Positions 1-64,000 of a stretch of DNA of 64,000 bases are shown here, piece by piece. The notes under the pieces are model-generated. The model ran no database searches and was not told the DNA's origin. It was given only the letters and a program-made list of their open reading frames with translations. Every line of letters starts with the position of its first letter. Position 1 is the first letter of the stretch. The translations under genes were made by a program, and so were the position numbers. Source of the DNA: Chloroflexi bacterium OLB13 (lineage in GTDB: Bacteria > Chloroflexota > Anaerolineae > Aggregatilineales > Phototrophicaceae); contig JZRA01000048.1 of the NCBI GenBank assembly GCA_001567485.1, positions 62,001 through 126,000 on the forward strand, written 5' to 3'.

Positions 1-731
1 TACATACCCAGTTCGAGACGCGCCACAAGCCGATCCGGCATCCGGTGTTGGCGCATCCGGCGCTGGACGGCCGCGACATCGTACGGGATGCGGCGGTGCT
101 CCCAGATGTTGTGTTCGAAATCGAGGATCGAATAGGCGGCGCGCGGGTCGGCGTCACGAGGCTGGCCCACACTGCCGGGGTTGATGATCTGCCGGCGGCC
201 GTTGAGCGTGCGGGGCTGTCCGTATACCGGCCGATTCATCGAGACATCCCCGAAGCTGCCGAACAGCTCGTAGATCATCGGCTGATGGGTATGCCCGACG
301 ACACAGTACGGGGTTTCAAAGTGCGGAAAGTTGTCGGCCGCCGTTTTGGTCTCCAGAATATATTCGAGGATCGGCTCGCGCGGGCTGGCGTGGGCCAACG
401 TGTAGTCCCCGATGACGAACGTGACCGGCAGGGCTTCAAGCCACTGCAAGTTTTCGTCGGTCAGGCTTTCGCGCGTCCAGTCAACCGCGCGCCGTGCGTC
501 GGGGTTGAAGGTGCGAATGTCGAGCCGGTCAAGAACCGCCCAGTCATGGTTGCCGGCGAGACAGAGGTGCGGGAGTTCACGCAGCATGGTCACGCACTCG
601 TTGGGATCCGGGCCATAACCAACCACGTCCCCGAGGCACCACACGTAATCCCACTGACCTTTGGCGTCCCGCAGAACGGTCTCGAACGCGGTGACGTTTG
701 CATGAATATCGGAAATGATGAGAACTCGCAT
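1..731 (-). CDS. Metallophosphoesterase family protein (3' end at window edge)
   Basis: The minus strand encodes a calcineurin-like phosphoesterase that starts at ATG 729-731 (MRVLIISDIHANVTAF). The metal-binding motifs of the family are in order: SDIHAN near the N-terminus, GDVVGYGPDP, GNHDWA, then GHTHQP and an INPGSVGQPRD segment. This matches the small YfcE-like/DUF-type phosphodiesterases that act on phosphodiester or phosphomonoester substrates; the substrate cannot be told from sequence. The frame is open to the window edge, where the last visible codon is followed by TA, so the stop may lie just outside or the protein may run on. The C-terminal RRIPYDVAAVQ segment resembles the corresponding part of the second metallophosphoesterase at 56409-57296, so the two are probably paralogues. 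No strong ribosome-binding site is visible. Confidence 0.85.
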   Translation of the reverse strand, partial: MRVLIISDIHANVTAFETVLRDAKGQWDYVWCLGDVVGYGPDPNECVTMLRELPHLCLAGNHDWAVLDRLDIRTFNPDARRAVDWTRESLTDENLQWLEALPVTFVIGDYTLAHASPREPILEYILETKTAADNFPHFETPYCVVGHTHQPMIYELFGSFGDVSMNRPVYGQPRTLNGRRQIINPGSVGQPRDADPRAAYSILDFEHNIWEHRRIPYDVAAVQRRMRQHRMPDRLVARLELGM

Positions 732-846
732 ATAGTCGCTGTGTTCCGTTAGCCGCGCCTCGTGCTGAACGCGGTACGATAATACCATCGCTACGGCGCT
801 GTTGCGATAAGGGTATGGGGTGTCAGGCTCAATTCGTGCCTAACCC

Positions 847-2562
847 CTAGAATACACCCGCAACGCTGATTCGCAGTCGTTCGATAATAGCAAACGCTGC
901 GCCGCACACAATGAGCAAGATGACGCTCATCGCGAGCGCCTGCCCATAATTAGATGCGCCGGGCTGTCCCAGCAGCCGGAAAATCACGATCGGGATGGTC
1001 GGCGTATCCGGCCGGGCGATGAACAGCGACGCCCCGAATTCGCCCAGACTCACCGTGAACGAAAACGATGCCCCCACTGCCACCGCGCGCCCGATGATCG
1101 GCAGCCGTACCCGCCGCCACACGCCGGCCGGCCCTTCGCCGAGCGCCCGCGCCGCATCCGTGACGTTGTTGGGGATAAGCTGGAGCGCCGGCAGCACCGC
1201 CCGCACCACGAACGGCAGCGCGACCAGCGTATGCGCCAGCGGAATCAGCACCGCGCTGGATCGGAGGTTAAGCGGTGGGTTGCCCATCGCGATCAAATAG
1301 CCGAAGCCGAGCGTCACCGCGCTGGTCGCCAGCGGCAGCATAAATAACGCGTCCAGCCAGCGCCAGCGCCGCGCATTGACCAGCGCCGCGGTGATCAACC
1401 CTAAGCCGACCGCCAGCGCCGTCGTGATGGATGCAAACACCAGCGAGTTGCCGACGGCCGCCAGCGGCGGGACGAACAAGATCGACCCACGCGGATTCTG
1501 CGCCAGCCGCGCGAAGTTCTCAAGCCCGCCGGCGGTGGTGAGCGCCCGCACGACTAAGGCGGCCAACGGCGTCACCAGCAGCGCGGTCATCGCCGCGACG
1601 ACCACCAGCGCGCCCAGCTTCGCGCGCCACGAATGCGGCAGCCGCGACACGGACGCCTCGCCGCGCATCGGCACGGTGATCCGGCGCTGCAAACGCGAGT
1701 ACACCAGCAGCATCCCGAACATCAGCCCGATCTGGATCAGCGACAGCGCGGCCGCAACGGGCAGATCGAAGATGCTCAACGCCTGCCGGTAGATCTCGAC
1801 CTCGAGTGTCGCGTAGCGCGGCCCGCCGAGGATCAACACGACTCCGAAGCTGGTGAACGTGAAGATGAACACCAGCACCGACGCCGCGCTGATCGCCGGG
1901 GCCAGCATCGGGAGACGCACCCGTGTCCAGAGCTGCCACGACCCAGCGCCCAAACTGCGCGCGGCTTCCTCGACCTGCGGCGATTGATTCGACCAGTAGC
2001 TCACGATCATGCGCAGCACGACCGCGAAGTTATAAAAGACGTGCGCGATCAGCACGAGCGTGAGCGTGCGTTCGAGCTGAATCGGCGCGGAGTCCAGCCC
2101 GAACGCCGCCATCAACCCGCTGTTGAGCAGGCCGCTGTTGCCCAGCAGGGCGTCGAACGCGGCGGCGACGACGACGGTCGGCAGGACGAATGGCAGCGTC
2201 GCCAGCGCCATCAGCAGCGACTTGCCGGGAAACCTGAAGCGCACGAACACGACTGCGGCAGGCAGCGCGGCAGCGACCGTCAGCAGCGTCGACAGCGCCG
2301 CCTGCCACGTCGTAAACCACAGCGTCTCGCGGTAGTACGCGGACGTTACGATCTTCACGAAGCCTGACACGTCCAACCCGCCGGCCGGATCGGTCAAGCT
2401 CTGCGCCATCACTGCGACCAGCGGATAGACGAAGAACACGCCCAGAAAGGCGACCGGCGCGACCGCCAGCGCGCGCCACGGCATCCGGCGGATGTTCCGC
2501 TGTGCTGTAAGGCCGGCGTGTCCGGTTAGCGCAGGACGGTCTCCGTCCACCTCTGAATCCAT
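847..2562 (-). CDS. thiP: Thiamine-type ABC transporter permease, ThiP-like
   Basis: This is an inner-membrane permease of about 570 residues with two consecutive MetI-type permease domains, the fused arrangement of ThiP and FbpB-type permeases. Each half carries an EAA-like loop: EAARSLGAGSWQLW in the first and DAARALGEGPAGVWRRV in the second. These are the contacts for the ATPase. About a dozen hydrophobic segments are visible. It lies directly downstream of the substrate-binding protein gene and overlaps its end, and the pair is preceded by a TPP riboswitch, which makes thiamine or its phosphates the likely substrate. The start is uncertain: ATG 2562 overlaps the upstream gene by 37 bases, and ATG 2484 (MPWRALAVAP), just before the first membrane segment, is an alternative. 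No ATPase (ThiQ) gene follows; the next gene is a metallophosphoesterase. Confidence 0.85.
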   Translation of the reverse strand: MDSEVDGDRPALTGHAGLTAQRNIRRMPWRALAVAPVAFLGVFFVYPLVAVMAQSLTDPAGGLDVSGFVKIVTSAYYRETLWFTTWQAALSTLLTVAAALPAAVVFVRFRFPGKSLLMALATLPFVLPTVVVAAAFDALLGNSGLLNSGLMAAFGLDSAPIQLERTLTLVLIAHVFYNFAVVLRMIVSYWSNQSPQVEEAARSLGAGSWQLWTRVRLPMLAPAISAASVLVFIFTFTSFGVVLILGGPRYATLEVEIYRQALSIFDLPVAAALSLIQIGLMFGMLLVYSRLQRRITVPMRGEASVSRLPHSWRAKLGALVVVAAMTALLVTPLAALVVRALTTAGGLENFARLAQNPRGSILFVPPLAAVGNSLVFASITTALAVGLGLITAALVNARRWRWLDALFMLPLATSAVTLGFGYLIAMGNPPLNLRSSAVLIPLAHTLVALPFVVRAVLPALQLIPNNVTDAARALGEGPAGVWRRVRLPIIGRAVAVGASFSFTVSLGEFGASLFIARPDTPTIPIVIFRLLGQPGASNYGQALAMSVILLIVCGAAFAIIERLRISVAGVF

Positions 2563-3565
2563 TCCTCACGCTTTTCTTCGATCACCTCCGGCGCAATCGA
2601 GGCCGGATGTTCGGGAATCACGGCGTATTCAGCGAAGACATCCGGCAGCTCAGCGTCGGGGTTGACCGGAAACACGAACATCTGCAGCGGCAGGTCTTCC
2701 TGAAACTCGACGCCGAGCATGAAGTCAATCAACGCCTCGGCCTCGGCGCGCTGATCGGTGCCGGTCAGGATGCCCGCGAACTCGATCTGGCGAAAGCACG
2801 CCTCGTCCAACACCACGACGCCAGTTGGGGCCGTTTCGGGGGCCGGATCGGCGAAGTAGACCTCGGCCGGCGGGCTGCTGGCATAGCTGACGACCAGCGG
2901 ATGGTCGCCGTCGCTCGCTCCGCTGAATTCGCCGTAGTAGGCTTCTGTCCAGCCGTCGACCACCAGAACGTCATACGCCGCGAGATCGGCCCAGAACGCC
3001 AGCCAGTTGTACGTATCCGGCTCCTCGCCAAACGTGGCGATCGTCGCCAGCAGGAACGCTAACCCCGGTGAAGACGAGGCCGGATTCTCCACGACCAGCA
3101 GCCCAGCGAACTCTGGGCCGGCCAGCTCAGCGAGCGAATCCGGCAGCTGTGGGCCATCCTCACTGAAATACGCCGTGTCGTAATTCAGACACACGTCGCC
3201 ATACGCGACCGGCGTCACGTTGTGGTCGGGATCCAGCACGAAGGCTTCGGGGATCGCCTCCAGCGCCGGCGATTCGTAAGGCTCGAAGATCCCGGCGTTT
3301 AGCCCCCGGCTCAGAACGTGCTGTCAATCCCGTACAGCACGTCGCCAAGCGGATTGTTCTTGGTCAGAATGGCTTGGTTGACCATCGCACCAGCGTCGGC
3401 GAGGCGCACTATCTCGACCTCGATGCCGGTCTGATCGGTAAATGATGCAAGGACGTCCTCGCTGATGCTGAAGCTGTCGTAAGTGACGAGCGTCAGCGGG
3501 GCTTGCTGTGCGGATGCCGGCAGCACGGCCAACAGGAAGACGATCACAAGAACGAGACGGTTCAT
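2526..3565 (-). CDS. thiB: Thiamine ABC transporter substrate-binding protein, ThiB-like; single-base frameshift
   Basis: This is a periplasmic/extracellular solute-binding protein of the ThiB family. It starts at ATG 3563-3565 after a GGAGG site and has a signal peptide (MNRLVLVIVFLLAVLPASAQ). The mature N-terminus (LTLVTYDSFSISEDVL, GIEVEIV) and GDVLYGIDSTF match the ThiB family. The frame then stops at about 3312. One base further along, the other frame continues as LSRGLNAGIFEPY and runs as ThiB to TAA 2526-2528. Restoring one base (TTCTGAGC to TTCCTGAGC) gives 346 residues, the normal length. The break is probably a sequencing or assembly error, but a real frameshift mutation cannot be excluded. 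The gene is under a TPP riboswitch and is followed by thiP. No catalytic function is expected; the protein delivers thiamine to the permease. Confidence 0.85.
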
Positions 3566-3669
3566 TTGGTTCCTCCACAGCGTTTGACAGCCAGAGGAAC
3601 GCCACTCAAATTCAAACGCCGCTGGATGTTCCAAGCGGCGTAGTTGAAGCGATCGGACGCGTTCATCGA

Positions 3670-3762
3670 CACTCCCTACGCCGGTATGATCCGGATCAGG
3701 TACAAGGGTCGGTGCGGCGCTACGCACCTCTCAGCCCACTTGCGCAGGCTCCCCCGGCTGTT
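3670..3762 (-). ncRNA. TPP riboswitch (THI box)
   Basis: Read on the minus strand, the segment contains the conserved TPP-aptamer blocks in order: GGGGGAGCC, GGGCTGAGAGG, a short variable arm, GACCCTT, ACCTGATCCGGATCAT and ACCGGCGTAGGGA. It lies between a good promoter and thiB, with about 105 bases from its 3' end to the start codon. It should switch off the thiamine-uptake genes when thiamine diphosphate is plentiful. I did not see a clear downstream terminator helix, so control may act on translation. Confidence 0.95.
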
Positions 3763-3776
3763 CGGGTAACACCTCA

Positions 3777-3805
3777 AGTGTAGGACGGCGCGATGTACGT
3801 TGCAA
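3777..3805 (-). promoter_or_regulatory. Sigma-70-type promoter of the thiB-thiP operon
   Basis: On the minus strand TTGCAA (3800-3805) and TACACT (3777-3782) are separated by exactly 17 bases, just upstream of the TPP riboswitch. Both hexamers are close to the housekeeping consensus. Confidence 0.65.
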
Positions 3806-3890
3806 GTTAGAATTAGCGAATCGATGCGCAGACGGAATGCGCGAACCAGAGCGATCGCGAGAAATCACACGCAGGAGGGATTGGCAGAAA

Positions 3891-4436
3891 ATGCGTCTGT
3901 TTATTGCCATTGATATACCTGATCCGGTGAAGACGACGCTGGCCGCGCTGCCGGGAAGGTTCGACGGCGCGCGCTGGGTCAATCCGGCGCAGATGCACGT
4001 GACACTGCGGTTCATCGGCGAGACCGACAGAGCCGATGAGATACAGGCAGCGCTGGCCGTGGTGAACAGCGCTCCGCTCGAACTCGCCATCGCCGGCGTG
4101 GGGCGGTTCCCCCACAGTTCGCGCATGCCGCCGCGCGTGCTGTGGGCGGGCTTAAAAGCGCCCGATACGCTCGCATCACTCCACGAATCGATCAATGCCG
4201 CCCTTGCGCCGCTGCGTCTGCCGCCCGACGATCTGCCGTTCTCGCCGCACGTCACGCTCGCGCGCACGCCGAACGCCAGCGCCGCTACAGTTGAGGCCGC
4301 ACAACGCTTTCTCGCGTTGAACGCGAACGTATCGAGCGCGCCGTTTCTGGTGACGGCGTTTACACTGTACGAGAGCACACTGACGCCAAGCGGGCCGATG
4401 TATACGCCCGTCGCGGTCTACCAGCTGAACCACTGA
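3891..4436 (+). CDS. thpR: RNA 2',3'-cyclic phosphodiesterase (2H family, ThpR/LigT)
   Basis: The 181-residue protein has the two signature HxTx motifs of the 2H phosphoesterase superfamily, HVTLRF (His36) and HVTLAR (His120), and the family N-terminus MRLFIAIDIP. Members open 2',3'-cyclic phosphate ends of RNA (the older name is 2'-5' RNA ligase); the physiological substrate is usually unknown. The start at 3891 is preceded by AGGAGGGA at 3873-3880, a strong ribosome-binding site at correct distance, so longer upstream reading is rejected. The gene lies divergently from the thiamine operon, separated from it by the riboswitch region, and convergently to the CoA-transferase gene downstream. 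Confidence 0.92.
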   Translation: MRLFIAIDIPDPVKTTLAALPGRFDGARWVNPAQMHVTLRFIGETDRADEIQAALAVVNSAPLELAIAGVGRFPHSSRMPPRVLWAGLKAPDTLASLHESINAALAPLRLPPDDLPFSPHVTLARTPNASAATVEAAQRFLALNANVSSAPFLVTAFTLYESTLTPSGPMYTPVAVYQLNH

Positions 4437-4455
4437 GTCGATGGCTCGCAGCATG

Positions 4456-5286
4456 TTACCGTCCGGTAGATCCTCCGGTGACATGCTGTGTGCGTTGGAT
4501 CAGCTGCTCCACGTACGCGTCGAACTCGCCCGCGTTGCACGCATCCACATAGGCCATCAACGCCTCGCCGTCCAGCGTGTACCGTGGATAGCAGCTGGTG
4601 GGCCATGCGCCGCGTGGGGCCAGCGCCGCGACATCGACCACCACGCCGGGCAGAATGATCCGATCCGGCGCTTTCTCAAGCCGTTCGACCTGCTGCTCAT
4701 ACGTGACAATCACGGTCTTGGCGGCAGCGGCGAGTTCGAGGTCAATCGCGACGTTCTGGTTGAGCGCCACATTGCCGAACCGGTCGGCCTCCAGCGCATG
4801 AAGCACGGCGATGTCCGGGTGAATCGCCGGGAAGGCCGTCAGGGTTTCGCCGGTATACGGATCGGTCACGGTCAATACATCAGGCCGCAGCTTCGGCAGG
4901 TCGGTGCCGATCCACGCGGTCGACGGCATGAACCCGATCCCTGCTGTCGCGGCACGCAGTCCACACCCGATGCTCGCTTCGGTCTCTTCGATGACCCGCA
5001 CCTCGCCGCGGTTCACCCGTTCCGTGAACATCGGCGCGAATCCGAACGACTCAAGTCCGAAGTAGCATGAGCGCACAGCCGCCGCACACCCTGCCCCGAC
5101 CAGCAGATCGGCCTCGTAGCCGTGGGTGAACCCGAACAGCGTCAGGTCGCGCGGGCGAATCGACCGCCTGAGCATCGCCATCACGAAAGCGACCGGACGC
5201 CGGTAGATCGTCATTCCGCCGAACCCGAGCAGCATCCCGTCTTCGATCAGCGCTGCCGCGTCGTCTATAGTGAGAAAACGTGTCAC
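4456..5286 (-). CDS. CoA-transferase family I protein, alpha-subunit type (GctA-like)
   Basis: The sequence resembles subunit A of type I CoA-transferases such as glutaconate CoA-transferase: the GMLLGFGGM glycine-rich start, LVGAGCAAAVRSCYFGLE and ADRFGNVALN are typical. It would move CoA between acyl-CoA and a free acid. The start is taken as GTG 5286, giving 276 residues, because a longer reading would overlap the divergent nitrilase gene. Type I enzymes normally need a beta subunit carrying the catalytic glutamate; none is encoded next to it, so the partner must be elsewhere or the protein has another role. Confidence 0.75.
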   Translation of the reverse strand: MTRFLTIDDAAALIEDGMLLGFGGMTIYRRPVAFVMAMLRRSIRPRDLTLFGFTHGYEADLLVGAGCAAAVRSCYFGLESFGFAPMFTERVNRGEVRVIEETEASIGCGLRAATAGIGFMPSTAWIGTDLPKLRPDVLTVTDPYTGETLTAFPAIHPDIAVLHALEADRFGNVALNQNVAIDLELAAAAKTVIVTYEQQVERLEKAPDRIILPGVVVDVAALAPRGAWPTSCYPRYTLDGEALMAYVDACNAGEFDAYVEQLIQRTQHVTGGSTGR

Positions 5287-5365
5287 AGTCGTCCCTAGTC
5301 CGTCCGCCCGCAATACGGTAGATTGTGCATCAACCGCACACAAACACAACCTTGAGGCAGCGCCC

Positions 5366-6232
5366 ATGCGCGTGAATATCGGCTTGGCCCAAATTTATCC
5401 GAAACTCGGGCATGTATCCGAGAACCTCGACAAGCACTTACAGTACATCGACACGGCGATCTCGCAAGGCGTCGACCTGATCGTGTTTCCGGAGCTGTCG
5501 CTGACCGGCTATCAGGTTCAAGACCTCGTGTCGGACGTCGCCATTCAGGCCACGCCAACCGACCTCGTGTTTGGCCGCCTGCTCGATGCAAGCCGTGCCG
5601 TCGACGTCATGTTCGGGTTCGTGGAGCGCGACGCGCGCAATCGTTACTATATCGCCGCCGCTTATCTATCTCAGGGCGAAATCATCCACGTTCACCACAA
5701 GGTCTACCTGCCCACTTACGCGATGTTTGACGAAGGCCGCTACTTCGATCAAGGCGAATCGATCCGCGCCTTCGACACACGATTTGGGCGTGTCGGCATG
5801 TTGATCTGCGAGGAATTTTGGCACATCAGCCCAGCCTATCTGCTGTGGTTGGACGGCGCTGATATCCTGCTGCTGCAAAGCGCCAGCCCATCTTACGGCC
5901 TCGGCGCGGACGAGCAGTTAGGCAGCACCCGCCGGGTCGAGCTGATCAATCAGGCGCACGGGCTGTTCTCGACCAACTACGTCATCCACTGCAATCGCGT
6001 TGGTTATGAAGACGGCAAGACCTTCTGGGGCGGTTCGTCGGTCGTCGACCCAAACGGGCAGTTCCTCACCAAAGGCCAGTACTTCGAAGAAATGCTGATT
6101 ACGCAGGCTATCGACCTCAATCAGATCGCCCGCACCCGTATCGGCTCCCCCATGCTGCGCGACGAGCGCCCGCTCATGGTGCAGCGTGAACTCGCGCGCA
6201 TCTTATCCGCAAATTCGGAGGCTTCACGATGA
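5366..6232 (+). CDS. Carbon-nitrogen hydrolase (nitrilase superfamily)
   Basis: The 288-residue protein has the complete Glu-Lys-Cys catalytic triad of the nitrilase superfamily: Glu43 in FPELSLTGY, Lys112 in HHKVYLPTY and Cys148 in MLICEEFWH. Members hydrolyse amides or nitriles; this sequence is closest in feel to the amidase-like N-terminal domain of glutamine-dependent NAD synthetases, but the synthetase domain is absent. The substrate is unknown. The start ATG 5366 follows a GAGG site at 5354. Its stop overlaps the start of ridA by four bases (ATGA), so the two are probably translated together. The pairing with RidA, a damage-control deaminase, would fit a role in clearing amide or imine by-products, but this is inference. 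Confidence 0.88.
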   Translation: MRVNIGLAQIYPKLGHVSENLDKHLQYIDTAISQGVDLIVFPELSLTGYQVQDLVSDVAIQATPTDLVFGRLLDASRAVDVMFGFVERDARNRYYIAAAYLSQGEIIHVHHKVYLPTYAMFDEGRYFDQGESIRAFDTRFGRVGMLICEEFWHISPAYLLWLDGADILLLQSASPSYGLGADEQLGSTRRVELINQAHGLFSTNYVIHCNRVGYEDGKTFWGGSSVVDPNGQFLTKGQYFEEMLITQAIDLNQIARTRIGSPMLRDERPLMVQRELARILSANSEASR

Positions 6233-6609
6233 AGACGATTGTTCATACCGACCATGCGCCACCTGCCGTCGGCCCGTACAGCCAAGCGGTGATCGCCAAC
6301 GGCGTGGTCTATACCGCGGGGCAGGTCGGCGTTGACCCGACGACACGCCAATTCACCGGGCCGGGTATCGAAGAACAGACGCGGCAGGTGTTCGCCAATC
6401 TGCGCGCCGTCCTCACTGCTGCAGGTTGTGCGTTTGACGACGTTGTCAAGGCGACCGTCTTTCTCGCGGACATGAACGACTTCGCGGCGATGAACACCAT
6501 CTATGCCGAGTACTTCCCGTCAAACCCGCCCGCCCGGTCTACCGTGCAGGTCGCCCGTTTGCCCATCGACGCGCGCATCGAGATCGAATTGATCGCGGTT
6601 GTGCCGTAA
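6229..6609 (+). CDS. ridA: RidA/YjgF family 2-iminobutanoate/2-iminopropanoate deaminase
   Basis: The 126-residue length and motifs are typical of RidA: AVGPYSQAV-like N-terminus (PPAVGPYSQAV), VYTAGQVGVDP, ARSTVQVARLP with the conserved arginine that holds the substrate carboxylate, and the terminal IEIELIAVVP with the conserved glutamate. RidA hydrolyses reactive enamine/imine intermediates released by pyridoxal-phosphate enzymes, as a trimer. The gene overlaps the end of the nitrilase gene by four bases. Confidence 0.95.
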   Translation: MKTIVHTDHAPPAVGPYSQAVIANGVVYTAGQVGVDPTTRQFTGPGIEEQTRQVFANLRAVLTAAGCAFDDVVKATVFLADMNDFAAMNTIYAEYFPSNPPARSTVQVARLPIDARIEIELIAVVP

Positions 6610-6634
6610 CAGCACGTCCGGCCGGCGCTCTGTC

Positions 6635-6663
6635 TTTAAGACACACAGCTGAGGCGGTATACT
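6635..6663 (+). promoter_or_regulatory. Candidate promoter of the aldolase gene
   Basis: TTTAAG (6635-6640) and TATACT (6658-6663) are 17 bases apart, 42 bases before the aldolase start codon. The -10 box is good and the -35 box is weak. Confidence 0.45.
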
Positions 6664-6705
6664 TGACCGTATCCCGCAAGCCTTGTAGGGAAGGAACACC
6701 ACATC

Positions 6706-7803
6706 ATGGCACTCGCCACAGCTTCACAGACATACACGATAGACCGCATCGCCGAGGCGCTCGGCAGTGAGGCCGATTACTATCTGAACCACACGTCCAA
6801 GACCATCGACAAGGAACGGCTGTATCTGCCCGGCCCGTCATTCGTCGACGAGGTTTACACGCAGACCGATCGTAATCCGCAGGTGCTGCGGTCGCTGGCG
6901 CAGATGTTCAACCACGGCCGGCTGTCCGGCACCGGCTATCTATCAATCCTGCCCGTCGATCAGGGCATCGAGCATTCGGCTGGCGCGTCGTTCGCCAAGA
7001 ATCCGGATTACTTCGACCCCGCCAAGATTGTCGAACTGGCGATTGAGGGTGGGTGCAACGCCGTCGCGTCGACCTTCGGCGTATTGGGCGCGGTCGCGCG
7101 TAAGTATGCGCATCGCATTCCATTTCTGGTCAAGATCAACCATAACGAACTGCTCACCTACCCGAACAAGTACGATCAAGTGCTGTTCGGCACCATCGAT
7201 CAGGCATGGGATATGGGCGCCGTCGCCGTAGGCGCGACGATCTACTTCGGCAGTGACCAGAGCACCCGCCAACTGGTCGAGATCGCCGAGGCGTTTGCGT
7301 ATGCGCACGAGATCGGCCTTGCGACCGTGCTGTGGTGCTACACCCGCAACAGCGCGTTCAAGGTCAACGGCACGAACTACGAGGTCAGCGCCGATCTTAC
7401 CGGACAGGCCAATCACCTCGGCGTGACGATTCAGGCGGACATCGTCAAGCAGAAGCTGCCTGAGAACAACGGCGGATTCAAGGCGCTGAACACCGGCGGC
7501 TCGTCATACGGCAAGCTCGACGAGCGTATCTACACCGAGCTGACCAGCGACCATCCCATCGACCTCGCGCGTTATCAGGTCGCCAACGGGTACATGGGGC
7601 GGGTCGGCCTGATTTCGTCGGGCGGGGCCAGCGGCGCCAACGATTTCGCCGATGCGATCAAGACGGCGGTCATCAACAAACGCGCCGGCGGCACGGGCCT
7701 GATCAGCGGGCGCAAGGCATTCCAGCGGCCGATGGCCGAAGGCGCCGCGCTGCTCAACGCGATTCAGGACGTATACCTGTGCGACGAGGTCACCATCGCG
7801 TAA
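6706..7803 (+). CDS. fbaB: Class I fructose-bisphosphate aldolase (FbaB/DhnA type)
   Basis: The 365-residue protein closely follows the E. coli FbaB type of class I aldolase, including [59 protein letters not shown] and [18 protein letters not shown]. It would cleave fructose 1,6-bisphosphate to dihydroxyacetone phosphate and glyceraldehyde 3-phosphate through a Schiff-base lysine, in glycolysis and gluconeogenesis. A GGAAGG site precedes the ATG. The gene has its own candidate promoter and ends at a strong terminator, so it appears to be monocistronic. It lies 1.4 kb from the PDH-transketolase operon, making a central-carbon neighbourhood. Confidence 0.95.
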
Positions 7804-7829
7804 TCGCGTCAGACATCGCCAACGAATCT

Positions 7830-7864
7830 AAACGACCCGGCGCCGACAACCGGGTCGTTTTTCG
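7830..7864 (+). terminator. Rho-independent terminator, probably bidirectional
   Basis: AACGACCCGG and CCGGGTCGTT form a perfect 10-base-pair stem with a short loop, followed by a T run on the plus strand (GTTTTTCG). It sits between two convergent genes and probably ends both. Confidence 0.9.
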
Positions 7865-7879
7865 TTCAGCTTCGGATCG

Positions 7880-9031
7880 TTATCCGGCCAGCGCGATCCA
7901 TGCGACGTGAACGCCCTCACCGACGAACTCGGTCACGTCGATGACTTGCCCACTGATCGACGCGATGTATGAACGGCCGTCCTCTGTGCGCACGAACACG
8001 GCATCGGCGGTCGGGTTCCACTGCACCTCGGATGGCGATGTCGCACCAATTGGCTCGGTCAGCACGCTGCCCTCGCCATCAACGATATAAACCGGGCCAG
8101 CGTCGTAGCTCGCGCGTCCCAGCGCAAACAGTGAGCCGTTCGTATCTGCAACGCCGTGCTGCAGCCACATCGAGCCAGACACCCGCGCAAATGCCACTTC
8201 ACTGCACGTACCGGTAGTCATCAGTCCGAGTACCGCCGCGCCCGTCTCGCCGCGCCCACTCACCACCAACTGCTTGCCGTCCGGCGTCCACGCGCTGTAC
8301 TGATACGGACAGATCGGGCCGCGCTGCGTGCGGTCGCTGGTGCGGGTCAGCACCACGAAGCCATCGCGCTCCACGTTCGACATCCACACGCGGGCGAGGA
8401 GCTGCTCTCCATCTGGCGACCACGACAGGCTCCGAGCATACCAGTTCGCGGGTTCGCCCTGTGCGCTGACGAAGAACAGGCAGTTGGCCGCGCCGGGGCG
8501 GCAGTTGTGGAAGATCTGATTCGCGCCAGTCACGCCGGGTTCCCACACATAGATGCCTTCGCTCGCCTCCAAACGCTCCGGATTGTCGACGACGATCGCG
8601 AGCGTGCTGCCATCTGGAGTCCACGCGGCGGCCGTCACCAGCTTGTCGTTCGAGGCGCGATCCGCCGGCGCAAACGGCGTAAATGGCGCGGGCAGCCCTT
8701 CGCCCTGCTCGCCGGTGAATAACGTGAACGTCCCGAACGTATCGACCTGCGCATACCGCGAAGGCCGCGTCGGATCCGGCTCGAAGACGGCGACATCTGG
8801 CTTGACGACCCGTAGAAGCGCACTGGGCAGCATGGTGTTGGGGATCATCGCCACGACGTCCACGACTTCCGGGTTGAGCTGGAGCGCCCGAAGCCGCTGA
8901 TCGGCTGGCGCGCCCGCGTCCGCGAGGGGCGTTGCAGCGGGCTGCTGCGCCGCGGCCGGCCCGGCCACCACCCCCGTGAATACAGCAAGGCACACCACGA
9001 TCAGCCGTAGAATCTTCTCTCGCACCATCAT
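7880..9031 (-). CDS. Secreted TolB-like beta-propeller protein of unknown function
   Basis: The protein has an N-terminal signal peptide (VREKILRLIVVCLAVF, then AGPAAAQ) and a body with propeller-type repeats: AAWTPDGSTLAIVVDNP, LSWSPDGEQLLARVW and SAWTPDGKQLVVSG. The W-(T/S)-PDG motifs are those of TolB/PD40 beta-propellers. The region HNCRPGAANC and CPYQYS contains cysteines that could form disulfides. The start is set at ATG 9031/9028 because GGAGG lies just upstream; ATGs further up are less likely. The propeller part is clearly related to the C-terminal half of the lipoprotein at 39653-41689, so the genome carries a paralogous family. It is divergent from the PDH operon and convergent with the aldolase. 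The function is unknown; a binding or scaffold role outside the membrane is likely. Confidence 0.8.
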   Translation of the reverse strand: MMVREKILRLIVVCLAVFTGVVAGPAAAQQPAATPLADAGAPADQRLRALQLNPEVVDVVAMIPNTMLPSALLRVVKPDVAVFEPDPTRPSRYAQVDTFGTFTLFTGEQGEGLPAPFTPFAPADRASNDKLVTAAAWTPDGSTLAIVVDNPERLEASEGIYVWEPGVTGANQIFHNCRPGAANCLFFVSAQGEPANWYARSLSWSPDGEQLLARVWMSNVERDGFVVLTRTSDRTQRGPICPYQYSAWTPDGKQLVVSGRGETGAAVLGLMTTGTCSEVAFARVSGSMWLQHGVADTNGSLFALGRASYDAGPVYIVDGEGSVLTEPIGATSPSEVQWNPTADAVFVRTEDGRSYIASISGQVIDVTEFVGEGVHVAWIALAG

Positions 9032-9118
9032 CTTCCTCCGCCGTTTAGCGCCATTCATCATGCTCACATTTTATGGGCGTTACGCCCGGTCGAACAACAC
9101 GCGGTAGGCCCGTTTTCT

Positions 9119-9136
9119 CCCTACGACAGCGTAGGG
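9119..9136. promoter_or_regulatory. Inverted repeat upstream of the PDH promoter
   Basis: CCCTACG-ACAG-CGTAGGG is a perfect 7-base inverted repeat that ends 17 bases before the -35 box of the pdhA promoter. It could be an operator for a regulator of the PDH operon. A second small inverted repeat (GGGCG-TTA-CGCCC) lies at about 9075-9087. The rest of the 9032-9246 gap shows nothing else. Confidence 0.4.
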
Positions 9137-9153
9137 TTGGCGTTGGTTGGCGT

Positions 9154-9182
9154 TTGACCGGCCTTATGCCGTCGGGTAAACT
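9154..9182 (+). promoter_or_regulatory. Sigma-70-type promoter of the pdh-tkt operon
   Basis: TTGACC (9154-9159) and TAAACT (9177-9182) are separated by exactly 17 bases, 64 bases ahead of the pdhA start codon. Both hexamers differ from consensus at one or two positions. Confidence 0.7.
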
Positions 9183-9246
9183 TAGGGCGTTTGATTCCGG
9201 ACCTTGCCCGCGTATTGCGCGCGGTGTTGGCGACTGGGGATGCTCA

Positions 9247-10221
9247 ATGGCAAATCCGAATAAAGAGACGCTGCTCGAATGGTATCGGCAAATGGTGCTG
9301 ATCCGCTTGTTCGAGACGCGGTGTGATGAGCTGTATCAGGAGAAGAAGATAACCGGCGTCTACATGCACCTGTACAGCGGACATGAAGCGACTGGCGTCG
9401 GCGCGCTTGCCGCGCTGCGGCCTGACGACAACGTGATTACCGCCTATCGTGACCACGGCATCGCGTTAGCCAAAGGCGTTCACCCGAACCCGATCATGGC
9501 CGAAATGATGGGCAGGAAGGACGGCGTGAGCGGCGGCAAGGGCGGGTCGATGCACATCGCCAGCAAGGAACATCGCATGTGGGGCGGCTACGCCATCGTC
9601 GGCGGCCATCTGCCGCTTGCGGCCGGCATCGCGTTCGCCTCGAAATACAAGGATACCGACGAGGTCACGATCTGCTTCATCGGCGACGGCGCTAGCAACA
9701 ATGGGTATTTCCACGAAGCGGTCAATATCAGCGGCGCGTGGAAACTGCCGATCGTGTGGATCATCGAGAACAACCTCGTCGCGATGGGTACACGCGTTGA
9801 GGACTCGACTGCCCAGCCTCTCCTGCACCTGCGCGCCGAGGGATACGGCATCAAGGACGGCGGTCGGATCGACGGGCAGGACGTAATGGCGGTGCATGAC
9901 GCGGTCAGCGATGCCGTCGCGTATGCGCGCAAGAACGGGCCTGTCCTGATCGAGTCGCTGACGTATCGCTACAAGGGCCACGGCGTCTCCGACAAATCGT
10001 ACGACAAGCGGTTCGCTGATGAACTCGAGGAATGGAAGCAGAACCGCGATCCGATTACGCTGTTCGAACGGGTGCTTGAGGGCAAATACAAGAACATCGG
10101 GCCGGAACTGAAACGCATTCACGACGCCTGTGCGCAGGCAGTCGACGAGTCGGTCGAGTTTGCGCTGAACAGCCCCGAACCGACCTACGACGACCTCATC
10201 CGCAACGTCTACGTCGACTAG
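9247..10221 (+). CDS. pdhA: Pyruvate dehydrogenase E1 component, alpha subunit
   Basis: The 324-residue protein is the alpha subunit of the heterotetrameric E1 of 2-oxoacid dehydrogenase complexes. It has the thiamine-diphosphate motif starting GDG (146-148) and ending ENN (174-176), plus [20 protein letters not shown] and [10 protein letters not shown] with the phosphorylation-loop region. E1 decarboxylates pyruvate and transfers the acetyl group to the lipoyl group of E2. Start ATG 9247 follows a GGGGATG stretch; the reading upstream of it has no family similarity. It is the first gene of pdhA-pdhB-pdhC-tkt, with a promoter 64 bases upstream. Acetoin dehydrogenase E1 is a close alternative, but the set of neighbours fits pyruvate. 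Confidence 0.93.
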
Positions 10222-10250
10222 CACACACGCGAACGGGAGATCCTACAGAC

Positions 10251-11230
10251 ATGACTTCCAAAAACCTACCGATGCGTGAAGCGCTGCGCATGGCCCTCCG
10301 CGAAGAGATGCTTCGTGATGAACGGGTATTTGTCCTCGGCGAAGAAGTCGGAGAATGGCAGGGCACGCATCGCGTCACACAGGGCTTACTGGACGAATTC
10401 GGCGGGATGCGCGTACGGGACACGCCGATCAGTGAGATGGCGATTGCCGGTCTGGCCGTCGGTGCGGCGATGGCGGGGCTGCGGCCGGTCGCGAGATGAT
10501 GACGATCAACTTCGCGTTTCTCGCGCTGGACGCCATCATCAACCACGCCGCCAAGATCCATTATATGTTCGACGGTCAATTCACCGTGCCGCTGGTCATC
10601 CGCGCCGCCTCCGGCTGGGGCAATCAGGCGACCGCCACCCACAGTCATACGCCAGAGCCGATCTTCGCGCACTTCCCCGGCTTATACGTCGCCTGTCCGG
10701 CCACGCCGTCGGATGCCTATGGCATGCTCAAAGCGTCGATCCGCAACGACAACCCGATCCTGTTCACCGAGAGCATCGCGTTGTATCCCAAGCCGGGGCC
10801 GGTCACCGAAGACCCGGACTTCGTCCTGCCGATCGGCAAGGGCGACATCAAGCGCGAGGGCAAACACGTCACCCTCATTTCCTACGCCCGTGGTGTCGAG
10901 TGGTCGCTGGCGGCCGCGAAAGAACTCGCCAAAGACGGGGTCGAAGCTGAGGTCGTCGATTTGCGCTGGCTGCGGCCGCTGGATCTGGATCTCGTGTTCG
11001 AGAGCTTCAAGAAGACCAACCGCGCCGTGATCGTTGAGGAAAGCCTGCCCATGTACAGCTTCGGCAGCGAGATCGCCGCGCAGATTCAGGATCACTGCTT
11101 CGACTACATGGATGCCCCGATCAAGCGGGTATCGGCCATGGACGTTCCGCTGCCGTTCGCGCGGGAGATCGAGCTGATGGCGCTGCCGAACGTCCAGAAA
11201 GTCCTAGATGCCGTGGAGGAGATTCTCTAA
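10251..11230 (+). CDS. pdhB: Pyruvate dehydrogenase E1 component, beta subunit; single-base frameshift
   Basis: The beta subunit of E1 is present in two frames. 10251-10499 encodes the start ([40 protein letters not shown]) and 10496-11230 encodes the rest ([47 protein letters not shown]). In the family these join as GLRPVxEMMTINF, so one base is missing at about 10490-10497. With it restored the protein has 326 residues, the usual size. The large, intact family match on both sides argues for a sequence error or a very recent mutation. The stop codon overlaps the pdhC start (TAATG), so beta and E2 are translationally coupled. ATG 10251 follows a GGGAGA site. Confidence 0.88.
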
Positions 11231-12507
11231 TGACGGACATCGTACTGAGCATGGACGGCTTGCTGCTGAATTGGCTCAAGCAGGTTGGGGACACGGTCAA
11301 GAAGGGCGAGGTCATCGCCGAATTTGAAGCCGATAAAGCGACCGTCGAGGTCGAAGCCCCTGCCGACGGTGCCATCACGGCGCTCCACGGCGAGATCGGC
11401 GAGGAGATCTCCAGCGGCACAGTGATCGGCCAGATCGGGGCGAACGCCGCCGCGGCGGCCCCGACGCCTGAAGCGCCAAAGGCCGAAAAGCCGGCCGCTA
11501 AACCTGCCGGTGAAGCACAAGCGTCTGCCGCGCCCGCCCCTACGAACGGCGCGACGATGGAGAACGGGCGCGTCAAGGCGTCACCGTTGGCGCGTAACAT
11601 CGCCAAAGAGAAGGGGATCGACCTCGCACAGGTTCCGGGAAGCGGGCCGGGCGGGCGGATTGTGCGGGCGGACGTAGAGACGTTCACGCCCAGCGCGGCG
11701 CCTGCCGCTGCGCCCGCCGCGAAACCGGGCGCAGCGCCTCAGGCCGGCTCGTTTGGCGATCCGTCCGGCATCCCGATTATCCGCCTACGCCAGATTCCGG
11801 CCGATGCGGAAGATGTCGAACTGCTGGACGTCTCGCGCATGCGTAAAGCCATCGCGAACAGCACGACCGAGAGTAATCAGCAAGTCCCGACGTTCTTCGT
11901 CACCAGTGAGTACAACCTTGACCCGCTGCTGGAGCTGCGCGCGCAGCTTAATTCGTCGCTGGGTGACAAGGGCGTCAAGATCAGTGTCAACGATATGATC
12001 GTCAAGGCCGCGGCGCTGGCGCTGCGTCAGTTCCCGAACCTCAACACGCATTATTACGGCGAGAAATTGGTTCGCCACACCCACATCAACATCGGCATTG
12101 CGGTTGCTCCGGCAAACGGCGGCGGCGTTATCTACGTCGTCGCGAAAGACGCCGACCGGGTGTCGTTGAGTACGCTGGCCCAAACGAACAAGGAGATGAT
12201 CGACCGCGCGCGTGAGCTAAAGCTCAAGCCCGAAGATACGAAAGGCGCGACGTTCAGCACCAGCAACCTCGGCCCGTATGACGTCGATCAGTTCACCGCT
12301 GTGATCAACCCACCGGAAGCCGGCGTTCTCGCCATCGGAAGCGGGCGCAAAGTTCCCGTCGTCAAGCCGGACGGGACGGTGACGGCCGGAACGCGAATCA
12401 AGATCACCCTGAGCGTCGACCACCGGGTCAGCGACGGCGCTGAAGGCGGTCAGTTCATGTTCGCGTTGAAGGGCCTGATCGAGAACCCCATGCGACTGCT
12501 GCTGTAA
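11230..12507 (+). CDS. pdhC: Dihydrolipoyllysine-residue acetyltransferase (E2)
   Basis: The 425-residue protein has the E2 layout: an N-terminal lipoyl domain with the lipoylated lysine at residue 36 ([12 protein letters not shown]), an Ala-Pro linker, a peripheral subunit-binding domain at about 115-150 ([28 protein letters not shown]), a second Ala-Pro linker, and a catalytic domain ending with [11 protein letters not shown] (His398, Asp402). It accepts the acetyl group from E1 and passes it to CoA. Ser replaces the usual Ile/Val in the HRxxDG motif, which is tolerated. The start overlaps the pdhB stop by one base. No dihydrolipoamide dehydrogenase (E3) gene follows; the complex must use one from elsewhere. 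Confidence 0.93.
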
Positions 12508-14528
12508 TGGAGAGCGACCCAGTGACACCCTCACCAGAGCTTGAGCGCAAAGCGATCAACACGATTCGCACGCTCGCCATCGACGCCATCCAAAAGGCCA
12601 ACAGCGGCCATCCGGGCCTCCCGATGGGCGCTGCGCCCATGGCCTACACGCTGTGGACGCGCCATCTTCGCCACAACCCGTCGAATCCCAAGTGGCCTGA
12701 CCGTGATCGATTCATCCTCAGCGCCGGGCATGGCTCGATGCTGCAGTACGCCCTGCTGTACCTGACCGGCTATGATCTGACGCTTGACGACATCAAAGCA
12801 TTTCGTCAGTTTCACAGCAAGACGCCGGGCCACCCAGAGAATCACGCGACCCCCGGTGTCGAGACGACGACCGGCCCGTTGGGGCAAGGCGCGGCCAACG
12901 CTGTCGGCATGGCGCTGGCAGAGGCAATCCTCGCCAAGCACTTCAACCGTGACGGCCATACCATCGTCAATCACTACACGTATGCACTCGTCAGCGATGG
13001 TGATTTGATGGAAGGCGTGTGCATGGAGGCTTCTGCCTTGGCGGGTCATTGGGGCCTCGGCAAGCTGATCTTCCTGTACGACTCCAACGACATCACGCTT
13101 GACGGCCCCGCCAACATCGCGTTCTCCGAGAACATCGGCGGCCGCTACGAAGCGTGGAATTGGCACGTGGTCACGGTTCGCGACGGCAACAACATCGAGG
13201 CGATTGACGCCGCGATCAAAGAGGCGCAGGCGCACAGCGATCAACCGTCGCTCATCATCGTCAAGACGGTGATCGGCTACGGCAGCCCTCACAAGGCCGG
13301 CACGTCAAAGGCGCACGGCTCACCGCTCGGCGCAGACGAAGTGATCCTGACCAAGCAGAGCTATGGCTGGCCGCACGAGCCGTTCTACGTCCCCGGCGAT
13401 GTCCTCGAACTGATGCGTTCGGCACAGGACGAGGGTACCGACGTTGAGGACGCGTGGCAGGCCAAGTTCGATGCGTGGCGCAGCGAATTCCCGGAACTCG
13501 CGCATGAGTGGGATCAGCTGATGGCGCATCAGCTTCCGGCAGATTGGGATGCGGACATCCCGGCGTTCGACCCCGCCAAAGCGATGGCGACGCGTGTCGC
13601 AGGCGGCACGGTATTGAACGCGATCGCCAAACACATCTTGACGTTTGTCGGCGGTGATGCCGATCTGGCCGGCAGCACGCGCACCTTGATCGCCGGCGCA
13701 GAGCAGACCGCGCAGGGTTCCCCCGCGGCCCGTAACATCCGCTTCGGCGTGCGCGAACACGCGATGGGTTCAATCGTGAACGGGCTGGCCCTGCATGGCG
13801 GCATCGTCCGGCCGTACAGCGCGACGTTCCTGACGTTCTCCGACTATATGCGGCCAGCGATTCGACTCGGCGCATTGATGAAGGTGAAGGCGGTATACAT
13901 CTTCACGCATGACAGCATCGGCCTCGGAGAGGATGGCCCGACTCATCAGCCGGTCGAACACGTAATGAGCTTGCGCACGATTCCCAACCTGTACGTCTTC
14001 CGGCCAGCGGACGCGAACGAGACGGCGGCAGCGTGGAAGGCGGCTATGACGGTCGATGGGCCGGCCGTGATGTGTTTGACGCGGCAGGACTTGCCGGTTC
14101 TCGCCGACGTGGAACGCGTGCGCGCTGGAGTCTCGCGCGGCGGCTATATCCTGTCCGACAGCGATGGCACACCGGATGTCATCGTGCTTGCCACCGGCAG
14201 CGAGGTCAGCATCGCGCTGGACGCACAGCGCCGGCTGGCCGAGGGAGGCGTCAAGGCGCGTGTCGTCTCGCTGCCGTGTTGGGAGCTTTTCGACCAGCAG
14301 GATGCTGTCTACCGTGAAAGTGTGCTTCCGCCGTCCATCACACGCCGCGTTAGCATCGAGGCAGGGGTCACGCTCGGCTGGCAGAAGTTTATCGGGCCGA
14401 ACGGCATCGCTATCGGTGTCGACCACTTCGGCGCCAGCGCCCCGTATGAAGTCCTGTACGAAGCATTCGGGCTGACGGCCGAACACGTCGTGACCGCTGT
14501 CCGAAGCCTTCTGCCTTCCGGCGGATGA
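12507..14528 (+). CDS. tkt: Transketolase
   Basis: At 673 residues this is full length. It has the pyrimidine and TPP-binding domains and C-terminal domain of transketolase: [21 protein letters not shown] near residue 30, [49 protein letters not shown] and [11 protein letters not shown] near the C-terminus. It transfers two-carbon units between sugar phosphates in the pentose phosphate pathway. The ATG overlaps the TAA of pdhC (TAATG), so it is the fourth gene of the PDH operon, an unusual partner that ties pentose phosphates to acetyl-CoA formation. Its stop overlaps the start of an arginase-like remnant (ATGA). Confidence 0.96.
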
Positions 14529-14857
14529 GCGCGCAGGCGTCTATCCTCGGAATCCTTATCGACTGCACCGGCAGATTCGCCGGATGTGAAAACGCACCGG
14601 CCGCCTTACGCGCGGCCGGTCTCGTTGAGCGGCGCCAACTGTCCGACTCCGGCGACCGGTCATCCGGCCCCATGACCCGACTTGCGATCTGTGACACCGT
14701 GTGCAGGCCACCAACAGTTGATCGGCGGCGCACCGCCGCGTTTCTAAGAATCAGGCACAGTCAGGCGAACGGAGTCGTCAAAATCGACAAGCGCGAGGGG
14801 AACTATTCGTATAGAAATACTGATGAGTATTTTGGCAGGTTGCACAAAATCTGCTAG
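14525..14857 (+). pseudogene. Remnant resembling the N-terminus of an arginase/ureohydrolase-family protein
   Basis: A 110-codon reading frame starts at ATG 14525 in a 4-base overlap with the transketolase stop. Its first ~45 residues, including ILIDCTGRFAGCENAPAALR, AAGLVER and LSDSGD, resemble the N-terminal strand of ureohydrolases (arginase, agmatinase). After that the sequence loses all likeness and none of the manganese-binding motifs (such as DAHxD) is present. I read it as the remains of a truncated gene that was once the last member of the operon. Downstream to 14895 I see only promoter elements. The same segment also contains an ACCGGCCGC/GCGGCCGGT hairpin that could act as a terminator for tkt, so the protein likeness should be checked. 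Confidence 0.45.
14815..14832. promoter_or_regulatory. Perfect inverted repeat overlapping the -35 region
   Basis: AAATACT-GATG-AGTATTT is a perfect 7-base inverted repeat whose right end overlaps the -35 box of the indolepyruvate oxidoreductase promoter, the position expected of a repressor operator. Confidence 0.5.
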
Positions 14858-14860
14858 TAT
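14832..14860 (+). promoter_or_regulatory. Sigma-70-type promoter of the indolepyruvate oxidoreductase gene
   Basis: TTGGCA (14832-14837) and TAGTAT (14855-14860) are separated by exactly 17 bases, 35 bases before the start codon. Confidence 0.7.
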
Positions 14861-14895
14861 GGACTCAATCGAAACCGTGATGTACTGGGGAGCGA

Positions 14896-17800
14896 ATGAC
14901 CGAGCAGATACAGCCGATTCCCGGTGAGCTTCCGGGACGCGAAAAGAACTACAAGACCAAGCGTAAGTTAACGGGTAAACCAGATTTCTCTCTTGATGCC
15001 AAGTATTTGCAAGAAGATGGCATCATCGTCTTAAGCGGAACACAGGCGCTGGTACGGCTGCCGTTAGATCAACACCGTGCCGACCGGCGGCGCGGCCTGA
15101 ACACCGCCGCGTTCATCTCAGGCTACCGGGGGTCGCCGCTCGGTGGGCTTGATTTGCTGTTGGGTCAACACGAGCAGATCACGCGCGATCATCATGTCCA
15201 CTTTGTGCCGGCCATCAACGAAGACCTCGGCGCGACAGCCGTATTTGGCAGTCAGCTTGCCAACCTGCTGCCGAACCCGCGCTACGACGGCGTCATCGGT
15301 ATGTGGTATGGCAAAGCACCCGGCGTCGACCGCAGCGGGGACGCTTTTAAGCACGCCAACTTCGCCGGCGTCGGCAAATACGGTGGCGTGCTGGCGCTCG
15401 GCGGGGACGATCCAAACGCCAAGTCATCGACCCTACCCTCCGCGACGGAGTACCAGTTCTACGACGCCATGATGCCGATTCTGTTCCCCGGCAACGTGCA
15501 GGAACTGCTCGACTTCGGGCGTTACGGCTTCGAGCTGTCGCGCTACTGCGGGTTATGGGTCGGCTTCAAGGTCGTGACCAACGTCGCAGACGAGTTCGCA
15601 ACGGTGGAGGTCGCCAAAGATCGCAATCCGATGGTCGACCCCGGCTTCGAGTACCGGGGAAAACCGTGGGCCGCGCACCAATACCCACAGCTTCTCACGC
15701 CGTACACCCTGACCACCGAACGCGAGATGATCGAGGGCAAGCTGGAAGCTGCCCGCGCGTTTGGCGCCGCGAACCGGCTGAACAAGATCGTTGTTCACGG
15801 CGGAGACGACTGGATTGGCATCGTTGCATCCGGTAAGACGTACTTCGACCTGCGGCAGGCTTTGCTTGAGCTGGGTGTCGATGACGACGATACGCTGCGG
15901 CACTACGGCATCCGCATACTCAAGATCAACCTGCTGTCCCCCATCGACTCGGCGTTGATCCGCGAGTTCGCCGACGGCCTTGAAGAGATCGTCGTGATCG
16001 AGGAAAAACGCTCGTTCGTCGAGGGCTTCATACGCGATGCGCTCTTCAACCTCGCCGTGCGGCCGAAAGTGGTCGGCAAATCCGACGAGAACGACCGGCC
16101 GTTAGTCAAGCCATACGGGGAACTGGACAGCGATGACATCGCCGGTATCCTGTATCGCCGGCTGACTCAGCGCATCCCGCGTGAGGCGCTCAACGACCGG
16201 CTCGATCAAATCGCCAAGCAGCCCCTCCCTACCACACTGCCGCTGCTGGCGCGCACGCCGTACTACTGCTCAGGCTGCCCGCATAACACGTCAACCTTGA
16301 ACGTGCCCGAAGGCGCAGTGGTCGCCGCCGGGATCGGCTGCCACACGATGACGCTGCTCATGGATCGCACCAAAGATCAGATCTTCGGCTTGACGCAGAT
16401 GGGCGGCGAGGGGGCGCAGTGGGTCGGCGCATCGCCGTTTACCGATACCGATCACATCTTCCAGAACCTCGGCGATGGAACGCTGTTCCACAGCGGCACG
16501 CTGGCGATCCGTCAGGCGGTCGCCGCTAAGGCGCATCTGACCTACAAGATCCTGTGGAATTCCGCGGTTGCGATGACCGGCGGACAGGAACTTGAGGTAC
16601 AGATTCCGGTTTGGCAGCTCACACAACTGCTGCGCACGGAGGGCGTCGGCAAGATGATCGTCACGTCCGCCGAGCCTGAGAACTATCCCTCGCACGCGGC
16701 ATGGGCTGAGGGAGTCGAAGTGTGGCACCGCGACCGGATCGAGGAAGCGCAGCTCGTGCTAGCGGCAGAACCGGAGGTTACGGCGCTCATCCACGACCAG
16801 TACTGCGCCGCCGAACTTCGCCGTAAGCGCCGTCGCGGCCTGATTCCTGAACCCTCTACTCACGTCTTCATCAACGAAGCGGTGTGCGAAGGGTGCGGTG
16901 ACTGCGGAGAGAAGTCAAACTGCCTCAGCGTGTTCCCGGTGGATACCGAGTTTGGCCGCAAGACGCAGATCCATCAGTCGTCCTGCAACAAGGACTACTC
17001 ATGCGTAAAAGGCGACTGCCCAGCGTTCATCATGGTCGTGCCGGCCCAGAACAGGAAGCGCGCGCGCGCGATCTACGAGGTCGACGTGCCGCTGCCAGAG
17101 CCGACACTCCGCGTCGATGGCGAGTCCAGCCTGTATATGATGGGCATTGGCGGCACCGGTGTCGTCACGGTCAATCAAATCCTCGGCACGGCCGCGTTGA
17201 TCGACGGGAAGGCTGTGCTGTCGCTCGATCAAACCGGCTTGAGCCAGAAGGGCGGCCCGGTCGTCAGCCATCTCAAGTTCCTCGAAGGGCCATCTGAGGT
17301 ATCGAATAAGCTGTCACGCGGCAGCGCCGATGGATACCTTGTGTTCGATCTGCTGACCGGCACGTCGCACGCGAATTTGATCCACGCTCAGCCCGGCAAG
17401 ACGGTCGCAATCGTGTCGTCGAGCATGGTGCCGACCGGCCAGATGGTCGCATCGACTCAGGTCGGCTATCCACGGATGGCACACCTTCACAACGCGATTG
17501 ACGAGTTCACCACACCCGAGGCGAACGTCTATTTCGACGCCATCGCGCTCAGCGAGTCGCTGTTCGGTTCGCACATGCCCGCCAACTTGATGCTGGTGGG
17601 CGCGGCGTATCAGGCGGGCGTCATCCCGATCAGCGCCGCGGCCATCGAGAAGGCCATCGAGATCAACGGCGTATCGGTGAAAGCCAACATCCAAGCGTTC
17701 CGCGTCGGGCGCCGCACCGTGATTGAGCCGGGATGGGTCGATACGCTGCCGACCAAACGCGCCGGCGACCTGACGTACACGACGCCGCTCTCCCCTGAGG

Positions 17801-18450
17801 CGCAGGCGCTTGTGGACAGCGTAGGCGCAGGCGGCGAGCTGCAGCGTCTACTCTCAATTCGCGTGCCGGAGCTGATCGCCTATCAGAACGTGGCCTACGC
17901 AAAGTCGTATGTCGATTTCGTCAAGCAGGTCGCCGAAGCGGAGCAGAAGGCGCTCCCCAACGAAACTGCGCTTACTGAAGCTGTCGCGCGCTATCTATTC
18001 AAGCTGATGGCCTACAAGGACGAGTACGAGGTCGCGCGGCTTCATCTCAATGAGAACGTCAAGGCCGAACTGGCCGAGCAGTTCGGCGAGAGCGCAAAGA
18101 CCGCGTACATGCTGCACCCGCCGATGCTGCGCAGTTGGGGCCTGAAGCACAAGCTGAAGCTCGGCCAGTGGTTCAACCCCGGCCTGAGCCTACTCAAGCG
18201 CATGAAGTGGGTGCGCGGGACGCCGTTCGACCTCTTTGGCTACGCGAAGGTTCGCCGTGTGGAACGCGCGCTGATCGGCGAGTATCGCGCGTTGATCGCA
18301 AACCACCTCGGCAGCCTCGACGCCTCGAATCACCCGGCGTTGGTCGAACTGGCACGCCTGCCAGACATGATCCGTGGCTACGAGAGTATCAAGATGGCGA
18401 ACGTCGAAAAGTATTACTCGGCGGTCAAGGATGTGCTCAGCCGCATCTAA
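14896..18450 (+). CDS. Fused indolepyruvate:ferredoxin oxidoreductase
   Basis: The 1184-residue protein joins the alpha and beta parts of indolepyruvate:ferredoxin oxidoreductase. In order: a thiamine-diphosphate/2-oxoacid-oxidoreductase alpha region (SGYRGSPLGGLD, PAINEDLGATAVFGSQL), a YYCSGCPHNTS segment at about 455, a pyrophosphate-binding region (GIGCHTMTL, GGEGAQWVG), an iron-sulfur region beginning at Cys664 (CEGCGDCGEKSNC, then CNKDYSCVKGDCP), the gamma-type domain (MGIGGTGVVTVNQILG, DQTGLSQKGGPVVSH), and a C-terminal region of the DUF6537 kind. It decarboxylates aryl-pyruvates to aryl-acetyl-CoA with ferredoxin as acceptor. Size and domain order match the long single-chain form found in many bacteria. 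A GGGAG site precedes ATG 14896. It has its own promoter with an operator-like repeat. Confidence 0.92.
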   Translation: MTEQIQPIPGELPGREKNYKTKRKLTGKPDFSLDAKYLQEDGIIVLSGTQALVRLPLDQHRADRRRGLNTAAFISGYRGSPLGGLDLLLGQHEQITRDHHVHFVPAINEDLGATAVFGSQLANLLPNPRYDGVIGMWYGKAPGVDRSGDAFKHANFAGVGKYGGVLALGGDDPNAKSSTLPSATEYQFYDAMMPILFPGNVQELLDFGRYGFELSRYCGLWVGFKVVTNVADEFATVEVAKDRNPMVDPGFEYRGKPWAAHQYPQLLTPYTLTTEREMIEGKLEAARAFGAANRLNKIVVHGGDDWIGIVASGKTYFDLRQALLELGVDDDDTLRHYGIRILKINLLSPIDSALIREFADGLEEIVVIEEKRSFVEGFIRDALFNLAVRPKVVGKSDENDRPLVKPYGELDSDDIAGILYRRLTQRIPREALNDRLDQIAKQPLPTTLPLLARTPYYCSGCPHNTSTLNVPEGAVVAAGIGCHTMTLLMDRTKDQIFGLTQMGGEGAQWVGASPFTDTDHIFQNLGDGTLFHSGTLAIRQAVAAKAHLTYKILWNSAVAMTGGQELEVQIPVWQLTQLLRTEGVGKMIVTSAEPENYPSHAAWAEGVEVWHRDRIEEAQLVLAAEPEVTALIHDQYCAAELRRKRRRGLIPEPSTHVFINEAVCEGCGDCGEKSNCLSVFPVDTEFGRKTQIHQSSCNKDYSCVKGDCPAFIMVVPAQNRKRARAIYEVDVPLPEPTLRVDGESSLYMMGIGGTGVVTVNQILGTAALIDGKAVLSLDQTGLSQKGGPVVSHLKFLEGPSEVSNKLSRGSADGYLVFDLLTGTSHANLIHAQPGKTVAIVSSSMVPTGQMVASTQVGYPRMAHLHNAIDEFTTPEANVYFDAIALSESLFGSHMPANLMLVGAAYQAGVIPISAAAIEKAIEINGVSVKANIQAFRVGRRTVIEPGWVDTLPTKRAGDLTYTTPLSPEAQALVDSVGAGGELQRLLSIRVPELIAYQNVAYAKSYVDFVKQVAEAEQKALPNETALTEAVARYLFKLMAYKDEYEVARLHLNENVKAELAEQFGESAKTAYMLHPPMLRSWGLKHKLKLGQWFNPGLSLLKRMKWVRGTPFDLFGYAKVRRVERALIGEYRALIANHLGSLDASNHPALVELARLPDMIRGYESIKMANVEKYYSAVKDVLSRI

Positions 18451-18651
18451 GCACGAAGTTGAAAGTGATGCGTGATGAGAAAACGCCGCGCCGTATAGCT
18501 CGACTAACGCTGCAAGATGGGAGACCTAATCACTCGACCCACGAGCACCGGCTTACGCAAGAAGGGATGCGCGCTGCGTGAGACTCACAGATGTACCTCC
18601 CGCAGAGCATTGAAGCGTCGAGGACACGAGTCGAACAGGTTAAGAACGCAG

Positions 18652-18690
18652 AAAAGCGAGGGGCGATCCGCGGTGGATCGCCCCTCGTTC
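18652..18690 (-). terminator. Rho-independent terminator of the 18.7-28 kb cassette
   Basis: GAGGGGCGATCC and GGATCGCCCCTC form a 12-13 base-pair stem around a 5-base loop. On the minus strand it is followed by CTTTTCT. It lies 20 bases after the stop of the last cassette gene. The remaining part of the 18451-18708 gap shows no gene or RNA that I recognise. Confidence 0.88.
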
Positions 18691-18708
18691 GTGATGCGAG
18701 GATGGCGG

Positions 18709-19797
18709 TTACTTGCGCAGTTTACGCGCCCCGACAATGACCCCGACCAGCCCGAGGGCGATCAGCGCGAGCAAGCCGATGCCGCCGGCCCCTGCGCCCG
18801 TGATGTCGTCAAATAGACCGGTTTCGGGCAGAAGCGTCGGAATGAGGAACGGTGTCCCGCCCGTGCCCGGCGTGGATGGCACAGGGGTCTGCGGCGACAG
18901 CGTCTGCGCCAAAGCCGTCGCCGTCATCAGAACGTCGGAGGGGCTGATCCCTCCCGGTGTGATCTGGCCGGTAGCGGTGGGCGGGTTCGCGGCCTGTTCG
19001 GTTTGAGCAGCGGACAGCGTCGCCGCGGCGTTAGTCGCCTCTTCTGAGCTGAGCGTCGTTTGAAGCGCAAGCTGTGTGGCGGTAGCGGCGAATTCTGCCG
19101 CGGCCTGTGTCGATGTCGCGGCGGCGTTGGCCGCTTCCTGCGCCGCCGTCGCAGCAGCATCGGCCGCGATCTGGGTCTGCGCCAACGCCGTTGCGGCGAC
19201 CGCCGGTGGAAGTTCGGTCTGCACCGCCGCGGCCGTCTGCGTCAGATCGGGCGACGGGGTAGCCGTCGGCTGAGCCAAAGCTGTCTGTGTCGCCCCGATA
19301 GCCCCTTGTGTTGCGGCTTGTAAGGTCTGGAGGGCGCTCTGCGTCTCCATCTGCTGAACGGCCTGCGCCGTACCGGTCGCCAGAAGCGCGTTCGCCTCCG
19401 CGGTCGCGGTCACGGCGTTCACCGCAGCCGTCGCCGTCGAGCGCGCGTCCAACGCCGACGCCGTGCCGGTCTCGGCGAGGAACGCCTGCTGCGTGGAGTT
19501 GAACTGTGCGATCGCGGTGCGCGTGACGTCAATCTCGGTCGGCCCGCGGTTCAGCGCGAAGTAGATGATTGCGACTACGCCCGCGATAAATAGTAGAATA
19601 ATCAGGAAGGCAAGAATGACGAAAGTCCGGTTGGTTCCGCCTCCTCCGTCTTCAAACGAAAACTCGTCCTCGCCGATCCCGCCAAGGTCGTCTAAACCCG
19701 GATCGTCGAAGCTGAAGTCGCTTTCGCCTGCCCCGCCGGAGTCGCTGCCGAACAAATCATCGTCGAAGTTGAAGTCGTCATCGTTACGGTTGGTCAT
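18709..19797 (-). CDS. Two-membrane-anchor surface protein with acidic tail, Ala/Thr-rich body and LPETG sorting signal
   Basis: Four parts are visible in the 362 residues. Residues 1-55 are very acidic with repeated F-x-F-D/E motifs (FNFDDDLF, FSFDDPG, FSFEDGG). Residues ~58-83 are a membrane segment (TFVILAFLIILLFIAGVVAI). Residues ~85-315 are rich in Ala, Thr and Gln (ATAVNAVTATAEANALL-like), likely helical and extracellular. The C-terminus has LPETG at 323-327, a hydrophobic stretch and the basic end GARKLRK, the layout of a sortase cell-wall sorting signal. It is the last gene of the minus-strand cassette and is followed by a strong terminator. The function is unknown; it may be a wall-linked anchor for the neighbouring membrane proteins. 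No sortase gene is in the window. Confidence 0.75.
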   Translation of the reverse strand: MTNRNDDDFNFDDDLFGSDSGGAGESDFSFDDPGLDDLGGIGEDEFSFEDGGGGTNRTFVILAFLIILLFIAGVVAIIYFALNRGPTEIDVTRTAIAQFNSTQQAFLAETGTASALDARSTATAAVNAVTATAEANALLATGTAQAVQQMETQSALQTLQAATQGAIGATQTALAQPTATPSPDLTQTAAAVQTELPPAVAATALAQTQIAADAAATAAQEAANAAATSTQAAAEFAATATQLALQTTLSSEEATNAAATLSAAQTEQAANPPTATGQITPGGISPSDVLMTATALAQTLSPQTPVPSTPGTGGTPFLIPTLLPETGLFDDITGAGAGGIGLLALIALGLVGVIVGARKLRK

Positions 19798-19843
19798 TCC
19801 CGTCTCCTCGCTGGTGGTGGCCGAACGGCCGCAGCCCTGCCAG

Positions 19844-20920
19844 TTACCGCCCGCTCACCTCAATATTCGCCAGCGGTGCAAAGATGCGCTCCCCGCTGCT
19901 TAACTCGACTTGGGCGCACGCAAATCGCATCCCATTGTCCAACAAAACCGGGTCGCTTGGCAAATTTAACACGACACCGGACATTCCGGTATACGGCGCG
20001 CCGATCACCCGTACGGTCATCCCCGCGCGAAGGGTCAGCATCAGGTTCGGGCGCACCGGCGTTTCGCCCGGCTTGGTCGCGACCGTCATCACGATCTCCG
20101 GACGGCGTGTATCCCACGGGGTCGGCTCGAACGCATCCAAGACGACCTGCGATCCCTCGTGTTCGATCAGCCATTGATTGAGCGTCCGGTTGACGCGCGT
20201 TTCACCAAACGCTTCGGTCAGCATGATCGGGAAGGGCTGGCCGAGCGCATGCCCCAACAGCGACACCGGCATCGACGGCCCCACGAGACCCGACACCCCT
20301 AGATTGCGCGCGGCGTTAATCACGCGTTGGGTGATCCCCCGCCGCACCACGACGATCACGTTGTGGAACGGCGACGAGAACTGATCGGCGTCGAGATCCT
20401 CCAACGCGGTGCTCGCTTCCCCGCGCAGCACGGCGATAGCGCGCTGGCCGTTGCCCCAAAACCCCTGCACATACGCGCCGGACGCTTCGATCACCGCGCC
20501 CCGGCCAGACTGCACATCGCTGACACGGCCGCGCACGCCCGCTTCCAGATCAAGCACATCGTTGACCTGCTCGATCAAGATCAGGCCGTTGATGATGGCC
20601 GCGACACGGCCGCGCACCGGAGCGTACAGCTTGCGCCCACGGCCCGATTCCTTACCTGCCAGCACCGTGATCTCGTCGACCTCGTCATCGACCCTCACCC
20701 GCAGCAGCGGCTTGAGATCCTCCGCCTTGCGCAGCCGGAAGTACGCCTTTGCATCCAGCACGATATGTTCGCCGGGAACCAGCCCGCGCACGACGACGTC
20801 ACGCACGTCGACCCGCTGGTCGGGCAGCACGGTGACGAGACCGCTGGCTTGTTCAGGCAGCATCACCCGGCGCTGAATCACCGCGAGCTTGACGATGGGC
20901 CGCTGCTCAGGATAGTGCAT
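19844..20920 (-). CDS. Conserved protein of unknown function with KOW-like C-terminal segment
   Basis: The start is set at ATG 20920 (MHYPEQRPIVKLAVIQRR); it overlaps the end of the preceding reading frame by 14 bases. The 358-residue protein has no signal peptide or membrane segment. The N-terminal part is beta-rich (VDVRDVVVRGLVPGEHIVLD), the middle contains QRAIAVLRGE and GITQRVINAARNLGVSGLVG, and the C-terminal part (RAGMTVRVIGAPYTGMSGVV, then SSGERIFAPLANIEV) looks like a KOW/SH3-type barrel of the kind that binds RNA or protein. It lies between the MutL-like ATPase and the LPETG protein, within a cassette that seems to work at the membrane. I do not recognise a characterised family. Confidence 0.7.
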   Translation of the reverse strand: MHYPEQRPIVKLAVIQRRVMLPEQASGLVTVLPDQRVDVRDVVVRGLVPGEHIVLDAKAYFRLRKAEDLKPLLRVRVDDEVDEITVLAGKESGRGRKLYAPVRGRVAAIINGLILIEQVNDVLDLEAGVRGRVSDVQSGRGAVIEASGAYVQGFWGNGQRAIAVLRGEASTALEDLDADQFSSPFHNVIVVVRRGITQRVINAARNLGVSGLVGPSMPVSLLGHALGQPFPIMLTEAFGETRVNRTLNQWLIEHEGSQVVLDAFEPTPWDTRRPEIVMTVATKPGETPVRPNLMLTLRAGMTVRVIGAPYTGMSGVVLNLPSDPVLLDNGMRFACAQVELSSGERIFAPLANIEVSGR

Positions 20921-21176
20921 TGCGCAAATCCTCGATGGTCGTGTCGCTGTCGCCGAGATCGGGTTCCGGCTCTGGCTCCGGCATCGGCCGCCGTCCGCGC
21001 CGCCGATCACGCCGGGACTGACGCTGCCGGACACGCGACGGCTCGGTTGGGCTTTCGGCGCGCCGCTCGCCGAACGTGGTTGATCCGCCGCTCAGCATCT
21101 CCACCGAGCGCGGTTCATCTCCAGTCACCTCGGCGATCCACTGAAGCATCAGGGTCGCTTTGACGTCATCCGGCAT
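20907..21176 (-). CDS. Probable C-terminal part of the MutL-like protein, in a shifted frame
   Basis: An 89-residue reading from ATG 21176 (MPDDVKATLMLQWIAEVTGD, then a basic stretch RQRQSRRDRRRGRRP, then PEPEPEPDLGDSDTTIEDLR). The same frame is open upstream to about 21266 and there reads KVEGGGAGIIIDARGRPLSL, which looks like real protein and continues smoothly into the ATG. That suggests this is the tail of the MutL-like protein whose frame ends at 21232, joined by a shift between 21234 and 21266. With one base removed the joined protein has 630 residues. If instead it is a separate small gene, its role is unknown. It overlaps the next gene by 14 bases. Confidence 0.5.
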   Translation of the reverse strand: MPDDVKATLMLQWIAEVTGDEPRSVEMLSGGSTTFGERRAESPTEPSRVRQRQSRRDRRRGRRPMPEPEPEPDLGDSDTTIEDLRNALS

Positions 21177-21231
21177 ATCGAGCGAAAGCGGCCGGCCGCG
21201 CGCGTCGATGATGATTCCCGCGCCGCCCCCC

Positions 21232-22800
21232 TCAACCTTGAACCGCTGGCTCCGACTGCGTCGATGTCAAGCCCCCGCCCGACGACGCGGCGCGCACGAC
21301 AGCCGTCACCCCGACTGGAACTGGAATGCGCACAAGGTGCCCGCCGTTGACCGTCACGGTTGACTTGTCTCCGTCTCCGGTCTCCACCGTGATCTCGACC
21401 GCAGGTTTGTCGAAACGGGGACGCCCGCCGATGCTGATGGCCGTCCCCAAGCCTGCGTAGCCGTTGCCATCCGCGACCTGTGACGCAGCGTCCGGGCGCG
21501 AGCCGGCCACCGCGCCCAGCGCGGCTGTGAGTCCATACGGATCAGCCAAGAAGCGCGTGACGCCAGCCGGTTCAAGCCCGTCGAGCGCAAGCATGATGCT
21601 GTAGCCCGGCCGTCCCGTCTCATTGATGCTCGCGCCACCCAACACGACGAGATCGACCGCTTGAGCGCGCCCAACCCCGGTCGATGCCGCGATCTCTTGA
21701 AGCGCCGTGCGCAGGATGGCATGCTCGACGAACGACTCACGCAGCGAAAACGGCACGATGCCCTGTCGCAGCGACTTGTTATAGGCGTGCGTGTAGAGCG
21801 CCTCTTCCGCGCCAGCAAACGGAAGCCAGCGCAGCAGGTCATCGGGATCGACCGTATCGAGCAGGGTCAGGGCGTTATGGCCCACCCCAAGATCCGTCCG
21901 AATCGAAAACTGCGACTCGCGCGGGGTTGCGTGGGACATGATCGAGACCGCGCTGCCGATGTCAACGACGATCACCCGCGCGTCATGAAGGCGGGCGAAA
22001 TACGACGCGATGGCGCTGTATCCGCGCGCGGTCGGCTGAACGCCGCCGGCCGAAAGCGCCGCTAGATCGGAGAAGCCGGAACTGCGCGTTTCGGCGAACC
22101 GGTTAAATGCCTCGGTCATCTGCGCGCGCAGCGGCCCCACGTCGAGCTTGTTGGCAGCGGGCCGCACGTTCGCCGCCACCGCGACCTCGGCGATACCCTC
22201 AAACGCCGCAGTGACATACGGAGCCAGTTTGCTGTTTCCGGCGTATACGATCTGCGGCCGGCGGCGCTTGTCCATGACAGCCACCGCCAGCTTGACGCTC
22301 TGGACAAGCTCCATCACGCTCTCGCTGGCGCCGCGTTCGACGCCTCCCGTGATGACGACGATGTTCGGATATCCGTGCAGCACAGCATTCAGCCGTTCGT
22401 CACGATCCCGTCCGTCCTCAAGCGACAGTGTCTCGACCACATCAACATACGTATTGGAGAGTGCCTGTTTGGCCGCGGCGACGCTTCCATCTTCACGCAA
22501 GCCGACGATCACGGCGCGCAGTGGACGGCCGCCGCTGGCCGTAATCACGAACGACTCGACGCCCGACCGATCCTGCTGCTCCGGCGTGATGATCGCGCCG
22601 GTGTCGTTCACAAAACGGCGGCCGGTCGATGCAGTGAGCTGTTGGATGACCCGATCCAGCCCGATCTTGACGTCATACGCCGGGTATCCATCTGTCGTGC
22701 GGGTACGTGCAAAGCCGATCAGCTCATACGCCCCGTCGACCTGATCGATAAGGACGGCGCGGGTATGCACACTCCCGAAATCCACGGCGAGGATCGACAT
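21232..22800 (-). CDS. MutL/GlmL-like ATPase of the actin-like (ASKHA) fold
   Basis: The 522-residue protein begins MSILAVDFGSVHTRAVLID, the phosphate-1 motif of the acetate kinase/hsp70/actin fold, and has a second motif VIVVDIGSAVSIMSH and an adenosine-type VVLGGASINETG. It resembles the MutL/GlmL proteins that accompany glutamate mutases, but no mutase subunit gene is present here. In Chloroflexota, relatives of MutL occur in gene sets like this one (from memory; needs checking). The last residues (TSTQSEPAVQG) look like a shifted tail; see 20907-21176. Inference: it may power or regulate the assembly of the membrane proteins encoded around it. It lies 3 bases downstream of the next membrane gene's stop. 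Confidence 0.8.
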   Translation of the reverse strand: MSILAVDFGSVHTRAVLIDQVDGAYELIGFARTRTTDGYPAYDVKIGLDRVIQQLTASTGRRFVNDTGAIITPEQQDRSGVESFVITASGGRPLRAVIVGLREDGSVAAAKQALSNTYVDVVETLSLEDGRDRDERLNAVLHGYPNIVVITGGVERGASESVMELVQSVKLAVAVMDKRRRPQIVYAGNSKLAPYVTAAFEGIAEVAVAANVRPAANKLDVGPLRAQMTEAFNRFAETRSSGFSDLAALSAGGVQPTARGYSAIASYFARLHDARVIVVDIGSAVSIMSHATPRESQFSIRTDLGVGHNALTLLDTVDPDDLLRWLPFAGAEEALYTHAYNKSLRQGIVPFSLRESFVEHAILRTALQEIAASTGVGRAQAVDLVVLGGASINETGRPGYSIMLALDGLEPAGVTRFLADPYGLTAALGAVAGSRPDAASQVADGNGYAGLGTAISIGGRPRFDKPAVEITVETGDGDKSTVTVNGGHLVRIPVPVGVTAVVRAASSGGGLTSTQSEPAVQG

Positions 22801-22803
22801 CGG

Positions 22804-23445
22804 TTATCCTCCCCCCAGCTTGAGAAACTCAATCACGTATGCTACGCGGTCGCTGAAGATCGCAAGGCTGCTGAGGATCGCGGCGGCATACAGAGCGCCC
22901 AGCGTAATCACGATGAAACCCTGCCCGAAGAAGGCCAGCGTCGCAATCGGCAGGCTGCGCCGACTGTCCCCGCTTGGGGTGCGCACGGCGAGATACTGGA
23001 AATAAACGAGCGAGCACACCACTCCGGCGACCGAAATCAGAAAACTCGGAAGATCAAGGCCGGGACGCGTCGCGCCTAACGCTAACGGCACGAGCGTGCC
23101 GCTGGCTGCGCCGATCAGCGCGACCGCTGCGCCCACGCCGATCAGCAGCGCCATTGTGAGTCCCGCGAGCCGGTTCAGGCGGACACTCGCCTTGAACAGC
23201 AGCAGCCCGCCCAAGGCCAGCGGAATGACGCCGAGGGCGACCCGCAGCGGTTCGCCGCTGAGGAGCGTCGCGCGGATCCACGGCACCAGCACGCTGTTCC
23301 ACGTCACGATGGCCGCATAGCCGGCGGACATGCCGACGAACACGTACACGGCAAGACGATAGAGAATGTTGTCACCCAACACCGCGCTGAACACCAGCAG
23401 CGTCAGGATGAAGCCCGCCCAGAGGCCGATTTCGGAGACGGGCAT
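22804..23445 (-). CDS. Polytopic membrane protein of unknown function
   Basis: The 213-residue protein is almost wholly hydrophobic, with about six to seven membrane segments (GLWAGFILTLLVFSAVLG, VPLALGA, FGQGFIVITLGALYAAAILS). It has no extracellular domain of note. It is tightly packed between the large SH3/Thr-Pro protein (stop 23449) and the MutL-like gene (start 22800). I do not recognise a characterised family; the gene order suggests a core membrane part of the cassette's complex. Confidence 0.75.
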   Translation of the reverse strand: MPVSEIGLWAGFILTLLVFSAVLGDNILYRLAVYVFVGMSAGYAAIVTWNSVLVPWIRATLLSGEPLRVALGVIPLALGGLLLFKASVRLNRLAGLTMALLIGVGAAVALIGAASGTLVPLALGATRPGLDLPSFLISVAGVVCSLVYFQYLAVRTPSGDSRRSLPIATLAFFGQGFIVITLGALYAAAILSSLAIFSDRVAYVIEFLKLGGG

Positions 23446-23448
23446 GAC

Positions 23449-26354
23449 CTACTTCCTCCTGCGGGCGATGCCGCGAATGACGCCGATGATCGTCCCGATC
23501 ATAATCAACGCAGCTGAGACCACCACGCCGACGTAGATCGCGTTGTAGCGCGCTTCGTCCATCTCGTCCGCGCCAGCGAACTGCGCATCGACGGACATTC
23601 CGAGCGCCGGCCTCGGCACGGAGACAACCGGGATCGCGCTGGTGTCGCCTTCGATGCGCACCAGCGAGGCGCTCACCCAACCACTGCGCGGGCCGGGGAT
23701 CTCGACGTTGACCCATGTCCGGCCTTCGTTGAAGCCCAACACCGGCAGACGGTCGCCCGGGCCGGCCGAGCCGATCACCGGGAAATTCGTGCCGGGGCCA
23801 GCGCGCACGTTGATGCGCGTCGGTGCGATGACAACCGCGACCAGTTCATCGCCAACGGCCATGGTCGGCGTGAGCGTCGGCGCAGAGGTCGCGTCTGGTT
23901 CGGGGGTCGGCGTCGCGGACGGCGTGCGTGTCGGCGTCGCGGACACCTCCTCCGTCGCCCCGGTCGTGGGGCGAGCGTCGGCGCATTTGTCGGCGTCGAG
24001 GTCGCGGTGAACGTCGCCGATGGCGTGAAGGTCAACGTCGGTGATGGCGTGACCGTCGGCGTGGCTGAAGGCGTTGCGGTATTGGTTGGCGTCAGCGTAT
24101 GAGTCGGCGTGTTCGTCGCGGTGGCGGTCGAAGTCGCCGTGGGCGTGTTGGTCGCCGTGAAGGTGAATGTCGCCGTCACACGCGCGGTCGCCAGCGCATT
24201 GGCCGTCGCCTGAGCCGCCGCGGGCGCAAGCGTCGAGGTCGGCGTGTCGGTCGCCGTTGGGGTATTGGTCGGTGTCGGGGTGAACGTATTGGTCGGCGTC
24301 GGCGTGGCGGTGAACGTCGCCGATGGTGTGATGCCGAAGCCGATCAGGCCATCCGGGCCGCTGTAAGCTCCCAACTGCGAACGATAGGTGATGCTGTCGC
24401 GCAGGCCGACGATGTACGGTGCGCCATAACTGTCCGCGTAGAGCCGCGCGAGGGGTTCAGCTGACGCCGACACCACGAACACCAGCGGCGACGACACCAG
24501 CGGCTGGAGCTGTTCCGACCACTGTCGAATACCGTCGGCACGATCGCTGACGATCACGATCAGGTCGAGGTCGGCGACGCTGTCGATCTGGAGATCCGAT
24601 GGGCGGCCGTCATGATCGAACGCCAGCGCATCGCGCGGATTCTCCGCCAAATCGCGCACACCGAGCGAATCACCCGGTAAATAGCGGCCAAAGATGATCT
24701 GCTTATTGTGCGTATCTTCCGGCAGCTCGCCCTCGATCATACGCTGCGCCGCGACCAGCGCGACCGGGTCGGTGCTGACAATCACCGGCGTTGCTTGCCG
24801 CGCGCGGGCATGCGCGATCACTGCTGTCATCGCTCCGCCGATCTCGCTCAAGCTGCCCGGCGAGGCGTCGACGGCGACGAGCATCACGTCGCCCTCAGCC
24901 AGATCGTCCACCACCGCATAGGCGGTCTCAGCCGGCGATTTCTCGCCAAACAAGACCGGTGGAAGCTGGACGAATCGAAGCGACTCGAAGGCATCAAGGA
25001 ACGGCAGGATCACCGCCACGGCGACCACTGCGGCGACGATCAGACGAGGCAAGTTGTAACGCAGGCCCCGGCGCACGCGGGCGGGTTTCACGGCGGCGCC
25101 TTGCGCAGCGCCTGCGGCGGCCGTGATCGACCGCATTAGTTCGATGCCGCGTGTTCCTTTGTCTGCACGGCGGCCCGGCGGCGGCTTGGCGGCTGGCGCT
25201 TCGCTGATTAGCACCGGCGGCGGAACGGCCGTTCCCGGCGCCGCAGTGACGGCGGACACGCCCTCGTCTAGCAGCGCCCGCAGCTCCTCAGGAAGTTCCT
25301 CGATCGGGCGGTCTTCCTGCTGCTGTCGCATGAGGGCGGCCGCGCTCACCTCACTGACGGACACGTCACTGAGGAAGTCGGGGATGTTCGACTCGGGCAG
25401 TTCTATCTCGGCAGGTCGGCTGATCGGGTTCGGCCCGAGCAGTTCGTCAAAATTGAGCCGCGCCGAGTCAAACGAAAGAAACTCATCGTCTTCAGCGAAG
25501 TGTTGTAGACCGCCTTGCGACGCCGTGCTAGGTTCGCCGGCGTCAGATGACAGCAGGCTGAGCAAATCGACATCGCCCTCGCCTTGCGTATCAGTCGGCT
25601 GAAGCAAGCCGGCCAGCAGGTCATCCACACCTGCATCGCTTTCGCCTTGAGATAGCAGCGCCGCCAGCTCGTCGGACTGCGCGCCAGACGGCTCGTCGGC
25701 GTCGGTCATCCACGAGAGGTCGTCCGACTCCTCGATCGGTTCCTCAACCTCGAATTGAACATCGTCAAACGAGGCTTGGAAGGTGTTGGCGTCTTCCGCG
25801 CCGAAATCATCCGCGCCCTGCAGCCATGATGGCAGCACGCCCGAATCGCGTTCGCCCGCCGGCTTATCCAGCGCTTCCTCGTCGATATCCGCGCCGCGCA
25901 GCCACGGCGCCAGCGGCACATCGCCCGCTTCTGTTTCGAGATCGCTTACGTCCGCCGCCGGTTGCTCGCCGGTGTGCAGCCAATCCGGCAGGTCTTCCGA
26001 GGCAGCCGCTGACGCTGGTTCAGATGGCGTATAGGCGGGGATTTCCGAATCGGTTTGCAGCCAATCCGGGATCGCGCCGGGATCTTCACTCGGCGCCTCC
26101 GTCGGCTTGACGTCGAATGGATTATCGGACAAATCGGCCAGCCACGCGCTGCTGTCCTCAACCGCATCGGAGTCGACATCGCCGAACGCGAACGTCTCGA
26201 AGTCAAACTCTCCGGTGGACGGCTTGCCGATGTCCTGCGAGTCCGGCGTCTGTTCGTCGCCACCGCCGATACTGTCGAGCCAGTCCATGCCGTCGTCTGC
26301 CGAGAACGGCTGATCCGAATCGTCAAGCCAGTTTGGGTCGAATTCGTCGTTCAT
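23449..26354 (-). CDS. Large membrane protein: acidic WL-motif tail, extracellular domain, Thr-Pro spacer, SH3 domain; frameshifted
   Basis: Reading starts at ATG 26354. Residues 1-370 are acidic and low in structure and carry a repeated short motif around Trp-Leu (IPDWLQTD, LPDWLHTG, APWLRGAD, LPSWLQGAD). A basic linker leads to a membrane segment at about 432-452 (LPRLIVAAVVAVAVILPFL). A globular part follows (DVMLVAVDASPGSLSEIGGA, PVIVSTDP, DLIVIVSDRADGI), then a Thr-Pro spacer. At about 23970 the frame breaks: one more C in CGCCCC restores the other frame, which contains an SH3b domain (RINVRAGPGTNFPVIG, WVNVEIPGPRSGWVS) and a final membrane segment with an RRRK end. Joined length is about 968 residues. 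The function is unknown; it is the largest product of the cassette. Confidence 0.78.
23870..24330. repeat. Imperfect GGCGT/GTCGGCGT-type coding repeats (Thr-Pro spacer)
   Basis: The DNA is built of imperfect direct repeats such as GGTCGGCGTCGGCGTG, encoding on the minus strand a T-P-T-P-T-N/T-x spacer. The repeat unit varies and is in frame, so this is a protein spacer and not a CRISPR or intergenic repeat. Confidence 0.8.
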
Positions 26355-26366
26355 GCCGGCCCCTGC

Positions 26367-27008
26367 CTATTCACGTGTTGCACGACCCTGTCCAATCAAC
26401 ACGCGCACGCCAGCAATCACGGTCGCCAGCGCGATGCCCAATAGAATCGCCCGCCCGCCAGCATCGACCGGAACCCGGTTGAGCCAGTCCGCCACAGTCG
26501 CAATCGGCCCCAGCCCGCGCACGGGCAGCGCGCCAACCAGCACCGTGACGACCGTCGCGACGAACAGCAGGCTGGCCCAGCTTGGCCGGCGGTTCGCGAT
26601 GGTCACCGCGCCGTACACCAGCGAGAACAGCACAAGCCCGGAGAACGCCGTCTCCAGCGCGATCTGCACGCCGTCGACCGCCGCACGCGCCTCGTTGTCG
26701 CGCGGCAGAATACCGAAGCCCAAAACGATCACGAACGACAGGATCAGCACGGCGCTGTAGATCGCCTGCCCGCGGCGGCGCGTCCGGCGTAGGTGAACGC
26801 CCAGTAGATTGACGACGCCGACCAGCACCGCGACCGCCGCCGTGACCGCCGCGAACTGGAGCAGCAGGCGCGCGAAGTCCGTGATTCCGAAGCGTTCGAT
26901 CTGCGCGGAGATCGGGCCGATGTTGGTGCCCAGCAAGCCGACCAATGTGATGAGAGCGATGCCGATCGTGAGTGCGGTGACCAGCACCGCGCCTAGCCGC
27001 AAGCGCAT
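26367..27008 (-). CDS. Membrane protein of unknown function in the cassette
   Basis: Start ATG 27008 follows the strong site GGGAGGTTGAG and lies one base past the stop of the DUF6754-like gene. The 213-residue protein has about six membrane segments (LGAVLVTALTIGIALITLVG, FARLLLQFAAVTAAVAVLVG, AVLILSFVIVLGFGIL) and short loops, including LLGVHLRRTRRRG. I do not recognise a family. The close spacing shows it is made with the proteins on either side. Confidence 0.75.
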   Translation of the reverse strand: MRLRLGAVLVTALTIGIALITLVGLLGTNIGPISAQIERFGITDFARLLLQFAAVTAAVAVLVGVVNLLGVHLRRTRRRGQAIYSAVLILSFVIVLGFGILPRDNEARAAVDGVQIALETAFSGLVLFSLVYGAVTIANRRPSWASLLFVATVVTVLVGALPVRGLGPIATVADWLNRVPVDAGGRAILLGIALATVIAGVRVLIGQGRATRE

Positions 27009-27009
27009 C

Positions 27010-27768
27010 TCAACCTCCCGCGCCGACGATGCGCGCTGCCGCCACGGCAATCACCGCGGCGATCAGCAGCCAGCGCAGGATGTCCATCGCGACGGCTTCA
27101 CCACGACGAACGGCGCGGTCGGACAGATATGCCGACGCCTGAAACAACTCCTCGCCGATCAGCGGAGCTTTTGAGAACGCATAGGCGACCGCCTGCCCGT
27201 CCAGCCGGTCGGTGGCCCCGATGAAGGGCGCGCCACGCCGGACTGAGGCCTCGCCGATCAGCGCGATCTCCGGCCCGAACCGGCCGACCATGACCTGCGT
27301 CGGGCTGCGGTCGGCAGCGACGTAGGCGGTCATCGCCGCAGCATACGCCAACGAGCGTGAACCCGCCGGAATCCAGCGTGCCGATCCGCTTGGGGCCGGC
27401 AGATTGTGTTCGCGAAATGCCGCGCGGACAGCCTCAATCGCCAAGGGAAGCCCGGTGCCACTGCTGGTCGTCACGACTGGCATACGGTCGCCGTAAGCGG
27501 CCGCTGCAACGGTGTGATACGCGACGGCCTCCGCGGCAATCGCCAGCAGTGTCGACTCGCCGCCGACGCCCGCGTCGCCCATTCCGACGATCATCGACTG
27601 CCCGGCTTCAACCGCGGTCGTCGCCATCGCTGGAATCGCGGCATACGCCGCCTGACGGCGCAGCACCGCGGAATCACGCCGCCGGCGCACAAACTGCGGC
27701 ACAATCGCCGTGACAATCAGGCCGATCAATAACACTAAGATTGACAAGACCTGAGTTGTTGTATCCAA
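27010..27768 (-). CDS. DUF6754-like membrane protein
   Basis: The start is taken as TTG 27768 because a purine-rich site (GGGGGGAAGGG) lies immediately upstream and the first membrane segment follows at once (VLSILVLLIGLIVTAIVP). The 252-residue protein then has a soluble part (MIVGMGDAGVGG, VVTTSSGTGLPLAIEAVR, AYAAAMTAYVAADRSPTQV) and ends with LIGEELFQASAYLSD and a second membrane segment. The GEELxxASAYLS ending is what I remember of DUF6754 proteins, which occur in membrane gene sets of unknown function. The role is unknown. It begins 22 bases after the small 79-residue gene. Confidence 0.7.
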   Translation of the reverse strand: MDTTTQVLSILVLLIGLIVTAIVPQFVRRRRDSAVLRRQAAYAAIPAMATTAVEAGQSMIVGMGDAGVGGESTLLAIAAEAVAYHTVAAAAYGDRMPVVTTSSGTGLPLAIEAVRAAFREHNLPAPSGSARWIPAGSRSLAYAAAMTAYVAADRSPTQVMVGRFGPEIALIGEASVRRGAPFIGATDRLDGQAVAYAFSKAPLIGEELFQASAYLSDRAVRRGEAVAMDILRWLLIAAVIAVAAARIVGAGG

Positions 27769-27790
27769 CCCTTCCCCCCTTGGGCGCGGC

Positions 27791-28030
27791 CTAGTCCTGA
27801 TCCAACCACTGACGGAGCCGTGCGACTCCCTCAGGCGTCTCAAGCAGCTCTGCGAGGTCGTTTAGCGGCGCGGTGCGCAGGACGTGACGCAGTACCGGCT
27901 CGCCGACATACAGCATCTGAGCCGCCAGTGGCCCCCACATTCCCCCGACATCCAGTGAGGTTCGCAGTAAGCCATCCCAGCCACGCAGTTTTGCTCCACG
28001 CAACCACTCGTGCAGGCGATCATCGTCCAT
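27791..28030 (-). CDS. Small conserved protein, 79 residues, first gene of the cassette
   Basis: Start ATG 28030 (MDDDRLHEWLRGAKLRGWDG). The short protein is rich in Trp, Leu and charged residues, with LLETPEGVARLRQWLDQD at the end; it has no signal peptide or membrane segment. The coding style and its position 22 bases ahead of the DUF6754-like gene support that it is real. A TATAGT box lies about 20 bases upstream of the start without a good -35. Function unknown. Confidence 0.6.
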   Translation of the reverse strand: MDDDRLHEWLRGAKLRGWDGLLRTSLDVGGMWGPLAAQMLYVGEPVLRHVLRTAPLNDLAELLETPEGVARLRQWLDQD

Positions 28031-28086
28031 ACCGGATACTATAACACGTCGTAGGGCGCGCGCCACACGATACGCGTCTCAACGCA

Positions 28087-29298
28087 TTAAGGTTTCGTAC
28101 AGTCTGTGCCTATATACTGCCCGAGCAGCGGCCCGCGCAGCACGATCCGGCAGTGTTCCGAACCCGGTATCCGGGCTGTCGGCCAGCGCAGCGCGCCGTA
28201 CTCGATTGGCTCGCCCTGCGCGCCCAGTCCCGCGGCCAGCGCCGACCACGCCGCCCGCTGCGCCATCGCTCGGCGGATCAGCACGCCGGCCTGACCGGTA
28301 TCGCGCCCCAACGCCTGCAATACAATCTTGTAACGTGCCGAATTTGCGAATACGTCGCCGTGGTCTTGGTTCACCAGCACCGCCGCGCCAAGCGCCAGCT
28401 CCGGGACGACCATGATTGCCGCCGTGCCGCCGATCGCGCTGCCGGGATGCGAGTACACGTCATACCCTTCGAACTGCTCGATGAACCATCCGTTGGCATA
28501 TCGAAGCGACCGGCCCAGTGGGCAGCACGAGCGCTCAGGAGCGTCCTCGCCCAACCGCAGCGCCTGAGCGTCATCGACCCACGAGATCAGGTCAGGCAGG
28601 AGCGCTTCGAGCTGTGCGGCGCTCAGGCGCGCATTGACCGCGGCGGACATAATGCCGTGATCGAAAGGTTCGACCGCTGCGAGATCACCGGCGAGGGTCA
28701 GCTCGAACGACGTCGCGGACGGATCGCTGCTCGGCATCCACGGGATGTCCACGCCGAGATCACGGGCGGCGCCAGCGGCTGCCAACGCAAACACGACGGA
28801 GTTGTACGTGAAGCGCTCACCCGCCGGGGCGAGGGGTGTGTACTGACGCAGGATCGCCGCTGCTGCTTCGGAGTTGACGGTGCGCCCGACCCACGCGCCG
28901 TCATCGCGCACGAAGCCCGACGTCTGATCGACGGCCTGCTCGACCGTCACCGCCCCCGCTTGACCGAGGTCGAGTTCAGGCCACAGCGCGGCCAGCGTGA
29001 TCCCGGTGTCGAACGCCTGCTGATCGAGCCAGTACGCCACAAGCGGCTTGGCGACCGATCCCGTCGAGAACCGCGTATCGAGATCGACCGGCACGCGGCG
29101 TTCGGCGTCGGACGTGCCGAATGTCCACACGTAGCTTTCACCGTGATCCACAATCACGACAGCACCCCCGACCAGCGCCAAGGTCTCCGCGTCGGCTAGA
29201 ATCTCCGGTCGGAGCGGGTCGAAATCAACGCTTGATCGCGCTAGAGCAAGGCTTGCTGCGAGTAGAATCGCCGCAAGGCTAAGCGTCAAGCGGCGCAT
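28087..29298 (-). CDS. Secreted beta-lactamase-fold serine hydrolase
   Basis: The 403-residue protein has a signal peptide (MRRLTLSLAAILLAASLAL) and the penicillin-binding-protein/class C beta-lactamase fold. The serine motif is STGSVAKPL (S-V-A-K), followed by YNSVVF (the Y-x-N/S type motif) and a C-terminal HPGSAIGGTA that takes the place of KTG. Members are peptidases, esterases or D-amino-acid peptidases; antibiotic resistance is not implied. The C-terminal part has paired cysteines (SCCPLG, and HCRIVLRG to TDCTKP) that could form disulfides. The start at 29298 overlaps the tsaD end by 20 bases, so the two are co-transcribed. Confidence 0.85.
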   Translation of the reverse strand: MRRLTLSLAAILLAASLALARSSVDFDPLRPEILADAETLALVGGAVVIVDHGESYVWTFGTSDAERRVPVDLDTRFSTGSVAKPLVAYWLDQQAFDTGITLAALWPELDLGQAGAVTVEQAVDQTSGFVRDDGAWVGRTVNSEAAAAILRQYTPLAPAGERFTYNSVVFALAAAGAARDLGVDIPWMPSSDPSATSFELTLAGDLAAVEPFDHGIMSAAVNARLSAAQLEALLPDLISWVDDAQALRLGEDAPERSCCPLGRSLRYANGWFIEQFEGYDVYSHPGSAIGGTAAIMVVPELALGAAVLVNQDHGDVFANSARYKIVLQALGRDTGQAGVLIRRAMAQRAAWSALAAGLGAQGEPIEYGALRWPTARIPGSEHCRIVLRGPLLGQYIGTDCTKP

Positions 29299-30337
29299 GG
29301 CTGAGGCGGCTAAGCGGCCACGTCGGCAGCACGTCGAACGCAATCGAGTCGCGCTGGCCGGCGGCGAATCGGTGATGTGCGGCCGCTGCGATCATAGCTG
29401 CATTGTCGGTGCACAGGTTTAGCGGGGGATAGCGCACGGGAAGCTGCGCGGTGTTCTTGATCTGCGTGCGCAGCAGCGCATTGGCGCTGACGCCGCCGGC
29501 CAGCAGGATTTCGTTGGCGTCATAGGTTTGGGCCGCGCGGACGGTCTTTTCGACCAGCGCATCGACGAGCGCGGCTTGAAAGCTCGCCGCGGCATCGGCC
29601 ACGGATACGCCCTCTTTGAGTGTCACACCTTTTTCGCCGTGCGGGCCTTTCGGTGAAGTGCGCGTCACCTCGCGCAGCACGGCCGTCTTTAGCCCGCTGA
29701 AGCTGAAGTCGAACGATTGATCGCGTTTGGCTCGCGGGAACTGATAGGCGTCGGCCTGACCGGCTTCCGCCGTGCGCTGAATGTTTGGCCCGCCCGGAAA
29801 CGGCAGCCCCAGCACGCGCCCCACCTTGTCGAACGCCTCGCCAGCAGCGTCATCCAGCGTGCCGCCAAGCCGTTCGTAGACGCCGTGGCCGCGCATGAGC
29901 ACCAGCTCGGTGTGGCCGCCGCTGACGATCAGCACAACGACGGGAAAGTTCGCCTCTTGCAGCGGCTGAGTCAGCCACAGCGAATAGATATGGCCTTCGA
30001 GATGGTTGATCCCCAGCAGCGGCTTGCCGGACATCAGCGCCAAGCCTTTGGCATAGCTAATCCCGACCAGCAGCGACCCGACTAACCCCGGCCCACGTGT
30101 GACGGCGATAGCGTCCAGCCGGTCGATACTGAGCGCGGCGTCGGTCAGCGCCTGCCGGACAACCGGATCAATCGCCTCGACATGCGCGCGCGACGCTACT
30201 TCCGGGTAAACACCACCGTACTGTGCGTGCAGGTCGATCTGTGACGCCACGACATTCGACGCGATTCGCTGCCCGTCGATGATGACCGCCGCGGCGGTTT
30301 CGTCGCATGATGTTTCAATGCCGAGAATAATGCTCAT
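29279..30337 (-). CDS. tsaD: tRNA N6-adenosine threonylcarbamoyltransferase TsaD
   Basis: At 352 residues this is a complete TsaD/Kae1/Gcp protein: ILGIETSCDETAAAV at the start, GGVYPEVASRAH, the iron-binding NHLEGH (His112, His116), VSGGHTELV, FPGGPNIQR and SFSGLKTAVLR, then LAGGVSANALLR. It attaches the threonylcarbamoyl group to adenosine 37 of tRNAs that read ANN codons, in a complex with TsaB and TsaE. Start ATG 30337 is the first codon matching the family. TsaB and TsaE genes are not in the window. It is the upstream partner of the serine hydrolase gene. Confidence 0.97.
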   Translation of the reverse strand: MSIILGIETSCDETAAAVIIDGQRIASNVVASQIDLHAQYGGVYPEVASRAHVEAIDPVVRQALTDAALSIDRLDAIAVTRGPGLVGSLLVGISYAKGLALMSGKPLLGINHLEGHIYSLWLTQPLQEANFPVVVLIVSGGHTELVLMRGHGVYERLGGTLDDAAGEAFDKVGRVLGLPFPGGPNIQRTAEAGQADAYQFPRAKRDQSFDFSFSGLKTAVLREVTRTSPKGPHGEKGVTLKEGVSVADAAASFQAALVDALVEKTVRAAQTYDANEILLAGGVSANALLRTQIKNTAQLPVRYPPLNLCTDNAAMIAAAAHHRFAAGQRDSIAFDVLPTWPLSRLSHAPLDA

Positions 30338-30411
30338 CAGGCAAATGTCTCTTCCGCCAGTCCGCGCCGATTGTACAATGGTCGTCCAGCATTGAGGACA
30401 ATGGACTTCCT

Positions 30412-30912
30412 ATGGCAGATACCGCGCTCATGCGTGAGCTTGAGTTCACGTTGGACGACCTCGCCGCGAACCGCAGCGGAAAGCTGAGCGAACGGCAGCT
30501 TGATCGGCTGCGCATGCGCCGCCAGCGCTCGATGTTCTATGGATCCGGAATCGTGGTCGCGCTTGCCTTTGCCGCCAGCCTCTGCCTGTTTGGAGGGCTG
30601 CGCGGGTCAGCGATCCTGACCGTGGTCGGTCTCGGTCTCACCGTCTGCGCGACCGTCGTGATGAGCACCTTCGCGCGGTACTGGCTGCGGATTTCAGCCG
30701 ACCTTCGCGAGGGCGCGGCGAGCGCATTCAGCGGGCCGCTGGAGCGCGTGGTCAAGCCAGTCAACCGCCGTATCGTCACCTATCTACTGCGGGTCGAGAG
30801 CGCCGAGTTCTCCGTGACCAAAGAGACGTTCAAGCTGTTCGACCACGAGAAGCCGTACGCGCTGTATCGCGCGAAGTTCTCCGGCTTGCTGCTCAGCGCC
30901 GAGCGGCTTTAG
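30412..30912 (+). CDS. Small membrane protein of unknown function
   Basis: The 166-residue protein has a charged N-terminal helix ([20 protein letters not shown]), two membrane segments at about 43-85 ([20 protein letters not shown] and [18 protein letters not shown]), and a soluble C-terminal part ([20 protein letters not shown]). The layout is that of a two-helix hairpin with cytoplasmic ends. It starts divergently from tsaD and its stop overlaps the stop of the biotin carrier gene by three bases (convergent). Function unknown. Confidence 0.72.
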
Positions 30913-31415
30913 GCGTCACGCGCGTCAATCTGGATGAGCTGTTGATCGCGGTCGACCACGTCGCCCTTCTTGACCAACACCTCGCGCACAATCCCGTCCG
31001 TGGGCGCGCCGATCCGTATCTCCATCTTCATCGCTTCAAGCACGATCAACGGCTGACCCGCGGTGACTGTTTGGCCGGCCTTCACCAGCACGTCGACCAC
31101 CTGCCCCGGCATCTGCGCCGTGAGCCGGCCCGCCTCGGCGCCTGAGGTGCCACGGCGGCGCGCCGCAGGGATAGCGAGCGAGAGCGCATACACCGGCCCG
31201 CCGACCACCTGCCCGTAGCGCCGGAGTCCATCGGCGGCGGTCGCCACCTGCACGGTACGGTCGCCAAAATCCAGCGCCCACCGGCCCGACTGGGTTCGTT
31301 CCGCTGTGAGCTGATACGTTCGTTCGCCCACCGTCGCTGTGACACGGCCGTCGCTGCCTCGCTCGATGCTCACGGTCACGATTCCCTGCTGTGTCTCGTA
31401 TTGAACTGACGGCAT
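30909..31415 (-). CDS. Biotin/lipoyl carrier protein (BCCP-like)
   Basis: The 168-residue protein ends with a biotinyl domain: [20 protein letters not shown], with the biotinylated lysine at about residue 130 in EAMKMEI, and a typical [14 protein letters not shown] hairpin. The N-terminal ~90 residues are a separate, less conserved part. It is the size of the carrier subunits of acyl-CoA or oxoacid carboxylases. ATG 31415 follows GGAGG; the longer open stretch upstream is not used. No carboxylase or carboxyltransferase subunit is adjacent, so its partner enzyme is elsewhere. It is divergent from uvrB. Confidence 0.88.
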
Positions 31416-31561
31416 AGGTACGGCCTCCACAATAGCACGGTGTTGTGGTGTCATGTCATGCGGACGAATCACAGTACCGAATTGTTCCGTTCCGGTCAAA
31501 CAATTCAGGAGTTGAGTCTGGCTTGCGGGCCGTAGTTGACGTACAATCGACCCTCCGGTTA

Positions 31562-31575
31562 CGAACATTCGTTCG
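31562..31575 (+). promoter_or_regulatory. SOS box (LexA/DinR type) upstream of uvrB
   Basis: CGAAC-ATTC-GTTCG matches the CGAAC-N4-GTTCG LexA site known from Gram-positive bacteria with both half-sites intact. It lies 22 bases before the uvrB start codon, overlapping the region where transcription should begin. A TACAAT -10-like box is at 31542-31547. Confidence 0.8.
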
Positions 31576-31596
31576 CCATTTTAGCGGAGGAACGCC

Positions 31597-33669
<2,073 letters not shown>

Positions 33670-33702
33670 CCCAGACTTGCCACGTCCGAACAGCCTGTCG
33701 AT

Positions 33703-33729
33703 AATGGGGTGTGTATGCGCACCCCATTT
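33703..33729 (+). terminator. Hairpin after uvrB, enclosing the next start codon
   Basis: AATGGGGTG and CACCCCATT form a perfect 9-base-pair stem. The 8-base loop (TGTATGCG) contains the ATG of the following lipoprotein gene (33715). The T run after the stem is short (CATTTG). It may be a weak terminator for uvrB or a translational control element. Confidence 0.55.
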
Positions 33730-34125
33730 GCGTTCTCAACGATTGCAATTTTTCTCGTCGTCGCGGCCGTACTCGGCGGATGCACCCTTGTCGAACCCAA
33801 GGCGACACCTGTCCCGACGCCTAATATCCCACGGGTTCGTTTTCTGTTTCCTGAGAACAACGCGCGTATCGCGCAGGACAGCGAGATCACCGTTGACATC
33901 CTCGCTGAAGATGAGACGTCGGGGATCGCCCGCGTCGAGTTTCTGGTGGACAACATCAAGATCAACGAGGGCCAGCCCGACGGCTTCGCTGTCCCGGCCT
34001 TTCGCGCTGCGATGAACTGGATCGCCGGCACGCCGGGCGGTCACACGCTGCACGCCATCGCGTATCGCGCGGATGGAACTCGCAGCGACGAAGCGATCAT
34101 TCTGGTGGATGTCGTCGCACGCTGA
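33715..34125 (+). CDS. Lipoprotein with immunoglobulin-like domain
   Basis: The 136-residue protein has a lipoprotein signal peptide (STIAIFLVVAAVLGGC) with lipobox LGGC, a short Thr-Pro linker (KATPVPTPNIP), and a small beta-sandwich domain (RVRFLFPENNARI, ARVEFLVDNIKINEG, GGHTLHAIAYRADG) of the bacterial Ig-like type. The mature protein should be anchored by lipid at the outer face of the membrane. The start codon lies in the loop of a hairpin that follows uvrB. Its role is unknown; such domains usually bind polysaccharide or protein. The next gene starts 20 bases later. Confidence 0.75.
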   Translation: MRTPFAFSTIAIFLVVAAVLGGCTLVEPKATPVPTPNIPRVRFLFPENNARIAQDSEITVDILAEDETSGIARVEFLVDNIKINEGQPDGFAVPAFRAAMNWIAGTPGGHTLHAIAYRADGTRSDEAIILVDVVAR

Positions 34126-34144
34126 CCACGAGACGGAAACGGCT

Positions 34145-34525
34145 ATGAGCTACTTGCAGCGCATCAACTACCGGCCCACACTCGACGCACTGAGCGAGCG
34201 CGAACGTGACATGCTCGGACGCGCCTTCGACCCGGCCAGCACCGACGTGATCATCAATGGTGATGTCGTGCCGTGGCATAACGTCGAGGAGGTCGAAGTC
34301 GCTGTCGCCGCACGGCAGAAAGGCCCATCCGGCTGGATCGTCCGCAACCTCGTGATGCAAGGCGAACGGTATCATGTGGCGCTGTACTTCGGGCGCGAAG
34401 AACAGGTGCTGACGAATCTGTCGCGCGGAGCTGCCGAATACGTCGTCAAGTCGATTGCCTATTACGCACCCAAGCCGGTGCGCTACACCGGGCCGGATGG
34501 ATTTGCGCCCCTTACCGAGGTTTAG
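34145..34525 (+). CDS. Conserved protein of unknown function, 126 residues
   Basis: The protein starts at ATG 34145 (MSYLQRINYRPTLDALSE). It has no signal peptide or membrane segment; the sequence alternates strands and helices (DVIINGDVVPWHNVEEVEVA, GERYHVALYFGREEQVLTN, SIAYYAPKPVRY), compatible with a small beta-rich cytoplasmic domain. It lies between two lipoprotein genes, 20 bases after the first and overlapping the second by 29 bases. I do not recognise the family. Confidence 0.6.
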   Translation: MSYLQRINYRPTLDALSERERDMLGRAFDPASTDVIINGDVVPWHNVEEVEVAVAARQKGPSGWIVRNLVMQGERYHVALYFGREEQVLTNLSRGAAEYVVKSIAYYAPKPVRYTGPDGFAPLTEV

Positions 34526-35747
34526 CGTCCGGCAGGTTCTGGCCGCCCTCATCTTCGCGGGACTCTCCGCCGCTGCGTGCGCGCCGCAATCCAGCACGAC
34601 ATCGTCCACCGCAACACTGAGCCTGCCCGCAACGACCCTCGCGACGACGTGGGGGTTTGCGCCAGCCCTAGCGACAGCGCCAAGCATTGATTCACCGGCG
34701 GCGGCGGCCATCGGAACAGACACGGCGTTCGCCGCGTTCGAGTCCGCCGACACGACGCAGCGGCTTGTGCTGTATGTCAAGGCTCAGCGTATCGAAACGG
34801 AGATCACGGCCTCTCAACCGCACAGTCTGAAGCTGGCGCGGCTTCCGGCGGGCCGTCTGTTAGCCACATGGATCGACCGCGATGCGTCGGGCATCAGCAC
34901 GCTGTACGCCGCTCAAGTCGACCGGCAGGGCGCGTCATTGTTCGGCGCGCTGGCGGTATCCAACAGCGCCGTGACACGCTATGACCTGATCGGCATGCCC
35001 GCAGGCGGCGCATGGGCCGTGTGGAGCGCGGTCGTCAGCGGCGAGCCGACGCTGGTAGCGAGCCGCTTAGACGATGCCGGCCGGCCCCGTATGCCGCAGC
35101 TCTTGCAGCTTGACGCCGACTATCCGGCGCTTGCGGTGCTCATCAGCGGCGATGTGACGCTGTTTTGGCTTCAGGGCGAAAACCAAGACCTGTATCAGGC
35201 GCAGCTTATCGACACGGGCTTGAGCGAGCCGGTGCGCAGGAGTCCGGCGCCGTGGGTCGGCCAGACCGGCGACCTGTTGGCGGGCCTCAGCGCAGGGGTC
35301 GACCGGTCGCACGGTTATGTCGTATTTCACACACTGACCAACGCCGGAAAGCAGCGTGCGCTCGTCACGTCCGGGCCGCTCGATCAGCCCGACTGGGGGC
35401 CAGCAGCGCCGATCAACCCGGTCATGGGCGACCAGCCATTTCAGACTGGATTCAACCACGGCATCGCGTTCACTACCGTCGTGTCAGCCAGCGCGCCGGA
35501 GGCCGGATGGATCGCGCCCGCACGCGGCCAGTACGACATCATGGCGGCGGCGGCGATGATCGAGACACACCTGTACGTGCTGTATTTCCGTGCGGGGGCG
35601 CTGGTGGGCGCACAGGAGATCACGTCGCTTCCATCGGGCATAATCGCAGCGCCGAGCCTGACGCTGGACGACGAGCGCGACCTCGCGTTGGCATGGTGGC
35701 AGCCCGGCCCCGAAACCGCGTCGCTGTACGCGATCAGTTCCCGCTGA
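34497..35747 (+). CDS. Lipoprotein of unknown function, probable beta-propeller
   Basis: The start is set at ATG 34497, giving a signal peptide (LAALIFAGLSAAACAP) with a lipobox-like SAAAC. The 416-residue body has repeated strand-turn-strand blocks (GRLLATWIDRDASGISTLY, GGAWAVWSAVVSGEPTLVAS, GDVTLFWLQGENQDLYQA, RDLALAWWQPGPETASLY), which suggests a beta-propeller of the sialidase-like kind. No catalytic motif is recognised. It overlaps the previous gene by 29 bases and its end overlaps the convergent glycosyltransferase gene by 14. Probably an extracytoplasmic binding protein. Confidence 0.65.
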   Translation: MDLRPLPRFSVRQVLAALIFAGLSAAACAPQSSTTSSTATLSLPATTLATTWGFAPALATAPSIDSPAAAAIGTDTAFAAFESADTTQRLVLYVKAQRIETEITASQPHSLKLARLPAGRLLATWIDRDASGISTLYAAQVDRQGASLFGALAVSNSAVTRYDLIGMPAGGAWAVWSAVVSGEPTLVASRLDDAGRPRMPQLLQLDADYPALAVLISGDVTLFWLQGENQDLYQAQLIDTGLSEPVRRSPAPWVGQTGDLLAGLSAGVDRSHGYVVFHTLTNAGKQRALVTSGPLDQPDWGPAAPINPVMGDQPFQTGFNHGIAFTTVVSASAPEAGWIAPARGQYDIMAAAAMIETHLYVLYFRAGALVGAQEITSLPSGIIAAPSLTLDDERDLALAWWQPGPETASLYAISSR

Positions 35748-36981
35748 CGGTCGAACGACACACCGCGTCCATGCGCGCAGCGGCGTGCTGCGCCGTGAAC
35801 CCCTCGGCGAATCGGCCACGCCCTGCTGCGCCCATAGCCGCAGCGCGTTCAGGATCGTCGAGTAATGCCGCGAGTGACCCCGACAGCGCCGCGATGTCAA
35901 ATGGCTGCACGATATGGCCGGTTGCGCCATCAGCGACCGCCTCCGGTGAGCCGCCAAAACACGTAGCGACCACCGGCTTCCCCGCCGCCATCGCTTCAAG
36001 GTTGACGGTCGGGAACACGTCAAGACAGATCGAGGGCGCAGCGACAGCACTGGCGAGATGATACGCGGCGGCGAGCGTCTCGCCTTCCAGCCACCCGCCC
36101 ATCACGATCTGCGGCAGAACGTCGCGGAATGTATCATCAGTCAACCCCTGCTGCTCCGGCGAGGCTCGCGTCAAGATCAGCAAACGCGCATCGGGCCGTT
36201 CGGGGAAGATGCGCTGCACGGCGCGCAGCAGCTGGACGCTGCCCTTCAGCGGCGTTAGGCGGCCGGCGACGAGGATCACGCGGCAGCCATCAAGGCCAAG
36301 CCGCGCGCGGAGCGCCGCGACATGCTCCGGTGTCGTATCGAGCGCCGCAGGGTCTACCCCCGGATGCACGACATCCGGCGCACGCCCGCCGTTCGCCACG
36401 ATCGCGTCACGCAGCGCGGCGCTGCTGCACGTCAGCCGATCAACCCCGCCCAACACGCGCCGGATCACGACGTTCCGCAGCGGGTTGTAGCGAAGGCGAT
36501 AGGTTCGCAGGTTATACAGCGGCGGCAGGCGATACTGCTCTGACTCGATCGGGCAGCGGGCTTCTGGCGTGGCGAAATGCACCAGCTTGCCGTAGGTGAA
36601 CGTCATCGCATCTTGCAGATGATGAATGACCGGGATACCGCGTCGCTTAGCGAGCGTTAGGCTGTGATAGGTCAGGCCGGTATGCACGTTGAACGCCAGC
36701 ACAAGCTCAGGCCGCAAAGCATCCAGCTTCGCCGCCACCTGTGCCGCCACGCCGGGGTGATAGAGCGACCAGTACGCGGTGAAACGCGGCCGCCAGCGCG
36801 CATGAATGTGATGCACGGGGATGCCGGATCGCTCGTCCGTGAACGCGGCGCTGCTGGTCGCGGCAAGCACGGTGACGTCATGCCCGCGCAGCGCCAACCC
36901 CTGTGCAAACGTCCATGCGACTTTCTCAGCGCCGCCAGCGTTCTCCGGCGGGATCCGGTCGCTGAGCACGAGTATCCTCAT
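35734..36981 (-). CDS. Glycosyltransferase family 4 protein
   Basis: The 415-residue protein has the two Rossmann-like halves of GT-B glycosyltransferases. The N-terminal half begins MRILVLSDRIPPENAGGAEK with a glycine-rich acceptor loop; the C-terminal half contains VVHPGVDPAALD, ILVAGRLTPLKGSVQLLRAV and the donor-binding segment PTVNLEAMAAGKPVVATCFGGSPE with the E-x7-E type motif of family GT4. It should transfer a sugar from a nucleotide donor to a polysaccharide, glycolipid or protein. Start ATG 36981 overlaps the stop of the next GT4 gene (ATGA). Acceptor unknown. Confidence 0.88.
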   Translation of the reverse strand: MRILVLSDRIPPENAGGAEKVAWTFAQGLALRGHDVTVLAATSSAAFTDERSGIPVHHIHARWRPRFTAYWSLYHPGVAAQVAAKLDALRPELVLAFNVHTGLTYHSLTLAKRRGIPVIHHLQDAMTFTYGKLVHFATPEARCPIESEQYRLPPLYNLRTYRLRYNPLRNVVIRRVLGGVDRLTCSSAALRDAIVANGGRAPDVVHPGVDPAALDTTPEHVAALRARLGLDGCRVILVAGRLTPLKGSVQLLRAVQRIFPERPDARLLILTRASPEQQGLTDDTFRDVLPQIVMGGWLEGETLAAAYHLASAVAAPSICLDVFPTVNLEAMAAGKPVVATCFGGSPEAVADGATGHIVQPFDIAALSGSLAALLDDPERAAAMGAAGRGRFAEGFTAQHAAARMDAVCRSTVSGN

Positions 36982-38090
36982 GGCGCGCCTCGAAGCAGCG
37001 ACTCATACAGCGCGATGAACTGCGACGCCGACTTACGCCATGTCGTGCGATTCGCTTTCTCAAGCGCGGCGACGCCCATCGCACGGAGCCGATCCGGATC
37101 GGTCAGCAGGCGTCCAATCGCGGCCGGCAGCTCGTCATCGACCAGTGCTTGAGAGACCAGCAGCCCGGTTTGTTCGTGGTCGATGGCATCGCGCGCACCG
37201 CACTCCCACGTCCCGATCGACGGCACGCCGAGGCTTCCCGCTTCCAGATAGACGAGGCCGTATCCCTCGAACCGCAGCCCGTCGTTCATCGACGGCATCA
37301 CGAAAAGGTCGGCCGTCCTGTACCAGCGCAGCAGATCGGCATGTGAAACATGACCCAACAACTGCACCCGGTCGCCCAACGCCAGTTCGTCCACCAAGCG
37401 GCGCGCTTCAGCCCCCGTCTCCGGTTCGGCCGTCAGCGACCCGACGACGACGCATTTCGCGTTCGGCGCTTGCTTCAGGACGGCCGGCATCGCGCGGATC
37501 AACGGCAGGATACCCTTACGCCGTTTGACCGCCCCCACGAACAGCACGATCGGCCCGTCCTTCTCGAACGGCTCCGAATCCCGCGCCGCGTCCTGCCACG
37601 CCTGCGCGTTGACACCGGCAGGAATGACGACCGAACGCGCATTGGAAGCGTGCCGGCGCAGAACGTCCTGTGTATAAGTACTGATGCACGCGACCGTTGA
37701 TCGCTCGAAGGCATGGCGATAGAGCGCGCCCACCGGCCAACGGCGTGTCATCGGCAGCACGGCGTAGGTTCCATGCGCGTTCAGCACATGCGGGCGGGCG
37801 CCTGCCACACGCAAGCCTAGCGGCGCAAACGGCTCGACAAGGGTATGGACAATGTCGCAGGAGGAGAGCGCCGCGCGAACCGCGCCATACGACCGCAGCA
37901 GCGATAGCAGCAGCCCGGACTGCGACTCGGCCAGCGGAGGCAGGATCGCGAAATCAGCGCCAGCGGCCGACCTGCTGGCGACTATCGTCAAATCAACGCC
38001 CAGCGACCGCAGCGCCCCGATCAATTCGAGCGAATACTGCGCCCATCCGCTGCGCGAGTTGATCTCCGCCGTGATGATCCCGACCTTCAC
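36978..38090 (-). CDS. Glycosyltransferase family 4 protein
   Basis: The 370-residue protein begins with GTG 38090 after a GAGGCGAGGC site (VKVGIITAEINSRSGWAQYS). GT4 features are AHVLNAHGTYAV-like acceptor part (RPHVLNAHGTYAVLP), VIPAGVNAQAW, ILFVGAVKRRKGILPL-type (LFVGAVKRRKGILPLIRAMP), and a donor site with GLVYLEAGSLGVPSIGTWEC. It is translated with the GT4 gene at 35734, and the two probably act in succession on one glycan. Neighbours do not name the product. The upstream gap 38091-38233 shows no gene. Confidence 0.87.
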   Translation of the reverse strand: MKVGIITAEINSRSGWAQYSLELIGALRSLGVDLTIVASRSAAGADFAILPPLAESQSGLLLSLLRSYGAVRAALSSCDIVHTLVEPFAPLGLRVAGARPHVLNAHGTYAVLPMTRRWPVGALYRHAFERSTVACISTYTQDVLRRHASNARSVVIPAGVNAQAWQDAARDSEPFEKDGPIVLFVGAVKRRKGILPLIRAMPAVLKQAPNAKCVVVGSLTAEPETGAEARRLVDELALGDRVQLLGHVSHADLLRWYRTADLFVMPSMNDGLRFEGYGLVYLEAGSLGVPSIGTWECGARDAIDHEQTGLLVSQALVDDELPAAIGRLLTDPDRLRAMGVAALEKANRTTWRKSASQFIALYESLLRGAP

Positions 38091-38233
38091 GCCTCGCCTC
38101 TCAATACCGCGTGCGGCATAAAAACTCCATCAGAATCCTAAGACATCTCTTTACGCCAGCGTCAAAGTGATGAATCATAGTAGATAGATTCAAGGTTTCA
38201 CAATCGCTATGAGTGGGTGAGGTCACAGCACCG

Positions 38234-38524
38234 ATGCCGGTATATACCTATCGCCGCGAAGACGGCACGTTGTTTGATGTCCGCCAATCGTTCTCCGATG
38301 ACGCCTTAACCGAAGACCCGTCAACCGGGCAGAAGGTCGTGCGTGTCGTGCAGAATACGGGGGTCATCTTCAAAGGCTCGGGGTTCTACACGACCGACGC
38401 AAAAGGCAGTCGAAACGGCAAGCGAAGCGGCGAAAGCAAGCCTGAGAGCAAACCAGCCGTGACCGACTCGGCCTCCAAGCCCGCCGAATCAGCCGCCCCA
38501 ACTGCCTCCGCCGCAGCCGACTAG
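38234..38524 (+). CDS. FmdB-like protein lacking the zinc-ribbon cysteines
   Basis: The 96-residue protein starts MPVYTYRREDGTLFDVRQSF and continues to VIFKGSGFYTTD, the frame of FmdB-family regulatory zinc ribbons (MPxYxYxCxxCG...F, ...FxGSGFYxTD). Here the four cysteines of the ribbon are missing: the first knuckle reads YTYRREDGTLFD and the second DPSTGQKVVRVV. The C-terminal 35 residues are a low-complexity Lys/Ser/Ala tail, as is common in the family. The start at ATG 38234 is favoured because it opens the family motif. Function unknown; loss of the metal site may mean a changed role. Confidence 0.75.
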   Translation: MPVYTYRREDGTLFDVRQSFSDDALTEDPSTGQKVVRVVQNTGVIFKGSGFYTTDAKGSRNGKRSGESKPESKPAVTDSASKPAESAAPTASAAAD

Positions 38525-38557
38525 CTCTGAAAACGTCTTCATTCCAACAACGACAAC

Positions 38558-38580
38558 GCCCGCGTTCGCCGCGGGCATTA
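38558..38580 (+). terminator. Hairpin between convergent genes
   Basis: GCCCGCG and CGCGGGC form a 7-base-pair stem with a 5-base loop after the FmdB-like gene, with ATTACTGTTTC following. It probably ends transcription from one or both sides; the T run is imperfect. Confidence 0.5.
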
Positions 38581-38594
38581 CTGTTTCTGGACGG

Positions 38595-38903
38595 TCAGAT
38601 TTGAAATTCACCGGATGTCCGCACGACTTTTTGCGTGTAGTTGGTGACGCACTCCAGAAGCCGTTCGTGCAGCCGCTGCCACTCCGGACTCTTGAGGATT
38701 TTGCGCATCGACGCAAGGTCGTCGGTCAAGCCTTCCGCCATGATTTGCGGCGTGTCTCCACTGGAGAACGTGGTCAGCCAGAGACCGATGAGTTCCAGCC
38801 CCAAGCGCGACAGCCCCGGCCCCCACTCGCGCACGACGAACTCGAAGTACTCCTGCTGTTGTTCCTGCTTGATGTCCCACTTCATCAGCAGTTTCACGCT
38901 CAT
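38595..38903 (-). CDS. Small conserved protein of unknown function, 102 residues
   Basis: Start ATG 38903 follows a GAGGAG site. The protein (MSVKLLMKWDIKQEQQQEYF, LGLELIGLWLTTFSSGDTPQ, LKSPEWQRLHERLLECV) has the strand-helix rhythm of dimeric ferredoxin-like (ABM/NIPSNAP-type) proteins but I do not recognise a named family. It lies 15 bases downstream of the MBL-fold hydrolase stop, so the two may form an operon. Confidence 0.65.
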   Translation of the reverse strand: MSVKLLMKWDIKQEQQQEYFEFVVREWGPGLSRLGLELIGLWLTTFSSGDTPQIMAEGLTDDLASMRKILKSPEWQRLHERLLECVTNYTQKVVRTSGEFQI

Positions 38904-38918
38904 CGCGAATACTCCTCG

Positions 38919-39562
38919 CTACCCGGCAGAGACCTGCGGGCGTAGCAAAATCACCTGTGGCTGTTCCGGCAGGCTGCCGGATGTGACCTTAAGTGTATCG
39001 TCTTCCTGCACTTTGCTCACCCCCATCTCTTTCAAGAACTTGTCGACCGGGTCGAGCAGCACCGTGAGGCAGGCAGCATGTAGTGCATCGGCACGATGTA
39101 ATTCGGTTCGATCAGCGCGATGACTTCGGCAGCCATGCTGGCACGCAGGCCGCCGCCACCGCCAACCGGCACGAGCAGCACGTTGACCGCGCCGAGCGTC
39201 TCAATCGTGGATTGGTCGGGGACGTGCGCCAAATCGCCGAGGTGCAGCACCGACAGCGACCCGTATTGAATCAGATAGCCAACGTTGCGATGCGTGCGTT
39301 CCTCGTCGACCAGATGCATCGGCAGGCCGTAGATGAATACGCCGCCGACTTCGTATTCGCCGGGGCCGCGCAGCACGTAATTGGCGCCCTTGACCGCGTC
39401 GACGCAATTATGGCCGGGGCGGTCGTGGCTGACCGTGACGACATCACCCTTGAGCTTGAGCGGCGGCAGGCCGATTTCCTCGCTGTAGGGATCGGTCACG
39501 ATTGAAATGCTCCCGCGTTCGGTCAAGCGGAAGCACGAATGGCCGTACCAAGTGAGTTCCAC
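38919..39562 (-). CDS. MBL-fold metal-dependent hydrolase, UlaG-like; single-base frameshift
   Basis: The reading starts at GTG 39562 with AAGGA upstream. It contains TWYGHSCFRL, VTVSHDRPGHNCVDA (the H-x-x-x-H type metal motif), GGVFIYGLPMH and LLVPVGGGG, then IPNY-type EPNYIVPMHYMLP, all of the beta-lactamase-fold hydrolases of the PF13483 kind. After MHYMLP the frame shifts: one more G in CTGCCTGCC gives PGLTVLLDPVDKFLKEMG and a normal end at TAG 38919-38921, for 214 residues. A longer frame is open but reads as a shadow (ASRCCSTRSTSS). Substrate unknown. The break is one of several of the same kind in this window. Confidence 0.83.
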
Positions 39563-39652
39563 GAATGTGTGTCCTTTGGGTTGAGCGGCTGCTCGCAGCC
39601 GACGCTCTTTTCCCTCAATTTTAGCACAAAATAGCGAGGATCGCGCGGGCGA

Positions 39653-41689
39653 TTACGGCGCATTCTGAAGCACCTGCGTAACGCCGATCGCGCTCACGAT
39701 CCAGCCCTCCTCGCCCTGCGCCGTGCGCACCCGCCACCAGCGCAGCGCGCCCTGATCATACGGGCCGGCCAGCACGCGCACGAACTCACCGTTGAGCAGA
39801 TAGCGGATCACGTTCGGAACGTCCGCGTTCGGTTCAGTCCGCAGGTTCAGTCCCTCGCTGTTCGGACTCGCCACGACCAGCTCCTGCCCCGGCTCAAATT
39901 CCGACCCTTCGACCACGCCGGACGGCAGCGCTCCGGAGAACGCGGCGGCGGGCGTCACACGCACCGTGTTGGCGCCGGTCGTGTCCAGCGGCCGGATGTC
40001 CCCACACGCGACCGCCCCGTCAAGCGGCACGTTTTCCGGCACGTCGACCACCCCCAACACCTGCGATCCATTGGCATCGCGCCCGCCGACGATGACCGCA
40101 CGGCTGTTGGTCGCCCAGTCGCTGAACTCGTACTTGCACACATCGCGGCGCAGCCGCTTGAACGCGCCATCGGCGGCCAGCGGCAGCACGATGAACGCCA
40201 ACCGCTGATCCTCGCGGATACGCAGGCGGGCGAGCAGGCGCGTCCCATCCGGCGACCAACTTACCGAAACCGCATACCAGCCTGTGTTGAACTGCTCAGG
40301 CTCACCCACCGGCGGGTTGACGTAGGGGTCGCTCTCGGCATTGACGAAGTCAGGGCAGTTATGCACGTTGCGGCGGCAGTTGTGCATCACCTGATAGGCC
40401 TCGCCGCTGCGGGTGTCCCACCACCACACACCATCGTTGGCATCGCCGCGCTGCGGGTTGTCGACGATAAACGCGATCCGCAATCCATCCGGCGACCATG
40501 ACGCGGCCGTCACCAGCTTATCGCTGTTTTCGAGGCTGCCCGGCCCGAACGACGTAAACGGCGCCGGCATACCATGGCGCTCGCCGTTGACTTCCCAGTA
40601 CATCACGCCGAACTCATCGGTCACGATGGCCTCGCCGGGGTGGGCCGGGTTCGGAACACGGAACGGCTGATACGCGGACGGCGACGCGGCCACTTGTGAC
40701 GCGGCGTTCAGCGCCCCCGGATCGACTTGGAACGGCAGTCCTCCGACCGCTTCTGGCAGGGGCAGCAGCACTTGGATGAGCGCGACTGACAGCGTAGGCG
40801 GCGGAGTCACGGGCGGCACGCGCGGCGGCGGCGTGAGGGTCGGGGTCGAGGTTGCACCTGCATCGCCGGTATCACCGGCGGCGGGCGTCAAGGTTGGGAG
40901 CGGCGACTCTGGCGCGGTGTCGGACGGCCCAAGCGTGACGGCCGGAGGCGATTCAGCCGTCTGCGGCGGCGCGGTGAACACCACCGTCGGCGTCGGCGTG
41001 TCGGTATCGCGCGGCGTCCATGTGGGGGCTGGCGTCATGAAGAACGGATCGACCGTCGCCGTTGACGAGGGAACCTGATCGGGCGTGCGGCTCGGCGGAA
41101 CACGGGTCAGCGTTGCGGTGCGGCTCGCCGTGACACTGGGCGTCTGCGTCAGGCTGGATGTCGCCGTGATGGTCGCCGTGGGCTGCGGGGTCAGCGTCGC
41201 CGACGGCGTGAACGTCGCAGTGTGGCTGGGCGTCTCCGTCGGCAGTGGCGTGTGCGTGTCGGTCGGCGTCGGGGACAGCGACGGCGACGAGGTGAACGTC
41301 GGCGTGACGCTGGACGTATGAGTCGGGCCGAGCGTGGGCAGCGGCGTGTTGGTCGGCGGCACGGTGTTCGTCGGCGATGCTGTCGGGGTCGGGCTGAGCG
41401 TCGGGGTCGAGGTCGCTGTCCGCGATGGCGTGACGCTGGGCGCAGTGGTCACGCTCGGCTCAGGCGACGGCGTTGTGCTGGACTGCGGCGACGCCGTCGC
41501 GCTGGGGCGCGCCGTGTTGGTCAGCGTCGGGCGCGGCGTGCGTGACGGCACGAGGGCGATCGCGGTGGTGGCGAGCGTGGCGCTGGGGGTCAGCGTCGGC
41601 GCGACCGTTGGCGTCGGCTGCGGGATGCCGATGCTGGCGCAGGATGTCAACAGCAGTGCGCACAGCACAGTCGCCAGTTTCCGATACAC
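39653..41689 (-). CDS. Lipoprotein with Thr-Pro spacer, TolB-like propeller and SH3b domain
   Basis: The 678-residue protein has a lipoprotein signal (MYRKLATVLCALLLTSC, lipobox LTSC). Residues ~25-300 are a Thr-Pro spacer; residues ~330-590 are a TolB-type propeller (AASWSPDGLRIAFIVDNPQ, VSWSPDGTRLLARL, cysteines in MHNCRRNVHNC and CKYEFSDW) clearly related to the protein at 7880-9031; the C-terminus is an SH3b domain (VASPNSEGLNLRTEPN, GALRWWRVRTAQGEEGWIVS). The layout suggests a surface protein held away from the membrane by the spacer. Start ATG 41689 is the first Met of the signal. No enzyme motif is seen. Confidence 0.8.
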   Translation of the reverse strand: MYRKLATVLCALLLTSCASIGIPQPTPTVAPTLTPSATLATTAIALVPSRTPRPTLTNTARPSATASPQSSTTPSPEPSVTTAPSVTPSRTATSTPTLSPTPTASPTNTVPPTNTPLPTLGPTHTSSVTPTFTSSPSLSPTPTDTHTPLPTETPSHTATFTPSATLTPQPTATITATSSLTQTPSVTASRTATLTRVPPSRTPDQVPSSTATVDPFFMTPAPTWTPRDTDTPTPTVVFTAPPQTAESPPAVTLGPSDTAPESPLPTLTPAAGDTGDAGATSTPTLTPPPRVPPVTPPPTLSVALIQVLLPLPEAVGGLPFQVDPGALNAASQVAASPSAYQPFRVPNPAHPGEAIVTDEFGVMYWEVNGERHGMPAPFTSFGPGSLENSDKLVTAASWSPDGLRIAFIVDNPQRGDANDGVWWWDTRSGEAYQVMHNCRRNVHNCPDFVNAESDPYVNPPVGEPEQFNTGWYAVSVSWSPDGTRLLARLRIREDQRLAFIVLPLAADGAFKRLRRDVCKYEFSDWATNSRAVIVGGRDANGSQVLGVVDVPENVPLDGAVACGDIRPLDTTGANTVRVTPAAAFSGALPSGVVEGSEFEPGQELVVASPNSEGLNLRTEPNADVPNVIRYLLNGEFVRVLAGPYDQGALRWWRVRTAQGEEGWIVSAIGVTQVLQNAP
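40780..41640. repeat. Imperfect GTCGGCGT-type coding repeats (Thr-Pro spacer)
   Basis: Imperfect direct repeats of GTCGGCGT/GGCGTG type encode the Thr-Pro spacer of the lipoprotein on the minus strand. It resembles the repeat at 23870-24330 in composition but the two are not identical. Confidence 0.8.
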
Positions 41690-41760
41690 GATCTGCCCCT
41701 TTTGAGATGCCGCATCACTTCCAGTATAGCGAACCTGAGGCCATGCTCTACGCGCTCACC

Positions 41761-42543
41761 CTACGCCGTCCGTATGCGCGATCTGCGCTTAACGATCCAT
41801 ACCGCGACGCCCGCCGTACACGCGGCAAGATCGGCCCACCGGTCAGCTCGCAGCCCCGCCAGCATCAACGCCGGATCGCCCCGCAGGCCGCCGAGTACTG
41901 CGCTGCCTCCGAAACATAGGATAACGGCGGCCATCAGCAGGCGCGCGCCGCGAACGCCCAGTGCGCAAAGGCCAAGCACCACCGCAATCGTCACGGCAGA
42001 CGCCGCCATGCCGAGGGGCTGCACGGCATAACGCGGCGCGACCATCAGGTATTCGCCGGCGGCTTCCCACACCTGCCACGCCGGATAGTTCTGGAGGTTG
42101 TCGACCTCCACGCCATACGCACAGGACGCGGCGGCGCATCCCCACCACGCCGCGAACGCGATCAGCGGAAGCCCGGCGCCCAACGCGGTTAGCAGCGGAC
42201 GAAGCGGCTTATCGGCGCGGCGCGTCCACACCGCCCCTACGCCTACCGCCGCCAGCAGCGCGAGGCGCGGCTCAAGCCCGCCGGACGCCACGTTGAACGC
42301 CTGACCGGAATCACCCGCGAAGAACCGCGCGTTGTACAGCACGTACTCGACCCTGCCAGCAGCAATCGCGGCGGCGGCCATGACCAGCGTCATCGTCGCC
42401 ACACGCTGCGGCGCCCACACGCCGGCGTACAGCGCGAGGACAAGGAGCGCGGTCACCGCACATGCGGTACCGATCAGCAGTGGGTAGGCTGGCAGCAGGT
42501 ATCCAAAGACGTTGGCGGTCGGCCCGTCAAGCGCGATCAACAT
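41761..42543 (-). CDS. Membrane protein distantly like prolipoprotein diacylglyceryl transferase (Lgt)
   Basis: The 260-residue protein has about seven membrane segments. Several blocks recall Lgt: AAGRVEYVLYNARFFAGD followed by ASGGLEPRLALLAAV, and WWGCAAASCAYGVEVDN where Lgt has its GCCYG region. The canonical conserved Arg, His and Gly motifs of Lgt are only partly kept (no H-G in GGLxxHG; the segment reads GGLEPR). It may be a diverged member of the Lgt superfamily with another lipid or sugar substrate, or an inactive form. Start ATG 42543 is the first in the frame; a weak ribosome-binding site precedes it. It is divergent from the kinase gene. Confidence 0.6.
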   Translation of the reverse strand: MLIALDGPTANVFGYLLPAYPLLIGTACAVTALLVLALYAGVWAPQRVATMTLVMAAAAIAAGRVEYVLYNARFFAGDSGQAFNVASGGLEPRLALLAAVGVGAVWTRRADKPLRPLLTALGAGLPLIAFAAWWGCAAASCAYGVEVDNLQNYPAWQVWEAAGEYLMVAPRYAVQPLGMAASAVTIAVVLGLCALGVRGARLLMAAVILCFGGSAVLGGLRGDPALMLAGLRADRWADLAACTAGVAVWIVKRRSRIRTA

Positions 42544-42629
42544 CGGTGCGGCGCATCCAGAGGTTGACGAAACACGCTATAGTCTATGCTAACTTTATCG
42601 ATCTGGCCCCGACGTTACTCCGACGAGTC

Positions 42630-43585
42630 ATGCGCACCCCACCACCGATCTCCGTCAACGTCATCGAAGCCGCCCTGCGCGATGCCTTCGCCATGAAGCA
42701 GCCGCACCTGACCTTTGTGCGCGGCGGTGAGGAAGCGTGGGCCTTCAACGTCGCCAGCGCCGAAGGAGCGTTCCACCTCAAGATCTACAGCAGCGCGGAC
42801 GACTTACTGCTCGAACGGCTTGACGCGTGCCTCGCACTTCGCACGGCGCTGGACACCGCTTCCGTCGTGTCTGCGGTGCCGACCCGCGCCGGAAGCCTGA
42901 TGTTTCAAGTCGCCGGATTCAACGCGGCGCTTTTTCCGTATGTCTTGGCGATGCCGTTTCGCAAGCTGGAGTGGACGCAGGAACAGTCGACGGCGGTTGG
43001 AAGGCTGCTTGCGCGGATTCACGCCGCGCCTCTCGATGTGCCGCTCGCCGCCGAGTCGTTTTCAACGGGGGCGGCCGACGCGGCGCAGAAGGTGATCGAC
43101 GCGCTGCTTGCGGCGTTGGAAAGTGCAAACCCCGTCCACCATGCCACCGCCCGTCTTCTGCTGCCGTGTGAGGGTGCGCTCCGGCGAGAGATCGACCGGC
43201 TTCGGCGTGCGTCGGAAACGGTGCGGCATACTCCGGCTGCGATGGTGGTCTGCCACGGTGATCTGACGTGGGACAACGTCTTGTTTGGGCCTGAGCCGTA
43301 CTTGATCGACTGGGATGATATGCTGTACGCGCCCAAAGAACGCGACTTGATGTTCTACGCCGATCCCAACGATCCCGTGCTGGAAGCCTACGGGCAAGCG
43401 GGCGGCGATACCCGACTGGATGCGGACGCCTGATGTATTACCGTGCGCTGTGGAATAATGAGGAAGTTGCGGACTTCGGCGGGCGCTTGTTGTTCGGGAC
43501 GCATTCCGCGGCTCAGAACGACCACGACCTCGCCCAACTCGGAAATTTCTTGATCTACAGCGGGCTGGACGCGCGCGCGACTTGA
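42630..43585 (+). CDS. APH-family kinase (phosphotransferase), AmgK-like; single-base frameshift
   Basis: The protein starts at ATG 42630 (MRTPPPISVNVIEAALRDAF) and has the aminoglycoside/choline-kinase fold: glycine-rich RGGEEAWAFNV, LLARIHAAP, and the catalytic loop CHGDLTWDNVLFGPEP with the metal-binding LIDWDD. After GDTRLDADA the frame meets a stop; one more C in GACGCC restores ALMYYRALWNNEEVADF and a clean end at 43583-43585, for 318 residues. Members phosphorylate small hydroxyl compounds. Because a sugar nucleotidyltransferase starts 22 bases downstream, the pair resembles AmgK-MurU, which recycle N-acetylmuramic acid to UDP-MurNAc. That is inference; the substrate is not shown by the sequence. 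Confidence 0.8.
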
Positions 43586-43606
43586 TACACTGAGGACAAG
43601 AGACTT

Positions 43607-44899
43607 ATGCAGAAACCGTATCTGATCGTTCTTGCCGGCGGGGCGTCGTCGCGGATGTGGCCGCTGCGCGAAAAGTCGTTGATCCGCTTCGGTGAGCATC
43701 CGCTCCTGATCTATCAGCTCCAGCGCTATTCGGCGCTCGGGTTCAGCGACGTCGTGATCGTCGGCAACCCGGAAAACACGCAGATTATTCAGGACATGAC
43801 CTCCCGCGTGACAGGCCTACAGGTACAGGTCGTCACACAGCCTGAGCCGAAGGGCATGGGCGACGCCCTGCTGCGCGCAGGCGAAGTGCTGCCGTTGGCG
43901 GAACATCCGGCAGTGTACGTGACGCAGGTACACGACTTGACCGACAGCGCCCTGCACCTCGAAATGCTCGACCGCTACCGTGCCGATCCGTCGCGGTCGT
44001 ATCTGGCCGGCGTCGAGCGCGAGGATTACTTCCCCGGCGGCTATCTGATCGTCAACGGTGACGGCCGTATCACCGGAATCGTCGAAAAGCCCGGCGCGGA
44101 AAACCGCCCAAGCAACCTCGTCAACATCGTAGCCCACATCCACTCCGATGCGACTCGCTTGATCGACGCGATCAAAACCGAGTACGCGCGCGCCGCGACG
44201 CCTGACGATCACTACGAGCGCGCTATGGATCGATTGATGGCCGATCATCCGTACCACGTCGTGCGGTACAGCGGACAGTGGACGGCGCTCAAATTCCCGT
44301 GGCATGTACTCGACGTGATGAACTTCTTCCTCGGCCAGATCGACGGCCAGAACGTCCATCCCAGCGCGTTCGTCGCCAAGACAGCATCGCTGATCGGGAA
44401 CGTGTATATCGGCCCGGATGTGCGCATCTTCCCCGGCGCGGCGGTCGTCGGCCCGGCTTATGTAGGCGCAGGGTCAATCGTCGGCAACAACGCGCTCGTG
44501 CGTAATTCGATGGTGTTGAACCACGTCGACGTCGGTTTCACCACCGAGGTCGCGCGTAGTTACGTGGCTGACAACTGCGCGCTGCACGCATGCCGCGTGT
44601 TGGACTCGATCTTTGCTCCGGGCGTGAACTTCAGCGCGGGCTGCACGACCGCCAACCTGCGCATGGATCGCGGCCCTGTTCCGACGGTCGTCAAAGGCGC
44701 GCGCGTCGATACCGGCCTGCCAAAGCTCGGCGCGATCGTCGGTCAGAACGCGTTCCTATCGGTCGACGTAATGACCATGCCCGGCGTCAAAGTCGGCGAA
44801 GGCGCACAGGTCGGCCCCGGCACGCATGTGTTTCACGATGTGCCGGATCGGACGCGTGTTTACGTCAAGCAGGATGTGCAGACCGTATCGCTGGACTAA
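43607..44899 (+). CDS. Sugar-1-phosphate nucleotidyltransferase with left-handed beta-helix
   Basis: The 430-residue protein has an N-terminal nucleotidyltransferase domain (LIVLAGGASSRMWPLREKSL, GDAL-type KGMGDALLRAG, LAGVEREDYFPGGYLIVNGD, GIVEKPG) and a C-terminal left-handed beta-helix with hexapeptide-type turns (GNVYIGPDVRIFPGAAVVGP, VGAGSIVGNNALVRNS, GPGTHVFHD). It would join a sugar 1-phosphate to a nucleotide; the helix may add an acetyltransferase-like or trimer-forming part. Length and layout are like GlmU or bifunctional archaeal enzymes. Its neighbour is an APH-family kinase that could supply the sugar phosphate. Start ATG 43607 has no strong ribosome-binding site. Confidence 0.85.
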   Translation: MQKPYLIVLAGGASSRMWPLREKSLIRFGEHPLLIYQLQRYSALGFSDVVIVGNPENTQIIQDMTSRVTGLQVQVVTQPEPKGMGDALLRAGEVLPLAEHPAVYVTQVHDLTDSALHLEMLDRYRADPSRSYLAGVEREDYFPGGYLIVNGDGRITGIVEKPGAENRPSNLVNIVAHIHSDATRLIDAIKTEYARAATPDDHYERAMDRLMADHPYHVVRYSGQWTALKFPWHVLDVMNFFLGQIDGQNVHPSAFVAKTASLIGNVYIGPDVRIFPGAAVVGPAYVGAGSIVGNNALVRNSMVLNHVDVGFTTEVARSYVADNCALHACRVLDSIFAPGVNFSAGCTTANLRMDRGPVPTVVKGARVDTGLPKLGAIVGQNAFLSVDVMTMPGVKVGEGAQVGPGTHVFHDVPDRTRVYVKQDVQTVSLD

Positions 44900-44935
44900 A
44901 CCGCCCGCATCTCGCGGCGTCAGCGACGGCTCAGG

Positions 44936-45835
44936 CTAGAACGACGGACGGAAGACGACCCGGTAAGACGAATAGGTATCTTGGCCGGTTGGGCCGTTGC
45001 AGATTTCGCTGGTGACGACCTGAGACGGATCGCTCTGGCCGGGCATATCGACGGTATAGCCGACGCCGGGTTCCATCGTAAAGTCGGCGTAATCGCGGCC
45101 CCGTTCAGGCTTCAGGCCGGTGACGAATACGCTCTCCCCGTCACGCCAGCTTGCGCGCACACGCTGGCCGGGAAGCGGCGTGCCGTCGCGTTCCTGCACC
45201 TGAACGACGATAATTCCCGGCGTATCCGCATCGCAGAATCGTTCGAGCCGGACGATGTCGAAAGCCCCCTGCGGCGCGACGGTCGGCACAACGCGCACCG
45301 GCGTGCTGCCCTGCTCGTTCGGATCAGGCGGCGGCGTAGCGGTCTTGGTCGGCGGGGGCGGAAGGGTCGGGATTTCAAATACCGTGGATTGCGGTGTGGG
45401 GGTCGGGCCGACGAACAGCGGGATAAGCTGGTCGGCGCATCCGGCCCGGCCTTGATTGCGATAGAACGTCATCATGGTGCGGATCGCGCGCTCGCCGCTG
45501 GCGCTGTCGACGTAGCCTGAGCGCGCCAAGTCGCACGCGATGTCGGCGACGTACTGCACCGGATCGCCCGGCGGGCGCAGGTCGAGCAGGCGCGATACGG
45601 CCGCGCCAAGATCACTGTCATATCCGTAGTTCACCATGATCGCTACGACATAGTTGGCGCGGCTCTGGGCGTTCAACTGCCACGGCGCTGTGTCGGTCTC
45701 CTCAACCGGCGCGACCTGCCACGCCCAGTACAGGCCGCCGGCCAAGCCCGCGAGAATCCCGAAGATCAACGCGCCCCATGACAGCGCGCGGCGCGGACGG
45801 TAATAGCGGCTGTCCCGTGGAATCTGCGCGTTCAT
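44936..45835 (-). CDS. Membrane-anchored protein of unknown function with Thr-Pro linker
   Basis: The 299-residue protein has a basic start (DSRYYRPRRALSWGALIF), one membrane segment (~18-40), and an extracellular part. Residues ~55-125 (ANYVVAIMVNYGYDSDLGAA, then DLARSGYVDSASGERA) resemble the extracellular part of the next protein, so the two share a domain. A Thr-Pro linker (PPPPTKTATPPPDPNE) leads to a C-terminal beta-rich domain with FCDADTPGIIVVQVQERDG and RVRASWRDGESVFV. The start overlaps the neighbour's stop (ATGA). Function unknown. Confidence 0.7.
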   Translation of the reverse strand: MNAQIPRDSRYYRPRRALSWGALIFGILAGLAGGLYWAWQVAPVEETDTAPWQLNAQSRANYVVAIMVNYGYDSDLGAAVSRLLDLRPPGDPVQYVADIACDLARSGYVDSASGERAIRTMMTFYRNQGRAGCADQLIPLFVGPTPTPQSTVFEIPTLPPPPTKTATPPPDPNEQGSTPVRVVPTVAPQGAFDIVRLERFCDADTPGIIVVQVQERDGTPLPGQRVRASWRDGESVFVTGLKPERGRDYADFTMEPGVGYTVDMPGQSDPSQVVTSEICNGPTGQDTYSSYRVVFRPSF

Positions 45836-46212
45836 CCCCCCTCCGGCACCGTCGCCTGACGATAGGAGTCGAACTGGGGCGAGGTGCGGCCAAGCCCTTC
45901 GCTAAGCGCGATCAATGCGCGGATCTCTCCCAAATCGCGCGAGTTGGCGATGTAACGCTCGGCCTGCTGAAACACGAAATCCGGGACATCGGCAACGCCA
46001 AGCACGCGCAGCCGTTCGATGGCAGCCAACGCATCGCCGTCGCTGCGATAGCCGTTGGCGATCATCACCGTGTACGTATCGCGGTACTGCGGATCGAGCC
46101 GGCCGATCGGGCTGTCAAGATACTCGACCGGAAATTGAAACCAGCCGAGATAAAGGCCAACGATGACACCGATGACCAGTCCGATAACCAGTGAAAGCAG
46201 AAAACGAACCAT
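45832..46212 (-). CDS. Small membrane-anchored protein, paralogous domain to its neighbour
   Basis: The 126-residue protein has an N-terminal membrane segment (RFLLSLVIGLVIGVIVGLYL) and a short extracellular domain beginning PVEYLDSPIGRLDPQY and DTYTVMIANGYRSDGDALAA. The latter aligns by eye with NYVVAIMVNYGYDSDLGAA of the neighbouring gene. It is followed by the neighbour with ATGA overlap, so the pair is translationally coupled. A terminator-like hairpin sits just upstream, between mutS2 and this gene, so a separate promoter is expected. Function unknown. Confidence 0.68.
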   Translation of the reverse strand: MVRFLLSLVIGLVIGVIVGLYLGWFQFPVEYLDSPIGRLDPQYRDTYTVMIANGYRSDGDALAAIERLRVLGVADVPDFVFQQAERYIANSRDLGEIRALIALSEGLGRTSPQFDSYRQATVPEGG

Positions 46213-46224
46213 GTGCCCGTGGGG

Positions 46225-46278
46225 AAAGAAAACGACTGCCTGAGCGTAATAATACGCACGAGGCAGTCGTTTGAACAG
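46225..46278 (-). terminator. Rho-independent terminator after mutS2
   Basis: AAACGACTGCCT (46230-46241) and AGGCAGTCGTTT (46261-46272) are perfectly complementary; the loop is 19 bases. On the minus strand the stem is followed by TTTTCTTTCC. It lies just after the mutS2 stop. Confidence 0.85.
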
Positions 46279-46295
46279 CCAGCGTCGGATAAACG

Positions 46296-48707
46296 CTAGG
46301 TGGTCGGCACCATGTGGATGATCGTCACGCCGTCGCCGCCCTCATTAGGATGCGCGGTCTCGACTTTACTGATCAGCCGGTGGGTCTCGACGAACTCACG
46401 CACCGCTTTGCGCAGCGCGCCTGTGCCCTTGCCGTGGATGATTCGGGCGAACGGCAGTCCGGCGTTGTACGCCGCATCGACATACCAATCGACCCGTTCG
46501 AGCGCGGTCTCGACCCGCTGCCCGCGCAGGTCAAGCTCCAGCCCCGGCGACTTACCCCGTGGGACGCTCGGCTCGGTCTCGGCATACACACGCGGCTGCC
46601 CGCGCTTCATCTGGCGCTTTTTGCTGGCGTCGCGCTTCTGCAGTTCTCCGATGTCTGCGCGGACGCGCAGCTTTCCGACCTGCACGAGGACATCGCTCCC
46701 GGATAGTTCGGTGACGACACCTTCCATGTTGAGCGTCGCCAACCAGACCGTATCACCGAGGCGCGGATGCCACTCGTCGCGTTCGACCGCTTCGGTGACA
46801 TTCTCAACCGGCGCGCTGTTCTGGCTGTTGAGGCGGTCGGCCCCCATCTGCACCGATCGCAGCGCATCGAGCGGCAGTCCAGCCGTGCGCATATCGCTGC
46901 GCAGACGCTTGATCTCGCGCTGAAGCTCGGCCAGTTCCGTCTCGGCGTTGCGCCGCGCCGCGTTGATGATGTCGCGCCGCTCATCTTCGATTTTGTCCAG
47001 CCGCGCTTGTAGGGTGTCCCGCTGCTCTTGCAATTCCTGACGCAGCGCCACGGCCTCCGCGTTCTGCCGGCGGATCATCTCGCGCGTGCGGTGGATCTCG
47101 TCAAGCAGATCGTCGGCGATCAAGTCTTCGGTGGCGACCATCCCGCGTGCCGCCTCGATGATCGACTCGTCCAGTCCCAACCGGCGGGCAATCGCCAGCG
47201 CGTTCGAGCGTCCGGGCAGGCCGACGATCAGGCGGTAGGTCGGCGCAAGCGTTTCAAGGTCGAATTCGACGCTGGCGTTGCGCACGCCGGGCGTCTCGAC
47301 GCTGTAGACCTTCAGTTCGGGGTGATGCGTAGTCACCATCGTTGTGACCTGCCGATCGAGCAGATGACTCAGAATCGCCCGCGCCAGCGCCGAACCTTCG
47401 GTCGGGTCGGTGCCCGCGCCCAACTCGTCCAACAGCACGAGCGACCGCTGATCGACCGCGTCAAGGATGCGGATGGTATTGGTCAAGTGTGAGCTAAACG
47501 TCGAGAGCGATTGTTCGATGCTCTGCTCGTCGCCGATGTCGGCGAACATCGCGTCGAAGACGGTCAGTTTGGCGAACTCCGCCGGCAGATGCATCCCGCT
47601 TTGCGCCATCGCCACCATCAGGCCGACGGTCTTGAGGGCGACGGTCTTGCCGCCGGTGTTGGGGCCGGTGATGACCAGCACCCACGTATCGGCGTCGAAC
47701 TCCACGTCGATGGGCACGACATTACCCTTGAGCAGTGGATGGCGCGCCCCGTGCAGTTCAATCGTGCTACCGGGATGCCGCCCTTCAACGGCGGGCGATG
47801 CACCCTGTTTCGCCATGAAGGGAACCAGCGTCGGCTCCACGGCCTTGATGCGATCCGCATACTGGGCCTTCGCCAGCACGAGGTCGAGATACGCCAGCAC
47901 CTCCACCGTCCGCACGATGCGCTCGCTGTCGGCGGATACGAGGTCGGTCAGCGCCAAGAGGATGCGGCGGATTTCCTTCTCTTCCTCAAGCTGCAGCTCA
48001 CGCCACTGATTGTTCAGTTCGACCGTTTCGATCGGCTCGATGAACAGCGTCGCGCCGGATGACGACGAGTCGTGTACGATGCCGGGGATCTTGCCCTTGT
48101 GGTCGGCCTTGATCGGGATGACGTAGCGCCCGTTGCGCTGCGTGATGAGCTGTTCTTGGAGGAAACCGGACTTGGCGTGGGTGTTAAGCAGACGGTTGAG
48201 TTTCGTCTGCAAGCGGTCGAACGCGACCTTGAGATCACGCCGGATGACGGCGAGGCGCGCGCTGGCCGTGTCCTTCACCTCGGCGTTGTCGTCAATCGCC
48301 GCCCCAATCGCATCTTGCAGGTCGATACACTCCTCGGCCTGTTGGGCCAGATCGGACAGCATCGGGTACAGCGACTTCATGCGGCCCAGCGAACGCTTGA
48401 TCGTGGTGGCCCGCCGCATGGTCGAGCGGATGCTGAGCAGGTCGGATGCTTCGATAATGACACTGCGCTGCGCCCCGATAGCGAGGTCGCGCACGTCAAA
48501 CACGCCGCCCAACGAGATATTGACCTTATCGGCGAACATCGCGCGGGCCTCGGCTGTCTCGCGCTGCCACGTTTGCGCCTCGTCGTAGTGGTCGGTCGGG
48601 CGCAGTTCGCGCACCAACTCCGCGCTACCGCTGAACGAGGTGAACTCGATCAGCTTACCGAGAACTTTGTGATACTCCAGAGTCTTGAGTGACTTCTCGT
48701 CAATCAT
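46296..48707 (-). CDS. mutS2: Endonuclease MutS2
   Basis: The 803-residue protein has the MutS2 core and clamp and no mismatch-binding N-terminal domain. Walker A is TGPNTGGKTVALKT near residue 345, followed by the dimer motif DIGDEQSIEQSLSTFSSHL, ATPase SLVLLDELGAGTDPTEGSAL, and a coiled region to residue ~620. The C-terminal Smr domain (LDLRGQRVETALERVD, RIIHGKGTGALRKAV) carries nuclease activity. MutS2 acts on recombination intermediates or, in some bacteria, on collided ribosomes. Start ATG 48707 is a normal family start (MIDEKSLKTLEYHKVLGKL). A terminator follows the stop. Confidence 0.97.
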   Translation of the reverse strand: MIDEKSLKTLEYHKVLGKLIEFTSFSGSAELVRELRPTDHYDEAQTWQRETAEARAMFADKVNISLGGVFDVRDLAIGAQRSVIIEASDLLSIRSTMRRATTIKRSLGRMKSLYPMLSDLAQQAEECIDLQDAIGAAIDDNAEVKDTASARLAVIRRDLKVAFDRLQTKLNRLLNTHAKSGFLQEQLITQRNGRYVIPIKADHKGKIPGIVHDSSSSGATLFIEPIETVELNNQWRELQLEEEKEIRRILLALTDLVSADSERIVRTVEVLAYLDLVLAKAQYADRIKAVEPTLVPFMAKQGASPAVEGRHPGSTIELHGARHPLLKGNVVPIDVEFDADTWVLVITGPNTGGKTVALKTVGLMVAMAQSGMHLPAEFAKLTVFDAMFADIGDEQSIEQSLSTFSSHLTNTIRILDAVDQRSLVLLDELGAGTDPTEGSALARAILSHLLDRQVTTMVTTHHPELKVYSVETPGVRNASVEFDLETLAPTYRLIVGLPGRSNALAIARRLGLDESIIEAARGMVATEDLIADDLLDEIHRTREMIRRQNAEAVALRQELQEQRDTLQARLDKIEDERRDIINAARRNAETELAELQREIKRLRSDMRTAGLPLDALRSVQMGADRLNSQNSAPVENVTEAVERDEWHPRLGDTVWLATLNMEGVVTELSGSDVLVQVGKLRVRADIGELQKRDASKKRQMKRGQPRVYAETEPSVPRGKSPGLELDLRGQRVETALERVDWYVDAAYNAGLPFARIIHGKGTGALRKAVREFVETHRLISKVETAHPNEGGDGVTIIHMVPTT

Positions 48708-48723
48708 GTGTTATGCGCCCATC

Positions 48724-48756
48724 GTGAAACCCCGCCCGGCTGACCGGACGGGGTAT
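48724..48756 (-). terminator. Hairpin after the SPFH-protein gene
   Basis: ACCCCGCCCGG and CCGGACGGGGT form an 11-position stem with one mismatch around CTGA. On the minus strand TTTCAC follows. It lies between the SPFH gene stop (48803) and the mutS2 start (48707). Confidence 0.6.
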
Positions 48757-48802
48757 GAGATATCGGGTTGTAGAGTCTCCCACGACGGGCTGTCAGCGCG
48801 AA

Positions 48803-49849
48803 CTAGTTGCCGTCCGCTGCCGCTGGCGCCGTCGCTGTGTTCTTCAGAGACTCGAGATCGAACAGGAAAGGGCTGTTACTGGGTACGAGCACAAGCTCAA
48901 CGTCGTCCGTTAGATTACGAATGTACTCATACTGGATCAGAAGTGGATTGGCGGCCAACTGCTCGCTCACCAAAGACAACGCTTCGGCCTGCGCCTGAGC
49001 CAAAAGGCGAATCCCCTCGGCCTCACCTTCGGCCCGCGCGATCTCGGCATCACGCGCGCCCTGCGCCCGCACACGCACACGCTCAGCCTCCTGCTCCTCT
49101 TGCTGCACACGGAACGCGGCCTCTTGCGCCTGACGTTCGGCGATCTGAACGCGCTCGATCGACTGCGCGAATTCCTCGTTGCTGAACGTCACGTTGCGGA
49201 TAATCAGATCGGAGACCTCGAAGCCTTCTTGTTCAAGCCGCTGGCGCGTCGCTTCTTCAATCGACTCCTGAATCTCCGTGCGGCTGTCGGAATACACCGC
49301 TTCCGCACGATAACCGCTGACTGCGTCGCGGACGAAGCCGCGCAGCACCGGGCGAAGCAGATCATCCTCATAGCGGGTCTGCCAACGCACATGCACCGTA
49401 TTGGCTTTGTCCGGGTTGATGCGATAGATAACGGTCACGTCAAGCAGCACTTCCTGACCATCGACCGTGCGCACTTGAACGGCGCTGTCCCCGCTTCGGG
49501 TGACTTCTTCCGTCGAACCGGACATCGTGTACTGCTGGAAGCTGATCGGATAAAGGGTCGCTTCTTGGAAGATCGGCACGATGATATGCGTGCCGGAACG
49601 CCGTGGTTCCTCCATCTGACCGGTGAACGTCTGGAACACGACGGCGACCTGCTGCGGCTCAACCACGATCACGCCTTGGCTCACCAGCGAAAGCCCGAGT
49701 CCAGCGATCAATGCGATCACCACCAGCGGGATCAACCCGCGCACCGGGCGATTCTGCGATGACCACACGACGATCAAGCCGATGCCGCCTAGAAACAAGA
49801 GAAATGCCACGGCCGCGACTGCGCCGAGTAATCCGCCAATACCACCCAT
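48803..49849 (-). CDS. SPFH/band-7 membrane protein (prohibitin-like)
   Basis: The 348-residue protein starts at ATG 49849. It has two hydrophobic segments at the N-terminus (LLGAVAAVAFLLFLGGIGLI and LIPLVVIALIAGLGLSLVSQ), then an SPFH domain (QVAVVFQTFTGQMEEPRRSG, GQEVLLDVTVIYRINPDK), and a long Ala/Glu-rich coiled segment (QIAERQAQEAAFRVQQEEQE, AEIARAEGEAEGIRLLAQAQ). This is the prohibitin layout. Such proteins form large membrane rings that organise lipid domains and protease activity. No partner such as NfeD or FtsH is adjacent. A TATAAT box lies 60 bases upstream (49909-49914). Confidence 0.88.
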   Translation of the reverse strand: MGGIGGLLGAVAAVAFLLFLGGIGLIVVWSSQNRPVRGLIPLVVIALIAGLGLSLVSQGVIVVEPQQVAVVFQTFTGQMEEPRRSGTHIIVPIFQEATLYPISFQQYTMSGSTEEVTRSGDSAVQVRTVDGQEVLLDVTVIYRINPDKANTVHVRWQTRYEDDLLRPVLRGFVRDAVSGYRAEAVYSDSRTEIQESIEEATRQRLEQEGFEVSDLIIRNVTFSNEEFAQSIERVQIAERQAQEAAFRVQQEEQEAERVRVRAQGARDAEIARAEGEAEGIRLLAQAQAEALSLVSEQLAANPLLIQYEYIRNLTDDVELVLVPSNSPFLFDLESLKNTATAPAAADGN

Positions 49850-49908
49850 ATTCAACGTCCTCCTGAACAGCTCGCTGACACGGAGCTGCGCGTTCTCAAC
49901 AGCGGCCG

Positions 49909-49914
49909 ATTATA
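49909..49914 (-). promoter_or_regulatory. Candidate -10 box of the SPFH-protein gene
   Basis: A perfect TATAAT is found on the minus strand 60 bases before the start codon. No good -35 box is seen at 16-18 bases, so the promoter is only probable. Confidence 0.4.
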
Positions 49915-50049
49915 GCATGGCGGCGGCGCCCAGCGGCTCAGTACACGCTCAACCCCTCATTGGTTGGGGGCGTAGTCAGGCTGAGGCCAAATGTGGTACT
50001 ATGCTCGCATGGGGATGTCTCGGCTGTACGCCGATGCTTTAGGGGAACC

Positions 50050-50496
50050 ATGTCTGCAAAACTCTTGACGCAAATGGTGCGCTTCGCAATCAGCGAGACG
50101 CGGGTGGATCGCGCCTATGCGTTTGACAGCGAGGGCATGCTGGTCGAACATGCTGTGCTAGACAGCCGCAGCACCGCCGCGCCGGACATCAGCGACTACA
50201 TGCACTCCCTCGTGCGGCGTGCGCTCTCGACCGGTCAGCTGGTCTTGAGCAATAATACGTTCATCGATCCGAGCGAGGCCCCCAGCACGAACACCAGCAT
50301 CAAGAACCTGCGCATCTTCGTCGTGATCCCTATTCGCGGAATCGGCGCCCTGTTCCTCGATCAGCCGATTGGCTCCGGCGTCGTGCCGCGCCCGACGATT
50401 GACCGTATGGTCGCCATGTGTCAGCGTCTTGCCGACCGCGAGGATCCGGAAAGCCTGACGGACACCGATATCAAGGCGCTCTACGTCGGCCCATAG
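50050..50496 (+). CDS. Small GAF-like sensory/regulatory protein
   Basis: The 148-residue protein starts at ATG 50050 with AGGGGA just upstream. It has the rhythm of a single GAF-type domain: DRAYAFDSEGMLVEHAV, then helix YMHSLVRRALSTGQLVLSNN and strands LRIFVVIPIRGIGALFLDQP. There is no output domain. It might sense a small ligand or bind a partner kinase. It is divergent from the SPFH gene and convergent with the DUF309 gene. The neighbours do not name a partner. Confidence 0.65.
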   Translation: MSAKLLTQMVRFAISETRVDRAYAFDSEGMLVEHAVLDSRSTAAPDISDYMHSLVRRALSTGQLVLSNNTFIDPSEAPSTNTSIKNLRIFVVIPIRGIGALFLDQPIGSGVVPRPTIDRMVAMCQRLADREDPESLTDTDIKALYVGP

Positions 50497-50502
50497 TTTT
50501 TC

Positions 50503-50928
50503 TTACAGCATCGGAACGGGCGTCAGCAGGGCACGGTCTACGCGGTCGAGGTGTCCCGGCCCAGCCTCGATAATCGCACGGCGCAACCGGCGGGCGTTCT
50601 GGCGCAGTGCCTCGACATCCACACCCTGACACCTCGTCGGCGCCAAGTCCGCCCAGCGCAGCCCACGATCGAGCATCTTCAGCGCGCCGCGCCAGTTGCC
50701 CGCCTCAGTGTGATAATATGCGATCCCGATCTGCAAGATGGCACGATACAGCTCGCGCACGGGCGACTCGGTCGCCATCCACAAGGCCTCAAGGATGTCG
50801 TGTTGTTTGTAGTATTCGCCGGCATTGAACAGCGCGATCGCCTCAAGCGCCTGCGCGGGCAGCGCGCACCCGCAGTCGCGATCCATGCGCGCCCGCCACT
50901 CGGCGCTGGGCTGGAAGTCGCGCGCCAC
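50503..50928 (-). CDS. DUF309 domain protein
   Basis: The 141-residue protein contains the helical DUF309 core: ALEAIALFNAGEYYKQHDIL, EALWMATESPVRELYRAILQ and IGIAYYHTEAGNWRGALKML, with the conserved H-D-x-x-E-x-x-W. The function of the family is unknown. The start is taken as GTG 50928; an alternative is ATG 50886. It lies 3 bases after the stop of a small membrane protein gene. Confidence 0.75.
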   Translation of the reverse strand: MARDFQPSAEWRARMDRDCGCALPAQALEAIALFNAGEYYKQHDILEALWMATESPVRELYRAILQIGIAYYHTEAGNWRGALKMLDRGLRWADLAPTRCQGVDVEALRQNARRLRRAIIEAGPGHLDRVDRALLTPVPML

Positions 50929-50931
50929 CGG

Positions 50932-51108
50932 CTACGGCGTAGTCGTCGTCACAACAGCGCCGGGCTGACCATTCACAACGCTGACGATCACCGAGATCAC
51001 AACAGCCGCCACCGTAATCGCGATCAGCACGAACAAGAGAAAGCGGGCCAGCGCACGAATTTGCTGGCGTTCATGGCTGGAAAGCGGGGAACGTGCCTGA
51101 CTCATCAT
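50932..51108 (-). CDS. Small single-pass membrane protein, 58 residues
   Basis: From ATG 51108 the sequence has a charged N-terminus (SPLSSHERQQIRALARF), one membrane segment (LLFVLIAITVAAVVISVIVS) and a short Thr-rich tail (VVTTTTP). It is too small to name but is clearly not random. It is packed against the DUF309 gene downstream. Confidence 0.6.
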   Translation of the reverse strand: MMSQARSPLSSHERQQIRALARFLLFVLIAITVAAVVISVIVSVVNGQPGAVVTTTTP

Positions 51109-51160
51109 TCGTATATCCTTCGCGTACAAGTCCCCGGCTCAACGTGCCCCTGATATTAGC

Positions 51161-52261
51161 TCAGCCGGCGCGGGCGTGCCACGCCGACGCGATAAACGCC
51201 GCCAGTTCCCGGTGAAACACCAGCCGGTCGAAGCGGCGCGCATGGGCCTGCATCGCCGTCGGATCGTAGGCCGCCGCGTCAAACGCCGCCAGCGTATCGG
51301 CCAGCGAATCGAGGGTTTGCTCCTCGAACAAGACCCCTGAAAGGCCCGGCACGACCGTGTCGAGCGCACCGCCTGACGCATACGCGATGACCGGCCGACC
51401 AGCCGCCTGCGCCTGTACCGGGGTGATGCCGAAATCCTCAAATCCGGGGAAGAGGAATGCCTTCGCGCGGGCCATCAAACCGGGCAGTTCGTCATCCGGC
51501 ACATAGCCGAGGAACTCGACCGTCGGCCCGGCCAGCGCCTTGAGCCGATCCAGATCACGCCCGCGCCCGCCGATCTTCAGCTTCAAGCCCAGCCTCGTGC
51601 ACGCCTCAACCGCCAGGTCGATGCGCTTGTACGGGATCAAACGCGACACGATCAGGAAGTAATCGCCCACCTCATCGGTTCGCGCCGCCGCGAAGCGCGT
51701 CGTATCGACCGGCGGGAAGATGATCGTCGACTCGCGGCCGTAATAGGTGCGAATCCGATCCTGAATCTCGGTCGAGATCGCGACGAAGTGGTCGACTCGC
51801 TGCGCCGCCGCATAGTCCCAACGCCGCAGCATGGCGATCAGCGGACGCAGCGCGGCGCTCGTGGCCCGCCCCAATCCCTCGCGCTGGATGTACGCGTCGA
51901 ACTGCCACACATAGCGCGTCGGTGCAAGACAATAGCACACATGCACCGCGCCCGTCGGCTTGCGTAAGCCGTGACAGAATCCCGACTTGTTGGTCAGCAC
52001 GACGTCGGTCGGCGGCGGTTCAAAGGCGCCCCATGCCACGGGATACAACGGGAGATAGCGCTGATGCTTGCGATGGACGGACGGCAGTCGATCCATCCAC
52101 AGTGTACGAATATCGAGCGCGCCGAACGCCGCCGGCAGCTGGGCCGGGTCGAAGATGCTGGTGTAGATCGGGTTTTCCGGGTACATGGCCGCCAGTTCGA
52201 GCAGCACGTCCTCTGCCCCGCCCATCTGATTGAGCCAGTCGTGTACCAGCGTGACGTTCAC
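51161..52261 (-). CDS. Glycosyltransferase family 4 protein
   Basis: The start is GTG 52261, because the stop of rnhB overlaps it (GTGA) and the protein then begins as in the family (VNVTLVHDWLNQMGGAEDVL). The 366-residue protein has the GT-B layout with RIRTYYGRESTIIFPPVDTT, DYFLIVSRLIPYKRIDLAVE, LKIGGRGRDLDRLKAL, FGITPVQAQAAGRPVIAYAS and GGALDTVVPGLSGVLFEEQT. GT4 enzymes of this type often act early in exopolysaccharide synthesis. It is the last of five genes read from 54627 to 51161 (two GT2, rnhB, this). Confidence 0.88.
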   Translation of the reverse strand: MNVTLVHDWLNQMGGAEDVLLELAAMYPENPIYTSIFDPAQLPAAFGALDIRTLWMDRLPSVHRKHQRYLPLYPVAWGAFEPPPTDVVLTNKSGFCHGLRKPTGAVHVCYCLAPTRYVWQFDAYIQREGLGRATSAALRPLIAMLRRWDYAAAQRVDHFVAISTEIQDRIRTYYGRESTIIFPPVDTTRFAAARTDEVGDYFLIVSRLIPYKRIDLAVEACTRLGLKLKIGGRGRDLDRLKALAGPTVEFLGYVPDDELPGLMARAKAFLFPGFEDFGITPVQAQAAGRPVIAYASGGALDTVVPGLSGVLFEEQTLDSLADTLAAFDAAAYDPTAMQAHARRFDRLVFHRELAAFIASAWHARAG

Positions 52262-52926
52262 AGCAGCCGCCTTTGGATCACGGGCCGAAACGTCATGCGA
52301 TGCTGCGGTGACGGGCCAAGCGTGTCGAGCGCGCGCCGGTGCGGTGATCGGCCATCCCCGCCGTACCCCTTGTTGGAGCGAAATCCATAGCCGGGATGCC
52401 GCTCGTCTAGCTCGGCCATGACGCCGTCGCGCCAATCTTTCGCGAGGATGCTGGCGCACGCCACACTCAGCGAAAGCGCATCCATCTTGGCCCGGCTGAT
52501 CTGCCGGCACTCGACGGGGGACTCTGGCAGCGCGATGTAATCCAACAGCAGCACGTCAGGGCACGCGCCGCTGTCCATCAGCACTCCGAGCGCACGCCGC
52601 ATCGCTATACGCGTCGCAGGCAGGATTCCGATCTGGTCGATCTCTGCCGCGCTCGCACTGCCGATGCCCCACGCCAACGCGGTCGCCTTAACGACACCGG
52701 CGAGCCGGCCGCGCTCGGCGGCGGTCATCGTCTTGCTGTCACGCGCGCCGTTTAGCACCGTCAGCAGCTCCGCCTCCGGCCCTGCTGGCAGCGCGACCGC
52801 AGCTGCCGCGACTGGCCCTGCCCATGCGCCCCGCCCTGCCTCGTCGATCCCCGTCACGCACCGGCAGCCTTCCGCCCACAGGCCGCGCTCGATCGACAGG
52901 CTAGCGGTCGTTCCCACGGCGGGCAT
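52258..52926 (-). CDS. rnhB: Ribonuclease HII
   Basis: The 222-residue protein has all RNase HII motifs: GIDEAGRGAWAGPV with Asp28 and Glu29, an ARDSKTMTAAERGRL helix, PDVLLLDYIALP, and KMDALSLSVACASILAKDWRD. It cleaves RNA within RNA-DNA hybrids, including single ribonucleotides. The family motif normally reads GxDEVGRGPLAGPV; here the Val is Ala and the Pro is Ala, a mild deviation that keeps catalytic residues. It sits inside a glycosyltransferase run, overlapping the GT2 gene by 26 bases and the GT4 gene by 4, so it is co-transcribed with them. Confidence 0.93.
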   Translation of the reverse strand: MPAVGTTASLSIERGLWAEGCRCVTGIDEAGRGAWAGPVAAAAVALPAGPEAELLTVLNGARDSKTMTAAERGRLAGVVKATALAWGIGSASAAEIDQIGILPATRIAMRRALGVLMDSGACPDVLLLDYIALPESPVECRQISRAKMDALSLSVACASILAKDWRDGVMAELDERHPGYGFRSNKGYGGDGRSPHRRALDTLGPSPQHRMTFRPVIQRRLL

Positions 52927-53677
52927 ACAGACCCTTGCTCCAGTTGCGCCGAATCTGCCAGATCTCTTGCAGCATGCGCAGCGAGTCTTGAACGAGCCGC
53001 ATGCGGCTATCGGCGTCGAAGTACCACGTGATCGGAATTTCTTTGATTTTGTAGCCCCGGCGCAGCGCGATGAAGATCAGCTCGACATCGAACCCGATGC
53101 CGGTCATCAGCTGGACGTCAAACAGGTCTTCAGCGGCGGCGCGGTTAAACATCTTGAACCCGCACTGCGTGTCCTCAAACTCGCGCACGGCGAACAGCTT
53201 GATGATGAAGTTGTTGATCCGGCCCATGAAATGACGGTAAGCCGGTTCACCAACGCGTTCACTGCCCGGCCCCTCGCGGGTAGCGATCATCACGTCAAAG
53301 CCCTCGGTCTGCGGCGGTAGAAAGCGCACCACGTCCTCGATGGGCATTGAAAGGTCGGTATCGCAGATGAATCGGTATTCCCCTTGCGCCGCCAGCATGC
53401 CAGCTTTCACGGCCAATCCTTTGCCGCGCGTATCGACCTGTATGGGCCGCACGTACGAAAGCCGCGAGGCGTACTCTTGGGCGACCTCAAACGTCCGGTC
53501 GACGCTGCCGTTCTCCACAACGACGACCTCGGCCGTGTACGGTTGAGTCTTGAGGAACGCATCGATTCGATCGAGTGCGCGCGGAAGCCGCACCTCTTCG
53601 TTGTGGGCGGGGATCACGATCGAAAGGTACGGGCGTGGTGTGTCGTTCAACGATTCACTCCCCTGTGCGGCGCTCAT
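52901..53677 (-). CDS. Glycosyltransferase family 2, dolichyl/polyprenyl-phosphate sugar synthase type
   Basis: Start ATG 53677 overlaps the previous gene's stop (ATGA), which fixes it. The 258-residue protein has a GT-A fold: YLSIVIPAHNEEVRLPRALD, EVVVVENGSVDRTFEVAQEY, GKGLAVKAGMLAAQGEYRFI with the metal motif CDTDLSMP, then FEDTQCGFKMFNR. It is like the enzymes that load a sugar onto polyprenyl phosphate (DPM1, Alg5 types). Such lipid-linked sugars feed glycan or protein glycosylation. No membrane segment is at the C-terminus. Confidence 0.88.
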   Translation of the reverse strand: MSAAQGSESLNDTPRPYLSIVIPAHNEEVRLPRALDRIDAFLKTQPYTAEVVVVENGSVDRTFEVAQEYASRLSYVRPIQVDTRGKGLAVKAGMLAAQGEYRFICDTDLSMPIEDVVRFLPPQTEGFDVMIATREGPGSERVGEPAYRHFMGRINNFIIKLFAVREFEDTQCGFKMFNRAAAEDLFDVQLMTGIGFDVELIFIALRRGYKIKEIPITWYFDADSRMRLVQDSLRMLQEIWQIRRNWSKGLYARRGNDR

Positions 53678-54627
53678 GATTGAGGCGGAAGCAGCAGGCT
53701 GTCCAAATACTCGATGGAGACGGTGCGGGTCGCCTGAACGCGCCGCCGCTGCGGCCAGATCGTCAGCGCGCGCCACACGCCCGCCAGCATCCCTCGCAGG
53801 CGCGCACGCGCGGCCTTGCCCCGCCATGCGCGTAAGGCATTCCAGCCTTCCTTGACCTGCGCCCTCAAGATCAATCCGCCGTAACGACGCCAGAGCGCGG
53901 CCGGCAGATTCTTGGCGAGAAGAATGAGTGTGTTGCGGCCGGCGTAATAACTCGCCGTTACGCCGCCGCCAGTCGCCGAGAGATGATGGTACACGACGGC
54001 CCTAGGCGTGTAAAGACACCGCCAACCGGCTAACTGCGCCCGCCATCCGAGGTCGACATCCTCCATCAGGAAGAAGAACGTGTCGTCCAGAACGCCGATC
54101 TGATCCAGCATCGCACGCCGATAGGCCGACGATCCGCCGCATGCGCTGAACACGTATTCTTCGGTGTCGTACTGGCCCACGTCACGCTGCCACACGCCGC
54201 GATTGCCCGCCCGCCCATCGCGGCTGAACGTGTCGCCGGCGGTGTGCAAGTGATCGCGTTTATCGAAAAGCAGCATCTTGCTGGCGACCGAGCCGACCTC
54301 AGAATGCCGTGCGAAGGCGTCCATCACTGCCTCGGCCCAGTTCGGATCAACCTCAGTATCGTTATTCAACAGGGCAACAACCTCGCCCTCAGAAGCGGCG
54401 ATCCCCGCATTACACGCGCCGGTGAACCCCCGATTTTCCGGCAGTTCGATCAACTTCACCCACGGGTACTGTTCGCGGATCAGTGCCTGCGACCCGTCTT
54501 CGGACGCGTTATCGACGAGGATGATTTCGATCGCGGGATAAGTTTGCTTCGCCAGCGCATCGAGACAATCAGGCAGGAATCGGATGCCGTTCCAATGAGG
54601 GATCACCACCGAGATCAGCGCGGTCAT
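53674..54627 (-). CDS. Glycosyltransferase family 2, rhamnosyltransferase-like
   Basis: The 317-residue protein begins MTALISVVIPHWNGIRFLPD and has EIILVDNASEDGSQALIREQ, ALLNNDTEVDPNWAEAVMDA, the DxD-like NDTE segment, CGGSSAYRRAMLDQIGVLDD and FFLMEDVDLGWRAQLAGWRC. This order fits GT2 enzymes of the rhamnosyl- or mycolic-linker type (WbbL-like). The C-terminal 90 residues are basic with no clear membrane segment. It is first in the run of genes read to 51161. Acceptor unknown. Confidence 0.87.
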   Translation of the reverse strand: MTALISVVIPHWNGIRFLPDCLDALAKQTYPAIEIILVDNASEDGSQALIREQYPWVKLIELPENRGFTGACNAGIAASEGEVVALLNNDTEVDPNWAEAVMDAFARHSEVGSVASKMLLFDKRDHLHTAGDTFSRDGRAGNRGVWQRDVGQYDTEEYVFSACGGSSAYRRAMLDQIGVLDDTFFFLMEDVDLGWRAQLAGWRCLYTPRAVVYHHLSATGGGVTASYYAGRNTLILLAKNLPAALWRRYGGLILRAQVKEGWNALRAWRGKAARARLRGMLAGVWRALTIWPQRRRVQATRTVSIEYLDSLLLPPQS

Positions 54628-54631
54628 GCGG

Positions 54632-55552
54632 CTACTTCAGGCCGAGCGCTTCCGCCTCGGTGTCGCCCATGCCCGGATGCCATTCGTCCGGCAGCGAATC
54701 AGTACGCCGCGTCACCGTCGCTCCACCAAGGTCGCGCGAAACGTCCTCCAACAGCCGGGGGCGCACCCACAGCGCCGCATCGAGCTGCACGGCCGCCGCG
54801 CCGACATCAAGGTAGTTGCGCGCGTCTTCCATCGAAAGGATGCCCCCTGCCCCGATGATCGGCACGTCCGGGAACTGCGAAGCGAGTTTGCCGACGGCGC
54901 GCAGCACCATCGGACGAACGAGGCCGCCGTAGATGCGCGTGCGCATCAAGCGGCCGGAAAGCGGGTCGCGCTCCGTGCCGCGCGGCGGGGCGGTTGCCAC
55001 CAGCGCATCTGCGCCGCCCTCGACAGCCGCACGCGCCACGTCTCCTGAACCCGGAAACGGCAGGCGCACAATAATCGGCTTCTCGCACCGTTCACGCGCG
55101 ACCCGCACGAACGTCTGCGCATCGCGCCATGTGATGTCGTCGTGCAGGCCCAGTTCGATGCCCGCCAGCGACGGCTCGGCTTCGATACGTTCGATACTGC
55201 GCTGCAAATCGCGCGAGGACGTCGCCATCAAGTGCATCACGACCGGCGCGCCCAGCATTTGCCATAGGCTCGCGTAGTCGCGGATCACGCGCTTGACGCC
55301 GCCGTTAGGAAGCCCGGTGTGCAGCATCACACCGCCCTCCTTGACGATCATGCGCGGGCCAAGCGCGGGTTGACGCGGCGACCATGTCACCGGGTTGGTG
55401 ACAACCGCGCCGATCCGGTCGAAATTGTAGAGATTCGAGAACACATCGCCGAAGCCGAGGATACCCGCCGCGTTCATCACCCGCGTCGACATCGTAAAGG
55501 GTTGTTTGGTGTTGGCGCCGATCATCAGATCGCGAGTCAGTTCACGCTGCAT
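54632..55552 (-). CDS. Dihydroorotate-dehydrogenase-like flavoprotein (PyrD-like) without the usual active-site motif
   Basis: ATG 55552 has a strong site (GGGAGGTGAC) upstream. The 306-residue protein has the TIM-barrel frame of DHODH: STRVMNAAGILGFGDVFSNL, GAVVTNPVTWSPRQPALGPR, RIYGGLVRPMVLRAVGKLAS, IIGAGGILSMEDARNYLDVG and AAAVQLDAALW. In dihydroorotate dehydrogenases a NxSCPN loop holds the catalytic Cys or Ser; here the same place reads GIELGLHDDITWRD. The substrate may therefore differ. It is coupled with the PyrK-like gene (11-base overlap), so it should still receive or give electrons through it. Confidence 0.72.
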   Translation of the reverse strand: MQRELTRDLMIGANTKQPFTMSTRVMNAAGILGFGDVFSNLYNFDRIGAVVTNPVTWSPRQPALGPRMIVKEGGVMLHTGLPNGGVKRVIRDYASLWQMLGAPVVMHLMATSSRDLQRSIERIEAEPSLAGIELGLHDDITWRDAQTFVRVARERCEKPIIVRLPFPGSGDVARAAVEGGADALVATAPPRGTERDPLSGRLMRTRIYGGLVRPMVLRAVGKLASQFPDVPIIGAGGILSMEDARNYLDVGAAAVQLDAALWVRPRLLEDVSRDLGGATVTRRTDSLPDEWHPGMGDTEAEALGLK

Positions 55553-56327
55553 CGTCACCTCCCTCATCAGGCGCAACCGGCGCTGGAGTCACCTCAAGAT
55601 GCAGGGTCGCCAGATCGAACGCCGGCCCCTTCATACACGCCAGCTTCAACCCTTCGAGACTGCGTACTGCACATACGTCGCACATGCCCAGCCCGCAGGC
55701 GAACCCCTGAAACACGCCAAACAGGTAATTCTTGGGCAGTTGGTTCCGCCGTTCGCGGAACTTCGTCAGAATGCGCGAGAAACGGTAGCGTTCGTCGTCC
55801 GGCGCGGCGCACACGAACACCTGATCGGACTCGCCCACCGTCACCACCTGATTGGGCCAGTTCAGATCGTCGTCACCTTCGATGACCTCGACCTCCGGCG
55901 GCAGATGATGAATCTCGTAATTGACTGCCGACCCGATCAGCACCAGTGTCACGGCGATGTTGTTGCGGATCAGCCACGGCATTACCATGATGAGTGGGGT
56001 TGGCGGGCAGTCGTACGCGATCAGCAGCACATGACGAATTCCTTTACGGAACTTGAAGTGGTCGCCCGCCGGGCCGATAGCGCTGACTGTCTGGCCGACG
56101 TCATACGTTTCGGTCAAGGGGCGCTCGATGACCAGCTTGCCATCGCGCATGATGTCGACCGGATACCACACGCTCCGCAGAAACGGATCCCAGCGATCGC
56201 CTACCCGCACCATCAGGAACTGGCCGACTTTGATCGACTTGAGCGATTCGTCGACGGCAAGTTCAAGATGCTGATGCGTGCTGTTGATCGCGCTGATGCG
56301 CTCGATAATCGCGTCGGTTTCTTTCAT
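55542..56327 (-). CDS. PyrK-like ferredoxin reductase-type electron transfer subunit
   Basis: From ATG 56327 (MKETDAIIERISAINSTHQH) the 261-residue protein has a flavin-binding barrel (GQFLMVRVGDRWDPFLRSVW), an NAD-binding part (GIRHVLLIAYDCPPTPLIMV, then VTLVLIGSAVNYE), and a C-terminal [2Fe-2S] region ACGLGMCDVCAVRS followed by LKLACMKGPAFD, which keeps the C-x4-C-x2-C...C pattern of PyrK. It passes electrons between NAD(H) and the flavin of a partner dehydrogenase. The partner is the PyrD-like protein encoded next. Confidence 0.85.
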   Translation of the reverse strand: MKETDAIIERISAINSTHQHLELAVDESLKSIKVGQFLMVRVGDRWDPFLRSVWYPVDIMRDGKLVIERPLTETYDVGQTVSAIGPAGDHFKFRKGIRHVLLIAYDCPPTPLIMVMPWLIRNNIAVTLVLIGSAVNYEIHHLPPEVEVIEGDDDLNWPNQVVTVGESDQVFVCAAPDDERYRFSRILTKFRERRNQLPKNYLFGVFQGFACGLGMCDVCAVRSLEGLKLACMKGPAFDLATLHLEVTPAPVAPDEGGDDAA

Positions 56328-56408
56328 GCGAGTCAAGCCGGCTGATGATTTGTCGGACTCATACAGGTCAGTGTATCACCGAGCGCGGAATTGTTTCCAC
56401 CTTTTGCC

Positions 56409-57296
56409 TCAGACCGGGAACGGCCGCAAGTTATGGGTCTTGTATTCCGGCGGCACAAAGTCGTCGACGTCGATTTGCAAGAACGCATCGACCACCGAAG
56501 CGTCGATTTCGCTCTGACGCATACTGGCGCCGGGGTGATGAAGCGTGTACCACGCGTTGAACGGGTACATCCACAGCCGTGCCGTCTCGAACTCCTTGAT
56601 GACCAACCGCCCAACCGAGCCGACTTCCTCAATGAACCGCTGCCGTTCGAACTCGCGCACGACCGCGCCGACATCATACGGCACACGCCGGAACACGGCG
56701 CGCCAACCACGCTCATCCCCTTCCAGCAGCATGTAGCTCGCCCGGATGTCACGATCAAGCGGCACGCCCACCGTGCCGGCGTTGAAGAGATGGCGCGCGC
56801 CGAACGTATCGTTAAGCCATAGGTGACTGTGCGCTGTGATCATCCACGTTTCGGCGACACTGCTGAGCTGACGCTCGGCATCGTCCGGCGTGACGAGTGG
56901 ATGTGGCGCCCGCCACGGATTGCCCGGCCAGCCATGTGTCATGTAGATCGGCGGCGCGTCGCGGTAGCGAAGTTGAATCGCGTCCGGCCACCCCGCGATG
57001 ACGTTCACATACGACTCCATCTGGCGGTGAAGCCACTGCGGCATCGTAAAGGTACGCCAGTGTTCGGGCTGACGGTCGGTGTCATAGTCGAGCAGGTAGT
57101 ATTCGTTGTTGCCCCGGATCACCGTCCAACGCTGATCGAGGACGACCTCGATCACCTCACGGTTGAACGGCCCCCAATTGATGACATCCCCCGCGACGAC
57201 GACGTGATCTACCGTGAACGACTCGAGATCGCGCATGACCGCGCGAAGGGCGGGCAAATTCCCGTGGATGTCGGACAGCACTGCGATACGTGTCAT
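56409..57296 (-). CDS. Metallophosphoesterase family protein
   Basis: The 295-residue protein begins MTRIAVLSDIHGNLPALRAV and has VVVAGDVINWGPFNREVIE, VIRGNNEYYLL, IYMTHGWPGNP, MITAHSHLWLNDTF and LFNAGTVGVPLDRD: the five metal-binding blocks of the calcineurin fold, with NNE in place of NHD at the third. Substrate unknown. A GAGGAGGTGAC site precedes the ATG. The protein resembles the one at the left edge (1-731) in its VPYDVGAVVREFERQ segment. It is divergent from the 57366 gene. Confidence 0.88.
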   Translation of the reverse strand: MTRIAVLSDIHGNLPALRAVMRDLESFTVDHVVVAGDVINWGPFNREVIEVVLDQRWTVIRGNNEYYLLDYDTDRQPEHWRTFTMPQWLHRQMESYVNVIAGWPDAIQLRYRDAPPIYMTHGWPGNPWRAPHPLVTPDDAERQLSSVAETWMITAHSHLWLNDTFGARHLFNAGTVGVPLDRDIRASYMLLEGDERGWRAVFRRVPYDVGAVVREFERQRFIEEVGSVGRLVIKEFETARLWMYPFNAWYTLHHPGASMRQSEIDASVVDAFLQIDVDDFVPPEYKTHNLRPFPV

Positions 57297-57365
57297 GTCA
57301 CCTCCTCAACGCGTGTTGAGCCTCCCCGTGTGGTATCATGGAGGCCGGAATTATACGGGGGCCGT

Positions 57366-58028
57366 ATGGATCTCCAAACCGCGCTTGAACTCCTATATAC
57401 CGACGAATCACTTGCGGCGGATCTCGATGACCAGACGGCCGGCCCGTTCCTGAAATGGGCGGAAAGCCAGCTGCCTGCCGTGCTCAGCCGCGCCGACGCC
57501 CAAAGCGCCGACGGTGAAGACTCGTTCACCGCGTTTCGCCGCTTGCTCAAGTCGATGACGCGCTACGTCGCCGCAAGCATCGCGGGCGATTCCGAGATGG
57601 CCGCACAACGGGCAGACCAACTGCGCACGATGGCTTCTTCGCTCGCCCTTTCGGCCCCGGTCGAGGCGATGATCCAGTCCGCCGCCGCCGATGGGCCAAC
57701 GCTGATCGCCCAGCTCGCCGCCGCACCCCCCGCCGCAGAGACACCGGCGGCCCCACCAACCGATGCGCTTGTCGAGCCACTCGCAGCAGCATATACACCG
57801 CCGGATGCGCCAACGCCTCAACCCGAAGGGCAAAACCCGCCCTCTGCGCAGCAGGTCGCAGAGGCGTTCGCGTCCCACACTCAGCCCGAGTCACCCGCAC
57901 AAGGCACGGAAGGTTCACCGCCTGCATCCACCCCGGATGAGCCGGAGTCGCCGCGTAATTTGTTTGACATGCTTCGCCGTGCGTTTGACGACGCGCGCGC
58001 CGCTCAATCCCCAGACGACAAGGAGTAG
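57366..58028 (+). CDS. Hypothetical protein with helical N-terminal part and Pro/Ala-rich tail
   Basis: The 220-residue protein starts at ATG 57366 (MDLQTALELLYTDESLAADL). Residues 1-110 are helical and charged (DDQTAGPFLKWAESQLPAVL, SFTAFRRLLKSMTRYVAASI); residues 115-190 are a Pro/Ala linker; the end is SPRNLFDMLRRAFDDARAAQ. No membrane segment or known motif is visible. It is followed three bases later by a phospholipase D-family gene, so the two are co-transcribed. Function unknown. Confidence 0.62.
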   Translation: MDLQTALELLYTDESLAADLDDQTAGPFLKWAESQLPAVLSRADAQSADGEDSFTAFRRLLKSMTRYVAASIAGDSEMAAQRADQLRTMASSLALSAPVEAMIQSAAADGPTLIAQLAAAPPAAETPAAPPTDALVEPLAAAYTPPDAPTPQPEGQNPPSAQQVAEAFASHTQPESPAQGTEGSPPASTPDEPESPRNLFDMLRRAFDDARAAQSPDDKE

Positions 58029-58031
58029 TGC

Positions 58032-59240
58032 ATGACCCGTCGCACCCGTCAGCAGAAGTCAAGCTCCCGTACCCCGCAGATTGGCCTGCTTACGCTGGTG
58101 CTGCTGGTCGCCGCCGCCGTTATCTCGCAGTTGACCGGTGTCGATATTCTCGGAACGCTGACCGGCGCGCCGACATGGACACCCCTCCCGCCCACCGCCA
58201 TCGCAGATATCCCCGGCCCGGCGACGCTCGAAACGCTGGAAGTTCAGAAGGGGTTCGGCGCGCGTAAAGACTTCTGGCAGGTGTACTTCAACGCCGCGCC
58301 CGTATCGTCCAATTCGGCCGATTACAACAACGGCGCGGAAATGCCGCTGGTCGCCGCAATCGGTCAAGTGCAGGCAACACTCGATATCGCCGCGTTCGAG
58401 TGGAACAGCCCGGCACTGACCGAGGCCGTGATCGCGGCTCATAATCGGGGCGTGCGCGTGCGCATGGTCGCGGACAATGAGCACACGATAGAGGACTCCG
58501 ACACCACGATCACGGCGCTGGTCAACGCCGGTATCCCGATCGTCTACGACCAGAAGTCAAGCCTGATGCACAACAAGTTCATGATCCTCGACGGCTCGAC
58601 GGTCTGGACGGGTTCGATGAACTACACACAGAACGGCATCTATCGCAACAACAACAACATGGTCGCGCTCCGGCTGCGGCGCGCTGCCGAGACGTATACG
58701 GCCGAGTTCGAGGAGATGTTCATCAACCGGGAATTCAGCCGCAAAACCTCGCCTGTGATGGACGCGGCTTTCACGGCAGACAGCACCCCCGTGCAGATCC
58801 TTTTCGCCCCTGAGGGAAACATCATCCCCGTGCTGGTCGAGACACTCAACGCCGCCGAATCGTCGATCAAGTTCATGGCGTTCTCGTTTACGCTCACTGA
58901 ACTGAGCGATGTGATCCTCCAACGCGCAGAGGACGGCGTGAAGGTCGAGGGCGTGTTCGAGACAATCGGCTCGGATACGTCGTTCTCGCAGATGACTCCG
59001 CTGCGCTGTGCCGGGCTGGACATCCGCATCGACGGCAATCCGTACCGGCTGCACCACAAGGTGTTCATCATCGACGACGAAATCGTCGTGTTCGGCTCGT
59101 TCAACTTCTCAAGCAGCGCCGCTAACACCAACGATGAGAATATCGTCTTGATCGGAGATGCCGATCTGGCGGCGCAGTTCGTCGCGGAGTTCGAACGGGT
59201 TCAGGCGCGCGCACAGCAGCCCACGGTCAACTGCCGTTAG
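58032..59240 (+). CDS. Phospholipase D-family protein, membrane-anchored
   Basis: The 402-residue protein has an N-terminal membrane anchor (IGLLTLVLLVAAAVISQLTG) and two HKD catalytic blocks: HNKFMILDGSTVWTGSMN at about 177 and HHKVFIIDDEIVVFGSFNFS at about 340, both with the H-x-K-x4-D pattern. PLD-family proteins are phosphodiesterases that act on phospholipids or on DNA; secreted nuclease-like forms are common in bacteria. The mature domain should be extracellular. Its stop overlaps the convergent gene at 59227 by 14 bases. Confidence 0.9.
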   Translation: MTRRTRQQKSSSRTPQIGLLTLVLLVAAAVISQLTGVDILGTLTGAPTWTPLPPTAIADIPGPATLETLEVQKGFGARKDFWQVYFNAAPVSSNSADYNNGAEMPLVAAIGQVQATLDIAAFEWNSPALTEAVIAAHNRGVRVRMVADNEHTIEDSDTTITALVNAGIPIVYDQKSSLMHNKFMILDGSTVWTGSMNYTQNGIYRNNNNMVALRLRRAAETYTAEFEEMFINREFSRKTSPVMDAAFTADSTPVQILFAPEGNIIPVLVETLNAAESSIKFMAFSFTLTELSDVILQRAEDGVKVEGVFETIGSDTSFSQMTPLRCAGLDIRIDGNPYRLHHKVFIIDDEIVVFGSFNFSSSAANTNDENIVLIGDADLAAQFVAEFERVQARAQQPTVNCR

Positions 59241-59790
59241 CGCCAAACCACGCATCGGCAGCTTCCAGAACACCGTCGGAGTCGGCCGCGTCGGCATCAA
59301 GATAATACGCCAGCGCCCGCACCGCGATCACGGCGTCGACGTCTTCGGGATCGTCTGCGCCGTGCTTAGCCGTAGTCAGGACGTCACGCAGCGCCGCGCT
59401 CTCACCGAACAGCAGCCGCAGCGCCGACCCCGCCGAGATACGCAGTTCAGCGTTTACCTTCTCGTTGGCAAGGCTCAAGAAGTCCGCCGTGGTGTCCCAC
59501 CCGGGCATCTCTTCCATCGGCATCCTCAGCGATTCGGCGAACGTCAGCCCCCAGCCGGCGAGCAGCGCCTCGCTCTCGGCCGCGATCTGATCCAGCGCAC
59601 GGCGGACGGCGACCAACGTATCACCCATCGAGTCCGCACGCTTGTCCACAACGGCTTGGGCTAGTTCACGCATCTGGGAGTCGGTCAAGTCCGCGCCGCG
59701 TTCGGTCAATAGACGCTTGAACTGGCGCAGCAGAATCAGGACAAGTTCGTCAATCGTCCAGCCGCGGACGTTGTCGGCACGATTTCTCAC
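59227..59790 (-). CDS. Hypothetical protein, 187 residues
   Basis: The start is GTG 59790, overlapping the previous stop (GTGA). The protein is charged and helical (TIDELVLILLRQFKRLLTER, MRELAQAVVDKRADSMGDTL, SLANEKVNAELRISAGSALR). No membrane segment or motif is recognised. It is translated after the DCC-family protein. Confidence 0.6.
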   Translation of the reverse strand: MRNRADNVRGWTIDELVLILLRQFKRLLTERGADLTDSQMRELAQAVVDKRADSMGDTLVAVRRALDQIAAESEALLAGWGLTFAESLRMPMEEMPGWDTTADFLSLANEKVNAELRISAGSALRLLFGESAALRDVLTTAKHGADDPEDVDAVIAVRALAYYLDADAADSDGVLEAADAWFGANGS

Positions 59791-60218
59791 CGGCGCGCCT
59801 CTCGTGTGGGTAACTTACAACCATTTTCGGCGCAGTCGCCGTCGCGAAGGTCGACACCAAACAGCCGGTTGATCGCGTAGCGCCGCCGCGCGATAAAGCG
59901 GTACAGCGCCGGGCCGACCCAATCCCCGATGACGGGCAGGCGCATCACCGCCCACAACGGCAGGCCAAGCGGCACGGCGCGCATCATCCGGCGCGTACCG
60001 CGATAACCGCGATAGGTGTTTTGATCTGCGATGACATGGATCTCGCCCATCGCGTCGGCGCGGTCGATCTGCGGAAACCGCGCGCGTACCTGCTGTTGAT
60101 CATGCAGGTCGAGGAATTCGACGCGGTTAAACCAGTCGAGTGCTTGAACAATACGGCGCGTCGTGTGGCAGATCACACAGTGACCATCGAAGACGGCGAC
60201 AATGGCGGTATGGCGCAT
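59787..60218 (-). CDS. DUF393 (DCC) thiol-disulfide oxidoreductase-like protein
   Basis: Start ATG 60218 gives 143 residues. The motif FDGHCVICHTTRRIVQALDW keeps the DxxCxxC pattern of the DUF393/DCC family; this is followed by RADAMGEIHVIADQNTYRGY and VPLGLPLWAVMRLPVIGDWV, all typical. The role of the family is unproven; a thioredoxin-like redox function is assumed. A further GDCAENGC near the end adds two cysteines. It is the first gene of a two-gene set. Confidence 0.85.
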   Translation of the reverse strand: MRHTAIVAVFDGHCVICHTTRRIVQALDWFNRVEFLDLHDQQQVRARFPQIDRADAMGEIHVIADQNTYRGYRGTRRMMRAVPLGLPLWAVMRLPVIGDWVGPALYRFIARRRYAINRLFGVDLRDGDCAENGCKLPTREARR

Positions 60219-60363
60219 CGTGAACCTTTGCAGCTGCGTGCTGCGACCTGTTGTAACCGGATACACTGCGCCACAGCCAGCATGGCGATTCAGCGCTCAC
60301 CATGTATCATAGCGGATGCGTGTTAGACGAGGATGTGAGGCGTGAAAACGTGGGGTTCTATCG

Positions 60364-61011
60364 ATGAAGGGTTGTAGACGGAATATCATCGTCTTGCTGC
60401 TGCTCGTGTTGATGTTCTTCTTTGCGTTGTTCTTAACGCGTTTTGGCGTGCTCGACTTCCTGTTCAACCCGAACAAGCCGCCTACCATCACCATGACGAC
60501 CGTGCTTGAGCGCATTCGACTTGTGAGCGAGCTGACGACGGTGCGCTACACCTACTCCAGCATCATCAGAACCGAGCGCGATCTTCCGCCGATTTTGGCC
60601 GGCCTGTACCGCGACTCGCTTGTACTTGTCGCAGTGGGCAACGTCACCGCTGGCATCGATTTGAGCAAACTGAGCGAATCCGATGTTCAGATCACAGACG
60701 GCGCTATCAGCATTTCGCTTCCGCCGCCGGAAGTGTTCGACTGCTTCCTGGACGAATCGGAGTCGTATGTCGCTTCGCGCGAGACGGGATTGTTCGCCTC
60801 GCCCGCGCCGGACTTCGACGTGCAGGCCCGTCGATTCGCCGTGCGCTATTTCCGCGATCAGTCGTTGGAGCAGGGGATCCTTAACGAAGCTCAAGCAGAA
60901 GCGACCAAGGTCGTGGAGACTTTGTTCGGCACGCTGTATCCAGATATGTCAGTTGACGCGACCGTCAAGCCGCAGTCAGATGCCATTCAAATAGCCGAGA
61001 CATGCCAGTAA
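60364..61011 (+). CDS. DUF4230 membrane-anchored protein
   Basis: The 215-residue protein has an N-terminal anchor (IIVLLLLVLMFFFALFLTRF) and an extracellular domain with VLERIRLVSELTTVRYTYSS, VLVAVGNVTAGIDLSKLSES, DVQITDGAISISLPPPEVFD and ARRFAVRYFRDQSLEQGILN, the pattern of DUF4230. The family function is not known. Weak ribosome-binding site. It lies 28 bases before fabD and may share its transcript. Confidence 0.82.
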   Translation: MKGCRRNIIVLLLLVLMFFFALFLTRFGVLDFLFNPNKPPTITMTTVLERIRLVSELTTVRYTYSSIIRTERDLPPILAGLYRDSLVLVAVGNVTAGIDLSKLSESDVQITDGAISISLPPPEVFDCFLDESESYVASRETGLFASPAPDFDVQARRFAVRYFRDQSLEQGILNEAQAEATKVVETLFGTLYPDMSVDATVKPQSDAIQIAETCQ

Positions 61012-61039
61012 GGGCCGCCGCCCAGCGAGGAGCAGCACA

Positions 61040-61989
61040 ATGACCGTGTGGAGCGCGAGTGCGTTTGTTTTCCCCGGACAGGATCGCAGGTCGTCGGCAT
61101 GGGCGCGGACGTAATCGCGGCCTACCCCACTGCCCGCGCAGTCTTCGAGGAGGCGTCGGACATCCTCGGTTTCGACCTTGCCGCGCTGTGCGCCGATGGC
61201 CCGGACGACGCGCTAAACGACACGATCAATACACAGCCGGCGCTGTACGTGATGGGCGTGGCGCTGCTGCGGTCGCTGCGCGAAGCCCGCCCGGATGCGA
61301 TCCCCGCGCTGGTCGCCGGTCACAGCCTCGGCGAGCTGACGGCGCTGACCGCGGCGGGAGCGTTGGCGTTTGCGGACGGTGTTCGTCTGGTGCGTGAACG
61401 CGGGCGCTTAATGGCCGAGGCCGGCCGTCAGCAGCCGGGCGCGATGGCCGCCATTCTTGGCCTCGACACCGACGCAGTGCGTTCGGTATGCGCACAGGCA
61501 GCACAACAGGCGGGCAGGCCGCTTGTGCTGGCGAATGACAACTGTCCGGGTCAGGTCGTAATCTCCGGTGACGATGCAGCGCTGGAACTCGGCATGACGC
61601 TGGCGAAAGAAGCCGGGGCAAAGCGGGCGATCAAGCTGGCAGTGAGCATCGCCGCGCACAGCCCGCTGATGCAGTCGGCGTCGACTGCCTTCAACGCGGC
61701 TGTCGCGGCCACGCCGTTTGCAGCTCCGTCAACGCCGATCATCGCCAACGTCACAGCGCAGCGGCTTGAAGACGCCGACGCGGTGCGCGCCGAACTTGGG
61801 CAGCAGCTCACGCAGTCGGTGCGCTGGACGGAGTCCGTACAAGCCATGCGCGCCGCGGGTATCATCCAGTTCTACGAGTTCGGGCCAAAGGATGTGCTGT
61901 GCGGCCTCGTCAAACGAATTGATCGCGAGGCTGCTGCCACGCCGATCAACTCGGCCGCGGCGCTGTCGGCGTTAATCGAACGCGTCTGA
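61040..61989 (+). CDS. fabD: Malonyl-CoA:ACP transacylase; single-base frameshift near the start
   Basis: ATG 61040 follows GCGAGGAGC and opens MTVWSASAFVFPGQ; in this frame the text then fails, while the next frame continues as GSQVVGMGADVIAAYPTARA. One more G in CAGGATCG restores the canonical FPGQGSQxVGMG. The joined protein has 316 residues, the normal size. It has the active-site GHSLGELTAL (Ser near 95), GAMAAILGLD, CPGQVVISGDDAA, AHSPLMQSAS and FGPKDVLCGLVKRID. FabD loads malonyl groups on acyl carrier protein for fatty-acid synthesis. Other fab genes are not in the window. A terminator follows. Confidence 0.9.
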
Positions 61990-62010
61990 TCGGGTCTCTG
62001 CAGTGAACAA

Positions 62011-62048
62011 ACAACGCCCCGATTGCGATGCAACCGGGGCGTTACGTT
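62011..62048 (+). terminator. Rho-independent terminator between fabD and yceI
   Basis: AACGCCCCG (62013-62021) and CGGGGCGTT (62035-62043) form a perfect 9-base-pair stem between two convergent genes; the T run is short (ACGTTTGG). Confidence 0.75.
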
Positions 62049-62068
62049 TGGCAGGCAGAATCGGGGGA

Positions 62069-62626
62069 CTAGCTGGCGGCCGTGCTTTCGGTCACCGGTT
62101 CGTTGACGAGGATCAGTTCAGCCTCGATCTCGATCTTGACCTCCTTGCCGACCAGCCAACCACCAGCCTCGAGCGCCATATTCCACGTCAATCCAAAGTC
62201 CTCGCGGTTGAATTTGGTGGTGGCTGAGAAGCCAGCGACTGTCTGCCCCGACAGATTGGTGAGCTGGCCGGTCTTCTCGACCTTCAGCGTCACGCTGCGC
62301 GTCACGTCGCGGATCGTCAGGTCGCCCGTCACGACGCCTTCGTCGCCGTCGACGTTCACACTGGTGCTCTTGAACGTAATCGTCGGGTAGTTCTCCGCGT
62401 CAAGGAAGTCCGGGCTAAGCAGATGGTTATCGCGTTGTTCGACGCCGGTGCTCGCCAACGACTTGACGTGGATGGTGGCCTCGACGGACGACGCGTTAGG
62501 GTTTTCGGGATCGTAGATCAGCACGCCGTCGACCTTCTGGAAGTGGCCGCGCACGTTGGTGACCATCATGTGACGGGCGGTGAAACCGGCGGAAGTGTGG
62601 GTCTGGTCGAACTGCCAAACAGCCAT
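62069..62626 (-). CDS. YceI family lipid-binding protein
   Basis: The 185-residue protein is a typical YceI: it begins MAVWQFDQTHTSAGFTARHM, and has GHFQKVDGVLIYDPENPNAS, DNHLLSPDFLDAENYPTITF and GDLTIRDVTRSVTLKVEKTG. The family forms a lipocalin-like barrel that binds isoprenoid chains. There is no signal peptide, so it is probably cytoplasmic. AGGAG precedes the ATG. Its promoter region contains two operator-like palindromes and a TetR-family gene follows upstream, so regulation by that protein is likely. Confidence 0.93.
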   Translation of the reverse strand: MAVWQFDQTHTSAGFTARHMMVTNVRGHFQKVDGVLIYDPENPNASSVEATIHVKSLASTGVEQRDNHLLSPDFLDAENYPTITFKSTSVNVDGDEGVVTGDLTIRDVTRSVTLKVEKTGQLTNLSGQTVAGFSATTKFNREDFGLTWNMALEAGGWLVGKEVKIEIEAELILVNEPVTESTAAS

Positions 62627-62662
62627 GGTTGATGCTCCTGTGGCTACAATGCGGTGTCAAAA

Positions 62663-62676
62663 CGGACTATAGTCCG
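62663..62676. promoter_or_regulatory. Operator-like palindrome 1 (yceI promoter side)
   Basis: CGGACTATAGTCCG is a perfect 14-base palindrome, 37 bases before the yceI start codon. It contains a TATAGT that could serve as a -10 box for yceI. Confidence 0.65.
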
Positions 62677-62737
62677 ATACGCCACGAAGGATAGCACACA
62701 GGCGGCACAAAAGGGCGTTAGAGCTTGCTTAGAAAAG

Positions 62738-62751
62738 CGGACTGTCGTCCG
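62738..62751. promoter_or_regulatory. Operator-like palindrome 2
   Basis: CGGACTGTCGTCCG matches site 1 at 12 of 14 positions and keeps both CGGAC/GTCCG half-sites. The two centres are 75 bases apart, about seven helical turns. Confidence 0.6.
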
Positions 62752-62771
62752 TTTGATAAATCACGAAGACA

Positions 62772-63356
62772 TTATGCGCGGATGCGGTCGACGAGGGTAT
62801 GTAGATTGCGGCGGATGCTCGCCACGTCGTACCCCAGCTGATTGAGTTGAAAATACAAGGTGTGCGCATCAAGCATCATATAGACGGTATCCGCCGCGTA
62901 TGATGCCTCATCCGGCGCGACGCCGGCGGCCACGAACTCGCACGACAAAATGTCACGCCACCACACGCGCGACTGATGACGCAGGCTCGCCCCCGCCGCG
63001 TGATTCGTCGCCTCGCATAATAGGCTGTTGTTGCGCAGAGCATAGTCGAGCGCCTGATCCACGAACCAGTGCAGCGTATCGACCGCTGGCTCACCGCTCT
63101 GGATGCGCTCGGACACCGCCGCGTCGAGCGACTGCGACTCGTGCTGGATCAACGCGAACAGCAGTTCCGATTTATCCGGGAAATGACGGTACAGCGTCCC
63201 CTTGCCGATCTGGGCAGCCTCGGCAATCGCCGACATGGTGACACTACCGACGCCATCCGCGTCAAATAGGCGGCGCGCCGTTTGCAGAATCAACTCGTGA
63301 TTCCGCAGCGCGTCGGAACGCGATTTCCGTTCGTTAGTGGCAGTAACCTCGCTCAT
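62772..63356 (-). CDS. TetR family transcriptional regulator
   Basis: Start ATG 63356 (MSEVTATNERKSRSDALRNH). The N-terminal helix-turn-helix is LFDADGVGSVTMSAIAEAAQ followed by IGKGTLYRHFPDKSELLFAL, a clear TetR pattern. The ligand domain is not recognised. The 194-residue protein is encoded 21 bases from the second of two matching palindromes, which lie between it and yceI; it is likely their ligand-controlled repressor. No copy of the palindrome is upstream of tetR itself, so it may not control its own gene by this route. Confidence 0.92.
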   Translation of the reverse strand: MSEVTATNERKSRSDALRNHELILQTARRLFDADGVGSVTMSAIAEAAQIGKGTLYRHFPDKSELLFALIQHESQSLDAAVSERIQSGEPAVDTLHWFVDQALDYALRNNSLLCEATNHAAGASLRHQSRVWWRDILSCEFVAAGVAPDEASYAADTVYMMLDAHTLYFQLNQLGYDVASIRRNLHTLVDRIRA

Positions 63357-63482
63357 GTCTCTAGTGTACACCGAGTTGTCAACGCCCGATCCCGATGCGA
63401 CCGTGCCGTGTCAAAAAGCTCAACGCAAATCATCGGGACAGGTGGAGTAACGTAATAACAAGCAGTTCCGGGGGATGTCAAA

Positions 63483-63863
63483 ATGAGCACGGTGACCGCA
63501 GCGATGATGGCGGGGTTACCTGCCGCAATACTCTGGTGGTCGGCGAACGTCAAGCGCGAGGACGTCATACCGGCCTTCAAGACCCTTTACACCTTGCTTG
63601 ACGACGCGCCGCAGTCGATTTGCATCCTCGTCGATCTTCGTGAACGGCCAAACTTTCCACTGACCGATACGCTGCGCGGCGCGCTCGATGGCGTGTTCCA
63701 GCACCACAACCTCGACAAGTGGCTGGTCGTCGGCTCGACGCCGCTGGCGCAAACGATCGGCCGCACCTTGTCGGCCATCACACGGCGCAACAACATCCTC
63801 TGGTTCAAGACATACGACGAAGCCATAGCGTATCTCAAGCAGGGCGAGACTCAAGACGCTTAG
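63483..63863 (+). CDS. STAS-like small protein
   Basis: The 126-residue protein is like the SpoIIAA/STAS-related single-domain proteins seen in Chloroflexota: strands AAILWWSANVKREDVIPAFK, SICILVDLRERPNFPLTDTL and KWLVVGSTPLAQTIGRTLSA, and an end FKTYDEAIAYLKQG. No phosphorylation serine is obvious. The function is unknown. The gap from 63357 to 63482 shows no feature. Confidence 0.62.
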   Translation: MSTVTAAMMAGLPAAILWWSANVKREDVIPAFKTLYTLLDDAPQSICILVDLRERPNFPLTDTLRGALDGVFQHHNLDKWLVVGSTPLAQTIGRTLSAITRRNNILWFKTYDEAIAYLKQGETQDA

Positions 63864-63930
63864 CCTGCGCTGCGCCATCCGGTCAGGCTAACCCTACCGC
63901 AATCCGCTGGCACGGGTAGAATGACTGCGT

Positions 63931-64000
63931 TTGGCGTTGGACGGGGGCGAGCGCGCATTGAGCCTGCTCGAATACGGGCGGATCGTCGTACAGCGGGGCT
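63931..64000 (+). CDS. Possible start of a further gene at the right edge
   Basis: From TTG 63931 or TTG 63937 the frame reads LDGGERALSLLEYGRIVVQR, which looks like the opening of a polysaccharide chain-length (Wzz-type) protein or similar. Only 23 codons are visible and the start is unusual, so this is a suggestion only. Confidence 0.25.
   Translation, partial: MALDGGERALSLLEYGRIVVQRG

Follow-up and report, generated by a model that had tools for sequence, protein, structure and literature searches.

NemR of Escherichia coli is a TetR-type electrophile sensor that controls detoxification genes and acts through a reactive cysteine. A TetR-family repressor adjoining the yceI gene it controls is described in excerpts on Burkholderia xenovorans, where MgxR (Bxe_B3018) lies next to bxe_B3019 and methylglyoxal is the inducer (PMC4349456). 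In excerpts on Staphylococcus and Bacillus, the MhqR and QsrR/YodB regulons are placed under MarR or DUF24/HxlR regulators with operators near the transcription start. Their targets are a dioxygenase with a carboxylesterase and an FMN/quinone reductase, and mhqE and mhqD, under the MarR-type MhqR, serve quinone resistance (PMC6798810; PMC12893000). The ligands of YceI lipocalins are ubiquinone-8 or octaprenyl compounds; as excerpted, the BcnA/YceI lipocalins of Burkholderia use the YceI fold to bind ubiquinone-like molecules, are secreted, and have a cytochrome b561 partner (PMC9113575). When S. aureus is exposed to kendomycin, a quinone methide, a YceI-like protein and an azoreductase both rise (PMC4721675, excerpt). 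Alpha-mangostin lowers yceI of S. epidermidis (PMC6372523, excerpt), which is uninformative for the present system. The excerpted literature on YceI, TetR, quinone, MhqR, NemR, and QsrR regulation holds no account of the TetR-yceI system reported here.

The window is the whole 64,000-nucleotide stretch of Chloroflexi bacterium OLB13 DNA that was analyzed. Its yceI and tetR genes are arranged in tandem on the minus strand with tetR upstream, and two palindromes sit in the gap between them. The features are as follows.

62069..62626, minus strand: yceI, polyisoprenoid/quinone-binding lipocalin-like protein, 185 aa (PF04264 YceI, E 4.9e-51)
62660..62679, minus strand: predicted proximal operator TATCGGACTATAGTCCGTTT, core 62663-62676 (conserved proximal palindrome in relatives)
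62688..62693, minus strand: predicted yceI -10 element TATCCT (consensus reading from aligned relatives)
62717..62734, minus strand: direct repeat TTCTAAG-CAAG-CTCTAAC, candidate activator box or UP element (invariant T, T, C, T, A in 35 promoters)
62735..62754, minus strand: predicted distal operator AAACGGACGACAGTCCGCTT, core 62738-62751 (conserved distal palindrome in relatives)
62772..63371, minus strand: tetR, TetR-family repressor, 199 aa (PF00440 TetR_N, E 7.9e-17; AlphaFold model)

Site 1, CGGACTATAGTCCG (62663-62676), and site 2, CGGACTGTCGTCCG (62738-62751), are identical at 12/14 bases and lie 75 bases apart, start to start. The first-pass annotation had reported these palindromes with this identity, distance, and location, and all were found as described. 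Site 1 is a perfect palindrome throughout; site 2 has perfect 5-base arms and a non-palindromic center. Arms in a 5-4-5 layout occur at 91 places in the window, and this pair is the only one with the same arm twice within 100 bases. First-order shuffles of the window gave a comparable pair in 3/40 (mean 0.1). Within the window by itself, the pair stands out only mildly; it is raised above chance because it is conserved in relatives. A search for the palindrome elsewhere in the genome had also been proposed: CGGAC-N4-GTCCG occurs at seven places, and the five besides this pair all lie within mechanical ORFs. A fabD-like acyltransferase gene at 61048-61989 of the window, which scores 311 bits and exceeds the TIGR00128 cut-off, is convergent with yceI.

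The TetR_N helix-turn-helix (PF00440) scores 61.2 bits in TetR against a cut-off of 24, and TetR reaches no NCBIfam equivalog cut-off. The AlphaFold model (mean pLDDT 89.2) has the all-helical two-domain TetR fold. Among the PDB matches listed, TetR-family entries align with Z 14.3-16.0 and rmsd 2.8-3.8 over 161-189 residues; the nearest of those listed are Rv0078, EthR2, and KstR, with ties within 1 Z. Residues invariant across 27 TetR sequences include W102, F103, W137, W138, and R139, which, from helix positions only, would fall in ligand-domain helices. No cysteine is invariant among 45 TetR sequences, so a thiol switch is unlikely and was rejected; TetR would share with NemR the class of electrophile sensor controlling detoxification genes, and differs from it in this respect. 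YceI scores 173.5 bits to PF04264 (cut-off 23.7), falls below the NF002994 equivalog cut-off (116.7 of 232), and has 1wub as its closest solved structure (E 4.3e-35). With no signal peptide visible by eye, YceI here is apparently cytoplasmic.

Compared with these described systems, the locus shares with MgxR a TetR-family repressor next to yceI, and the response of MgxR to an electrophile is counted as a further likeness. The MgxR operator, C(T/G)AGAA(T/C)GATC(G/A)TTCT(C/A)C, differs, with no GGAC-N4-GTCC arms by eye, and the other operon genes in the excerpts differ from those here (PMC4349456). The MhqR and QsrR/YodB regulons have the same kinds of targets as the candidate ones in relatives described below, and an operator near the transcription start, as predicted here. 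Their regulators are MarR or DUF24/HxlR proteins, whereas the regulator here is a TetR; their operator is different, and YceI is not among the targets named in the excerpts (PMC6798810; PMC12893000). The YceI fold is common to BcnA/YceI of Burkholderia, which differ in being secreted (PMC9113575), and no cytochrome b561 partner was noticed next to yceI within the window.

TetR and YceI proteins were searched in the same 101 genomes, the organism's own and 100 relatives. TetR is present in 53/101 genomes (E 1e-15), and YceI gave 59 hits in 58/101 genomes (E 1e-20). Upstream regions were read for all 59 yceI hits, including L023, L035, and L036. The palindromes are clearly conserved in yceI-tetR relatives. 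In TetR-positive genomes, at least one exact GGAC-N4-GTCC lies upstream of 49/51 yceI hits and two lie upstream of 43/51; in TetR-negative genomes, none was found in the 400 bases upstream of yceI (0/8). These counts bear out the earlier proposal that the palindromes and TetR belong together with yceI as the target, and, as the relatives share ancestry, they are not independent events. Six TetR-positive yceI genes have one exact site (L086, L100, L108, L109, L110, and L113), and the second site of L100 has one mismatch. The two with no site are a second yceI copy in G056 (L123) and a yceI-like sequence with stop codons in G016 (L124). In the aligned promoters of relatives, the arms carry approximately 2 bits per base and the outer flanks near 0 bits.

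The sites go with yceI rather than with the tetR gene. tetR adjoins yceI for 32/51 yceI hits in TetR-positive genomes, and 17/49 site-bearing yceI genes lie away from tetR, of which 13 keep both sites. Thirty tetR loci were read; the pair was found in none of the 13 without an adjacent yceI (0/13), one of which, L026, has a single site. No operator was found in tetR's own promoter: across the upstream regions of 30 tetR genes, even the closest match has 4 mismatches, and autoregulation through this operator was rejected. The MgxR operator, in contrast, is also present in MgxR's own promoter (PMC4349456, excerpt).

The aligned relatives give an extended operator consensus of AAACGGAC-N4-GTCCGTTT. 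With at most one mismatch, it was found in 47/53 TetR-positive and 3/48 TetR-negative genomes. The three TetR-negative genomes are G001 (71% complete), G096 (81% complete), and G069, in which the operator falls inside a mechanical ORF. Among the six TetR-positive genomes without the extended operator, G012, G037, and G044 have no yceI hit, and G015, G066, and G083 carry versions with more mismatches. A loose double-palindrome pattern matched in 34/400 genomes and, by its matched letters, resembled this promoter in the organism's own genome only. By eye, the loose matches listed were mostly other repeats or coding-looking sequence, and a phylum-wide feature was rejected. A scan of named genomes gave only two distant TetR proteins (L038 and L039), whose loci contain no exact site. 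Unrelated repeats also turned up: G306, G338, and G373 (L044-L046), which belong to a single genus, contain GGACGGCTGTCCGG-based repeats with 11-15 pair matches each, unrelated to the yceI promoter.

As read from the DNA, the yceI promoter appears to be a new promoter variant, with operators on either side of a direct repeat and a -10 element. The repeat has the consensus TTCTAAT-N4-TTCTAAT with an 11-base period. L098 was set aside before counting, its repeat not matching the search expression; a TTCTAA-type repeat begins 2-4 bases after the distal operator in 35/36 standard pairs. A TANNNT -10 follows the repeat at a distance of exactly 40 bases in 31/35 and of 41 in three, including the window, with one unassigned. 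The first T's of the repeat fall within the extended distal operator. Between the -10 and the proximal operator, the distance is variable, in most cases 10-19 bases. In the window, relative to the predicted start, the proximal operator spans approximately +3 to +22 and the distal operator -72 to -53. The TATAGT box that the first-pass annotation placed in site 1 corresponds to the variable center of the operator, which reads TACAGT, TATCGT, TTGAGT, or TGCAGT in relatives. TATAGT was rejected as the -10, its center not being conserved and a TATCCT-like -10 upstream keeping a fixed distance from the repeat.

Operator spacing is 70-83 bases in 39 standard pairs, made up of the 36 above and three more (73-75 in 27 and 73-76 in 29), and 28-41 bases in four genomes (L096, L102, L103, and L115); strict phasing is therefore not required. 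By eye, L102, L103, and L115 have a consensus TTGACA directly before the second operator, and L103 and L115 also show a degraded repeat. The pattern suggests a repeat that compensates for a weak -35 and a distal operator placed according to the promoter design. An 11-base-period repeat upstream of -35 in fixed register with the -10 could be either an UP element (alpha C-terminal domain site) or an OmpR/PhoB-type activator site, and sequence alone cannot name its binder. In a search of 30 genomes, the repeat plus -10 was mostly confined to the yceI promoter, and a wide regulon was rejected. G047 has 17 further promoter-like places with this geometry, and the nine read have no common downstream gene; these extra places slightly favor a general upstream element. 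The G047 places (L257-L265) carry a TTTC(T/A)AAC...TTTATAAT repeat followed at the same distance by a -10, with a GAAC-like motif in between.

Extra operators in relatives precede an operon encoding a VOC-family dioxygenase-like protein with two PF00903 stretches and a PF02230 carboxylesterase. By analogy, the operon resembles mhqE/mhqD; the carboxylesterase scores 22.8 bits to NCBIfam MhqD, for which the cut-off is 325. The VOC protein was matched in 35/101 genomes, and upstream regions were read for 34, leaving out G097 (TetR-negative), whose hit is split in two pieces. An operator with at most two mismatches lies within 180-200 bases upstream of the dioxygenase in 12/28 TetR-positive genomes (G050, G059, G028, G010, G027, G007, G083, G008, G012, G005, G029, and G011) and in 1/6 TetR-negative genomes (G096, 81% complete). 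The dioxygenase of the other 16/28 TetR-positive genomes has no operator upstream; in G092, excluded from the 12/28, an operator lies further upstream. In G096, the dioxygenase operon is preceded by the same composite of operator, repeat, and -10 at 40 bases, by eye.

Single genes right after an operator encode an FMN reductase (L200), a pirin (L213), and a VOC protein (L218). Operators with two mismatches precede genes for an F420/PPOX protein (L203) and a CDGSH/ferredoxin-like protein (L202), and thioesterases lie near the operator at L219. Extra operator places at L208, L214, L217, and L221-L225 have no sensible gene, so some extra operators are due to chance. No VOC/mhqO-like dioxygenase was matched in the organism's own genome, and yceI is thus its only credible target.

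In TetR-less relatives, another class of regulator gene is found beside yceI in 4/8 loci read: MarR in L116, L119, and L122, and HxlR, opposite yceI, in L117. These arrangements possibly represent an exchange of regulator class at one target. L116 (1023-1481 and from 3132 on) has the same VOC dioxygenase family after yceI. In TetR-less G090, yceI is grouped with a MarR gene and this dioxygenase family. The L116 grouping is taken as independent support for yceI and the dioxygenase answering the same signal. Upstream of yceI in two further TetR-less loci (L120 and L121), a conserved AGTTACT...AGTAACTT-like motif follows TTGACA and is a candidate operator of another regulator.

The explanation that we favor, and judge probable as a whole, is a repressor released by a quinone or electrophile. 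TetR would bind AAACGGAC-N4-GTCCGTTT at two operators that bracket the yceI promoter. At the proximal operator, just past the predicted start, bound TetR would block RNA polymerase. The distal operator abuts and slightly overlaps the TTCTAAT-type repeat, where TetR would keep off either the alpha C-terminal domains of RNA polymerase or an activator. The inducer that releases TetR would most likely be a quinone or a similar electrophile. YceI and, in relatives, products of the mhqE/mhqD-like operon and single redox genes would then be produced and act on the toxic compound by binding, reducing, or opening it. Besides the operator counts and the second targets, the ubiquinone-8 or octaprenyl ligands of YceI lipocalins (PMC9113575), the role of mhqE and mhqD in quinone resistance (PMC6798810), and the kendomycin response of S. 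aureus (PMC4721675) speak for this explanation. Several points weigh against it: the organism's own genome offers yceI as its only credible site and has no mhqO-like hit; 16/28 TetR-positive genomes with the dioxygenase have no operator there, whereas TetR-negative G096 does; 3/48 TetR-negative genomes carry an extended operator; the relatives share ancestry; TetR has no invariant cysteine; and the other TetR known beside a yceI gene responds to methylglyoxal (PMC4349456).

Other accounts of the palindromes were weighed against this explanation. That they are functionless chance occurrences is extremely improbable: a comparable pair did arise in 3/40 shuffles of the window, but both sites are conserved in relatives though their flanks have diverged. 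Binding by another factor, co-occurring with TetR through shared ancestry, is very unlikely. It would accord with a tetR that has no operator itself (30 upstream regions, 4 mismatches at best), yet operator presence follows TetR through gains and losses even inside one family (47/53 against 3/48), and 32/51 yceI hits in TetR-positive genomes adjoin tetR. We also doubt that TetR dimers join sites 70-83 bases apart to form a small loop of DNA and thereby keep the promoter closed. A spacing of 73-75 bases in 27/39 standard pairs, about seven DNA turns, is what such a loop would favor. However, the 70-83 range exceeds one turn, the phase resultant reaches only 0.49, the sites of four genomes are 28-41 bases apart, and six genomes have a single exact site; the rigid distance is that from repeat to -10, not from operator to operator.

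The nature of the inducer bears on the remaining alternative, in which a lipid or polyisoprenoid releases TetR, with the dioxygenase operon as a side target. In its favor, polyisoprenoids are ligands of YceI family proteins, with 1wub as the closest structure, and KstR and FadR are among the many TetR proteins that the TetR model resembles, a likeness that is not specific. Against this stand the second targets, in which a dioxygenase with a carboxylesterase, a reductase, and a pirin are found and no lipid-synthesis gene recurs, and TetR-less G090, which groups yceI with a MarR gene and this dioxygenase family. We consider a lipid inducer unlikely, and the lipid-like ligand suggested by the first-pass annotation is unsupported. 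The other operator targets (dioxygenase/carboxylesterase, flavin/quinone reductase, and pirin) point instead to quinone or electrophile stress. Repression by TetR with induction by a quinone or electrophile is the likeliest reading.

Taken from the genomes compared, the TetR regulon appears real, with yceI as its main target and a dual-operator promoter, and very probably constitutes a stress-response switch that is fairly ordinary apart from its unusual promoter layout. More tentatively, and with less confidence than in the mechanism above, it may be a quinone/electrophile regulon whose core is a cytoplasmic YceI active in detoxification or quinone carrying. That reading would include order-wide exchange with MarR/HxlR regulators and a fusion of operator and activator repeat that would set repressor and activator in competition for overlapping DNA. 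TetR, its operator, and the candidate inducers form a defined sensor part that can be tested in the laboratory. YceI proteins are widespread and their job is unclear; a repressor shared with quinone-detoxification genes, together with the possible swap of regulator class at yceI, provides an independent and testable argument that they function in quinone/electrophile defense.
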